In this document: positions 1-64,000 of the stretch, one piece after another
Numbering within the stretch: position 1 is the stretch's first letter
Layout: each line of letters begins with the position of its first letter
DNA from: Caenorhabditis elegans
Lineage: Eukaryota; Nematoda; Chromadorea; Rhabditida; Rhabditidae
Length of the DNA stretch: 64,000 nucleotides
Assembly: GCF_000002985.6 (NCBI RefSeq)
Contig: NC_003280.10
Coordinates: forward strand, 14,752,501-14,816,500
Direction of reading: 5' to 3'
Notes under the pieces: model-generated
Told to the model about the DNA's origin: nothing
Database searches by the model: none
Seen by the model: only the letters and a program-made list of their open reading frames with translations
Program-made: the position numbers and the translations under genes

Positions 1-477
1 CAAGATTTTAATAGAAATTTTGAAAGTTTTGCATACATTTTAATCAAAAAATTCGCTCAAAATCCATGCGGCAGTCTGAAAAGAGGTGTGCGCCTTTAAA
101 GATTACTGTAGGAATTTTATTGACTTTTATTACAAAAACCTCGTAACAACGCATAAATTGTTTGGAAAAACAAGTGAGAACTAAAAAAATCAAAACAAAT
201 TCGGCCTGGAAATTACAGTACACTTTAAAGGCGCACACATGCTTGCATTTGGCAAATGTTTTTCGTGTCGAGACCGGGCGCTGTATCTTTGGCGCGAAAA
301 TTTAGAAGATTGTAGTTTTTCTCGGTAAAATACTGAAACGAAGCCTTTTGTACTTGTTTCTCATACAAATAATCTGGAAAACAAATAAATAAGCTGAAAA
401 ATTCATGTACAATTAGAAAATATAAGGCGGAAAGCGAAAAGGCGGGGGGAAGAAATATTATATTTTACAGAAATAAA
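1..477. other. Region downstream of tac-1
   Basis: Holds the tac-1 3' flank and the foldback at 83-238. Short minus-strand frames here fall in the repeat, and no gene is supported. Confidence 0.5.
83..238. repeat. Foldback repeat with GTGTGCGCCTTTAAAG arms
   Basis: GTGTGCGCCTTTAAAGATTACTGTA on the left is matched by TACAGTACACTTTAAAGGCGC on the right. The same family forms 59487-59724; single arms occur near 1506, 1729, 25768, 48676 and 62584. It lies downstream of tac-1. Confidence 0.75.
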
Positions 478-1375
478 TTATGCATCCGTCGAAATAACGG
501 ACATCCCATCGGAAACGTCGACATCATTCAGAAGTTGATCGCAAATCTGTGAGAGCTCCGACACGCGGTTCGTGAGCACCTTGATCTCGTCGTTCTTGCT
601 GGAGAGCTCGATTTCCTGGCGTTTTACACGCAGACGGAGTCCCTTTGTGTTCTCATCGTGGGATCGGAGAAGATCGTCGTACTCCACGGATGCTCTGAAT
701 TGAAATATATTCTTACATGTTGCAAATTAAATTTTCTCTCACTCACCTCTCAAGCTCAGAATTCGCATTATCCTTGACGGCGAGGAACTTTGCCTGCCAC
801 TCGTCAACTTCGGCGGCGGCGAGCTTCAGCTTGTCCCTCGCGTCCTCGTACTCGCCGCGGATGTCGTTGGCGGCTTCGCGAACCGTGTTGAACGAGGCGA
901 ACAGTGTCGCGTAGTTGGCGTGGAGCTTGTCGGCTTCGGCACGGGCGGCATCTCGATCTTTCAGCGCTTTTTCGAGCTCCTCGCTTGATGCCCCGCCGCC
1001 TCCGATGCCGTTTCCTGGCGTTGTTCCGTTGCAGCGGCCTTGTGAGATGATTTGGCCGTTTGAGCAGCGACGGACTTCGAATTCTGAAATTAATATGGTT
1101 TTATTCCTCTTAAAATCTCTTTTAGCAATTTTTCAAAGCTTCTCACCATCCGAGTGCAAGAGCCGCTCGATCAACTCTGTGAGCGCCTTCGTCGTGTGCT
1201 TCATCACAATGATGTCGCCTCTCGTGGCACCGCACAGTGTCTCCACTGAAGAACTGGGCTCCGCGGCTTCTTCAACCTCTGGCTCCTCGTTCTCCGGATG
1301 CCCATTTTGCGACCCGTTGAATGGGATGACGACCTCGGTTCCGTCCTCTTTGGTGAAGGTTGTGTTGAGCGACAT
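478..1375 (-). CDS. tac-1: TAC-1, transforming acidic coiled-coil protein
   Basis: Three exons on the minus strand: 1375-1147, 1083-747 and 694-478, all with GT/AG borders and matching phase, giving 260 codons plus stop. The start follows a CAG acceptor directly, as expected for a trans-spliced worm mRNA. The N-terminal third is acidic and of low complexity (a run of E/P/S residues). From about residue 95 the protein is heptad-rich coiled coil to near the end, rich in A, E, K and L, which is the TACC-domain layout. In C. elegans TAC-1 is known to bind ZYG-9 (XMAP215) at centrosomes and to promote microtubule growth in early embryos. The modelled length equals the 260 residues I recall for worm TAC-1. 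It is transcribed divergently from the helicase gene at 2169, with about 0.8 kb between the starts. Identification rests on length, architecture and neighbours, not on an alignment. Confidence 0.88.
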
Positions 1376-2168
1376 CTGAAAATCGGATGAATTTAATAGA
1401 AAAAACCGACATTTTTCGTGAAAAACGGAGAAAATTAACGATTCTTCAGTTTTCCCGCGTCATCATTTATTTTCGTGGTAGGAAAATTGTTTTGAAGATT
1501 AGTATGCGCCTTTAAAACTTCTGTAGTTCAATTTTCTTGTTTTACAAGGCTTTACAAGAGGGTTTCAAAATAATTGAAACAAATTTTTAATTAAAAAAGT
1601 CATTTTTTAATTTTTAATTCAAAAAAAATCAGTAAAAACCATAACCAACAACAAAAAAAGCACGAAAAAAGAGTCCACAAGAGTAATCGTGGCGGGAAAA
1701 TCAATACAAAAATTGGACTGCGCCTTTAAAAAGTACTGTAGAATTTTTTTAAAAACATTTTTTGTTATCTTTCAATTTTCAATGTTTCTCTTCATTTTAA
1801 ACTATTTTAATGATTAAAAACACATCTTTATTGCGAAAAAAATTAATATAATACACTTTTGCATAAAAAACCGCCAAATAAAAGTGCAGTTGGCCTAGAA
1901 AGCGCTAGGTCAGAGAAGGGAAGCGGCCAGGACCTTATTTTGTTCATTTTTATTAATTTTCACCTTAAAACAGAGAAAAAAACAAAAATATTTGGCAATT
2001 AAACAAAATAGAAATTAAAAGTAATTAAAACTTAAAACTTCAGAAAAAAATCGATTTTTCAAAAATTGCGAAATTTTGAACAATGTTTGAACATCCTTCT
2101 CTCTTGAAAAATATAGTTTTTCATTTTAATTTTAATTCTAATTTTACAGCTGCCAAACTAGGTACAAA
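1376..2168. promoter_or_regulatory. Shared upstream region of tac-1 and the ASCC3-type gene
   Basis: AT-rich, 793 bp, between two divergent starts. It contains two TGCGCCTTTAAA repeat arms (near 1506 and 1729), a short GC-rich patch (GGAAGCGGCCAGGACC near 1918) and a TTTTACAG acceptor at 2149 for the plus-strand mRNA. No other gene is seen. Confidence 0.5.
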
Positions 2169-5100
2169 ATGGATCTTCTCAACTATATCGAACGAATTGG
2201 AGATGGTTAGTTAGCTTTTTTTCCATTTTTTTATTAAAAAAATTTTTACCAGATGTTTTTTCAGATCCACCCTCACCATCACGGGTAGCAAGCTTCCACC
2301 AGGAAATTCAAATTCGATTTCCATCGGAATTTCTAGAATGGTCGAATTGTGAAGCTGAACAAGAAGGTTTTTCAGAAGCTCCAGAAGCTCTTTCCCTACC
2401 CCAAGTGCCTTCTACCTCGGGCTCTGGGAGCATTTTTCAGCCGATTGCTGACACATTGCTTATATATTTTCCAGATACGTTTGAGGTTGATTTTCGGCTA
2501 AAAAATCAAGTTTCTAACCTATTTTCCTTCAGACAATATCCCAAAACCTTCTACAAATGTTGTGCTCGACACGTTCCGATATGGATCTACAGGGCGAGCT
2601 CATCGATCTTCTCGGCGTCGAATTGTTCGAATTAGCCGGAGATATACTCGAAAAACGGAATAAAATAGTTTTCGAGGTGAAGAGCCAGGAGCTGGCGAAA
2701 GTTGAGCATGCGAGGCAGGCGAAGGCGAAGGTAATAGTTTTGAAAATTTTAAAAATTTGCTCTAAATGGCAGAATATAACAGTGAAAAAATTTATAAAAA
2801 TTTTCTAATTTTTTTTTGATTTTTTGAATTTGGTTTTCTGGCTGTTTTTTTTATTTTTTTTCCATTTTTTACAATTTGGAACATAATTTGTCAATTTTTC
2901 GGACATTTTTCCACAAAAAACGTTTTTCAAAAATTAAATTATCGATTTTAGGCTAATTTTAGAGTTTCAACAAGTTTTTTACGGAAAAATTTCTGAAAAT
3001 TTTATAAATTTTGTTTAAAATTGTGACATAACGAAAAATAAAGAAAAACCAGATAAAACAGTCGGAAAACGCAAAAAAGGCCAAAAAGACCAAAAAGCCA
3101 AAATCAGGCCAAAAAAAAGGTCAAAAGAACTGATTTTTTTTGAATTCCAGAGTAAAAAAAGTGACGTCACTTTCGCGTTCTCTGACTTTAATTGATTTTT
3201 CTTCAATTTTTCAGCAAATTTCATTACGAAAGAATGTCTGAAAAATCCACAAATTATGTTTCAAGTTATAAAACAGAGAAATATCAATTAAAATAGCCGG
3301 AAAAACGCAAAAATGTCGAAAATGACGTCACTCGCTTTGCGCGGGAATTTAAAATTTAATAATATTTCTGTTTAGCCCTTTTTATTTTTGTTTTCAAAAT
3401 ATAAAAAATCATGACAAAAATTTAGAAAAAAAAAATTAAAAAACAACAAAAAAGATTTTCGCAAAAAAAAGCTCATATTTATTCGACCTGAATACAGTTC
3501 TTAAAAAACGAGATTGCCAACGCCAAAATGATGACCAACGAGGCTGAATATCCGATTCCTCCCTGAACACAACGATCATTGCAAATCACGAATTCGGACA
3601 ATGTTCTGTGACGTTTCACATAGCGAATTGCGGTTGTATTCGTTTTTCCTCCGGATTTTCTAATCGATGCACCATGAGCTCCATTCGTTTTCGGTGGCTT
3701 GATTTCTACAAATTCCTGGAAGTTGACGGCTGCCGAGGTGTCACATCCGATGGCGTTTCGCACTTTCTGAATGAGAAAAGCTGTGAGAAATTGGTTAAAC
3801 TAGGCGAATTTTCTACAAATTGCTTTATTAGACTTGGAATTGTCTAAAACGCCGAATCTCCTAATGAATCTTCTTGAAAACTTCTCAAAAAAAAAAAGTT
3901 ATGACGGCTCAAAAAAAATGACATAAAATTCGTTAAAATTTGAAATTTGACTTGTCAGCGGCTGGAAACTAACTTTTTTGAAATGGTCGTCTAATTTTGG
4001 ATGTATAAGTTAATTAACTTGCGTTTTCAACTCGATTTAGGTACATTTAAGGTCTTCTGGCCTTTCAAACCGAGTTGAAAACGCATGATAATTATTGTAC
4101 ACCCAAAATTAGACGGTAATTTCAAAAAAGTTAGTTTCCAACCGTTTGGCAAGTCGAACTTCTAGTTTTACTAATTTTAAGTAATTTTTTGAGCCGCCAT
4201 AACTTTTTTTGAGAAGTTTTCAAGAATTTTAATTATGAAATTCGTTTTTTAGACAATTTCAAGTCTAATAAGCAAAAAAAAATTCGACTACACCACCTTC
4301 AAAATCTAAAACTCTTTCCCCACCTGCAACTTCTCTTCCCACTCGTCCTCCTCAATAAAGCTGTACACTTCCGCCATGTACTTCGGCGGAACCGCACGGC
4401 ACTGTCCAAGCTGTGAGGAGCCCGTCCACACGCAGCTGACACGATACTCGCTGACGTTCTTATCCAGCACGAAGCCAACGGTATCGTCACGACACAGCTC
4501 GCTTTGCCATGAGATCAGCGTGCTCAGGTCCGCGTCGCTTCGTATTCCGAGTATCCGATTTGTCGACAGAATTTCCAGTTCTTGAGCTTTAACTCGTAGA
4601 AGCTGGAAGTCATTCCGGACTTTTTGCGAGTATTTGAATGGCCTAAAAGTCGAAATTGAGATTCATGTCGTAGTCGCTAGACATCGGTGGCCGTATTTTG
4701 CCGGCCTAAGCGCTTGTCGGGCCACTCAGAATTTAAAACATTCGTGAAGTACATTTCCGAGAAAATTCCAATTCTCGCGGCCACGTAGTGCCCTAGTCCA
4801 GTGCCCTAGTCCTAGTCCAGCACCAAGCTAGGTAGGCGTAGGTCGCACCGAGTTGCGGAAGCGAGGAGCAAAGTACCGAAAAATGAGCTACGAACCGGAC
4901 TAGAGCAATTTTCTGCTAAGTGGCCTCGAAACTAGAAACTAGGCCATCCTCAAGGTACATTTTTCTGGAAGGAGTCGTCACAGATCTACGCCCGACAATC
5001 AGATAGTTTGCTCCGCGGCCGCGAAAATTGAAAACTCGGCCACCAAATTTTTCTCTAACACGTCGCAAATGACCTGAGTTTCGGCTTGAAATCTTCAAGT

Positions 5101-8100
5101 CTGTTTCCAAATTCGAAATCTAATTTTATCAAAAGCTCACCGAAATCCGACACGACAAAACTTGTTGTTTCCACACTGCACGTCGCCGTCAACATCGGCG
5201 GCCGAGAAAGTCAAGAACACAAAAATCACAGCTAGCACGAGTTTCATTGTTTTTTCTTTTGATTTTGATTTCACATACACACACTCACCGCCACACGTAG
5301 TTTCGAAAAATGAGAAAATAAATTTAACTGGATTTTTAAATCTTTTATTTGTTCTAGTTTCAAAAAAAAAAAAAAAAACTACAACAATTTTAAAAGTTCA
5401 AATTAAAAGTTTTGCAGCCCGCCGTGCCCGGTTTCCTGCAAACTGTCAGCGTACAATCCACATCACAAAACGAGAAACGACGTGAACTTCGGAAAGAGGA
5501 GAAGCGAACTCGTCGAGAGCTCAACCGAGTGATCCATGCGTTCGGCGACGAGGAGAAGCTTGAGTTGGAGCTGGCGCAAAAGGAAATCCAACGCCAACGA
5601 CAACTGGAAATCGATCAAATGAAGTGGAAACCGTCGCTAGTTGCCGGCGGCCCGCGCATCGAGGAAATCTACCCGTACGTGTTCGACGCGAGACTTCAGA
5701 ACGTCGGTCACACCATGTTCGACATCAATGGAATGAAGTTCGCGCTTCCAGAAGGTTCCAAGCGGGACACCTTTAAGACGCATGAGAGTGTCTACGTGCC
5801 TCCGTCGAATAAAGGAGACATTGAGAAGATTCAGCATGTCTACGTAAAAGATATGGATGAGCTTGGACAGAAGGGGTTTAAAGGATTTGAAAAACTCAAT
5901 GTGATTCAATCGATTGTATTCGAACAAGCCTACAAGACCAAGGAGAATCTTCTGATTTGCGCGCCAACCGGAGCCGGAAAGACCAATATTGCGATGCTAA
6001 CGATTCTGAACACAATCCACGAGCATCAAAATTCACGAGGAGATATTATGAAGGACGACTTTAAAATCATCTACATCGCCCCAATGAAAGCGCTGGCGAC
6101 CGAGATGACCGAGTCATTCGGTAAACGGTTAGCACCGCTTGGCTTGAAAGTGAAGGAGCTCACCGGAGACACACAACTCTCGAGAAATGAGGTAGCGGAT
6201 ACTCAGATGTTGGTGCTGACGCCTGAGAAATGGGATGTGATCACGAGAAAATCGACCAGTGACAACTCGCTCATAAATGTGGTCCGGCTGCTGATCATCG
6301 ACGAAGTTCATCTGCTTCACGATGAACGTGGTCCGGTTATTGAGACCCTGGTCGCCAGAACGCTCCGACAGGTCGAGATGTCACAGTCCGGGATTCGAAT
6401 TGTCGGATTGTCGGCGACGCTGCCGAATTTCATCGATGTCGCCAGATTCTTACGGGTCAATCCCTACAAGGGCTTGTTCTTCTTCGATGGAAGGTTCAGG
6501 CCGGTGCCATTGACTCAGAAGTGAGATTTATAAATTGCTTTTTTTTGGTGGGAGTACTGTAGGATTACTGTAGTTTTGGAAATTCTAAGTTTTGAGTTTT
6601 TTAAAGGAGCATTGAGTTGAGTTAATATAGGGATAATGCTTGAATACTGTAGGGTTACTGTAGGGTTACTGTAGGAGTACTGTACCAGGGATTACTATTT
6701 ACAGTTGGGGTTACTGTAACGGTACAATGGTTGACTATTATACTAGGGATTACTATATGGGGTTACAGTATTGTTTGGGGATACTGTAGCCTAGGAAAAG
6801 GTTAAGAGATGCTGTAGGGTCACTGTAGTCGTATTTTAAGACTATTGCAGGTTACTGTAGCTTCGGGAAAATTGGGTTTTGAGCTTTTGAAGTGGTATTG
6901 GGCTTGGATTAGTGAAGGGATGTGATTGAGGGTTACTGTAGGATTACTGTAGTTTTGGAAATTCTAAGTTTTGAGTTTTTACAGGACACAGCCTCCTCAC
7001 GTGGAAATGACCCAACAAGGGGGCTTGCGCGTTTCTCGTGAGCGTTGGAAAATTTTACCACTGAAAAATGATTTCCTTCGGTTTTTGTGGGTTTAAAATC
7101 GATTTCATACTTTGAAATTAGGTATCAATTGTAAAGCTAATTGGGGGAAAGGTGGAGACAAAAAGATTTTTGATTTTGGTTCAAAAATAAAAGCGCTGAT
7201 ATAAAAAGTAAAAACAACTAAAAATTGAGTTTTTCTCATATTTTGTATATTTATCATCATTTTTCTAGTAGAATTTTTTTCTAGTAGAAAAAAAAAGGGA
7301 TTACTCTTTAGGGTTACTGTAAGAGCACTATACTAATGATAACTACATGGAGTTACAGTACGGCTTAGAGTACTGTAGCCTCGGGAAAATTTTAAGGATA
7401 CTGTAGGGTTACTGTAGTTGTACTGAAGGATTATTGCAGGTTACTGTAGCTTCGGGAACAATGATGTCATTTTTCGATTTTTGAATGTTTTTCCGGGAAA
7501 ATTGAAAAATCTAACAATTGAAGAATGAAAAATATCGATTTTTTAATTAAAAAAAGCTCAGAAAATTAACCATAAAATTCGATTTTTTTAAATCAAATTT
7601 CGTTAAAATTGATGTGAAACTAAAAATGGTAAGCATATTTTAGAAAAACTGGAAAAAAATACAAAAGATCGAAAAATCGTTTATTTAAAATCGAAAAACC
7701 GACTCGGGAACAGTTAAATTAAGTTAAGTTATGAGCTTTTAAAGGAATATTGGGTTTGGGGTACTGTAGGGTTACTGTAGTTCTGGAAATTCCAAAAAAA
7801 AAAAACAGTAGTTTTGTGAATTTTTTACATACAAAATCCACAAAAAAAAACAAAAAAGTCGGAGATCAAATTTTATTCCAGATTCATCGGAACACGAAAA
7901 GCGGGCAACTTCCGTGACAATCTCACTCTAATGGACAACGTGTGCTACGACGAAGTGGTGGATTTTGTGAAACGCGGCCATCAGGTCCTTGTCTTCGTGC
8001 ACACGCGAAACGGAACCGCAAAGCTCGGAGAAGCGTTCTGTGCTCGAGCTTCAGTCCTCGGACAGATGGACCTATTCCTGCCGAAAGATCGAGCGTCGAG

Positions 8101-11100
8101 CAAGTACATACAAGCGGACAAGGCGATCAATATTTGCCGGAATCGGGCTCAAATCTCGCCACTTTTCCAACGTGGAATGGGAATTCATCACGCTGGACTC
8201 TGTCGACAGGATCGTATTCTCATGGAGCGATGCTTTGCCGAGGGGCATGTTTCTGTGCTGTTCTGTACGGCAACTCTGGCGTGGGGAGTCAATTTGCCGG
8301 CTCATGCGGTTGTTATCAAGGGAACCGATGTTTTTGATGCGGAGAAGGGTGTTTTTACGGATTTGGGTATGAGAGTTGTTTTGGAGATTTTGAGGAAAAA
8401 AATAGAAATTTTCAAAAAAATTCAAAATTTTTTTACAAATTCAAAAAAATCTTGAATTTTGAGGAAAAAATAGAAATACTTCAAAAATTTCAAAAATAAT
8501 TTTTCTCAGAAAATGACCCGCAAAAATTTGAAATTTGGAATTTTCATTGAAAAAAATAGAAAAATATCTGCATTTTCTCTCTTAAATCGCGTGTGTGCCA
8601 CGGGTAGTCGTTTTTGCAAAATAAGGTTCCTCCGCAAATGTCCGAAAATGTCCCATTTCGGACATTTTTTTGCTATTTTTGTTATTTCACGAGATTTTTT
8701 AGGCGTATATACAACTCGACGAGGCGCGTCTGTTGTATTAAAAATCATTCCGATCTGAGCACTTTAAGCCTACTTTATAGAGCTCCAAACCTTGGTGCGC
8801 GCTCTTTCACCCGCCGCATCTCCCCCTTGGTGTGTTTTTTTGGGTGCAATCCTCAAACCACCGCTTCGTGCGCTGTTCTCTTTTACAAATCTTGGGTTTT
8901 GAGGTAAAAGTATTGTAGAGTAAGCTTCTGGCTACATTTTAAAGTAAAATTTATTCCAAAAAAGTTCGTTTTTCATTCTGAAAATCGAGCCAGAAAAAAT
9001 GTTGTCAAAAAAATGAGGTTTTTGCTGGAAAAATAAAAAATTTTCCACTACCGAATGGGATTTTATGTTAAATTCGTAATTAATACATAAATACCGAATG
9101 GATGCTGAAAGCACAGCTCTCTACGATCATTTTCAACGATTTTAGAAAATTTAATTTTTGACCTCGAAATTTCAATTTCCCTCTTTTCCTGGACCAGTTT
9201 TTTACTGAAATGTAAATTTTATGCCTTAAATCTTATTATTTTTGCTATGAGAAGCGAGACAAACCAAAAGTTTTTGGCCATAAGTTCCTCGAGCCCCGTT
9301 CCTGAAGTTGTAGGCTTCAAGCCTTGCTCAGGAAGCTGAACAGTTCATTCTTGACCAATTTCCAAAATTTTAAATGCTATAATATTCTACTTTTTACGCT
9401 GATTTCAAATATATACTTTTTTTCTTCCAATTCCTATTATGAGCGGAGTTACGGCGCTTTCAAGTTTCAGCAATCCTCTCCCTCTCTCTTGCCTCCTCCC
9501 TCTTATGCATAGGGTGGCTGTAATATGGTCTCTAATTACTGTTTCAGGATCAGATATGTATATTTTACGACATATCGAAGAACAATCGACAGCATCACCA
9601 CATTTGTTTTTGTAAGAGGTCCCTCAATAGGTTGTAAAACAGTCTATAATATCCACCTTTCTTCCTGCAAGAAAGGAGGTAATGTAGAGACTGTACATTC
9701 ATTGGAATTGAGGGGTTGACAATTATTATTTTAATTTTCTAATAAAAATACATTTAAATAAAAAAATACATTTTAAACTTTAAAATAAATTTTTTTTTTA
9801 ATTTTAGGTCTGCTTTCTTCGCGGGGACAGAGCGCCGCAGGCGCTCTGAATCTAAATTATAGCAGAGCAGGCCGAAGGCCTGCTATGCCAGTCGGCTTTT
9901 ACTGCCGGGTCAGAGCGCCGCAGGCGCTCTGAATCTAAATTATAGGCAGAGCAGGCCGAAGGCCTGCTATGCCAGTAGGCTTTCACTGCCGGGTCAGAGC
10001 GCCGCAGGCGCTCTGAATCTAAATTGTGTAGTGCAAGGAAACAAAAATAGCTTTAAAACACTAAAAACAGTACGAATCAATCATAAAGTGCAAGCAGAAA
10101 ACATACAAAAATATTTTACCCTGTGTGGGGTCGAACCCAAGGGGCACCCACCCAGCTGCCCCACAGACCAACCCTCTACCACTTGTCCATGGCGCGCGCG
10201 CCGCCACACACTCTGCGTGCGCGCCCCTCCTCTTTCACAGCAGCCGACGCCTGTGCAGGACCTTGCACACCTCTCCTCCCCTCCCCCTTCCTGCTCCGCG
10301 AGCCCGCCCCTCCTCAAACTTCAATCGCCTATATCTCCGCTCATAGTTGTGATAGAGACTTCGTTCTTTGAGCAATCGATCCCAAATTTCAAGGAGATTT
10401 CGAATAACCCCAACACAGGTTCGAGGCGGAGCCGAGAACCTGCGCCAGCTACCTTTTCGGGCACCCCCATTCCCGAAGGGCTGGCGCGGCTTGCCGCGCT
10501 AGTCTGCCTTCCCTTCTACATTAAATCCCAATGTTGCAAGGTTGTCCATTTTTGTCGAAAAAATAAAAGTAGGGCAACTTTTCGACACATGATGTCCAAA
10601 AAACATGTAATGGTACTTTGAGAGTTTATAGCTCAGCGGGGAGTGGCCCGAAAATTTTGATTTTTGTTTCTCCCCCTTTCAAAAATCTGTCCCAGTATGG
10701 TCATCAAAACGGGGTTGCACAATTTTGCTCCAGGAGCCCACGGGAGTCGGAAAACTGAAGCTACTTCATTTTGGTGGATGTGTTAGTACTGGCAAAAAAC
10801 CACTTTTAATTGATGCAAAATTCGAGTTTTTCTTGGATCTTTTCAAAACTTGACACATAGTTAGGCCTGACGGAGCCCGATTTTTTGAGCCATAATTCAA
10901 AATATTTGACCTACTTTCGAAAATGTAGGCCATCATTAAAGTTTTCGAAAAACTAAAAAGATGAACATTTATTTAATCGACGTGAAAAACTGCCTTGCCT
11001 CTCTCTCTCTCTCTCTTGGTTCGCTCATTGATGTGAGTTGGATTATTTTCATTTCTTACTTTTTCACGTGAACATTTTTATTTAATTTTTTGAACAAAAA

Positions 11101-14100
11101 AATATTTTTTAAGAAAACTTTACACAAACTCAAACAATTGTATTTTCCCTGCTCCGTCCTGGCCCGTTCTTGGAGCAATCAATAGCTAATCAAGTGCTGC
11201 TTCTTTTAACATTATCAAAATTTAAAATGGTCGTAACTCAGTCAATTTTGGTCCAAAATGTTCCAAATTTTTCCCAGTTTACCAACTTAACCTACTGCGA
11301 AGCCTAGCGCACTGCGTGCGCTAGTCTGCCTCTTCCTATATTAAATCCTGAAATTGCATTCTTGACAGAAATAAAAATAAGGGCACGTTTTCGACATGGG
11401 GTGTCCGACAAAAATGTACAAACTTTGAGCTTTAATAACTTGGCTCATAGCTGGCGCTTTTGCATTAACTAAGTGCGAATGACTCAAAAATAGTTGCCCC
11501 ACCATGGTCATTATTCATTCAATTTTTGCAAAATCAAAAAGATTGATTAAACGTGAAAAACTTTTCTACCACTCTCTCTCTTTCTCTATTTTTGGGGATG
11601 AATTCGATAATTTTCATTTTTTATTTTTAATAACGTGAGGAAAACTCAATTTTGAAGACTTTTCGAAATTTTTACTTTTTCCCTAATCTAATTGAGGGCC
11701 GCACTTTTTGAACATGTTGGCTACTTTTAACCTGACTTCCAGCAGGACAGGCTGGAGGCCTGCAATGCTATGTGTTGTTTTTCACTCAAACCCAAAAATC
11801 AGGGATGAAGACCTCCCACTTACTCTTTGAAATTTTTGGCCTTTTCTATCCCTTCTCCCAGCAGAGCAGGCTGGAGGCCTTCTCTGAGAGGTATGTTTCT
11901 ACATATAACTACGTATGTTTTTGGAAAGGTCATGAAAAAGGTCACCTAGGCCAGTTAACCGGATTGAGGGCCGGAGGCCCGAATACACAAAAGTATTGGA
12001 CAGCCATTGAGCCTATACTGAGCCCAAAAACTCGAGTTGAGGGCCGCAGGCCCGAATACACGAAGAAGTGTTGGAGATCCGTCAAGCCTATTCTTAGCTA
12101 AATAATTCAGTTGTGGCAAGCCCAAATAGACGCAGAAGCGTTGGACAACTTTTAGGCCTGTTCTGAGCCCAATAATTCATGTTGAGGGCCATAGGCCCGA
12201 AAATACTGAGAAGTGATGGACAACTGTTGAGCCTATTCTTAGCTAAATAATTCAGGTTGAGGCCGCAGGCCCAAATACACATAGAAGCGTTGGACAACTG
12301 TTAAGCCTATTTTACGCAAAAAAATTTGAAAAGTGGAAATTTTATTTCTAAAATTAATAATACACTAAATATGGTCGGTCTTGACAAACTTCAGCACATT
12401 TACTTTTCATTTACTCAACACTTCACTAAACTTTAATAAAGCGAATTATTCTTGAGTTACTCTACGCCGAATCAAACTGCGAAGCCTAGCAAATCTCCGA
12501 TTTGCTAGTCTGCCTTCCCTTCTACATTAAATCCCAATGTTGCAAGGTTGTCCATTTTTGTCGAAAAAATAAAAGTAGGGCAACTTTTCGACACATGATG
12601 TCCCAAAAACATGTAATGGTACTTTGAGAGCTTATAGCTCAGCGGGGAGTGGCCCGAAAATTTTGATTTTTGTTTCTCCCCCTTTCAAAAATCTGTCCCA
12701 GTATGGTCATCAAAACGGGGTTGCACAATTTTGCTCCGGGAGCCCACGGGAGTCGGAAAACTGAAGCTACTTCATTTTGGTGGATGTGTTAGTACTGGCA
12801 AAAAACCACTTTTAATTGATGCAAAATTCGAGTTTTTCTTGGATCTTTTCAAAACTTGACACATAGTTAGGCCTGACGGAGCCCGATTTTTTGAGCCAAA
12901 ATTCAAAATATTTGACCTACTTTCGAAAATGTAGGCCATCATTAAAGTTTTCGAAAAACTAAAAAGATGAACATTTATTTAATCGACGTGAAAAACTGCC
13001 TTGCCTCTCTCTCTCTCTCTCTCTCTCTCTTGGTTCGCTCATTGATGTGAGTTGGATTATTTTCATTTCTTACTTTTTCGCGGGAACATTAATTCTATAT
13101 TAATTTAAATTTTTTGAACAAAAAAAGAACTTTGAGAAAACTCCACACAAGAAGCTTCAGAGTGTTTTAAATGTTTCCAAAAGTTCCTCAATGTTTTCCA
13201 ACACACAGAAAAGATGAGAGAACATGGCAAGTAGAGACGTTGTGCCACCTTTAACCCCAATCCAAGCAGAGCAGGCCGTAGGCCTGCTATGCGGTAGCGA
13301 CACGCTTAGGCCCAATAGTCCGGGATGAGGGCAGCAGGCCCTCTTACTCTTAGAAACTTTAGGCCACCTTTAACCCTAATCCAAGCAGAGCAGGCCGTCG
13401 GCCTGCTATGCGGTAGCGACACGCTCAGGCCCAATAGTCCGGGATGAGGGCCGCAGGCCCTCTTACTCTTAGAAACTTTAGGCCACCTTTAACCCTAATC
13501 CAAGCAGAGCAGGCCGTAGGCCTGCTATGCGGTAGCGACACGCTTAGGCCCAATAGTCCGGGATGAGGGCCGCAGGCCCTCTTACTCTTAGAAACTTTAG
13601 GTCACCTTTAACCCTATTCCAAGCCGAGCACGCCGTAGGCCTTCAACCCGATTAAGTATTTCTTAGGCCCAATTTATGTCAACATCAAGATGGAAAAATG
13701 TTTGAGCCAGTGGCGGAGTCTGAGTACGTCCGCACCGGACTGCCCTCAGGGAATGACTGTTTTGTGAGCTCCCTACGTCCCTTCACCTTGCGTTAACGCC
13801 CACGCATCACGATAAAGCGCGCTCCAAATTCAAACGATTGTATCTCAGCTTTCCCTGCTCCGTTCTGGCCCGTTCTTGAAGCAATCGATAGCTAATCAAG
13901 TGCTGCTTCTTTCAACATTATCAAAACTTAAAATGGTCGTAACTCAGTCAATTTTGGTCCAAAATGTTCCAAATTTTTCCCAGTTTACCAACTTAACCTA
14001 CTGCGAAGCCTAGCGCACTGCGTGCGCTAGTCTGCCTCTTCCTATATTAAATCCTGAAGTTGCATTCTTGACAGAAATAAAAAATAAGGGCACGTTTTCG

Positions 14101-17100
14101 ACATGGGGTGTCCGACAAAAATGTACAAACTTTGAGCTTTAATAACTTGGCTCATAGCTGGCGCTTTTGCATTCACTAAGTGCGAATGACTCAAAAATAG
14201 TTGCCCCATCATGGTCATTATTGAGGGGATTGGTTTTGGGAAGGGTAGAACACTGATTTGCGCGGGTTTCTGGAGACCGCGAAAATTGAATATTTTCTTT
14301 GTACTGAAGAGTTTTTTGTTTTTCAGTCCCAAACGTGCAGTTTTTGTGTCAGTTGGTTCCAGTCTGTGCGCAAGAGAGAACTTTGTATTACCAATTTTTT
14401 GAAACTATTTTGAAAAAAATTGGCCCACTTTCCAAAATGTAGGCCATCATTCAATTTTTGCAAAATCAAAAAGATTGATTAAACGTGAAAAACTTTTCTA
14501 CCACTCTCTCTCTTTCTCTATTTTTGGGGATGAATTCGATAATTTTCATTTTTTATTTTTAATAACGTGAGGAAAACTCAATTTTGAAGACTTTTCGAAA
14601 TTTTTACTTTTTCCCTAATCTAATTGAGGGCCGCACTTTTTGAACATGTTGGCTACTTTTAACCTGACTTCCAGCAGGACAGGCTGGAGGCCTGCAATGC
14701 TATGTGTTGTTTTTCACTCAAACCCAAAAATCAGGGATGAAGACCTCCCACTTACTCTTTGAAATTTTTGGCCTTTTCTATCCCTTCTCCCAGCAGAGCA
14801 GGCTGGAGGCCTTCTCTGAGAGGTATGTTTCTACATATAACTACGTATGTTTTTGGAAAGGTCAGGTAATCCGGATTGAGGGCCGCAGGCCCGAATACAC
14901 AAAAGTATTGGACAGCCATTGAGCCTATTCTGAGCCCAATAAACCCGAGTTGAGGGCCGCATGCCCGAATACACGAAGAAGTGTTGAAGATCCGTTAAGC
15001 CTATTTTTAGCTAAATAATTCAGGTTCAGGGCCACAGGCCCGAATACACATAGAAGCGTTGGACAACTGTTAAGCCTATTTTGAGCCCAATAATTCACAA
15101 TGAGGGCCGCAGGCCCGAATACATGTAGAAACAGTGGGGAACCGTTAAGTGCGATTTGAAAAGTGGAAATTGTTATTTATAAAATTATCATTAAACTAAA
15201 TTTGGCCAGTCTTGACAAACTTCAGCACATTTAATTGACATTTACTCAACACTTGGCTAAATATTAATAAAGCGAATTATTCTTGAGTTACTCTACGCCG
15301 AACCAAACTGCGAAGCCTAGCAAATCTCCGATTTGCTAGTCAATTTTTCATGAAAATCTTGAAACCTGCAATTTATTACAGCAAAAAAAAAAATTTTTTA
15401 TAGAAAAAATAATTCCAAAAAAAAAATGTTTTTTGTCATTCTCCTATTTTTACTAACATTTTCAATGTTCAAAATTTTTTTTTTTAATTTTAAATTAAAA
15501 ACAGGCAAAAAAAATGTTGTTGTAAAATTGTTTAGCTCTTTTTATATTTGCAAAAAAGTATTTGCAAAAAAAGTAGAAAAACGAATTTTCTTGAAATTGA
15601 CTGGCCAAATACCATTTTTTTAGAATTATTATTTTAAAAAGTTGATTTCAAAATTATTTCCGGCAAACCGGCAAACTCGTCCAATTTTCGGATTGCCTAT
15701 TTGCCGGAAATTTTCAATTCCGGCAATTTGCCGATTTGCCGGAAATTTTCGGCAAAGTCCGCAATTTACCGCAATTTTTATTTAATTTTGTCTATTTTAA
15801 TGCAAAAATACCTGGAAAAATAAAATTTTTTAATTTCAAAAATTTTTCCAGGTGTGCTCGACGTGCAGCAAATCTTCGGAAGAGCTGGTCGTCCGCAATT
15901 CGAGAACGAAGGTCACGGAATTATCATCACAACTCGTGACAAAATCGACAAATATCTAACAATGCTCGTTCACCAAAACCCGATTGAAAGTCAATTCTAC
16001 GCTCGGCTTCACGATAATTTGAACGCTGAAGTGGCCCTGGGTACCGTATCCACAGTGGATGAGGGTGTTGAATGGTTGACCTATACCTACATGTACACGA
16101 GAGCCCTGAAAAATCCGATGGCTTATGGAATTGCGTATAATGCAATTGAACGGGATCCGAATTTGAGAGATCATTTTGGAAATGTGATTCGCGAGGCGGC
16201 GATGCAACTGGATCAGAATAAAATGATTCGATTTGATATGGCGTAAGGGTTTTTAGATTTTTTAATGAATTTTTTTTCAGAATTAAAAATTCACCTGACA
16301 CTTTTGAAAAAAAAAATGTTCAAAAGCTGGATCTTTTGGGAAAGAATCAGCGGAATTTCCAGATTTTTTTTCGCAAAAAAATTCAATTTTTTTTTCAAAA
16401 TACTATTTTCTAGATATCTTATAAAATTTTAATTATATCAAAAATCGATAGCTTTCTTAAAAAGTCGATTATTTTTAGAAAATCAATAGTTTCTAAAAAA
16501 AAATCGATATTTTCTCGAAAAGTCGATAATTTCTTTTAAAAAATCGGTAATATCCCGAAAAATCGATTTTCTAACAAAAAATCGAAAACTTTTTCAAAAT
16601 TTGCTAAATTTAACGAAAATTATAGTTTCTAAAAAATTGATATTTTCTCGAAAAATCTACAATTTCTTTAAAAAAATCGGTAATATCCCGAAAAATCATT
16701 AACTTTTTCAAAAATCAATAGTTTCTCAAAAAGTATGTAATATTTTATGCATTTTTTAAAAAATAATAAAACAATTGAAACTACAGTAGTTTCTAAAAAA
16801 AATTCGAATACATGTTTTTTTTTTCAGAAAAATTGAATTTTTAAAATTCGGAAACAAAAATCTAAAATTTCAGAAAAGCATATTCTGATTTATTTTTTAC
16901 TTGGAAAAATTACTAAAAATTCAATTTTAATATAGAATCGGACGAATTTTCAAACTTCTTCTACAAAATTAATTTTTAAATGCCTATCTTCTTATTCACT
17001 TCGATTTTTTCAAAACTATTGCACATCTTTACAAATTAAATTAAAACAATTTCATGAAATGATGAGTTTATGACTACACAATTTTTAAATATTACAAAAA

Positions 17101-20100
17101 AATGCCTGATTTAATAATTTTCAGAACCGAATACCTAAACTCGACGGATCTCGGTCGAATCGCCTCCAATTTCTATGTCAAATACGAAACAATTCAGCTC
17201 CTCAACGAAGCGGAAAAGGGCGTCGGATTACCAGTAACTTTCACAAGTTTCATGCCAGACGACATGGTCATCGGACTCATCTCAATGTCCACCGAGTTCG
17301 CGAATTTGAAGTGTCGTGAGGAGGAGATCGGCGATCTGGAAGAGCTGATGAGCTACGGATGTATGATGAACGTTCGTGGTGGTGGTCTGGCGAGTGTCGC
17401 CGGAAAAGTCAATGTTCTCCTTCAATCACTGATCTCTAGAACATCGACGAGAAACTCGGCGCTCATGTCCGAGCAGCTATACGTTCAGCAGAACGCCGGT
17501 CGGCTCTGCAGAGCTATGTTTGAGATGGTTCTGAAGAACGGGTGGAGCCAGGCGGCCAATGCCTTTTTGGGAATTGCAAAATGTGTCGAGAAGCAGATGT
17601 GGATGAATCAGTGCGCGTTGCGGCAGTTTATTCAGGTAGAAATTTAGAATTTTTCAATTTTTATTTTTTAAGATCAATAAAAGTGTTTCTTTCCAGATCA
17701 TCAACATCCCCATCACATGGATCGAGAAAATCGAGCGTAAAAAAGCGAGAGAATCGGATTTACTCGAGCTCTCCGCCAAAGATCTCGGCTACATGTTCAG
17801 TTGCGACGGTGACCGCCTATACACCTACCTACGCTACCTTCCGAGGATGGATGTGCAAGCAAAGTTCAAGCCGATCACCTACACGATCGTTCAGGTCGAG
17901 GTCACACTCACGCCGACGTTCATCTGGAACGACCAGATCCACGGAAAGTCGGGACAACAATCGTTCTATCTAGTGCTGGAGAATCTCAACGAGAATCTTA
18001 TCATCCATCAGGAGAGAATCGGCATCGGGAAGATGAAGGTGAACCGGCAGGAGACTCAGAATCTAGTTTTCACTATTCCAATCGTCGACTGTCAGCTGAC
18101 GAACAATTTCCAACTTCGCCTCGCCAGCGAATACTTTGTCACCGACGACGTGGTGGTTCCGATGTCTCTTCACAATTGCATTCTACCAAAGTCCTTCAAA
18201 AGCCACACAGATCTTCTGGACCTTGAGCCACTTCCTATCAAAACTCTCAAAAACTCAAAGTTCGAGGCGATCTACAACTTTGACTATTTCAACCCAATTC
18301 AAGCGCAAGTTTTCTTTTGCCTGTACAAAACCGACAAAAGCGCATTGATCGGAGCGCCGACAGGATCTGGAAAGACACTTTGCGCGGAGCTCGCCATGTT
18401 CCGCCTGCTTCAGGACCATCCTGGCATGAAAGTCGTGTACATTGCTCCGTTGAAGTCCTTGGTCCGAGAGCGAGTTGACGATTGGAAGAAGAAGTTCGAA
18501 GATGGAATGGGATATCGAGTGGTCGAGGTGTCTGGGGATGTGACTCCAGATCCCGAGGAGCTTGCGGCTTCCTCAATTCTTATTACGACACCAGAAAAGT
18601 GGGATGGAATCTCCAGAAGTTGGGCTACGAGGGAATACGTCCGACGAGTCGGCCTTATCGTGCTCGACGAGGTTCACCTACTCGGCGTAGATCGTGGAGC
18701 TGTGCTCGAGGCCATCGTCAGCAGACTGAAAATGATCACCAGAAGAAGCCACGTGACAGAGGAGCCTGTCAGGTTGCTGGGTCTTTCCACAGCGCTCGCC
18801 AACGCAGGAGACGTCGCAGAGTGGCTTGGCATCCCCGACGAGGCGTGCTACAACTTCCGACCTTCAGTTCGACCAGTGCCGATTTCAGTTCATATTCAAG
18901 GATTCCCAGGCCAACATTACTGCCCACGAATGGGACTGATGAACAAGCCGGCTTACAAGGCAATTCTGACCTATTCCCCAAGGAAGCCTGTGTTGATCTT
19001 CGTCTCGTCTAGACGACAAACCCGCCTGACAGCGCTCGCCTTTGTCAATTTGCTCATTGCCGACCACAATCCGAAGCAATGGCTCAACATGGACATGCTC
19101 GAGTTGGAAGATCTCATGGCCGCAATCAAGGATGAAAATCTCAAGTTGACACTACCATTCGGAATCGGAATGCATCACGCTGGACTCAGCGCTCACGAGC
19201 GAGCCATTGTGGAGCAATTGTTTATCGAAAAGAAGATTCAAGTGCTCATCGCGACTGCCACATTGGCGTGGGGAATCAATTGCCCCGCTCATTTAGTTAT
19301 TGTCAAGGGAACCGAATATTTCGACGGAAAGAAGGGAAAATACGTGGATTTTCCCGTTACAGGTAGACACTTTAAAAAATCTTCATACACAAAAGGCCCG
19401 TCCCTTTTTTTTTTGGCGGGATCGGGCGCACACATACACACAAATTTTTACAAAAAACTAGTTCACTTCTTCTCTTTTTGTCCTTCTCCTCCACAGTTCC
19501 ATCCTGAGTCGGACGCTCGTCGTCCTTGCCTGGACTGGGAGACTTCACCTTATGCTTGTCTTTGCTTGAACGCTTCGACTTTTTCGATTTCTTCGACTTC
19601 TTCGATTTCTTCGACTTTGCCGATTTCATCTCCGACTTCTTCTCCTCTGGCGCCGACTTGGGCTGCTGAGCCTTGGTCGCCGATTGCTTCACCTTCAGCG
19701 ACTTTTTCGACTTCTTCGACTTGTCCTTCTCGCCTGGCAGTGGGCAATCCATGCTCTGTGTCGCGTTCTTCTTTTTCCCGCCTGCATTTGGTTTTCCGCC
19801 TGCCGGCTTGACACCCGGATCGTCGAAGCAAACCGTCGCATCCGTGGTCCTGGTCTTGGTGTGATCATCGTCGATCATCTCGATTCGCAGCGTGTTCTCG
19901 TGTGGATCGTCGACTGAAATGTGTTGTATAATAAAGTCTGGAAGTTCCTGAATTGCTTACCCGTCTTCTTATGATCCCCATCTTCCGTGACCTTCTTCTT
20001 CTCATCGACCGTGTGCATCTTGCTCTTCTTCACCTTCTTCTCCTCTCCACCATCGGCCGTCTTAGTGTCTGCCCCATCGGGAATAGTGGTAGTGGTGGTT

Positions 20101-23100
20101 GTCGGCTTCGACTCGGTCGGATTTACGTCGTTACCGACCGCGGTTTGCTTGACTTTCGCGACCGTCGGATCCTTGGAACCTCGTGCCACCGCATCTTTAC
20201 TTCCACGAGTAGTGCTCTTGCTGCCCTTGCTAGTTGATTTTGGGTTCTTCTTTTTACTGCACATAGTAGCGCTCAACGCGAATGCAGCAACAGAGAATAT
20301 GAGTATTCCTGAAACGAGATGGTTTTTGTTAAAGCGTGCCTGTAGGCATCTAAGCTGAGCCTAGCCTGAGCCAACCCCAACTCACCATTTCCATTGACTA
20401 AAAGTCGGACGAGAGATTGGATAACGTCTTGCATAGCGAAACTGTATTGTAAAGCATGCATCGCGTAAAATTCGAAGAAAATTATAAAATAATCCGAACA
20501 GGGTATGAATCGTTTTATCGCTTTATCGCATCATCTCTACGTGATAGAGAGGGGAGACTCACGTTTTTTTGCCGATTTTTAAAATTAAATTTCAATTTTT
20601 TTCTAATTTCTGTCGAACTATGTCAGTAGAGCTGTTATTCGCTAGACACACCCATTTGAATAGCGTTTTCCGGTGCATTTCAACCTAGTAAAATCTGAAA
20701 TAACCTCGTGTGGACACACGTTTTTGTGTCCATTTTGTAGGCGTTGACTGGTATGGCCCCGCCCATTTAATGGCTGATGCTTTTTTCTCTCCATAAAAAA
20801 AATTCCGGGCACTCGGCAAGTTGCCGGAATTAATATTTCCGGAAAATGGACAAACCGGCCCATTTTTGACCCCAACCAATATCAGGCCGCCGACATCTCA
20901 CGGGTTCCGCGCGCCGCTATGTTTAACTCGCAGCGGGCGGAGACAGCTCGCCACGCCCACAGCGAGTTAAACGCAGCGGCGCGCGGAACCCGTGAGATGT
21001 CGGCGGCCTGATATTGGTTGGGGTCAAAATTTTTGCAATTTTTTTTTAAAGAAAACGGGAAAAAACTTAAAAAAAACAATTTTAAGTGTCTCCCTCTTAT
21101 AAAAAATTCCTTTAAAAAACATTTCCGGCAAATTTGATATCCGGCAAATCGGCAATTTATCGAAAATCAAAATTTCCGGCAAACCGGCAATTTTTGCCGA
21201 ACGGCAATCGCCGCCCACCCCTGATTATATATTTTTTTAATTTCAAAAAATCCAAATTTCCAGACGTTCTCCAAATGATGGGCCGCGCCGGACGCCCACA
21301 ATTCGACGATTCGGCCGTTGCCGTGATCTACGTACAGGACGCGAAAAAGACGTTCTATAAGAAGTTCCTCTACGAACCGTTCCCCGTCGAGTCCTCGCTC
21401 CTTCCAGTGCTGCCGAATCACGTGAACGCCGAGATTTCCGCCGGAACAATCGATTCGAAGCAGGCGATCGTCGAGTATTTGTCGAAAACCTATCTCTACA
21501 GGCGATTGTTTGCGAATCCCAATTATTACGGTCTGGAGGAGGATTCCGAGGAGGCGATGCTCAAGTTTATCACGAAAATCGTTGATGACTCTGTCGCAGA
21601 GCTCCTAGCTTCCGAGTGTATCCACGTGGATTCCGAACAGGACGTGATCAAGCCGACGCCGTGTGGAAGGATAGCTTCGGTGTACTATCTTCAGCACGAG
21701 ACCGTCCGTTTTCTAGTAAAATCTCTACATTCTGGATGCTCGGTGGAGAATATGCTGAAGATCCTGACCGATGTTCCCGAGTACGCGGAGATTCCTGTCC
21801 GCCACAACGAGGATCTCATCAATACGGAACTTCAGAAGAAGCTTCGCATCCGATTCTCGACGTCTGTGATGGGCACGTCTGCGTGCAAAGCCCACCTGCT
21901 CTTCCAGGCTCATTTCATGCGGACTGTGCTCCCGACGGATTACCGGACTGATTTGAAGAGTGTGCTGGATCAGTGCATTCGGATTTTGCAGGCGATGCGT
22001 GAAATGGCTAGGCTCAAGAATTGGCTCAGCGCAACGATGAACATTATTCTGTTGCAGCAGATGTGCCATTCGGCAAGGTAAAAAATTTAAATTTTAAAAT
22101 TTTGAAAAGTCGCAAATTTTAGTTGAAAAAATTAAAAAATTGACACGAAACATAATTTTCTTGTAAAAAGAAAAAAAATATCAAAAGTTTTCAAATTTTC
22201 AATTTCAAAATAAAAAAGGGAAAAAAATAACCAGGGTGGCGATGAAAATTTTTCCGGCAAATCGGCAAATTGCCGGAATTGAAATTTCCGGCAAATCGAT
22301 AAATTTTGGGCGAATTCTAAATTTGCTTTTTTTTTGGAATTTTCGGAATAAAAAAAAAATGTACGCATCCTATCAATGCTGGCGGCAAAAAAGCAAACGG
22401 CAAATCAGCAAACCGGCAAATTGCCAGAATTAGAAATTTCCCGCAAATCGCGAACTGCCGGAATTTAAATATCCGGAAAATCGCGAACTGCCGGAATTGA
22501 AAATTTCTTTGCCGGAAAAACGAAAATTTCCGAAAAAATTTTCGGCAAATTGTGGTTTTGCACTTATTTTTTGGAAATTTCAGAATTTCAATTTTTATCG
22601 GCAAAGTTTTACGTTTCCGGCAAACGGCAAATCGGCGAACTGCCGGAATTTAAAATTTCCGGTAAATCGGAAAACCGGCAATATGTCGACAAAAAATAAT
22701 TTCGGAACATCAATTGCCGCCCACCCCTGGTTTTGAGCTTAAAATAAACCAAAAAAATAGAACGTCGATTTTACAATTTTTACCGAAAATTCCAGGTGGC
22801 ACGACGATCATCCATTGCTCTGCCTACCTCATCTCTCCCACGAGGATGCTCGTTCAATCGGCGATGGAATGACAATTCCACAGCTTCAAAACCATCTGGA
22901 AATCGAGAAATCCACGTCATTAGACGACGCGAAACTTGCTCGACGAGCCCAGAAACTCTTCAGAGAGTGCACCAAGTTAGATGAAGCTCAAAGCCGGGAA
23001 GTGCTGAAAGCTCTGTGCAATTGGCCAATTATCAACATGAAAATCATGCAATTAGTGGATTCCCGCGGTAATTGTGTAGATATTGATGAGACGAAGAAAC

Positions 23101-25237
23101 CGGTGAAAGTGACGGCTGGCGAGGTGTACAAATTGAGAATTGTCATGGAACGAGTCGGACCGGGAAAGGTTGGAAGAAATGAAAATTTTCAATTTTCGAA
23201 ATTTTTTTATCAAAATTAGAGAAAATCCACGAAATTACTATGAAAATTCAAAAAAATTGCATTTTTCACTCAACATTTTTTGAAGGCTGAAAAAATCCAA
23301 AAAAAGGCAAAAAAAAAGACAAAAAAGACAAAAAAAAAAGCACAGAAAGGCCCAAAAAATTGGGAAATTGAGAAAATTCTGTTTTTTTTTAATGGAAAAA
23401 TTTGAATTTCCGGAATTTTTAAAAATAGGCCAAAAAAGGCCGATAATGCAACAAAAAAATGGCCAAAAAAGCCATTTAAAAAATGCAAAACAAAATGCAA
23501 AAAGGCCAGAAACCCATTTTAAAAAAATGCAAAAGAGGCAAAAAAGGCCAAACACAGGTTTTAAAAGGCAAAAAAACTCCAAAAAAGGCCAAACAAAGGC
23601 AAGGAAAAACCAAAAAGGCCAAAAACAGGCAATTTTGTAATCAACATTTTTTGAATAAGTTACTAGTTTCCCGGGTACCATTTAAAAAACTCGAAAATAA
23701 AAATTCCCGGAAAATCGGCACATTGCCGAAATTCAAAAATTCCGGGAAATCGGCAAACCGGCAAATTACCGAAATCGAAAAATTCCGGTAGATCGAAAAC
23801 CCGACAATTTGCCAATTTGCCGAAAAAAATATTAGTCGAACGGCCGCCCACCCCAATTGTGTTTTTTCTAATTCTAAAAAGCACTGAAAACTTAAATAAA
23901 AAACAATTTTTCCGGAAAAACCTCCATAAAAACGGACTAAATTAGTTGTTTCTCCCACAGAATTTTCCAATAAAAATATTTTTTTCACAATTTTTCAAAA
24001 TTTGCATCAATTTTCCCCCATTTTCCAGAACAACTCATCAATGCATCTTCCACAATGGCCAAAACCAAAACAGGCTGGATGGATAATTGTTGTGGGAAAC
24101 GTGTCGGCCGACATGATTCTTAACACGACTACCGTAACCGGCTCACATTCGACTCGGTCGACCGCCAAATTGGATATTCGTGCGCCGGCGACGAAGTAAT
24201 TATTGGAATTAGGAAAAAATATATAATTTTTTGACTAAAATTCCATATTCTTGAAAATCCTAAAAATTTACGACTTTTTGTTGAAAAAACTAGATTTTTG
24301 AACATTTTCGGTCTGTTCAAAGCAAAAGTCGGAACATCAAAAAAACTATTTTTTTAAAAAGATTTTTGTTTTGTTTTTCTGAAAAAATCCAAATCTCTTA
24401 TTAAATAATTTAAAGAAAATAGATTTTTTTTAAATTTATCAGAAAAAAAATCCAATTGCTGATCATTTCTCCATTATGACATTTTTCGATTTTCTTTGAA
24501 AAAAGAAACACCGAAAAACCAAGAAAATCGGTTTTCAAGAAAAAAATCCAAATAGATTTTATTTCTTGATTTTTGAAAAAAAAAAAACTAGATTTTTTTC
24601 GCTTTTGTTCTTAAAAAAAATCAGAAAATCAGCAAAAAATTGAAAAAAAAACTAGATTTTCCCTATTTTCTCTGAAAAAAAACCGAAAAATCGATTTTTT
24701 CGGTGTTTTTCATGAAAACTGAAAAAAAAGTATTTTTTTAAAATTATTTTTAACAAAACATAATCCAAATCGCTGATTATTTCTCTATTTTTGAAAAAAA
24801 AATAAATCGAATAAAAACTTCAGATTTCCAATTTCAATTGTTCGATTTTCTCTGAAAACCTGAAAAATCGAGACAATTTTTTGGTGTTCTTCATTAAAAA
24901 AATTGAAAAATCAATTGAAAATCGAAGTTTTTAAAAAAATTTTTTAGTCAAAAATTTAAAGAAATTTTTCTTTTCATATTCTAAAATAAAATTCAAATAT
25001 TTATTCGAAGATTTTTATTTTTCTCTAAAAAAACCGAAAAATCGAATTTTTTACAAAAAAATGTTCGGAAAAAAGTAAAAAAATAATACATTTATCAAGA
25101 AAAAAAGCGAAAATTTAACGTAAACTCCTAAAAATCTAATAATTTCCAGAGGAAACCACGAGCTCGCCGTCCTAATTCTCAGCGATTGCTATTTGGGAAT
25201 CGATCAGGAGTACACTTTGCGATTGGATGTCTGCTGA
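2169..25237 (+). CDS. ASCC3-type double-cassette Ski2-like helicase
   Basis: Twelve phase-consistent exons: 2169-2205, 2265-2485, 2533-2730, 5418-6520, 7882-8366, 15852-16242, 17125-17635, 17697-19362, 21264-22077, 22796-23168, 24029-24195 and 25150-25237, giving about 2017 aa (human ASCC3 is about 2200). Cassette 1 has Walker A APTGAGKT near residue 334, DEVH near 447 and LSATLP. Cassette 2 has APTGSGKT near 1202, DEVH near 1306 and the variant LSTALAN. Each cassette is followed by a winged-helix segment (QIFGRAGRPQF, QMMGRAGRPQFD) and a Sec63-like domain. Similarity to human ASCC3 is evident end to end, including the FRPSVRPVP and QGFPGQHYCPRM stretches, so ASCC3 fits better than BRR2. ASCC3 unwinds DNA for ALKBH3-linked alkylation repair and acts in splitting collided ribosomes. 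A probable poly(A) signal lies near 25372. Two introns contain antisense genes and one a repeat array. I recall Y54E2A.4 as the worm locus name, unchecked. Confidence 0.93.
3479..5247 (-). CDS. Secreted or membrane-anchored cysteine-containing protein nested in a helicase intron
   Basis: Three exons on the minus strand: 5247-5141, 4642-4324 and 3766-3479, with GT/AG borders and consistent phase, giving 237 aa. The N-terminus (MKLVLAVIFVFLTFSAADV) is a clear signal peptide. The mature part carries spaced cysteines (CGNNKFC, ELC, SCVW, GQCRA, GCDT, VICNDRC), probably disulphide-bonded. The C-terminus has a hydrophobic stretch (SASLVIILALAISFF) after a polar region, so it is either a short membrane anchor or a GPI-attachment signal. 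The whole gene lies antisense inside the third intron of the ASCC3-type gene. Its own second intron contains a large foldback repeat (about 3835-4275) and its first intron contains GGCC-rich repeat sequence. I do not recognise the family; it looks nematode-specific, and no catalytic motif is visible. Confidence 0.75.
3835..4275. repeat. Large foldback repeat (about 200-bp arms)
   Basis: TTAGACTTGGAATTGTCTAAAA on the left mirrors TTTTTTAGACAATTTCAAGTC on the right. CTTCTCAAAAAA with AAGTTATGACGGCTCA, and GGAAACTAACTTTTTTGAAAT, are likewise mirrored. It fills intron 2 of the nested secreted-protein gene. Confidence 0.75.
6550..7800 (+). repeat. Intron with dispersed GGTTACTGTAG repeats
   Basis: Intron 4 of the ASCC3-type gene contains many copies of (GG)GTTACTGTAG and GTACTGTAGG in direct orientation, clustered at 6550-6960, 7300-7460 and 7755-7790. 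A block of GAAATTCTAAGTTTTGAG is also repeated. Confidence 0.7.
9829..10022 (+). repeat. Tandem repeat, about 85-90 bp unit, with palindromic cores
   Basis: Three copies of AGAGCGCCGCAGGCGCTCTG separated by AATCTAAATTATAG and GCAGGCCGAAGGCCTGC segments. Each unit contains two perfect short palindromes. Confidence 0.85.
10119..10195 (-). other. tRNA-like sequence (A and B boxes), probably a pseudo-tRNA or SINE remnant
   Basis: On the minus strand TGGACAAGTGGT (10189-10178) resembles an A box, and GGGTTCGACCCCA (10138-10126 region) is an excellent B box, spaced as in a tRNA with a variable arm. The outer ends do not pair into an acceptor stem, so this is not a functional tRNA. It is embedded in the Helitron-like array. 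Confidence 0.45.
10503..11065 (+). repeat. Direct repeat, partner of 12509-13085
   Basis: About 560 bp nearly identical to 12509-13085, including the CT-dinucleotide run near 11000 (longer in the second copy). It forms the 5' part of two Helitron-like units. Confidence 0.9.
11965..12310 (+). repeat. Tandem repeat, about 70 bp unit, GAGGGCC(G/A)CAGGCCC core
   Basis: Five diverged units of the form GAGGGCCGCAGGCCCGAATAC, then GAAG.GTTGGA and TTAAGCCTATTCTGAGCCCAATAA. A matching array lies at 14876-15150 in the second copy of the unit. Confidence 0.8.
12509..13085 (+). repeat. Direct repeat, partner of 10503-11065
   Basis: Begins TCTGCCTTCCCTTCTAC as does its partner. The CT run is expanded by several units, and few other differences are seen. 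Confidence 0.9.
13255..13640 (+). repeat. Tandem repeat, about 120 bp unit, three copies plus a decayed fourth
   Basis: Units start GCAGAGCAGGCCGTAGGCC and contain GAGGGCCGCAGGCCCTC. The first three copies are almost identical; the last is degraded. It is present only in unit 3 of the Helitron-like array, which explains much of that unit's greater length. Confidence 0.85.
14876..15150 (+). repeat. Tandem repeat, about 70 bp unit, second array
   Basis: Four units with the GAGGGCCGCAGGCCCGAATAC core, homologous to 11965-12310. Confidence 0.8.
19372..20461 (-). CDS. Lysine-rich signal-anchor protein nested in a helicase intron
   Basis: Three exons on the minus strand: 20461-20386, 20308-19961 and 19913-19372, phase-consistent, predicting about 321 aa. 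One hydrophobic segment spans the first splice junction (ILIFSVAAFALSATMC, about residues 27-42) and could act as a signal anchor. A start at the second ATG (residue 10) is also possible. The rest is highly polar: K/S/T-rich, with six threonines in a row, a K-S-K-K repeat stretch around residues 250-270 and only one central cysteine-containing patch (TVCFDD). The last ~25 codons read into GT-repeat-like and poly-A sequence (CVCV, PPKKKG), so the stop may be wrong and a different 3' exon could exist. The gene lies antisense within intron 8 of the helicase gene. Function unknown. The composition suggests a disordered region, either cytoplasmic or luminal. Confidence 0.65.
20866..21027. repeat. 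Near-perfect GC-rich foldback repeat
   Basis: Arms of roughly 66 bp (GACCCCAACCAATATCAGG ... on the left and its mirror ending GGTTGGGGTC on the right) with a loop of about 28 bp. Only a few mismatches are seen near the loop. It lies in intron 8 of the ASCC3-type gene, upstream of the nested lysine-rich gene. Confidence 0.9.
22240..22730. repeat. CGGCAAATTGCCGG-type dispersed repeats (largest block)
   Basis: Runs of (C)CGGCAAATCGGCAAATTGCCGGAATT in intron 9 of the ASCC3-type gene, ending GCCGCCCACCCCTGG. Other blocks: 15660-15780, 20815-20850, 21123-21225, 23695-23860, 28085-28150, 30275-30460, 34125-34190, 53685-53870, 54005-54130, 54650-54750, 54920-55015, 55780-55915 and 56105-56275. Almost all are in introns. 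Confidence 0.8.
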
Positions 25238-25883
25238 GTCATGCACATTTTGGATGAAAATAATTTGTTTTTTTTCCTGTTGTTGTATTTCCTGCTTTAT
25301 TTCCCGCCTTTCCTCTTCATTTTTGGCCAAATTATATAAATTTACGACATTTTTTCAAAAAGTAGCAAAAAAATAAACAAATTCCCCCCTCCCGGTCCCC
25401 ATTTTTGTTATTTTTTTACTCATATTTCCCTATAGATTTCTACTTTTTTTCTCTTTTCTTTCATTCTTCTTTTCCTTCTGTGTTAATAAGTATATCACAC
25501 ACGGCTGATTTACTCAATGGGTAAAAGGTGTGTGTGTGAGAGTTGTTGCAGCCCCCTAAAATTATGTCTGCCTCCCTTCCCCGCCTATATATTTATTTAT
25601 TTTCCGCTATGCACACCCATGCACCCTTTTAATAAACATATTTTTTCATTATTCGTCTTTTTCTCTTTTCTTCATATTTAGATGGGCTTGGAATTAAATT
25701 AAAGTTAAAAAAAAATAATTAAAATAATTCACAGAAAGAGAAAATGAATCTCATCTACCGTAAGACTTAAAGGCGCACGTGCAAAAATATGCTAGTTGGT
25801 CTCGCCACGATTTGGGGTGAGTACGGTGGAATTTAATTTAATTGTTTTTTTCGCACTCGGTTTTCGCAGAGTTCTTCCCCGCG

Positions 25884-28800
25884 ATGCCACCTGACAAAAC
25901 AGTTTTATTAGTGAGTTTTTTGCGGAAAAATCGAAAAAAAAATAATTATTTTAATGAAATTATTCAGAATTTACGCGACTCGGTGAGCAGAATCGTCGAA
26001 AATCTCGGCTTTTCTAGCATCGATGAGGTGGCACACGCGAAACTAGTGGGATTACTCGCAAATGGGCTGGATTCGATGAGCCAAACGTGTCGAGGATTGC
26101 TGGAAAATTGTAAAAACCACAATTTTTAATTGAAAAAATAAATTTTTTTCGAAATTTTTCGATTTTCAGCTGGCAGAACTGCAATTAGCTTGAACACAGT
26201 CGATTTAAAGCATGCTTTTCGTATTCATCGCGTCGATTTGCCCGGTTTAGTTGATTATACACGACAAGTTAGACCGTTTCCGCCGATGGTACTGGAAAAA
26301 ATTATTTTAAAGCTCTAAAATCATTTTCAGAACTCGGAGATCCACGGGGAAGAGTATTTCGGCGAAAAATCGAAGGAAAATGTGCCGGAAATCTTGGGAA
26401 TTGAGAAGAAACCACGGAGAAAACGTCCAGCACGTCTGGTTGAGTAAGTTTCTGCGGAAAGAAATTATTTTGGCAGGATTTTTCAACAGAAATTGAATTT
26501 TCAAAAAAATTCGGACGGAACAGACTAGCCACGCCCATAAAATGGTCGTATCAAAATCGAATTACAAAAAAAATCAATTTGACTGAGAATTTTTTAGAAG
26601 AAAATTGTATTCTTCTCATCAAAATCAACATATTTTTGTTAAATCTTTACTTTTTTCCTTTTTTTCCAAAAAAAAAAAATTCAAAATCAGCCTTTTTTCG
26701 ATAAATATATACATTTTATTTGAAAAAAAAACAACGAAAACAATAAGAAAATCATAAAAATAAGAGAAAATTCAAAAAACGGTCGGAAAAAGACAAAAAA
26801 TGTTAATTTTAATGAAATAATTTCTAAAATTTCATTTAAAAAAAATTCAAAATCAGCATATTTTTTGTTAATTATGTGTATTTTCTTTGAAAAAAGTTTA
26901 AAAATCAACAAAATCAAGAAGAAACTATAAAAACGGAAAATTGGAGAAAATTCCGGAAAAAAACGAGGAATTTTAGGATTTCACAGAAAAATCTGGATTT
27001 TAAAAGAAAACAATTTTCAAAAATTCCAAAAAATTTGAAAATTCATGTTCTTGTTGAGAATTCATGTATTTGAATCTATTCTTAATTTTTAATTTCAAGT
27101 ATATACAAAAAATAATTTCTGGGAAAAAGACAAAATTTTTTTGAAATTATAATTTTTTGAAATTTTTTCTATGTTTCTAGATTTTTATTACAAAAATCAA
27201 AAAAAAATTATTTAATTTTTTTGAAAATCGATTTTTTTTCTCGAAAAATCCAAAATTGCGTTAAAAAAAAGAAAAAAATTTAAAAAACCCTTTTTTTGCA
27301 GATTCCCAGTTTTCGACGACGTTCAGGACACAGATCTCGGCTTCTTCTTCGACCAACCTCCACCTACACCGATTCCCACACCAGTTCCGATTCTCGAACC
27401 TCCACCACCACCGCCACCAGTGCCACCTCTTTCTCCACTCTACAAAGTTCTGGAAATCCCAGCAACACCTTCACCGATTTTTGTAGCTCCTCTGCCGCCA
27501 CCGCCTGCCTACACAACGCCTGATGTGCCGCCTGAGCCAATGTGCTCACTGAGAATCAACTTTGGAAATTCGCTGAAAATCCCGCCGCGAAAAATCATCG
27601 AAAAACCGGTGGAAAAAGCTCCACCGAAAGCGAAAATGACGAGAAAACGAATGATGCGAGCGAAACACGAGAAGCGACTTCGCGAAGAGCAAATTGCGCT
27701 GGAAGAGAGCAAAAAAGAGCAGATCTACGAGAGGAAAAAGCAACGGAAAGAGAAATTGAAGAAAGAGCTCGACCGGCGGCCAAATGACGGAGTTTTACAA
27801 CTGGAAACCGAAGATTTTGACTGGAAACCTCGTCGGAAACGACGGAAGGAGCTGGAAAAAGAACGAGAAGCTGAGGAGGCTGCGGAGAAAAGAAAAAAGG
27901 AAAAAGAACAATTGCCGAGTTTGAAGTTCAAATTTGGCAAGGATGTTGTCGATATGATACAGAAGAAAGGTTTTCAGAGATTTTTTGAGATAGAAATCGA
28001 TATTTTTTTCAAAATTTTGGAAAAAACTCAAAAATCAGGAATAAAAAAACTTTTCGGCAAGTCGAATCAGGAATTTCTGCAATTTCTTTTTGCAATTTCC
28101 GGCAAATCGGCAAATTGGTGAAATTTAAAATTTCCGGCAAATCGGAAATTTTTTTATTTTTTCTCAACATTTTTAGATTTTTTACTACAAAAATCAAAAA
28201 AAAAATTTCAAAAATCAAAAAAAATTTAATTTTTTGAAAATCAATTTTTTTTTCTCTAAAAAATCCAAAATTGCGATTAAAGATAAAAAATAATTTTTAA
28301 AAAAATATTTAATTTTTTTCCGAAAAAAAATCAGCAAAAATGCTGGCTATTCAATTAGCCGGAAATTTTCAATTCCGGCAATTTTCCGATTTGCCGGAAA
28401 CTTTCAATTCCGGCAAATCGGCAAATTGCCGGAATTGAGAATCTCCGGCAAATAGACAAGCCAGCATTTTTGCTGATTTTTTTCGAAAAAAAAATTATTA
28501 TTTTTTAAATAATAAAATTAATATGAATTTCATTAAATTTTAACCTGAATTAAAAATAATTCAGCCTTTTTTATTTTTCAAAATTAATAAAAATCAAAAC
28601 TTTATTTAAAGCATTACTTTCTATATTTTAAGTCAAAATTTTCAGTGATCTTTAAAAAAATAATTTTTTCCCAGAACTCCCTCTTCCGCCGCACAAAGCT
28701 CCAGCCACTGACGAAAATGCTAATAAATTGGAGGCGATTCCTCCCAGCGCGACGAAACCTGGAAAACTCACGGAGAACGGCAAATATCGAGATAATAAAG

Positions 28801-30037
28801 GACGGTTGCAGCCACTTTTGAAAATGAATATTCAATTTAAACGGGTTGACGGTGGTATGTTTGGAATTTTATTTTTTATATACCGAGAAAAAACATTTAA
28901 AATAATTTTTTCCGAGTAAAAATTGTTTTTAACCCAAAAAACCATAAAAGTTCGAATTTACAAAAATTAAATTTTTTGTAAAACATTTCATGAAACTCAT
29001 AATTAAAACTTCTAAAAACTTCTTTATTTGTAAAACTATTTAGAAAACTCATAATAAAATCGAAATCCAAAAAAAAAATTCGAATTCGCAAAAAAGTTCA
29101 ATTTTTCAACAAAAATTCTCAATAAAAATTCGAAATTTCAAAAAATCCATAGTTTTTCGTCATTTTTCCAATTATTTTTCTGATTTTTCAGTTTTCAAAA
29201 AAAAATCTCTGATTTTGGAAAAATCATGAAACCGTGAAAAAACTTTTAAAAAATCAATTTTTTTCAATTTCTCAGAATTATTTATATTCGAGTTTAAAAA
29301 ATTATTTTTTAACCCGTAAAAAACCATAAAAATGAAAATGTACAAATTTTTTTTTGTAAAGCGTTTTAGAAAACTCGCTTCTTCGAAAAAATAATTTTAA
29401 AAATCCGACAATCGAATAATTTTCAATCGTTATTCAATTTTTCAACGAAATATTCCGAGAAAAAATTCTGAATTTCAAAACAAAAATTTGAATTTTATCG
29501 AAAATTGGTCTTAAAACAATATGTTTTTGACTGAAAACTCGAAAATCACAGAAAAACAACTTTCTTTTAAATTCATTTAAAAAAAAACAAAGTGTTCTTT
29601 TGGAAAAACTAATTTTCATACTTTCTTATTTTTCAATTTTTTTCAGAATTTTCTGATAAATCCAAAGTTCACTTTTTTTTCTCAGATTTTTCAGTTTTCC
29701 TTAAAAAAAAACCGCAAAACTTAATTTTGCCAAAAAAAGCACCAAAATCATGAAAAACCAAAAGATCGCCGCAATTTTCAGGAATGCTCATTCACTGCGT
29801 TCGAACAACCAAGCACAACTTGGTAAGAGGCTTGTGGCAGTCTACAGTATCAAAATGCATTTCTAAATCAGGAGTTTTCTCAAAAACAGTTAGATTTTGC
29901 CCGTTTTTTCCCCATAAAAATCTCGAAATTTTCAGGAATTCCCACGAAAACCCGAAAAGTTCAAGCTTCCGCCACCATCACCGATTCCCAAATTACGACT
30001 CAGAAGAAATCCCGATAATACATACTCGAAAATTTGA
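25884..30037 (+). CDS. TAF3/TAF8-like histone-fold (bromodomain-associated) protein
   Basis: Eight exons: 25884-25910, 25968-26109, 26170-26288, 26331-26443, 27302-27969, 28675-28854, 29782-29822 and 29936-30037, with consistent phase, giving 463 aa. The first ~90 residues form a bromodomain-associated histone fold: three helices with the tail GRTAISLNTVDLKHAF then VDLPGLVDYTRQVRPFPP, which resembles the TAF3 and TAF8 N-terminus. The middle is proline-rich (PPPPPPPVPPLSP), followed by a long charged K/E/R helix (about residues 210-300) and a basic, proline-containing tail. No PHD finger is seen, although TAF3 proteins normally end in one. The family pairs with a partner histone fold (TAF10 type) in TFIID or SAGA-like complexes. 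A CAG acceptor lies about 14 nt before the ATG. The stop of the helicase gene is about 650 bp upstream on the same strand, so a downstream operon position is possible but unproven. Confidence 0.72.
28319..28494. repeat. Foldback repeat of CCGGCAAAT units
   Basis: AATCAGCAAAAATGCTGGCT on the left mirrors GCCAGCATTTTTGCTGATT on the right, with CCGGCAAATCGGCAAATTGC repeats between. It lies in an intron of the histone-fold gene. Confidence 0.8.
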
Positions 30038-32734
30038 AAAAAAAACCAACCAAATCTCAAAACTCTCACTTTTTAGGAAAACTTTTCTCTCTCTCTCTCT
30101 CTCAAATTACCGGTTTTTTTTGCTTTCCAACTGCGATGTGCTATGTGCTATTTTTCCAGAATTAGGTCTCTTTTTAATATTTATTTCAATTTTTTACGAA
30201 AAATTTTAATGAATCCAGCAATTAAAAAAAAACATTTTTTATATCAGTAAAAAATCTGTTCGAGTGCGTCAGGGGTGAGCGGCAAGCAATTTTTCCGGAA
30301 AATTGGCGATTTGCCGGAATTAAAAATTTCCGGCAAATCGGCAATTTGCCGGAATGGAAAATTTTTGGCAAATAGGCAATTTAGCGAAAAATGAAAATTT
30401 CCGGTATATTGCCGGAATTGAAAAATTCTGGCAAATCGGCAATTTGCCGGAATTTAAAATTTCAAAAAAAAAAACACATTTTGATTTCAAAATGCAATCA
30501 CGCTCCAGCGCTAATTAGATTTTGGCGGCAAACATGTAAGTTCGAAATTTTTAATAAATTTGCGAAAAATGCTTGAAAATGGAAGAATCTGGCAAAAAAC
30601 TGAAAAAGGTTTGAAAATACGGTTTTGCCACCAATTCCTACCGAGACCCAAGTTATGGAGGCGGGGCGTTGTCATTTGGAGTTGGAGCGCGATTGCATTT
30701 CGGTTCTGAAAAACGCAAGTTTTAATTGTTATTGAAATTTAAAATTTCAAAAAACCGTTCGAAAAAAGGTTTTATTAATTTTTAAAATGGTTTTTTTAAT
30801 TACTTATACTTATAAGTGTCCTTTCTGCCAAACTCCACACGGGCGGCACCGGAAATTCAATTTGCGATATGCTGTTCTTTTGACCTACTTGGCATTCGAC
30901 ATTGCACATGGTGCATACGTGGATTTTTTGAGAATTCGTGAGCAGAATGAGACGACTTTGAAATTAAAAACAATTATACTTTTTCAACAAAAAAAATTCC
31001 ACACCCGCTTCTGGCTTCTTTCATATTTTGAAATGTAAGAGTTTGCCAAATTAGGCCATTTTGACTCGGCCACGGCCGGAACGCCAGAAGCCCGTGTCCG
31101 CAATTTTGCGAAATTTTGGTGCGGAGCTCACACCCCAACAATGAGCTGTTAGGGGAGTGGGGGAACATGCCAATTTTTCCCTTTTTTCTTCCAAGTTTGT
31201 CAGATGCTTCGGCGTTTTGCGAAGTTTTGAAAAAAAAATTAATTTCTACAAGAAATAATGCAAGCTTTCTCCACGGAACAAAGTATTATCTTGTTACAAT
31301 TTTTGCATATTAATTTATAAAATTTGGGCACATTTGAGAAATTTGAAAAAAAATTGTTTTGAAAAACCCTGTCTCCCATTGCACTTTAATTTCGAAAATC
31401 GTCATTTCCGGGTTTCAATATTCTGCATAAAATGCATCAGCAAAAAGAAAGAAGAGAAAATGGGAATTTTCATAACTTTTTTAGTGGATATTGCACGCGC
31501 AGAAAAAGTGGGAAACGTTTGAACAAAATGTGAAAAAAAAATTGGAAAAGATGCACACACACCAAGTTCGTTTGCCTTTTTACTGCCTAGTATATGTTCA
31601 AAATGTTCGTTTTTGGGCTGCATTTTTAGTTTGTTTGAAAGCGAGAAAGTTCGCTCTAATGATTTTTTTTTTTGAAAAAATTGTACTGCAAGTGCGCTCC
31701 ACCGCACGTAACATCTCTGATCAGCTAATTTAGAGTAGGTCAAATTTATACTTCTATTTTTTAGAATTGTGAAAAACTTTTCGATTTCCGATGTCTGAAT
31801 TCAAGTCTTCTGCCGGAAACGGCCAATTTTGAGCATAAAAAAAAAGAATCCCAGATCTGCAAAGAATCTGTCTAGTTTGTTCAATTGCCTCCCCCAAATG
31901 AGGTCACAAATCGGAGACAATTCAATAATCCAGGTCCCCTACCCCCTTTCCAACAAACATTCCTCGCCACCACCCACCCGAAATTTTTTGTGCTTTTTTC
32001 GGACCAAAAGAGCATTTTTCTATTGTTTCCAAAACAAAAATTGTTGAACTCGAACAATGCCTGAACTATACTATTTTTAAAATTTTCCACGTGATTTTTT
32101 TGGATTTGATCAAGTTTTTCAAAATCGGCCCCAACATTCTGAAATTTTCAAATTTTGATCTAAATTATCAACCCCTATCAACTCCAAATTTATCCGCAAG
32201 CTTTTCATAATTATTAATTTTGTTTCCTCATCGAGACCCGAGCCCAAAAAGTCTGACTTCAGCTCTCTTCTCTGATGAAACATTTGATAGTTTCTACTAA
32301 ACGGTCTATTACATCATGTTTTCCCAACGCTTTTCATTGAAAGTAGTGTAAAAGTATAGAAACAAAGTTTATATAAAAATAACCGTTTTCCAGTGGGAAT
32401 TGGAAAAGGTGCTCGAAAGTGACCTGAACATGCCGATTTTTTAATAATCGGTAGTCAACTGGCAAGGAAACATTTTCAAGCAAATTTTGAATTACACGAA
32501 AAATAATGTTTTTTTAAAAATAAATCAAAACTACTATTCATATCTTGACACTAATTGTCAATGAAAAGCGTTGGAAAACATGGTGCAATAGGCCGTTCAG
32601 TAAAATTTCTACAAAACGCTTGCTTACCGAACGCCCGGTTTGCCAGCACATGGTGCAATAGACTAAGCTGTGGAATTTCCCATAAAAACACAATTTTATT
32701 ACACACACACACACACACACACAATAAATGCAAG
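30038..32734. other. Gene-poor stretch between the histone-fold gene and the VMO-I gene
   Basis: AT-rich, with a CT run near 30090, a CGGCAAAT repeat block (30275-30460) and an inverted repeat (32293-32607). Several frames of 60-110 codons are Phe/Lys-rich and lack plausible splice partners. I see no gene I can support. Confidence 0.5.
32293..32607. repeat. Inverted repeat with 49-bp arms
   Basis: TACTAAACGGTCTATTACATC (32293 on) and TGTTTTCCCAACGCTTTTCATTGA are mirrored at 32559-32607 with few changes. The spacer is about 215 bp. Parts of the right arm recur at 32610-32665. Confidence 0.7.
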
Positions 32735-33495
32735 TTAGAAGTCACAGCACCACAAATCCGCGTTGTTGAGACCCGTGTCATCACCGAACCAACCCTGATC
32801 CGTTTCGATTTGCGTATTGATTCCACACACAACTTTTCCAGATTGACAGTACTGATTGCTGCTCCACTCCCCTTTTTGATAATTTAGGAATGTAACTCCT
32901 GAAAGATAGTATTTTCTTATTATTCGATTGCGAGCTTTTACTGTAAACTGGCGTAACTTCAGAACCTGATTAGCATGTTAGATTACTTGGAAAACCAGTT
33001 TCAAAAGTTACAAGAAATTAAACATTACGGAAACCAAAGCTTTAACCATCAAATAATTTTACCTGTAAGTCGGTGCCACGAGTTTCTTTTTCCGTTCGGT
33101 TGACCACAATATAGTTGAAAATTTACTACACCGTAATCATCAAATCTACCGCGTAGAGGCCCTGCTGATCGAATCGCAAAACCAACACCATATTCTCCTT
33201 CAGGGCAGTACTGGAGTTCTAGCCAGTCTCCATGTGGGCCTTCACCACTCTTGAGGTATGTGTCAACCTGATCAGAGCGATTATGGCAAACAAGCTCAAT
33301 TGCATTGATACCGGTCTGATCGCTGAAATATTGGGCATTGTCGTACTTGACCCTGAGTCCACGAACAAATTGGCCAGAAGGACATCTCTTTCCAGTCCAT
33401 TCCCCCCAATTGGTGACACGTGGCGACTGGAGGATTGTGGGCTCAGCACTGATCGCCAAGAGGAGCGAAGCCAAGATGGCAATTGAACGGAGCAT
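32735..33495 (-). CDS. VMO-I domain secreted protein (vitelline membrane outer layer protein I type)
   Basis: Two exons on the minus strand, 33495-33063 and 32898-32735, giving 198 aa. The ATG at 33495 was chosen over an in-frame upstream one because it opens directly onto a signal peptide (MLRSIAILASLLLAISA). The mature protein shows the repeated VMO-I pattern: NWGEWTGKRCPSGQFVRGLR, INAIELVC, then CPEGEYGVGFAIR, FQLYCG and finally EWSSNQYCQSGKVVCGI with NADLWCC. This is the three-fold G-x-W/C pattern of a beta-prism. VMO-I proteins are secreted, originally known from the egg vitelline membrane; the worm homologues have no settled role that I know. A diverged, truncated copy lies head-to-head at 33698. 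An ACACAC run (32700-32722) follows the stop. Confidence 0.85.
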
Positions 33496-33697
33496 TGCTA
33501 ATGGAGACAATGCGTAATGATTGAATATGCTCTTTTCTGTCAAATATATAAGCCTTAGTGGCACGTGGCACGTGAAACGTGGCTTGTTTCAAAAAGTTTA
33601 TTTAATTTTAAACGAAATTATTTAGAATTGCCTATGTTTTTCACGTACCTCATATATTTCACAGCATATTCAATATTACGTTTTTTATCCATTAGCA

Positions 33698-34012
33698 ATG
33701 CTCCGTACACTTGTCATCCTGGCTTCGCTCCTCTTGGCGATCAGTGCTAGGCTCACCACCATCAAGTCGCCATGTGTCACCAACTGGGGGAGATGGGCTG
33801 GAATGAGCCGTTGTCCATCAGGCCAATTTGTTCGTGGATTCAGGGTCAAGTACGAGGACCATGCCTATTGGGATAGGACCGGTATTAATGGAATTGAGCT
33901 AGTTTTCCAGGACTCTAATCAGGTTGACAAATACATCAAGAGTGGTGAAAGCCCAAATGGAGACTGGAAATATTTCAATTACTGCCCTGCAGGGGGACCA
34001 AAATTAATTTAA
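33698..34012 (+). pseudogene. Truncated VMO-I paralogue
   Basis: An open frame of 104 codons opens with MLRTLVILASLLLAISA and continues NWGRWAGMSRCPSGQFVRG, INGIELV and GDWKYFNYCPA, closely matching the first half of the gene at 32735-33495. Similarity stops in the middle of the second repeat, and the frame ends a few codons later (GGPKLI). The downstream half and the second exon are missing. A stretch near 34070 (TACTGGCAAACCAAACG) resembles the part of the intact gene that encodes YCGQPNG, which would mean an internal deletion. The two copies share the sequence around their start codons (TTAGCAATGCTCCGT) in opposite orientation, so they arose by inverted duplication. It could still be expressed as a short secreted protein. 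Confidence 0.65.
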
Positions 34013-37000
34013 TTTTTCAAAACGGAGACAATTATTTTCGGGGATTTTAAAATTTAGCCTAATGCACCATGTACTGGCAAACCAAACGTGCCAGCCTATC
34101 ACGAATACCTTTATACCCACCCCAATCGCCGTTCGACAAATTTATTGTCGACAAATTTGACAAATTGCCGATTTACCAATTTGCCGGAAAAAAAATTTGT
34201 GAAAATTTTCAAAATTTTAAAAATAATGTTCTTCATTCAACAAGTGGTCCTTAATATTTTCTCTCAACTGACAATTTCGAACTTTTCCCTTTTTTTCTAC
34301 AATTCCCAACCCATTAATCAAGTTTTTGTCGGATTTTCCTCCCTGTTTTCTTGAGAGCTCGATGGAGCCAAAGAGCAAAAAAATTCCGATTTAAAAGTCA
34401 AAAAGAGCACGTTGAAATTCATAGAATTCGTGTGTTCTTTTTTTTTTTTTGAAAAAAAAAGATTTTATTTGAATCTGTGTCTAGCATGCTTTTTGTTTTT
34501 TCTCAGATTTCAAGCGAAGAAAATTTTTCCAAAAAAAAAATTCCAGAAAAAGTTATGAGCTCCTTTTTTTTCAAACAAAAAACCTTTTTATTACGTCACA
34601 AAATGCTCAAATCCTACTATGTTGGTAATTCGGTTTATTGCCATTTTTGGGTGTTCCTTCCGATGCGCCATGTGACTGAAAACAGGGCTATTCAAATATT
34701 TTTGGAAATTTGAAAACAAAATAGTTCTTCTTGAAGCTTTAACTCAGATAACCAGATTTGATCTACTTTCAGTGTTTTAAAATATTGAAAATAAAAACGT
34801 TTTTTAGATTCTGAAGTACTTTTCTATAAATTTTTTGGATTTCACCCAAAACCCCTCTTAATTCTGAACACTACAAAAACTCGTAGCTCCGCTCTTCAAA
34901 TTCTTCCCTTGAGAGTTCTCAAAAGTCAGAATAAGAGCGGGAACCACAACCCAAAAAAAGTTTCCGATTTTTGACTTCCTCAAGTCGTTCAGAACGGACG
35001 CTTTTAAGTGGTTCTCTAGAGTTTTTATTTATTTACAAAATAAGTATTTTTCAAAAAATCTATCAAAATACGTGTTTTTTGAAATCAAAAAATCAAATCT
35101 CCACCAATTGCAACTGTTCTTTCTTGAAAAAAAAAACATCTTAAAACTCCTCCGAAACTCTGTTAAGAGAAGCGGTTCCTTGAAAATTTGATTCAGAAAA
35201 ACTTTGGCAACTTTGGCTTCATTCCTATTCCACTTAATAAAACTACAAAAATTTCGAAACTTCTCCTTGTTGAACATAAAATGTGGAACATAAAAAAGTG
35301 AACGAAAATAGACAAGAAGCACACATATTTCACGGATCACTAAACTCTCCATTTTTTGTTTCCATTTTCCAATTGAGCCAATTACTCCATGACGTTTGGC
35401 TCTGGGGAGAGCTTCTGGTTCAAAGCACACAATATTCATGTTTTTATTTTTTGAAAATATTTTATACCAGAAAAACCTAAAAATAACAGTTTAAAAAAAT
35501 TATATAAATTTTAGAAAACAATTTATTTAAAACTCCAATATTTGAGCACACTATTTTTTGTTCAAAAAATTTTGAATTTGGAAATTAAAAACAATTTTAC
35601 AGTAAAATTTGATTTACGGTTCATTTTCGAAATATAATCCGTGATCGAAATTTTCCACGTGGCCGGGTTTTCATGAAAAGTGCATGGTCTTGTTGTTCTT
35701 TTCAAAATTTGCCGCCCAACACTTTTTAAAAATATTATTCCTGAGCTCCAACTAACTATTAGTGACGAATTTAAACATGTAAATCCCAAGAGACGCTTAC
35801 TTTTTTATCTGATAGAACTTTGAATCCCATTTTTGAAAAATAGATTTTAAGTGATCTTGTAAAACAAAATCTAGGCGCATTTTTCACAAATCGGCTGAAC
35901 TTACATTAAGAAAAAATAACAAAATATAATTTTCAAAAAATATATCCATTTTTCACAATATATATATTTTTTTTTTAAATTTTATTTCAAACTTTTTTTT
36001 TCGGAATAAAAAACCAAAAAAAATTTGTTCAGAACCAATTTTGTCAGAAAACTTTTTTAGCCAAAACACCAGAAGAAATTATTGGTTCCGAAAAAAATTT
36101 AACCAAAAAAAGTTTTTCAGAATGAAAAAACCAAACAACTTGTATTTACCAAGAAATTTAAATTTTCCAAAAAAATTCCAAAAATGTTATTTTTCCAAAT
36201 AAAAAATCGATGAGTAATTTTTTTTCCATTTCCTTGTCCCAAAAAAGATAATGATTCACTATTGTTGACCCTTCTACAAATTCTCCAAAAAAAACGACGC
36301 CTCACAGGATGAGCTAGAGATGTTTTGAATTCTCCCACTCTCTATCTTCCGCAAAGAAAAATGAAGGAAAAAAGCCAAAAAGCATCCGTTTTTCCACTTC
36401 CTTTGACACCACACCATTGGATAATTTGGTGTTGTGGCGGCGGGAAAAGGGCGGAGCCCATGTTTTTTGAGCCTCAGGCTGGTGGTGGGAATTTGAAGGG
36501 CGACTGAAACTGGATATTCGCGTCTATTTGCTGAAACACTTGAATTTTTAAGAGGTTTTTATGTAAGGAATTTTAAAAAAAGTTGTTTTTTTGTGTTCTG
36601 AACCTAAAATTAAACATGCCTTATTTTTGGTATTTTTTGGCAATTTTTTTCAGTTTTATAGCAAAAATTATTGAAAAGTCGAAAAAATTAATTAAAGTTA
36701 AATTTGAACAAAATAAGTTTAAAAAACGTTGGTCATCTGCCGTATTGTGATACCTTAAACTTTAAAAATTAAGCTCAAAGTTCTTGAAGTTACAGCGCCC
36801 GACGCTTCACGGTGTTGGTACCCGTGTAGTGTCGATCGCTGTGAAAGTCAAAGCAGCCGACACGTAACCTGCTCCTGAAAACCTTGAATGTGTCGGAAAT
36901 ATTTTTTTTGGCTGCAATCTCTGATGTTTTTTTTTCAAAATTTCGGCTAAATTATAGCTGTCATCTGAAAATGCGGAAATATATTTAACCGCCCATTTCT

Positions 37001-38608
37001 CGGGACAGCTGAACAAAATTCGAAATGGCAGTAATTGTCGCCATGACAATATTTTATATGTTTGCGTGTTCTGGAAAATGATGGATACCACTTCTGGCAG
37101 TCCCGTATTCATTCGGAACTTTTTAAAATATTTCTAGCATTTTTTGTAGTTGTTTGTTTACACCTTTTTCGCTGTGAGACCACCAAACTTCGAAAAAAAA
37201 TTCAAAAATTGTGACGCAATTTTCAAATACTGATTTTTTGAAAATTTTGTTACAATACTAGAGTTTCCATGTAGGCATTAAAACGCCTGCCTGCCTAACT
37301 TTAAGGCGACCTCCGCCTGCCTGCCTGACCTTAAAGCGACATCCGCCTGCCTTTCGCCTCAATCTGAGCTTTATGCTAAATTAATTTTTCCAAAAATGCA
37401 TAGCTTTCGAGTTTCAAGTTAATTTTTTATCAGAAATTTTGAATGACACAGAGTTCTACTTTTTCAAATATTTTGGAGCAGAGTTTCAATTTCTCTATTT
37501 TTCTATACCAGGCTCAACTTGTGAAACTCATACTTCCTCTCTGGGGAGACCTTTGTCCATTTTTTTTCGCCTTTCGAAAAAGGACATATCAATCATTTCG
37601 TGCCATCCTAGAGGAGCTCCGTGGGGATACTACTCGATAAGATTTGCATGGCTTTTGACCTTGAAGCAAAAATTGACATAATTCGGGAAGTCGCGGCAAA
37701 GTTTAGGTCTTTGTTTCACTCTGCTTGACCTCTTTTATTATTGATGAGAAGCTGAAGAAAGGTGTGGAGAGGTCAATATGGGGGTTTTTGCTGTATAGTG
37801 ATATTTTAGACTTTTGAGAATTAAGCTCAAAATTCTAGCGGCCGATGCTTCACTGGTCACCTACTTGTTTTGGTTTTGGTGACCCGTGAGGTGCTGGCCG
37901 CTTTAAAAAACAAAACAGCCGACACTAAGCCTAAACCTTGGATGTGTCGGCTGCTCTTTGGGGGTTGTGGAGTTTAATTTGAAAAATTACTGAGTAGCGG
38001 CCGACACTTCACGGGTCTAATTTTGAAATCCCGTGAAGTGTTTCTGTTCTATTAGGATTTTAATTTCCGAATTATAATACATCAAATTGTTTACGCGTTC
38101 TCCTATTATTTTTTTTCAAAAAAAAGAAAGAAACGTTTCAACGTCCTTTCGCTCTTATTTTCTTCATCCCCGGTTAATTAATTTTGTTTTGTTGGAAAAT
38201 ACCCCCTCCATCCATCTCTTCTCATCCATTTTTCAACGATTCGCGTTTCATTTTTTCCGTTTTTCTAGCTTTTTTCAGACTTTTGGTCTAAATTTTTTTA
38301 ATTAAAAAAATTATTTTTTGTGACTAAAATTTATAACACGTAGGGATTGCTACATATGTCGGGATTAAATTTTGAAACAAAATTTTTTTTTGCAAATTTG
38401 TCATTTTTTGTTCCGGGCGGGGGAGTGCGGGGATTTAAGAACGGGGCTTACATAGTTTAATCGCAACATTTTCTCATTTTTTGTCAGATTTTCTTTCTTA
38501 GAATTGTGCACGTTTTTTTGCTCTAAATGTTTCTTTAAACTACTGTACTTCCAAATTTTTCGTTCTAGATCTCAAATGTTGAAACTCAACTTATGATATT
38601 TGTTCTCA
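34013..38608. other. Long repeat-rich stretch without a supported gene
   Basis: Contains a CGGCAAAT block near 34130, two diverged copies of a repeat with CGACACTTCACGGGTC-like pieces (36780-36900 and 37825-38040), the 37258-37380 repeat, and low-complexity A/T. The longest frame (35029-35439, minus) has noncoding-like composition. Confidence 0.5.
37258..37380. repeat. GCATTAAAACGCCTGCCTGCC dispersed repeat
   Basis: Starts GTTTCCATGTAGGCATTAAAA and contains CGCCTGCCTGCCT pieces. Related copies lie at 56930-57155 and 57748-57955, where both ends are present as inverted termini (GTAGGCGTTAAAACGCC). Confidence 0.7.
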
Positions 38609-40054
38609 ATGAGGTCACTGAAGCAGCAAGTCCTATTTTTATTCATTTCCACAGTATTATGGTAAGTGGCCTAACTTTCCCCAATGGCCCAATTTTCCAC
38701 AAATTCCAGCAACTACGGTTCTCTTCAACGAGGTCTTATCACATCGGGTCCATGCACATTTCCACTGCCACACTCTGCCAATTTCAGCGTTTTCTGTCAG
38801 ATACCGTATCACAAGGTGAGTACCCAGCACGTCGTCTAACTTTTTCGACTTCTTCCAGACATCGTACGTCTGCGATCCGGGTGGTATCCTCTCGCGGACC
38901 GAGGTCGAGATGTTGCAGACGACGGCCATCAAGTTGAATATGACGTCATGTTTTTGCAGTAAATTTGAAAATTGCCAGCCAGGGATTCGTATAGCCGTAG
39001 TTCTTCTTCCATTTGTTAGCTGGAATAGTATTCGAGAATGTGATCCCACTTACACGTCATCATCGATATCCACGTCGACAATTTTATATGCGCAGTTGTT
39101 GTCGCTGCGGTGGCAAGGTAAGAGTTAGGCCATGGACTAGAAAGTGCAAAGAAAAAGTTAGGCCATACATATGAAATTCTCGGAGAAATTTAGATCACGC
39201 TGGTGAAAGTTAGGCCACGGACTAGAAAGTTATCAGTAACAGTTAGGCCATGAGCCAGAAAGTTTCCAGAACCGCCCTAGAAAAGCTATTAAGGCTATCG
39301 ACTAACAAATCCTAAAAGTAAATTAGGCCATGGCCTAGAATGTTCTAAAAAATTAGGCCGCCCTAATGATCATGTAAACCTAGGCCACCAAAAACAAAAA
39401 TTTCCAGAGCACTGTGACGCTGACGTCATCTTCGTCTACATCCAAAGTTGGCAGCCCGAACGACTTCGAACTCCGCTGCTCATTCCACTTTTCGGGTATT
39501 TCTAGGCCACCTATAGTAAGAAAAATTATCAATCGAGTGCACTTGCAGAAACCAGTGGCCACATCTTCGCAGATTCTCCATCCCAATCGTCACGTCGGCC
39601 AGGGAGACGACGCTAACCTCGCTGGAAAACGCCATGTCACACGCCAGCCGACTAATCCACGTGGATTTGTCGCCGGTGAGCGATGGTGCAATCGCGCTCC
39701 AATGACAATGTTTGAAGTTTTCAGGCTCACGCGGCGATTCCACGTTGGGCTCTCGCGTTTGGTGGAATAATGCTGTCAGTTGTGGTCGCGGCGATGTACG
39801 TGGCAAATTGTATTAGTGAAAAAATGGGTCAAAGGGTAATTTAGAAGTCTTGGGTTTTAAGCTAAAAATCGGAATTTCAGCGGCAAAAATCGCTGGTCCC
39901 AAAACGTGGAAACGAGAAGTTCCGGGCGGGATTCGGAGGCGGAGTGATGATGAATAGCTCGGGGAGCCAGAAGAAAAAGTCGGTGATGATGTTCCGGACG
40001 TTCTCAAAGAATAATCATAACAATAATAATAATAATAACAATAATCGATTATGA
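38609..40054 (+). CDS. MOLO1-like (modulator of levamisole receptor) single-pass membrane protein
   Basis: Seven exons: 38609-38661, 38710-38815, 38859-39117, 39408-39495, 39549-39675, 39725-39835 and 39881-40054, phase-consistent, 305 aa. A signal peptide (MRSLKQQVLFLFISTVLC) is followed by an extracellular TPM/MOLO1-type domain with YVCDPGGILSRTEVEML, CFCSKFENCQPGIRIAVVLL and CDADVIFVYIQ. Then come one membrane helix (WALAFGGIMLSVVVAAMYVA, about residues 219-238) and a basic cytoplasmic tail ending in eight Asn plus RL. This is the topology of C. elegans MOLO-1, an auxiliary subunit of levamisole-sensitive acetylcholine receptors, which has many worm paralogues. Whether this paralogue modulates a receptor cannot be told from sequence. 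The ATG at 38609 was chosen because only that frame yields a signal peptide and joins the next exon in phase; a longer ORF from 38593 is out of frame. Confidence 0.8.
39121..39395 (+). repeat. Diverged tandem AGTTAGGCCATGGACTAGAA repeats
   Basis: Intron 3 of the MOLO1-like gene is made of about seven copies of TTAGGCCA(T/C)GGACTAGAAAGT, decaying to the right. Related GGCC-plus-CTAGAAA sequence occurs near 4700-5050 and 57500-57560. Confidence 0.7.
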
Positions 40055-41026
40055 GTGTTTTTTTTCGGGTTTTTAAAATAAAGACTAGCTTGCCTTTTTC
40101 TTATCCCTTCTTATTTCATAATATTTTGAATAAATAAAAGATTGCGAAATTCCTATGATAAATTCTTATACGCGGAATCTCCGCTGAAAAAAAGGCAGGA
40201 GACTTGAAATTTCGCAATAATTTACCGTCTCCGATACCGCAGGAGTGCACATTTGTAATTGTTCAATGAATCTGTATATTATTTAGTGTAAACTAAAAAT
40301 TATTTGATGAACACACATGATAAACTTTTAGATAGCACTTATGTACATATACATGAGAAATCCGGTGCTTAGATATGAACTCCTTTTTTTAAGCATAGGT
40401 TTTTAGGTTACCTGTTTTAGCGAGTTTGAATTAATCGTGGCAAAACTCACAGTCGTCAATAAAATGAACATATATAAAGTATTCAAACATACAAAGCAAC
40501 AAAACTAATTGTAAATAAACAAAATTAAAAATATTTTCGATTTATTAAAAGAACAAAACATTATTGCGCTCACCTTGTTTGAATCATGTACGATGCATTA
40601 TCCGAAACGGCGAGCCTGTAGCACAATAGTGATAACACAGGGTTCCTCTTAACCAAAGCCGTCGGATCCGAAGATCTACTGGCGTTTGATCGAGTTGCCC
40701 GCCTTTTTCCTCACGGACTAGATCTCTACCCCACAATGGGATTAAACAAGACCGACCCTAGACAATCCTAGAGTCAGCTTAATCTGCCAGCAGAATCCAC
40801 TGACCCTTGGGTGGCCGTCCCGTTTTTCAAGATTTCTAGGGATTTGCGACCTTTCTCACGTCACGTGCGTTACCCAGCACCGGCCAAGTGATGCAAGAAA
40901 GGGCTTGGAGGTCCACATCCAGTGAGTGCTTAGCTACAGCTAAACGACCACTGGAACAGGAAGTCCCCGGTGATGATCGTATTGAACTACACAACTTTAT
41001 TGTAGTAAACTACACTACCGGTTATT

Positions 41027-42463
41027 ATATCCAGACATAGTCTCCCGATGAAATACTCTCACTTGTTCAAGTGTGAAACCCGAACCTTGCTCTTGTACAG
41101 TTGATAAAACTAATGTAACTCAAAATATGAAACGGCCCAAGACTATGAAAGATATTTTAAGTTTCCAAGTTCTTTCTTAAATTCCAAAACTTCTTTGATT
41201 CAACAACTTTCTACTAAAACGCTCATAGCAAATCATCTGCAAGGACGAATCCATTGAGAATAATGTATACTAATCATCATGTTATAGTAAAAATTGCGTG
41301 ATTTGTACAGTAAAAGGTCAGCAGCATTGTTGTGAGGACTACCCCCTTGGATTGTTGCTTGCTCTTTGATTGTTGAGCGGGCATCGACTGGAGCTCGGTA
41401 TCGATTGTGCTAGCCAAATAAAAATCGATTAGAGGTGTGGCATTTGAAGAACATCAAATTTCTATAGATACGAAAGTGTCTATATGTATCAAGTAGCAGA
41501 CTAAAAAAATTCCAAAAAAAATCGCCTACCCCACCTCTATTTTCGATTTTAAATAACCAGTCATTCGATTGAGCGCGCAATTGAGTGCCGCTAGGTCATC
41601 AAACAGGGCCGCTCATCGCAAAAACATAGCTTGACAAAATGCTGCTGTGTTACCGTACTAATCATGGAGAACCAAGAATCATCAATCATGAAAAAGCAAG
41701 ACGATCCGCAGAAGAATAAAAAAGAACTGCTAAAAATCATTTGTGGTTTTGCCTTTAACTTTTCGTTTTATACAAGCTATCCCTTCCGTCGAAGCTGGCA
41801 GATTTTGTACCGGCAATACTCTCACTTTTTCCAATGTAAAGCCCAAACCTTTCTGTTGCACAGTCGACAAAACTCATCTAACTCAGAATATGAAACGACC
41901 TAACCCTGTCAGAGATATTTTAAGTTTTCAAGTTCTTTCTTAAAATCCAAAACTTCTTTGATTCAACAACTTTTTACTGAAACACTCATAGTCCATACTC
42001 TGCAAGGACGAATCCAAAGAGAATAATGTAAACTAATCATCATGTTACAGTAAAACTAACAAAAACACAACTCCGTATCCAGACATAGTCTTCCGATGCA
42101 ATACACTCACTTTTTCCAATGTAAAGCCCAAACCTTTCTGTTGCACAGTCGACAAAACTCATCTAACCCAGAATATGAAACGACCTAAGACTATCAGAAT
42201 TATTTTAAGTTTTCAAGTTCTTTCTTAAAATCCAAAACTTCTTTGATTCAACAACTTTTTACTGAAACACTCATAGCAAATCATCTGCAAGGACGAATCC
42301 ATTGAGAATAATGTATACTAATCATCATGTTATAGTAAAAATTGCGTGATTTGTACAGTAAACGGTCAGCAGCATTGTTGTGAGGACTACCCCCTTGGAT
42401 TGTTGCTTGCTCTTTGATTGTTGAGCGGGCATCGACTGGAGCTCGGTATCGATTGTGCTATTT
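41027..42463 (+). repeat. Three direct repeats of up to 390 bp
   Basis: Copy 1 spans about 41027-41415, copy 2 about 41800-42055 (truncated) and copy 3 about 42077-42463. They share ATCCAGACATAGTCT, TTTTAAGTTTTCAAGTTC, GATTCAACAACTTT and AATCATCATGTTA. Copies 1 and 3 also share the last ~120 bp almost without change. Flanked on the left by GC-richer sequence (40560-41020) that I cannot identify. Confidence 0.8.
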
Positions 42464-42928
42464 ACTTAAACAACTGATCGATAAATATATTTAAAATGTA
42501 CTCGCTGCCGCGTTCTCCGGAAAAAAGGGCAAATGTCCGCATTTCTTCGTAAAGTCTGGTGTTTGCGTACACCCATTTTTCTTTCATTAAATATTTATAA
42601 ATGCATTGATTCGCGTTTGAGTTTCAAAATTATCTCTATTTGAAATTCCGCGCAAATCTCATGGACGCGGCCTAGGATTCTCTTCGGTCGAGCGCTTGCA
42701 ACGACGCTCCGTTCTCCCGCATGGGTGTTGTTTAGAGTTTGTTCATATTCCAAATATCGGTCCTATTTTTCAGATTTTCCAGCGTTTTCCAACATTTTTC
42801 CACAATTTTCGGAGAAAATTCTGTAAAAATTCAACTTATCTCGTTTTTCCTTCCATTTTCCTTTAAAATATCTCACAATTTACTCAATAAACCGTGTCTA
42901 AAGTTTCAGACTAGTTGGGTTACACAGA

Positions 42929-45343
<2,415 letters not shown>

Positions 45344-45985
45344 TTAGTTATTTGATTTCCCGGTTTTTCCCCTTTTTTATGCGCTGCTTTTTCTTCCTGA
45401 TTTCTCGAAGACTTGGAGCGGCGTCCCCTCTTTTTGGTGGTTCCACCATGTACTCGTTTTCGTTTTCCTCTTCATTTTCCCAGTCATGTCGTCATTTTCT
45501 GAACAACGCCTTTTTCTATGGCAAATTTAACTTTATGATGCCTGAATGGAGAAGGTTTTTTCAAGCTTCTTTTGGGCGGCCCTAATATTATTTAATTGTT
45601 TCTCTCTATCCACTTTAATATCTCTTGTTGCTCCCGTCTCTCCGTGTTTTCTGGTGGTTTTTGCCGATAAAATGTTGATGAATTAGTTGATGTTTCAGAT
45701 TTTTTCCAAATAAACAGAAGTGAAAATTCATAAATTATATTTTTCAGCGCTATAAAATTGTGATTCTGAAAAAAAAATTCCACGTTTATTAAAAATTCCA
45801 CAAATGGTGCAATGTGACGTGACGGTGTATGCACACTTTGCATTAAATTTGACGACAAATGTCTCATCGGGTTTTCTGTCAATTTTTAATCCACTTTCTC
45901 TATTTTACTCTGTTCTTTTTATACTTTTTTAAAATAAAATTTCTATAAAAAACTTTAAACTTCAATTTTAGCAATTAACCCGTTC
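45344..45985 (+). other. Intergenic region between eif-3.B and tbc-20
   Basis: 642 bp. AATAAA-type signals occur near 45711 and 45935, and the tbc-20 acceptor (AATTTTAG) lies near 45971. Both genes are on the plus strand. This is compatible with an operon whose downstream mRNA receives SL2, although the spacing is longer than the usual ~100 bp unless the second poly(A) site is used. Confidence 0.4.
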
Positions 45986-48150
45986 ATGCACTCATCGTTT
46001 TCGGAGCCAAATTCGCCGTTGAAAGAGGTGCTCGTAGATAAGTGGCAGACAGCCTCATGCAGCGATTTGGGCGAAGAATATGTAAAAGTAGGGGTTTTTA
46101 ATGAGAAAATTTAACGAAAAAAAATCAATTTTTCAGCCGGGACCCCTGGCGAGAGCAAAATTCAACGCGTTGCGAAATAAACGCGAAGCAATTGATCGAT
46201 TTTTGAAAAAGCACCGAAAAGAGGATCTCAGCTTATATATTGGTAATTTTTATTATAGAATTTGAATTTAAATTTATCAAAAAACGATTTTCAGACGAAC
46301 TCCGCGATTTTGCGATTTCACCCGGCGGGCTTGTGGACGATGAGTTCCGCGCCGTCATTTGGCCAGTTTTATCCGCGAATTTAGTGCAAAACGATGATTT
46401 AGACGATGTTTCTTCGTCCTACGACTCGGATTTCGAATCTGCGCAGTCGGATTTCGACGAGGAGCCTGCTTATGAGGTTTTTACACTGAATATAAATTTT
46501 TTAAATATGAAATATAAGCTTGTGTTCCAGGAAAGCGAGGAGCTGACACTAGAAGATTTAAAAGGCCACAAAGAATGGAATCAAGTAGAATTGGACGTTC
46601 ATCGGACGCTTTCCAGGTTCCCACCGAACATATCAGATACCCATCGAGACGTGCTTCAAACCGAACTCATTCCATTAATTGTACGGGTGCTCAGTATTAA
46701 TCCACGGTTTAATTATTATCAGGGTGAGTGAAATGATGTGAAAATAAATATAACATAATTTAAATTCAAATTTTCCAGGTTTCCACGACATTTGCCTCAC
46801 AGTACTTCTAGTTTGCGGCGAGGTAGATGCTCTCCCAGTCTGCTCAAATCTCGCGAAAAATGGCTCATTCAACAACTATTTGCTAAAAACTCTCGAAAAA
46901 TCCGTAGTCCGAGAGCTGGATCTCCTCTACGTCATCTTGTCACGTGTCGACCCATCTTTGGAGCAAGTTATGCGATCCGTCGAGCTCGGCACCATGTTCG
47001 GACTCTCGTGGCCGTTGACCTGGTTCTCACATACACTGAAGCAATATCAGCAGATTGTTCGATTTTTCGACGTCTTCCTCGCCTCCTCGCCACTGCTTCC
47101 GATCTACGTGTCGGCGGCTGTCGTCGTGTTTCGACGGGCAAGCATTCTGGCTTGTGAGCGAGAAATGCCATTTCTACATCGTCTGCTCACCGAAATGCCC
47201 CACGAGTTGCCCATCGACACGATCATCAAGGATTCTGTGTACGATTTTTGCAGTCAGAAAAAATATTTAAAAAAAATGTTTTTAATTAAAAATTTTTTTT
47301 TTTTTGAAAAATAGATTATCAAGCGAATTCTGCAGCTTTTTGAATGGAATTATGGTTTTGCAAGCCCTGTCGATTTACGAAAAATTTTGTACTACACGTG
47401 GACAAGTGCGATTTCGAGTTTTTCCGAGATTTTACAGTTTTGGACATTTTTGTTAAATTTTTTCTGCCTTTAACGCGGCCAATATATATTATAAATTCTC
47501 GTTTTCTATAAATTTCAACGATGAAAACATTGATTTTTATCTGAAAAAACTGTAAAATTCGAGCATTTTTGCAAAAAACGTTGTTTTTTTAACTAAAAAT
47601 CTTGTTTTTCAACTTTTTTCTCGAATTTTACAATTTTACAGTTTTTTTTCTCAGTTGAAAATCAATGTTTTCATTGTTGAAATTTATAGAAAACCGCTTT
47701 TAAATTTTAAATGCAGAAAAAAATTCGCAAAAATGTCCAAAAATCATGAAATCTCGCGAAAAAATTACCTCACACTTGTCCGCGTGTAGTACAAAATTCT
47801 CCGTAAATCGACATGTATCAAAGCGTGCCGCAGGTTCGCAAAACAGTTTTGAGAGCGGGAAAAAGCATTCAAAATCCGTCCAAACTCCAAAAATTTCCAT
47901 ATTTTCAGATACTTGTCAAAACTAATGCCGCCGTGCCTTCTCAAAACGAAATACACGAACGAATATCGAAAAATTGCAAGTTTCAGTCAACTTTTTGCTC
48001 TCAAAAAACTCTAAAATATTTCAGGTCTCAAAGCCATCGAAAGCCGCCGTGAAAACCATCCCAAGATACGCGCTTCAGTTCATGTTCGTCGCCGGAACCG
48101 TTGGCGCGGCCGCCAGCTTCTTCTTCTTCAAACAAATTCATCCAATGTGA
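45986..48150 (+). CDS. tbc-20: TBC1D20-type Rab GTPase-activating protein
   Basis: Firm exons: 45986-46087, 46137-46242, 46295-46476, 46531-46723, 46779-47236 and a final one 48025-48150. The TBC domain shows the arginine-finger segment (ELDVHRTLSRFPP), the glutamine-finger motif NYYQGFHDIC and TMFGLSWPLTWF. The last exon encodes one membrane helix (YALQFMFVAGTVGAAASFFFF) and ends QIHPM. This tail-anchored layout is that of TBC1D20, an ER-resident GAP for Rab1 (and Rab18), so it probably controls ER-to-Golgi traffic. Between 47236 and 48025 the splicing is unsure. A phase-compatible path uses a 24-nt exon at 47909-47932 and gives about 396 aa; continuing to 47984 keeps TBC1D20-like sequence but ends in the wrong phase. 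A foldback repeat fills this intron. The gene starts about 640 bp after the eif-3.B stop, with a TTTTAG acceptor 14 nt before the ATG. A probable poly(A) signal is near 48446. Confidence 0.88.
47333..47880. repeat. Foldback repeat inside the tbc-20 3' intron
   Basis: Left-arm pieces TCGATTTACGAAAAATTTTGT and ACTACACGTGGACAAGTG are mirrored on the right (ACAAAATTCTCCGTAAATCG, CACTTGTCCGCGTGTAGT). The inner part with ATAAATTTCAACGATGAAAAC is mirrored too. Confidence 0.75.
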
Positions 48151-48476
48151 TAAATGTTCCCCGCCAAAATGTTCATATTACCCTCGAAATTTTGCACGAA
48201 AACTACGATACAGGGTCTTGAAACGACACTTTTTTTTTGTGATTTTCAACACTTTTCGTGTTGAGACCCATTACCGTATTCTTCCAGCAAAAATCGCTAC
48301 CTCCCATGTCTGTATAGTCTTCCTGTCCCACTTTTTCCGAGCTTTCCTTCTTCTAGTATTAGTATAGATATCGTCGATTATTTTTAGCACTAACTATATT
48401 TCGCGCATTCCATTTTTCTGGATCCAAGTATTTCATCTTTTTCTATAATAAATTCCAGTTCAATTTTTAAAGTTTT

Positions 48477-51400
48477 TCAACCAGTTTTCGTCTTTTTCGA
48501 AGCAGACACCATCACAACAGGACTTGGCTCGAAATTTCGAGATTCGATGACTTCTCGAATGGTGGAGACGATGCCGAGGATTTTTGCTGAAAAAAAAACG
48601 AATTTTCAGTTTGAATCAAGCGAAATTCCAAAAAATTCATTGATCGTGGTGGGACCCGAGCTAAAGCAAGAAGGCGTGCGCCTTTAAAGAACTACGGTAA
48701 AAATTTAATTCTATTAAAAATCGATTTCGCAATTCGATTTTTTATTTTTCTTGTAGCCGAGGATAGCCAAAAATTCAACAAAGTGGTTAAAAATAAATAC
48801 TAAATTCTAAAAATAGGAATGAATTCTCAAAATGAACTGAAAAATGCAAAACAGGAACGGTCAAGTTGGTGCCGATGGGAGGGGGGGTTTCAAAGGTAAC
48901 CCACCGACTCCGGACCACGCCTGTCTGACATGAACGCATTGCAGAGGGGTATATATACTTGCTGCCTTCCGTGCGTCCGACTTTTCTAGAAGAATTGCAG
49001 TTCGGTAGAGCGCGCTTGTATTCTTATTGTGGCCCCTTCTCAGACAAACGCTTAGTAGCTTAATTAGATTTCAACCATATTAAACGAGATTTCAACCATA
49101 TTTGTTTAGAAAATCCATATTGCATTATATTTGCTCCATATTAGATTAGAAATCCATGTTAGATTAGATTTCCTCCATATTTCATTAGAAAACAAATCTA
49201 ATCCAATATGGTCGAAATCTAATCCAATATGGCACGCTCTCAGCCATATTTGATTAGATTTCGTCCATGTTAGATTAGAAATCTCACGAGAAATGGGAGT
49301 ATTAAAATAAATAAATAAATAAGAAGAAAACGGAAAGTGCAAACGCGTAGGGCTTAAAATTTTTAAATTAAAATTGAAGACCTTTAAAAAGTTTTAAAAT
49401 AAAATTATGATATGAAAATAAGAATTATCTCCTGCAAATAATAATCTAAAGATGATGTCCGCTGACTGACTTTGACGAATCTCCGAAAAGTCTCCAACTG
49501 GTAATGTTTTTTTCAGAAACACTTTTTTTTTCAAAATCCGGCAAGAAATTTCACGGCTACAGCTGTGACAACTTCGATGGTTACAAACAACGAAATAACA
49601 TATTCTATTAATTTAAATTAACTCCTACAAACCATTACTTTTTTCGGTATAATTCGTGGAAAAATTATATCATTTCACACAAATGATACTAGAGCTCTTG
49701 CTGCGGAAAGCGGAAACAGTCAATACCGTACTTTTAAAGTTTTCATGAATTTTGTATTTTACGTCTGTTTTGTGCCAACCCGCAGACCATAGTTAAATAA
49801 AATTACTTTTCCTAGCATTTACATTTTGATACAAAATACTTTAATTCACACTTCCAGCAACCAAAAAGTATGATTTAACGATTTTTTTTTAGAAAAAACT
49901 CTTTTCCAAATTTTCTGAAACTAAAAAAATCTTTGTTCTCTTCTATTGGTTAGTACGATTGGAGGCTAAGATTAATGAAAGCGGTTAACAAACTTTTTCA
50001 AATGAAAAACCTTGATATCAAGCCGTTCAAGACTTCAAAATACATTCCCTCTACTCACTAGTCAGTTCATCTAATTTTCCTTAACTTATCGAAGAAACAA
50101 CGCGCGCTACCACCACCAGCTATTTAACCGAACAGTTCATCGAAAGTTCATGTGTGCAGATTGGCCGAGTCGGTAAGAACACAGTCTTTAGAATATAACA
50201 TCCTGGATCGATTCCCCACAGTGGCAACTTCAGAAAGACACAGTAGCAGTGTTGATAGAGCGGCTACAGTTATTAGGCGAGACAGCCAGTGTGTAGTGTA
50301 AGATATATGCGAGACATGAGAAATATTTTTCTCATTTTCTTTATTTTTTCCACATTATTTTCGGGTGAAATATTCTTCGAAAAAAAATTATTCAGAAAAT
50401 CCGAGCCAAATTTGATTAGATTTTGTCCATATTGGATTAGATTTGTTCCATATTCGATTAGATTTCGTCCATATTGGATTAGAATTGTTCCATATTGGAT
50501 TAGATTCCGGCCATATTGGATTAGATTTGTTCCACATTGGATTAGATTTCAACCATATTTGATTAGAAAATCCATATTGGATTAGAATAGGAAGCCTATT
50601 AATTATGTCCCCATTATATTTGCTCAGTTTCTAATCAAATATGGTTGAAATCTAATTAAGCTACTAAGCGTTTGTCTGAGTTACCATAAGTTGCCGCAAG
50701 CACCGGAATCCGGGTCGAAAGGCACATTGACATGAAGATTAGACGGAAAAGACGAAGATCCCAGTGAATAAGTCTGAAATTATGGAATTTTGGTGTAAAA
50801 AATCCAAAATTTTCAAGACTAACGATGACAAGAACGATTCGCCGGTGACAAAAACTGCGTAGACGGTCCAGTAGCGAACGAAGAAATCTTGATGATTCTT
50901 GAGGAAGCTCGGATTTTCATAGGAAGACGTGGAAGAGATCGCGGTGACTGTCATGAACGTTGGGATGATAAGGGTCTGAAAAATTTGCGAGGATTTTGAG
51001 ATCGATGACGTCACAACGGTTTATATTTTTTTAGTTCCACAAATTTTTTGTATCGAATTTCGAATTCACCGCTTTTTTTACCCCTGTGCCCCAATTTTCT
51101 AGAGCTCCGTCCAAGTTTTGAAATTTCCGGGATTACTGTAGTATAAAAAGTACGTGTTTGCGTACTCTTCAAAATTGCGCTCAAAATAGCTTTTAAAAAA
51201 TGATTTCAACGGAGCACACTTGCATACCATAAACGCTGTGATCGCTCCCACTGCATCATTCAGAAGTACAAGAGTGAGTAAAACACCCAGAGCTCCATAG
51301 AAACAATGCTCCCTTCTTCTCCCGAAAACCCGCTCAATTTCTCGAAATCTGAAAAATTCCATTTTTATCAATGGAGCGTCGTTGCATTCTCACAGCAATT

Positions 51401-51751
51401 CATAGCTATGCGGTTCGTAGAGCACGTTGCACACGAGGATATTCAATTTTACAAGATCCACGTCATCCCACGAGTTCATCAGCTTCTTTTGTTGGATTAC
51501 TGTAAAAGTGGAAAGTACGCTCCAATGAGAAAGTAGATCAAACCTGGCTTCGGATCACTCTTCGCGTTAGACGTCAGATAACTGGCCAAAGTAGATAAAA
51601 AACCGGATTTTTTGACATCGGACGCTAGCGATATCGGAGCCGTGTTCTAAAATTTACAAAAACTTGGGCCTTGCAAGGCGCTCCCCCGACAAATCCTCAC
51701 ATTTTCGAGATAGAACGAACGTTCTTGGTTGATAACCTCCGCTTGAGACAT
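48477..51751 (-). CDS. Divergent REEP/TB2-DP1-HVA22-like membrane protein
   Basis: Seven exons on the minus strand: 51751-51701, 51646-51544, 51499-51394, 51348-51228, 50975-50824, 50773-50685 and 48586-48477, all phase-consistent, 243 aa. The N-terminal ~100 residues are soluble. Then come hydrophobic hairpins (GALGVLLTLVLLNDAVGAI, FMTLIIPTFMTVTAISS) and the REEP-like segment FFVRYWTVYAVFVTGESFLS, followed by LFRLIFMSMCLS. REEP/Yop1 proteins insert as hairpins and shape ER tubules; the assignment here is by pattern and is moderate. Without the last exon the frame would run on into a transposon end and stop at 50656 with the tail NSDKRLVA. The donor at 50684 and the exon at 48586 give a better C-terminus (KILGIVSTIREVIESRNF). 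The 2.1-kb last intron contains a TIR transposon and a Y-RNA-like gene. The gene is convergent with tbc-20. Confidence 0.68.
48848..48925 (-). ncRNA. Y-RNA / stem-bulge-RNA-like gene, copy 1
   Basis: On the minus strand the 5' arm CAGGCGTGGTC pairs with 3' GACCGTTCCTG (one mismatch plus wobbles), followed by TTTT. Inside it lies GGTCCGGAGTCGGTGGGTTACC opposite ACTTGACC, leaving one bulged C. This is the conserved Ro60-binding helix of vertebrate Y RNAs, and also of the nematode CeY and stem-bulge RNAs. The loop is rich in C (seven in a row). A TATATATACC box (48957-48948) lies about 32-34 nt upstream of the RNA 5' end, and a GTCGGACG element (PSE-like) starts 25 nt before the box. The predicted RNA is about 78 nt. 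It lies in the last intron of the REEP-like gene on the same strand but has its own promoter signals. It could correspond to CeY (yrn-1) or an sbRNA; I cannot tell which. Confidence 0.72.
48948..48981 (-). promoter_or_regulatory. PSE-like element plus TATA box of Y-like RNA copy 1
   Basis: On the minus strand AGTCGGACG is followed by TATATATACCCC with the same 25-nt offset seen at the two plus-strand copies. The intervening bases are unrelated to those of the other copies. Confidence 0.65.
49100..49290. repeat. Degenerate CCATATTNGATTAGATT units, left block
   Basis: About eight units in both orientations (also AATCTAATCCAATATGG), part of the TIR transposon. Confidence 0.75.
50155..50225 (+). 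other. tRNA-like sequence inside the TIR transposon
   Basis: TTGGCCGAGTCGGTAAGA resembles the A box of a Ser/Leu-type tRNA, and GGATCGATTCC resembles a B box, about 40 nt apart. A full cloverleaf is not evident. Confidence 0.4.
50400..50600 (+). repeat. Degenerate CCATATTGGATTAGATT units, right block
   Basis: About nine tandem 18-20-bp units with changes mainly in the few bases before CCATATT. Confidence 0.8.
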
Positions 51752-51925
51752 GCTAACCGATCAAATTTCGATTATAGACGCGAAGTTTCTTTGTGTTCAA
51801 ATTCAAAATAATTGGAAAATTGGAATTTCACATTTTTTCGTTTTAATTTTTATTTTTGAAAGGTTAAATTGAGAAAATAATCCGAGGACACGCGAAAATT
51901 GCAACCACCGCCATTCCTCGAAAAA

Positions 51926-51960
51926 TGTCGGCCGCCTGTCAGAAAGTGTGTATATATACC
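51926..51960 (+). promoter_or_regulatory. PSE-like element plus TATA box of Y-like RNA copy 2
   Basis: TGTCGGCCG at 51926 and TATATATACC at 51951. The same pair with the same 25-nt offset precedes the other two copies (52239/52264 on plus; 48981/48957 on minus, where the element reads AGTCGGACG). The sequence between the two boxes differs in the three copies while the spacing is fixed. That is the usual layout of a snRNA-type Pol III promoter. Confidence 0.7.
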
Positions 51961-51981
51961 CCCCGACGCAACACAATTCCG

Positions 51982-52058
51982 ACCACCGGTCCGGAGTTTG
52001 TGGGTTACCAAAATTGTCATTTGAATCCCCCCATAGACATCCCTTGACCGGGGGTTTT
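51982..52058 (+). ncRNA. Y-RNA / stem-bulge-RNA-like gene, copy 2
   Basis: The 5' arm ACCACCGGTC pairs with 3' GACCGGGGGT (one mismatch), followed by TTTTT at 52055-52059. A bulged C follows (GGTCCGGAG against CTTGACC), then an upper helix GTTTGTGGG with CCCATAGAC that pairs fully, counting wobbles. GTGGGTTACC is shared with copy 1. This is the Y-RNA architecture: terminal stem, bulged-C Ro site, pyrimidine-rich loop, T-run end. Upstream are TGTCGGCCG at 51926 and TATATATACC at 51951-51960, exactly 25 nt apart start to start, as in copies 1 and 3. Predicted length about 77 nt. Pol III type 3 transcription is inferred from the PSE/TATA layout and the T run. It is divergent from the REEP-like gene. 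Confidence 0.75.
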
Positions 52059-52238
52059 TGCAATTTCATTTATTTTTCCTGAAAAGTTGATATTTCCAGT
52101 CTTTTTAGTGTTCCCAAGTATTTCGAAACATGTGTTCTATAGAAAATCGATTATGAGGGGAAGGGGGTATGTACACCCTTTCACTCCTTTTCTGTGACGT
52201 CACAAACAGCCTCTACCAACACACCATTCCTCAAGAAG

Positions 52239-52273
52239 TGTCTGCCGTTTCTATCGCTGCGAGTATATATACC
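52239..52273 (+). promoter_or_regulatory. PSE-like element plus TATA box of Y-like RNA copy 3
   Basis: TGTCTGCCG followed 25 nt later by TATATATACC; the predicted RNA 5' end is about 30 nt after the TATA start. The layout matches the other two copies. Confidence 0.65.
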
Positions 52274-52292
52274 CCCGGTCGCCATTGGTTTG

Positions 52293-52375
52293 TGGCCGTC
52301 CGGGTCTGGCGTTTATGGGTTATCCAATTTCTTGAATCCATCTCCCACAGACACCTCCTTGACCGGGAAGGTTTT
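52293..52375 (+). ncRNA. Y-RNA / stem-bulge-RNA-like gene, copy 3
   Basis: The sequence GGCCGTCCGGGTCTGG with downstream CGTTTATGGGTTATCC aligns to copy 2, and the 3' end CTCCTTGACCGGGAAGG pairs with the 5' arm through GGTC/GACC, a G-G mismatch and CC/GG pairs. TTTTT follows at 52372-52376. The bulged residue of the Ro-type helix is T here rather than C, and the first bases differ, so this is the most diverged copy. It may be an sbRNA rather than a true Y RNA. TGTCTGCCG starts at 52239 and TATATATACC at 52264, again 25 nt apart. It lies about 310 bp downstream of copy 2 in the same orientation, so the pair looks like a tandem duplication. Confidence 0.66.
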
Positions 52376-53485
52376 TGCAAAATCGGAATCGTAATTTCGC
52401 GACTAACTTTTTAAAAATAATTGCATTCCTTCCAGAACACTGTTCAGGCAAAAAAAAATTCTCAACAATTTTTTTTAAAATTTTTAAAAAGAATTACAAC
52501 GTGGTGTCAGAGTGTCCCATTTCAGCTTGATCTACCTAGTTCTACAAAAAATGCGGGAAAAAAAGACGCAGAGTTCTCAACTGATTTTGCATGGTTAAGA
52601 ACGTGCTGACGTCACATTTTTTGGGAAAATAATTTCCCGCGTTTTTTGTAGATCAAACCTTAATGGGACAGCCTGGCACCACGTGAACAGTTCTCAGTGA
52701 AGTTCTTCTCCGCAAGAAAAGTTAATATTATCAACCATCAAGTAGGTCACAAGCAGGTCCCCATTGGTCGCAAAACAATGCAAACCAGTTAATCTTGTTC
52801 AATTATTTGATTTTCATTTTTCTTCTTTCCTATGCCATGAAGAAACATGCATGCGGATGATACCTCAAGAAGACCTATTCATACCTGGCAAATTGTATTA
52901 TTGTAAGCTGAAGTGAACGGGATCAAAGTTGAAGAGACTCTGCTCAAGATGCTGTATTATTTTAATATAAGATCAATCTAAGATCTTAACGATAACATGG
53001 AGGCGCCCGATTGCCTACTCTCAAACTAATATTTTATTCACTACTGTAAGAAAGCCGTCGTACAATAACTCTATAACCCCCAGTTGAGCAAGGATTTTAA
53101 TTGCTTCTTGTTGATTTTTGTGATAATATTTTTTTGCAATAAAAGTATTCAGAGCTCGATGTTGTGCCACTATTTGGAAACAGCCTTTAAAAAATTTCAT
53201 ACACACTTTTTTTCTAGTTTAAATTAGCAAACTGCATCTGACATAATTGATCTTTCAAATTACATCCATTTCATTGAGAAGCCCCTGTCAGCATATGAGT
53301 AATTGTTTTGCCCGTCCGTCACCTGTTTCAAGGAATTAAAGCAAAAATATTCCCATTGGGATTATATAGTGACTGTTTAGGAAACGTTCAAACAACATTT
53401 ACTTTAATATATTATTGGCGCGTGATTTGGGAACATACGATAATTTTCTAATTTTTATTGGAATTCCTAATCTATTCTTGTGAAG
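52376..53485. other. Gap between Y-like RNA copy 3 and the srt receptor
   Basis: Contains the foldback 52498-52686. The rest is unique AT-rich sequence with no supported gene, and presumably includes the srt promoter. Confidence 0.5.
52498..52686. repeat. Foldback repeat
   Basis: CGTGGTGTCAGAGTGTCCCA on the left mirrors TGGGACAGCCTGGCACCACG on the right; GATCTAC, CTACAAAAAATGCGGGAA and GTTCT are also mirrored. Confidence 0.75.
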
Positions 53486-55587
53486 ATGTTTACTCTGAAT
53501 ATGTCACTATTTTACGTTGTTTCCAACAAATTCATACTTTGGCAAGAGGTGTATGAATGTCCAATTGAAAGAAGAAATTCAAGATTTGAACGACCATTAC
53601 TTGGTTCCTTTTTTCTTGCGTTTGGGGTTTTGTTTATCGTGAGTTATTTCAGAAAAGTACTACTAGAGAACAGGTGTGGAATTTTTTTCCGGCATATCGG
53701 CAAACCGGAATTGTGCCGAAAAAGAAAATTACCCGCAAATCGGCAAATCGGCAAGTTGGCGGAACAGAAAATTTCTGGCGAATCGGCAAACCGACAAATT
53801 TTGCCGATTTGCCGAATTTGCCGGAAAAACGGCAATTGCCAAAAATGTTCGGCAAATTGACATCCTGTGTATGTTTCTACATCTATTTTAAAAAGTAAAA
53901 AAATTATATGAAAATATGTAAAGAAACTACGGAAATAAATTTCAAAAATGCACAGTTTTAAGTGTTTCCGTCTTATAAGAAATCCCTCTAAAAATTTCCT
54001 GCAAATTGATATCCGGAAAACGGCAAATCGACAAGTTGCCTGAATTGAAAGTTTCCGGCAAATCGGCCAACCGGCACTTTGCCGATTTGCCCAATTTGCA
54101 GAAAAAAATTGCCGTACGGCAATTGCCACTCTGTAGTCTCCGAAAAAAGGTTTTTGGTCCAAAATTTGGTATTCTAGATTCTCTACATTCCCTGCCTCAT
54201 AGTGATCATCGGTAAAAAATCCCGCGCTCCAGTGTACCTACTAATGCTGGCCCTTGCAATTTTCGACATTTTATCCCTTATCGTTGATTCAATATGCACC
54301 GGTATATTCGATATACTAGGAATTTCATTTTGCAACTATCCCCTCCCCATATTCATACTTGGAGCAATTGGTGGTGGCTCTTGGATGGCCGGCTCTTTGG
54401 CATGCATTCTTTTGGCAATCGAGCGTTGCGCAGAAATTAACCAACAGTTTCCATTGGAATTTTTGTTCCGTAAAAGTGTATTTCCAGTTGTGGCATTTTT
54501 GTTATTAAGCTACACCATATACGCTTTCTTTTTCACAAAAGCCCTTGTGTTTTCTGCTGAAGCAAGCTGTTGGTTTTTTGATCCGATGATTGGGAAAGAT
54601 GTAAGTTAAGTTAATCTGATAGATTTGGTTTCACAAGTGAAAAATTTGAAATTTTTTCCGGCAAATCGGCAAAAATTGCCGGAATTGAAACTTCCGGCAA
54701 ATCCGCAAATTACCGGAACTGAAAATTGCCGGGAAATTGTGGGTTTGCCCATTTTTTCTGGAAATTTCAGAAGTTCAATTTTAAACGACAAAGTTGCACA
54801 CATCCTATAAATGACCTTTCATCTATCTTAAAAAGTCAGTAAATTATATATTAAGACATCTGGAGAAAACGGGAAAAAAAAATTTAAAAAGGCACATTTC
54901 CAAGTGTTTCCATCAAATTTGTATCCGGCAAACGACATATCGGCAATTTGCCAAACGTGAAAATTTCCGGCAAATCGGCAAAGCGGCAATTTGCCGAATT
55001 GCCGCCCACCCCTGCTTCCATCTGTAAACTTTTCAGGCAAGTCTATACCATAGCTATCCACATTCTATAAATAACTTCGCCGTTGGGATATGCACAATAA
55101 TTTTGTATTTGTATTTATCGTATCGATTAATTTTCAAATTTGGCTACTCTACATCTATGTGGTTATATAAAACTAAGAGACAGGTCTACAATTTTTCATT
55201 TGACAACCGTTGCCTGAATATAAAACTTGAAATATCTATAATTTACAGATAATATTTCAAGCCATCTCCCTCTGCATTTTCCATGCTACCGCTGCTTTTA
55301 TCTACGAGTATATGCAATTTTTCGCTCCGACCCCGTTGCTAATTATTATTAGCCAATTCGTTTGGCAATGGAGTAGTGGTGCTATTTGCCTGGCATATTT
55401 GGTATTCAATAGAACAATTCGCAATTTAGTCGTCAAAATGATATTGCCGAAAAAGATACGATTGAAATATGGTCTTTATATTGGAGTCGACGAACATATT
55501 GCATTTGAGGGAGCTGTTGGGAATACTGGTGCTGCTGTAGTGAATGCAGCTGGAGCAGCTATTAAATTGGATAATTTTATAAATTGA
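53486..55587 (+). CDS. Serpentine receptor, class T (srt) type GPCR
   Basis: Four exons: 53486-53638, 54178-54600, 55037-55183 and 55249-55587, all in phase 0, 353 aa. The N-terminal YECPIERRNSRFERPLLG leads into TM1 (FFLAFGVLFIILYIPCLIVI). Six further hydrophobic segments follow, including LLMLALAIFDILSLIVDSI, LGAIGGGSWMAGSLACILLAIERC and LVFSAEASCWFF. The GSWM...AIERCAEIN segment at the end of TM3 is typical of the nematode Srt chemoreceptor family, which replaces the usual DRY motif. Srt receptors are presumed chemosensory, in ciliated neurons. The tail is A/G-rich (AVGNTGAAVVNAAGAA). The start at 53486 is preferred over the non-ATG start just upstream. Introns 1 and 2 are full of the CGGCAAAT/ATTTGCCG repeat. 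The receptor looks intact. Ligand unknown. Confidence 0.82.
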
Positions 55588-56485
55588 GAATTTGAATTAT
55601 TTTTAAAGAAATTTATGATAAATGCCAAGATAGTCTTGTAAGTATAACTGCAACAGGTTCCGGTCGATGCACCATGATCTTGCTTACTCGTATTCAGATA
55701 TCGTTGAATTTTTCCAAAACTTATCAACTGAATAAAATGTTCTTGTTTCTTATAGTTTTGCAATTTAGTTTTTCTATATAAAAAATCGGCAAATCGGCAA
55801 TTTGCCGGAATTGAAATTTCCAGCAAATTGGTAAATCGCCGGAAATGAAAATATCCGGCAAATTGGGAAACCGGCAATTTGCCGATTTGCCGAATTTTCC
55901 TGAAAAACGGCAAAAATGGTTTTTTGGAAACTTCAGAAATTTTAATTGGCCAATTTTAATTGGCAAAAATCCATCCTATAAATGTTCCTACATCTATTTT
56001 GAAAAATGAGAAAATTCTATGAAAATATGTAGCAAAACGGAAAACATTCAAAGAGACACCGTTTTAAGTGTTTCCGTCTTATAAAAAATCCCTCTAGAAT
56101 TTTCCAGCAATTTGATGTTCGGCAAACGACAAATCGGCAAACCGGCAATTTGCCGAAAATCAACATTTCCGGCAAATCGGCAAACCTACAATTTGCCGAA
56201 AATCAAAATTTCCGGCAAATCGGCAAACCGACAATTTGCCGATTTGCCGATTTGGCAATTGCTGCAAAACCCCTGCTATATATCTAAAAAAGAGTTAGTC
56301 TCAATAATTTTTCCATCAAAGATCCTCGAACATTTTCGTTTTTTATGCCCTACAAACATGTTCGACTTTCCCGTTTCCTTTCCAAAATTTTGTCCCTATT
56401 ATTTACCTGATAGCTTAACCCATTTCCCCCTCCTCGGCACCTAGAGAGTTTCAACGCACTTCACAAAACTTATCGATTTTCTTTA

Positions 56486-56704
56486 ATGGCTTCCACATAC
56501 TCACTACCGTCTGACTATACCGAAGACAATCCGTTCACAAAGAAGGAGATCTCCCTGTTCATCGTGATCTACACGTTTTGCGTCGTCATGCTAATTGTGA
56601 TGTACGAGCACTTGATGCCGGTCATCAATAATCCAACATATCCACATTATAATAAAGTTCCGTCTTTTGATTTTGTTGCTCCGCAACAGACTCCTGGATT
56701 TTAG
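56486..56704 (+). CDS. Small single-pass membrane protein, hypothetical
   Basis: A single-exon frame of 72 codons. It starts MASTYSLPSDYTEDNPFTKK, has one hydrophobic segment (ISLFIVIYTFCVVMLIVMY, about residues 22-40) and ends in a polar tail with P, Y and N residues (PTYPHYNKVPSFDFVAPQQ). There is no signal peptide cleavage site in the first 20 residues, so a type II or III topology is more likely than secretion. I do not recognise a family. The frame ends cleanly and its codon use looks coding, unlike the surrounding AT-rich repeats. The gene lies alone between the srt receptor and a repeat-rich stretch. Confidence 0.5.
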   Translation: MASTYSLPSDYTEDNPFTKKEISLFIVIYTFCVVMLIVMYEHLMPVINNPTYPHYNKVPSFDFVAPQQTPGF

Positions 56705-56929
56705 ATTTTTTGTACCTTTGCTTTTGTTTTTTTTTTGAATACTGGTATTTCTTCAATGAATGGTTTAACATACATATTACATGACTTGAAAAAACAGCGA
56801 ATCCTGTCATTTCCGACATTAATCCGAATCTTGGCGTCATTCTATTTTTTGTTTGGAGTGGGAGATATATGAAAATCCTAATTCCGATTTTTGGTGAAGC
56901 TTTCAGAATTCTTAATGTTTTCTCGATTT

Positions 56930-57155
56930 CAGGGCCTGCCTGAAACCTGCCCGCCTTCCGCCTCATTTCTGCATTTTGACGTGAATTTTCGAATTTCAAA
57001 TTTGTTATCAATTTGTTAAAAATCGATAAATAATGAAAAAAAAAGTTCACTAATGTTTTAGCATAAGGCGCGTAATGAGGCGAGAGACAGGCGGAAGTCA
57101 CATTTAGGTCAGGCAGGCAGGCGTCTTAACGCCTACTTGGAAACTCTACTTAATC
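56930..57155. repeat. Dispersed repeat with CTGCCTG and AGGCAGGCAGGCG ends
   Basis: Same family as 37258-37380 and 57748-57955; the right end reads GGTCAGGCAGGCAGGCGTC then TTAACGCCTACTTGGAAACTC. Confidence 0.7.
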
Positions 57156-57747
57156 ATTTTTACCACCAATTCAATAAGTTTTATTTGCTACAATGTTTCC
57201 AAATAGACACTAAAAATGCACTGATTTTTGAAAATTTTCTGTGAAACTTTTTTGAAATTGAATTAGAATATGCAGCTTGTAGAAAAAATTGAATTTTTAA
57301 TTTTTTCGCTCAAAATTATAAATGGCGAATCTAATTTTACAGAGAGATTACGTCAGAATGCGGAGAGGTAGGCATAGGTAGGCATCATTTAATAGAGGAC
57401 TGTGCCTCTATTCAATGTATGTAGCCTTGAACAATTCAGTGGCCGAGTTTTTTGGCTCTACTTACAAAAATGATTTTTCTAAACGGAAGTTTCATAATTC
57501 TGTGAGGGCTCACATAAGTGGCCCAGTTATGCTATGTGGCCTAGAAAGTAGAAAATTCGGCCATGTCGCAAAGACCACGATGTGCACATGTTCTTTGGGT
57601 CCTCGAATCCCTATTTTTTCCGTCAGGTGAAAGGTTTCCATACATGGCTTCACTGATATTGAATGTAATCCGAGACATTTAATATTGACATAATCCTATT
57701 CAAGATGGAGCACAGGTCGGCTTTTGCCACATCATGAATTTACTAGA

Positions 57748-57955
57748 AAATAGGCTCCATGTAGGCGTTAAAACGCCTGCCTACCTGACCTTTAGGCGAC
57801 CTCCGCCTGCCTCTCGCCACAATTTTAATTTGATTTTCAACAAATAGATGAGAAAATTTAAAATTTGAAAATGCACGCCAAAATGCAGAAAATAGTTTCA
57901 GCCAGGCGTTAGGCCCTGAAACCGCGCCTGCCTACCATGGGAACTCTACTCAACG
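57748..57955. repeat. Dispersed repeat, third copy
   Basis: CTCCATGTAGGCGTTAAAACG at the left and CCATGGGAACTCTACT at the right; the body has GACCTTTAGGCGACCTCCGCC. Confidence 0.7.
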
Positions 57956-58766
57956 AATTTTGAATTCTCTTGACTCGTCGATATTTCAGAGCACATTTGG
58001 GAAGATTTTAAGAGTTGTGAATAAATTTTTCAAGAAGGTAAAATTGAGCATTTTTGGCTGTAAGATTCCCTGGTCGCATTTTCCAAAAAAAAACATTTCC
58101 CGCCATTTTTGGAGGTTAAAAAATAGAAAATCATTTTTTCCCTCGATAAATTATTTGCCCAACTAATTTTGTCTCCTCCACATCAGGTTTCTCCTCTATT
58201 TGCTTTGGAACCTAACCACGTCTCGGAGAGAGCAGTTAACTTGTTCCATTTCTGCGTCTCTCCGCTATTTACAATTCTTCTCAATTTTTTTCCCGCAATT
58301 TTTCCAGGGGCTCACACACATGGGGTCGGAGAGAGGAAATGACGGAAGGGCACCCAGTGCTCCACCGCTCTCTTTTTTTTGCTTCTTCGCTTTTTTCCCA
58401 TATTTGTGTGCGTGTCTATATATTTTCTATATGTAATGCGCATTAGTTGATGTATCAACTTTTGCGTAATACGCTTTTTTATTTTTCAAGGCTCAGAGCT
58501 CAATTTCTGCGATTGGAAAAACACACATTTTTTTTGTTTTTAGTCAGTGTTTTATTAGGTAGAATATTAAAGAAAAAATATTGACATTTCTGCATTTTTG
58601 TCTCCTTTTTTTGTGGTACTATTCCGGGAATACAACATTCTGAAAATGCGTATTGTGCAACATATCTGCCGCGCAAAATATCTCTTAGCGAAAACTACAG
58701 TAACTCTTTAAAAGAATACTGTAGCGCTTGTGTCGGGCTGCGATATTCCATTTTCATTAGTTTCTT

Positions 58767-58927
58767 ACAGTGTATTTTTTCCACTTCTACAACTTTAAAG
58801 GAGGGCGCATTTAAACGAAATGGTCCCGCCACGCGCCATCCATTGATTTTTCGGGCGCGTGGCGGGACCATTTCGCATAAATGCGCCCTCCTTTAAAGTC
58901 GTAGAAGTGGAAAACAAATACACTGTC
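58767..58927. repeat. Near-perfect foldback repeat
   Basis: CCACTTCTACAACTTTAAAGG and GAAATGGTCCCGCCACGCGCC on the left are mirrored on the right (GGCGCGTGGCGGGACCATTTC, CCTTTAAAGTCGTAGAAGTGG). Arms are about 70 bp with a loop under 20 bp. Confidence 0.9.
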
Positions 58928-59486
58928 TGCTGGAATAGTCTGCGAAGTTTAAATGTCCCAAATGGGCACTTCTCCTCGAGGAGTACACTAGCTGCGTAAA
59001 TCGACACAGCTTGTATTATAAAGACCCAATGTTTTGTTAATGTTTATTCAGTGATACACCACCATTTCACACGTCATCGGGGTGAGTTTCAAAACTTTTT
59101 TTTCTCTGACTTGTTGTTTCTATAACTACATGTCACAAAATACAGTTTGTGTGTGTGTGTGTGACTCACATATACAATACTTAAACATCTGTATATTCTA
59201 CCCGCATCTCTCACACTCTCTCTCTCTCCCCTTTTTCAGTATTTTCTCTTTCGCCGTCTCCAATTTTCCAACAGTCTCTCGCACCGTTCGCCCGCTCGAT
59301 TCGATCACCGTTCCACTTTTAGAGGGATGCAACACTGCTACATATTAAGTGGCTTTTTTTTCAATTTTCCCACGAAATTCCGAAATACATCCCACAAAAG
59401 ACAGCGTTTTTACCCGAAAAAGTTAATCATCCCTTTAATATTATCCCAGGCGCGAAATTTTCCATTTTTCGCCAAAAAAAATTACG

Positions 59487-59724
59487 GAGACCGGTCTCGA
59501 CACGACATTTTTTGTCGTATGCAGAAAGGTGTGTGCCTTTAATGGGTACTGTAATTTCAAACTTTCGTTCCTTTTTTTTCTCACGATTTTTGAAAATTAA
59601 TTGATATAATTTAGTTTTTAAAGAGAAACGAAGCAACGAAAGTTTGGAATTACAGTACTCTTTAAAGGCGCACACCTTTTCGCACTTAACAAAATGTTGT
59701 CGTGTCGATACCGGGAGCCGTATT
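59487..59724. repeat. Foldback repeat, CTTTAAAGGCGCACAC family
   Basis: Arms of about 85-95 bp carrying ACACGACA, GTGTGTGCCTTTAA, GTACTGTAATT and AAACTTTCGTT, each mirrored on the other side. The loop is about 60 bp. Confidence 0.75.
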
Positions 59725-60532
59725 TATGAGCCAAAAATGACAGAATTTCGCGAATTTTAAGTGGGTTTTTCCAATTTTCCTGTGAAATTCCAAAAAATAA
59801 ACCAAACCGAAAAGCAATTTAAAATAATCCAACCTCCCCGCCAAATCTTTCTAGTTTTTCGCCTCTTTAAAGGGAAATTTCCTTATCTTTTCCCCATCGC
59901 GAGGCAAAAGTTTGGAGGAAAAAAAAGAAACCTGCCCGCCCAAGTTTTACAACATTTTCCCGCTTATCGAAAATTTATTAAACTTATTTTGAAATTATTT
60001 CTGCCCGATTCCAATTTCCGCACTTTTCCGCCCTTTGTCACCTGATTCCCCTCACCACTTCGTCACAATTGATGCAAAACATTCCTTTTCGTTTACTCGC
60101 ACAATTTTCCCCAATTTTTTGTGCCCCTTCGAGCCATTATTTGCTCATTGCTTTGCCGTTTGTGAGTCATTTATGTATTTTTTAAAACGGTTTCTTCATT
60201 TTCTCCACCTTACACACCCTTAAACCTTAATATTTATAAAATTATTCATAGATTCTTCTCTTTTCTTATCGAATTTTTCTTCTTGATTGATATTAAATAT
60301 TATCAATTGTTATCACAAGTGACCCAACTTTTGCCCCTTTCAATCAAAAATTCGCTCGCGGTCATCGTATTAAAATAGCGAATTGACACTGAAATTTTTA
60401 TTTTCAGCAGAACTAGTTTTTGGTCGGCATTTTTGCATAGTTATCACGCATAGTTAAACCTCCCTTTTCTACTTTCTTATCGAAATTTCGCCTAAAAATT
60501 TTCGAAAAAGTAATTTTCTTTTTTTTTTCAGA

Positions 60533-62160
60533 ATGGCGAAGGAGCACGGAGCGATGCGATCGGTTCTGAATCTTATCGGATCTGTGATGCTCCCACAGGA
60601 CACTTCAAATTGCTCGGATCGGCATGACACACCGTCCGCGCCAGAATTTTTAAGCCGTAAGTCGTTAATTTTTCACATTTTTAAAGATTTCTGTCTATTA
60701 TCATTTGTTTGAAAATACAAAATTTTGTTCAGAAAACTGTCTTTGCGCGGTAATTTTGTACAAAAAAACTTTTTTAAAACATTTTAACAAGATCTGCAGG
60801 TTTGCGGGTTACTGTAACAGCGTTATTTCGGAGTGTTGTTGCGAGTTGATTTTTAAAAAAAATTTTAAACAATTTTTATTTTATTAAAATTTAATGAAAA
60901 ACAACTGGTTTCGAACATTTTCGCCGAAACAACTCGAATTTTTATTCAATTAAACATTAATTTTTCTAATTTTAAAATGAAAAACCTTAAATTTCACCCA
61001 ATTTTTCCAATTTTCCAGATCTCCAACCATTTCAAACAGTGCTCCTCTCGATCGCCTCATTCTCAACAACCATTGTACTTTGCCTATCGCTAATTCACTG
61101 GTTTTACGTGTACAAGTACGTGTCAATAGAGAAACGACGGAACAAACTCTACTGGCTGATCGCCGTGTTTCCGGTGAGGGATTTTTAAATTTCTGAAAAT
61201 TTCACTATTTAAATTCCCAATTTTTCCAGGTAGCATGCTCGTGCTCCTTCATTGCTATGTGCGTTCCGAGGACAGCCGTCATTCTGACATGCATCGGTGT
61301 CCTGTACTATCTCATGTGCCTGTTCGTCATCGTGTCACTTGCACGTCATCTATTCGGCGGCCGAGAATCGTTTTCCACGTGCCTTCAGTACGACGACAGG
61401 CCGATCGACTTCAGATCACCGCCGTTTTGCTGTATTATTCCGAAACTACCGACTGCGAGGTCTACAGAGTGAGTTTTTGCGCGAAAAAATATTTAACTTT
61501 ATGAAAAAATTAAATAAAATTTCATTGAACTTCAGAAAGAACATCCGACGACTGGAATGGTGCGTGCTCCAGGCTCCGATCGTCCGATCCATCATCATCT
61601 TCCTAGACGTGGTAGCCGTCGCTGAAATGCGAGAGGACGCTACTCCATACATTAGATACTCGGATATGGCATCACTTTGCTCACTGCTGCTTGCGATCTT
61701 CGGAGTACACACATTGGCGAGGGTTACTTCGGTAATATTCTTGATTTTTAGCACAAAAAATAATAATTTTTCTTCCAGAACAAGCTCTCCGCCTACTGCT
61801 TCATGTCAATGTTCCGGCTCGTGGATATATCGCTGCTCTTCTTCTCCGCACAACAGCCGATGATCTTCCAGAACGTGTTGCTCAGATTTAATTTGATATC
61901 CTGCGGACCGCTACTAAATGCTCAAGAGAATGCTTATTGTAAGCTGAAAAAACTGTAAAACTAATGCAAAACTCGATGATTTTTCAGTCGTCTGCAACTT
62001 CATAATCACCTGCGAAATGCTTCTGCTCAGTGTGCTCGCCACGTGGCTTTTGGCTCCACGTCACAATGCGATGTTCGACGCCTATCGTCCGTCTATGGCA
62101 CTTTCGGAGACAACAGCGTCTCTTAATGAAACAGAGCAATCTATGATTCTGGATCACTGA
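60533..62160 (+). CDS. osta-2: OST-alpha family organic solute transporter
   Basis: Six exons: 60533-60656, 61019-61173, 61230-61468, 61536-61731, 61779-61938 and 61988-62160, phase-consistent, 348 aa. After an N-terminal extracellular part with a cysteine (NCSDRHD) there are seven hydrophobic segments, such as VLLSIASFSTTIVLCLSLI, LYWLIAVFPVACSCSFI and ILTCIGVLYYLMCLFVIVSLA. The cysteine-rich motif PPFCCIIPKLP lies in the third loop; this matches the conserved C-C segment of OST-alpha proteins. Vertebrate OST-alpha/beta exports bile acids and steroids; worm OSTA proteins have been linked to ciliary membrane organisation. The symbol osta-2 is from my memory that it sits next to rpl-37; the family call does not depend on it. 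A CAG acceptor lies 2 nt before the ATG. Confidence 0.85.
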
Positions 62161-63017
62161 TTTTTTAATTGAATTATTTTATTTTTTAGACAGAAATTTT
62201 AGATTTTGATTCACTTTTTTTAAATATTGATCTCATTTTGCACTGATCTCCAGCCGATCTAGTCGTCGCTCACCTTCACTTCCTGTGCATATTACTTATG
62301 ATTTTCCCTGTGATTTTTTGTTGCTTTCTTTGTATTTTTTGAAATTGCAAAGTAAAAAAAAATGAGTAAAATAAAATGGTTTTATGCTCAAAATATATGT
62401 TTTACGCACAGAAAGCCAGTACAAATGTTCAAAAAAATTGAATAAGATTAATTTGATCCAAAAGTAAATATTTCAGAGTCTTATTTTAACAAGATCAGCA
62501 AAGAAAATGAAAATATACGAAAAGAAGAAAACTTTTCACTCTCTGCATCTCTTTTATATTTGAATGACCGCGCTTATTGTTTAAAGGCGCGCGCACTTTC
62601 TCTGTTGTGTCTCGCAGCGATCTTTCGTCTCAAGCAGTCTTCTCCACTGAATCCTAAAATTTTCACGTTTCTTTTCACGATTTTTGCTGTTTTTTGACGT
62701 TTTTTCACCGAATTTTTGTGATTTTCAGTTATAAAAAATTAAATTAGTCAATCCGCTTGCTGTGATGCCAAAATTCTCTAATTTTTGCCAGTAATTTTGA
62801 GTTTTGTGTCAAAAATTAGGTCCTGGGACGTTTCAATTTCGTTTTGTTTTTTACTTGTCGAATTTTGGCTTTCTGATTATATAGAATTGACCCGAAATTT
62901 TTAATTGCTCGAAATATGCTCGGATCTTAACAAAATTATGTGAATTTATCGATTTTCTTGTTATTTCCGCTTCTCACCGTTCTCAAGACCAATCTTTAAT
63001 GTAATTTTTATTTTCAG
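62161..63017 (+). promoter_or_regulatory. OST-alpha gene 3' flank and rpl-37 upstream region
   Basis: An AATAAAATGG signal near 62370 probably ends the OST-alpha mRNA. Farther right are a TTTAAAGGCGCGCGCAC patch (62580) and a T-rich stretch before the rpl-37 acceptor. No other gene is seen. Confidence 0.5.
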
Positions 63018-63596
63018 ATGACTAAGGGTACTCAAGCTTTCGGAAAGAAGCACGTTAAGTCTCACACGCTTTGCAAGCGTTGCGGAAAGTCATCGTTCCA
63101 TATCCAGAAGAAGCGTTGCGCTTCCTGCGGATATCCAGATGCCAAGAAGAGAACCTACAACTGGGGAGCCAAGTCCATCCGCAGACGCACCACCGGAACC
63201 GGCCGCACCCGTCATCTGAGAGACGTCAACGCTCGCTTCAGGTATTTTTTAAATTTAAATTGGAAAATATTTTTAAAAAATTGGAAGAATAAACTATCGA
63301 CCGGTCTAATTTGTCTTATTACTTTCTGCTCCATGTGTGTTACTCAAATTCAATTTGGCAAAATATATAGCTCAAAATTGAAATTTTAAATTAGCTTTTT
63401 TTGTGTTACTGGACTGTAAGTGAATTTCAACATGCAATTCTCAATGCATAATAGTTTTCTAAAACCTTTCCAAACTAAAATTGTTCGATTCTGAAAAATA
63501 TGCCTTCAAAAATGCTTTTAACAATGCCCTTTTTCTTTCAGAAACGGATTCCGCGAGGGAACAACTCCAAAGCCACGCGCTCAACCAACCAACTAA
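63018..63596 (+). CDS. rpl-37: Ribosomal protein eL37
   Basis: Two exons, 63018-63241 and 63542-63596, giving 92 aa (human 97). The start follows TTTTCAG directly, so the SL leader joins right at the ATG. The zinc-binding pattern CKRCGKSS...KKRCASCG (C-x2-C ... C-x2-C) occupies residues 19-37, and the rest is strongly basic ([18 protein letters not shown]). eL37 is a small 60S protein contacting 5.8S/25-28S rRNA. Codon use is extremely biased, as expected for ribosomal proteins. The poly(A) signal AATAAA is at 63619. The gene converges on the minus-strand gene at the right edge. Confidence 0.96.
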
Positions 63597-63744
63597 TTTG
63601 TTGCTGTTAATTGTTGACAATAAACTGTCTACGTTCCAAGAAAGAAATCTTTATTGTTTTTAATGTACACAGAATAAGAAGAAATGATCCTGAAGTAAAG
63701 CTCAATAATTTATTCAACGTGGTTAAAGTGCGAACAATCACAGT

Positions 63745-64000
63745 TCAAAATTGTCGTCTATATCGGTGATCCCGAAGCTCTTGAGACCAGTCTCCCAGAT
63801 CGATAACATGGAGTACGTCGGATAGTTGAATGTTGTCGGTAGTTAAGTGCACCAATTCCTGGAAATATTAGTTTGAATTAGATAAAAGTTGGCTTTCGTC
63901 TTCTACCATTATAGATGCCAATAGAAGAACCATAGTTGATACTCTGATGCCTTGCTGCTCCTCTGGCAGCTTGATGCAATAACCCAGAAGCTCCAAGTAG
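63745..64000 (-). CDS. Nuclear hormone receptor, ligand-binding domain C-terminus (partial)
   Basis: Only the last two exons are in the window on the minus strand: one running from the right edge to 63907, and 63858-63745, joined in phase 0. The encoded end reads LGYCIKLPEEQQGIRVSTM VLLLASIMELV, then LTTDNIQLSDVLHVIDLGDW, and stops after RRQF. A helix with R/L-L-L-L...I..L followed by a short amphipathic helix with D and L fits helices 10-12 of HNF4-type nematode nuclear receptors. From memory nhr-61 lies next to rpl-37, which agrees, but the DNA-binding domain is outside the window. The gene is convergent with rpl-37, about 150 bp from its stop. Confidence 0.55.

Follow-up and report, generated by a model that had tools for sequence, protein, structure and literature searches.

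Three stem-bulge RNA genes

We have confirmed three loci in the window (the whole analysed stretch of 64,000 nucleotides of Caenorhabditis elegans DNA, contig NC_003280.10) as genes for nematode stem-bulge RNAs (sbRNAs), namely CeN76, Ce1 and Ce2; each is a genuine small-RNA gene under a promoter of standard type. CeN76 is located on the minus strand (48848..48926), where the match to the Rfam family RF01656 covers 48854-48922, the T-run terminator reaches 48848 and the 5′ bound is that of the primer span (see below). It comprises a bulged lower stem, an upper stem, the loop motif GGGTTACC, a C-run loop and the terminator; GGTCCGGAGTCGGTGGGTTACC occupies 48916-48895 and CTTGACC starts at 48865. 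Upstream on the same strand, the TATA box TATATATACC (48948..48957) starts 25 nt after the W of WGTC in a PSE-like element, AGTCGGACGC (48973..48982; GTC at 48981), which corresponds to the PSEB of the UM3 promoter.

The other two genes are on the plus strand. Ce1 (51980..52059, including its T-run terminator) is preceded by the PSE-like element TGTCGGCCGC (51926..51935; GTC at 51927) and the TATA box TATATATACC (51951..51960); RF01656 matches at 51982-52054, with the arms GGTCCGG at 51988 and CTTGACC at 52043, and the T run extends to 52059. Ce2 (52293..52376, terminator included) has the PSE-like element TGTCTGCCGT (52239..52248; GTC at 52240) and the same TATA box TATATATACC (52264..52273), an RF01656 match at 52297-52369, the arms GGTCTGG at 52303 and CTTGACC at 52358, and a T run to 52376. 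The “cluster of three” described in the earlier note, which was made from the letters alone, is more precisely a tandem pair, Ce1 and Ce2, with starts 313 bp apart, together with CeN76, which lies at a distance of about 3 kb on the opposite strand. Scanning the window with patterns for the 5′ arm (up to six mismatches) and for the promoter (up to three mismatches) returned these three places only; ARAGORN, in its bacterial setting, found no tRNA there.

The loci had been called Y-RNA/sbRNA-like, with covariance searches against both kinds of Rfam model proposed as a check, and the sbRNA half of that description was right. Against RF01656 (ceN72-3_ceN74-2; membership threshold, a covariance score of at least 38 bits), CeN76 scored 57.8, Ce1 39.7 and Ce2 37.7 bits; two loci thus pass the cut-off and Ce2 is short by 0.3 bits. 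The published qRT-PCR primers match exactly (CeN76, minus strand, 48852-48926; Ce1, 51980-52055; Ce2, 52293-52372), letter for letter, and we found no difference from the named sbRNAs. The sources for the C. elegans sbRNAs are Deng 2006 and Boria 2010, as quoted in the papers that cite them. Because the loci match stem-bulge RNAs that are already named and measured, the finding is not new: the observation is correct, ordinary and already known.

A genome search with RF01656, in which 41 of 2319 candidates were scored, yielded 18 places, the number of sbRNAs besides CeY given in the literature cited here; given the fraction scored, a more diverged sbRNA copy may exist. The 5′-arm pattern, with up to three mismatches allowed, occurs at 20 places in the genome: the same 18 and two others (L036 and L037), which we rejected as further sbRNAs, their printed sequence having no CTTGAC arm or promoter. 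CeY was missed by both the RF01656 genome search and the 5′-arm pattern.

Promoter geometry in the window and in the genome

As had been noted, the TATA box begins 25 nt after the W of WGTC in all three genes. When the genes are compared two by two, 4, 5 and 6 of the 13 filler positions agree, while the 10-base TATA box is identical at 10 of 10 in every pair. The pattern GTCKGMCG-N16-TATATATA has three matches in the 100.3-Mb genome, which are CeN76, Ce1 and Ce2, and its reversed control has none; the geometry is therefore not due to chance. UM3, or Pol III type 3, genes are marked by a PSEB and a GTATA upstream, separated by a fixed distance, and by a T run downstream. Like the UM3 motif, as described in PMC2527325, the three loci combine a PSEB-like element with a GTATA box, no PSEA as in U6, and T-run termination, in agreement with the earlier reading of a type 3 promoter. 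The geometry corresponds to the UM3 promoter of the literature, one variant of the PSE-plus-TATA promoter that Pol III uses in the worm. The activity of UM3 has been reported for CeN74-2 and CeN72 with reporter, mutation and termination data; its polymerase specificity is deduced even in that source paper (PMC2527325).

The 25-nt geometry is not peculiar to the three loci but common to other PSE-plus-TATA genes. In each of the 18 aligned sbRNAs, a TATA-like element occupies the same column at a distance of 24 nt from the PSE-like GTC, and the same GTC-to-TATA column is found in CeY, RNase P, RNase MRP, tRNA-Sec and most U6 genes. The pattern GTCNGNNGC-N{8,18}-GTATATA has 21 genome matches (reversed control, 5), of which 14 are at the gap seen in the three loci and seven are spread over the ten other gaps. 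When the gap was kept constant and a single mismatch permitted, 29 matches were found against two in the control, comprising 14 sbRNAs, six other Rfam matches (four U6, RNase P and tRNA-Sec) and nine places without an Rfam match; Ce7, CeN71, CeN135 and CeN72 are the sbRNAs missed by this pattern. The fixed-gap search presets the spacing, and its U6 and tRNA-Sec matches are therefore not independent proof of it. For this reason, we viewed the U6 family without any spacing condition: the geometry is absent in 6 of its 24 matches. We rejected a locus at C6:11623624 (minus strand; L053) as a Pol III gene, since Rfam gave nothing below E 0.7, its fold did not surpass shuffles (z of −0.14) and it is present in a single copy; by eye, it has a U6-like start and a later T run, and it remains a lead.

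The three loci carry TATATATAC, whereas 13 of the 18 sbRNAs have other letters behind their TATATA or TATA-like cores; the box occurs in all five chromosome II sbRNAs (CeN76, Ce1, Ce2, CeN135 and CeN71) and in none of the 13 others. In these five, the distance from TATA to stem is 37-41 nt, compared with 34-38 nt in the others (49 nt in Ce7), and a 35-base sample of the gene end contains TTGCA in five of five, as against one of the 13 others. CeN76, CeN135 and Ce1, all members of the five, have the highest sbRNA levels in the published data cited here. That the five constitute a sub-class by promoter and terminator, possibly under regulation separate from that of the remaining sbRNAs, we consider doubtful. 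The TATATATAC box, combined with a TTGCA directly following the gene, offers a minor lead.

RNA structure and alternative explanations

In all 18 sbRNAs, the alignment places GGTC(C) opposite TTGACC in the lower stem, with its bulged C (columns 6-13 with 135-146). In the upper stem, which has a UG-CA core and a GC clamp, all 18 sbRNAs have the pair T20-A128, and all but Ce7 have G21-C127 (17 of 18). The loop motif UUA(U/C)C reads TTACC in CeN76 and Ce1 and TTATC in Ce2. Over the alignment of the 18 paralogues, 91.7% of 338 cells are paired and 33 cells are changed on both sides, compared with 9.8 in shuffles; the stem shows compensatory changes. Single-sequence folding was better than shuffles for Ce1 only (z of −2.26, against −1.04 for CeN76 and −0.28 for Ce2), and the case for the structure therefore lies in comparison, not in energy. 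The helix, the loop motif and the T run are shared as previously described; the C-rich loop is clear in CeN76 and Ce1 and weak in Ce2.

For chance inverted repeats beside TATA-rich DNA, the sole support is that CeN76 and Ce2 have modest folding energies; this explanation is hardly credible, being refuted by the three genome matches against none for the reversed control, the Rfam matches and the exact published primers. Pseudogenes or very recent duplicates, whose common promoter would merely be inherited sequence, would fit the tandem arrangement of Ce1 and Ce2, as well as their upstream 300 bases, the similarity score of which is reached by 6 of 200 shuffles; that of Ce1 with CeN76 is slightly above most shuffles (reached by 15 of 200). 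Recent duplication nevertheless fails for the geometry, as had been suspected, because the fillers differ, the flank similarity is at or slightly above that of shuffles and the spacing is fixed over the paralogues. The elements and spacing were kept while the fillers diverged, stem pairing was kept through changes on both sides, and the published qRT-PCR refutes the part on expression, unless the signals came from other paralogues; we regard this explanation as very improbable.

According to another possibility, of which there was a hint in the earlier note, CeN76, Ce1 and Ce2 would be Ro60-binding Y RNAs proper, like CeY, acting in RNA quality control with ROP-1. The bulged lower stem recognised by Ro60 is present in the three loci and, as related in a review (PMC4726728), the sbRNA CeN72 bound ROP-1 in a gel shift; the same review, however, states that what ROP-1 immunoprecipitates from worms contained was CeY and no other sbRNA. 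The Y RNA model RF00019 (threshold, again at least 38 bits) gave 23.9 bits for Ce1 and 19.7 for CeN76, well below the cut-off, and Ce2 was not matched at E values up to 10; over the whole genome, neither the model nor its control had a match, so that this search carries no weight. With vertebrate Y RNAs, the three loci share the bulged lower stem, the UG-CA upper-stem core and the UUAYC-type loop motif, but they score below the RF00019 cut-off, and the cited accounts report Ro60 association for none of them. CeY (yrn-1) agrees with the sbRNAs in PSE-to-TATA spacing and, like many of them, has an AAAT-GTC junction, but in the published accounts cited it is unlike them in its upper stem, in binding ROP-1 and in being without replication activity in vitro. 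ROP-1 (Ro60) binding of the three RNAs is not supported, and we judge this possibility improbable. As a whole, the best explanation is that the three loci correspond to the C. elegans sbRNA genes already known as CeN76, Ce1 and Ce2, each an independent Pol III unit (probability of about 0.96).

Expression and replication

In these sbRNA genes, a SNAPc-type PSE (the PSEB half) and the TATA box at their fixed distance would place the start site, from which Pol III would transcribe about 75-85 nt before halting at the T run. The predicted fold of the RNA consists of a lower stem containing a bulged cytosine, an upper stem built around a UG-CA core, and a loop that begins with UUAYC. For the sbRNA class, published work has the upper stem and loop motif supporting the initiation of DNA replication, redundantly with other paralogues. 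Identity, structure covariation and promoter geometry come from the present analysis; SNAPc would bind the PSE-like elements of CeN76, Ce1 and Ce2, and Pol III would probably occupy the genes. Embryo ChIP datasets for Pol III (RPC-1) and TBP-1 have been published (GEO accessions in PMC6950938). As reported in PMC4450293, 18 sbRNAs are expressed by qRT-PCR, with CeN76 and Ce1 among the highest. Replication activity is on record in the literature cited for six of nine sbRNAs tested, and CeN76, Ce1 and Ce2 would presumably share it.

There is little new biology in three known ncRNA genes and a promoter geometry re-derived from raw sequence. Because other Pol III type 3 genes in this genome repeat the PSE-to-TATA spacing, it can be used to filter for such genes. 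The sbRNAs, for which the cited papers report an essential, replication-linked role, are of interest because they connect invertebrates with the part that Y RNAs play in DNA replication.

Three stem-bulge RNA genes in the window

The three Y-RNA/sbRNA-like genes proposed in the earlier note are borne out by the sequence: CeN76 lies on the minus strand (48848-48926), and Ce1 (51980-52059) and Ce2 (52293-52376) lie on the plus strand. A gathering-score cmscan of the window returned two matches, both to RF01656, the Rfam model of nematode stem-bulge RNAs (sbRNAs); the third locus, Ce2, reached 37.7 bits against the cut-off of 38 at a looser threshold. Throughout the genome (100,286,401 bases, 7 contigs), of which the window is G000:C2:14752501-14816500, RF01656 matched 18 places, 16 of them at or above the cut-off. 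The methods section of PMC8477234, in the part available, lists primers for 18 sbRNAs and yrn-1 (CeY), and the three loci carry exact matches to the forward and reverse primers of CeN76, Ce1 and Ce2. Both primers match RF01656 loci for 14 of the 18 sbRNA pairs, the forward primer alone for CeN73-1, CeN73-2 and CeN74-1, and neither primer matches any RF01656 locus for CeN74-2; because of these partial or missing matches, the four names were given to the four leftover loci by elimination. That source counts CeY plus 18 sbRNAs, and the available text of PMC4450293 counts 19 members, CeY included. The observation of the three loci is confirmed, and they are nothing novel in kind.

For pair counting, the 18 sbRNAs were aligned and the RF01656 structure was transferred by hand to the alignment columns. 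Standard pairs fill 91.7% of 338 cells (shuffles 82.9; 0/500 as high) and 9 of 19 pairs show a both-side change (shuffles 5.4; 4/500 as high); such changes occur in 33 cells (shuffles 9.8; 0/500 as high). Since the rows are paralogues, these counts do not represent independent events. When the partner columns are displaced by 1, 2 or 3 positions, pairing falls to 28-54%. Folded singly, Ce1 was better than shuffles (z -2.26), and CeN76 (z -1.04) and Ce2 (z -0.28) were no better.

GTATATATAC is common to CeN76, Ce1, Ce2, CeN135 and CeN71, all on chromosome II, and occurs in 0/13 other sbRNAs; for these five genes, and also for CeN77, the 35 bases sampled at the gene end contain TTGCA. This pattern is post hoc and concerns few loci, and a putative chromosome II sub-group is a minor lead. 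The stretches AAGCGCGCTCTACCGAA and AAGTGCGCTCCATTGAA, which lie about 30 bases before the PSE of CeN76 and CeN135, are similar and may be an upstream element.

The DNA between CeN76 and Ce1 holds an insertion-like element (49039-50680) whose ends, 49039-49081 and 50638-50680, are perfect inverted repeats of 43 bp; ATTAGATTT/CCATATT repeats lie inside it. When up to 3 mismatches are allowed, 33 bases from its end match the genome at 31 places, often as opposed pairs with a few hundred to ~1,800 bases between; the element looks like part of a non-autonomous DNA transposon family. Stretches resembling tRNA A and B boxes (TGGCCGAGTCGGT ... GGATCGATTCC, ~50150-50230) were noticed within it by eye; ARAGORN (bacterial setting) and the gathering-score Rfam scan of the window detected no tRNA there.

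Promoter geometry in sbRNA and other Pol III genes

The pattern GTCKGMCG-N16-TATATATA matches the genome three times, at CeN76, Ce1 and Ce2, and its reversed control 0 times, in agreement with the fixed promoter spacing described in the earlier note. A simple scan for the TATA-like core placed it 24 nt from GTC in 16 of the 18 sbRNAs, the exceptions being CeN73-b, with GTT where the others have GTC, and CeN72, with a distance of 22 under the allowed core definition. In PSE-aligned columns, T and A are present in 18/18 and the remaining letters of TATATA in 17 or 18, the CeN72 box reading as a degenerate TACATA in the common register. U6 and similar genes carry an AACCC-GAG-like stretch 5′ of GTC, whereas the sbRNAs have instead T at -13 (16/18) and -12 (17/18) and A at -4 (16/18) and -3 (15/18). 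These letters agree with UM3 as the available text of PMC2527325 describes it: PSEB plus GTATA without PSEA, found at sbRNA loci only, with termination at T runs. The same text reports for CeN74-2 that 49% of expression is left when PSEB is mutated, 79% when GTATA is mutated and almost none when both are.

CeY, RNase P, RNase MRP and tRNA-Sec (box TTTATA) share the PSE-to-TATA register of the sbRNAs. CeY and RNase MRP are independent of the spacing, because they were retrieved by RNA sequence and by a variable-gap pattern, respectively; RNase P was found by variable-gap and fixed-gap patterns alike, and tRNA-Sec and four U6 genes were picked by the fixed-gap pattern. As a U6 control without spacing selection, an RF00026 genome search (48/13288 candidates scored) gave 29 places, 24 above the cut-off, namely these four and 20 others. 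GTC stands 24 nt upstream of TATATA or TTTATA/TATAAA cores in 11 of the 20 (L078, L079, L080, L082, L083, L084, L085, L086, L087, L089 and L090); on visual inspection, L077, L081 and L088 also keep the spacing, with one altered letter in GTC or TATATA, and L091-L096 show no GTC/TATA pair at 24 nt. The tally over the 24 is 15 exact, 18 with one letter allowed and 6 without the geometry. These six, among which L093 and L094 overlap on opposite strands, may be pseudogenes.

Two further promoters of this kind were noticed. At L053 (1290-1530, minus strand; G000:C6:11623413-11623653), a UM3-type promoter at 24-nt spacing is followed by a U6-like start, GTTCACATCAGAACATATACC, with the first long T run, TTTTTTGCAATTTT, ~150 nt beyond. 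This locus is single-copy in the genome, has no Rfam match and no fold signal, and is possibly a Pol III RNA gene; a 7SK-like RNA was considered and is unsupported. At L052 (1476-1530; G000:C5:16292523), a U6-like promoter consists of CACGAGAT, PSEB and a TATA element at the 24-nt spacing, and no RNA matched by Rfam follows it.

Expression, Ro60 and common ancestry

The available text of PMC4450293 reports qRT-PCR on 18 sbRNAs, the highest levels being those of CeY, CeN76, CeN135 and Ce1, and a Ce2 share that drops during development. It further describes a human cell-free system in which 6 of 9 sbRNAs restored the initiation of replication, CeN76, Ce1 and Ce2 not being named among the nine in that text, and embryonic lethality from morpholinos against CeN77, CeN135 and CeN74-2. 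The hint at Ro60 binding is not supported: according to the part of PMC4726728 available, immunoprecipitates of ROP-1 (Ro60) contained CeY, the other 17 or 18 sbRNAs being absent, and CeN72 was bound by ROP-1 in a gel shift. This hint excepted, the interpretation of the three loci is supported.

That interpretation favoured constraint over recent duplication alone, and the comparison of the three loci bears it out. Their TATA boxes are identical (10/10), pairwise identity is 6-8/10 in the PSEB and 4-6/13 in the filler, and there is little flank similarity. Among upstream 300-base flanks, 6 of 200 single-letter shuffles reach the score of Ce1/Ce2 and 15 of 200 that of Ce1/CeN76; Ce2/CeN76 and all three downstream comparisons are not noticeably above such shuffles. 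Judged from these alignments, CeN76, Ce1 and Ce2 are old paralogues that have retained their promoter elements.
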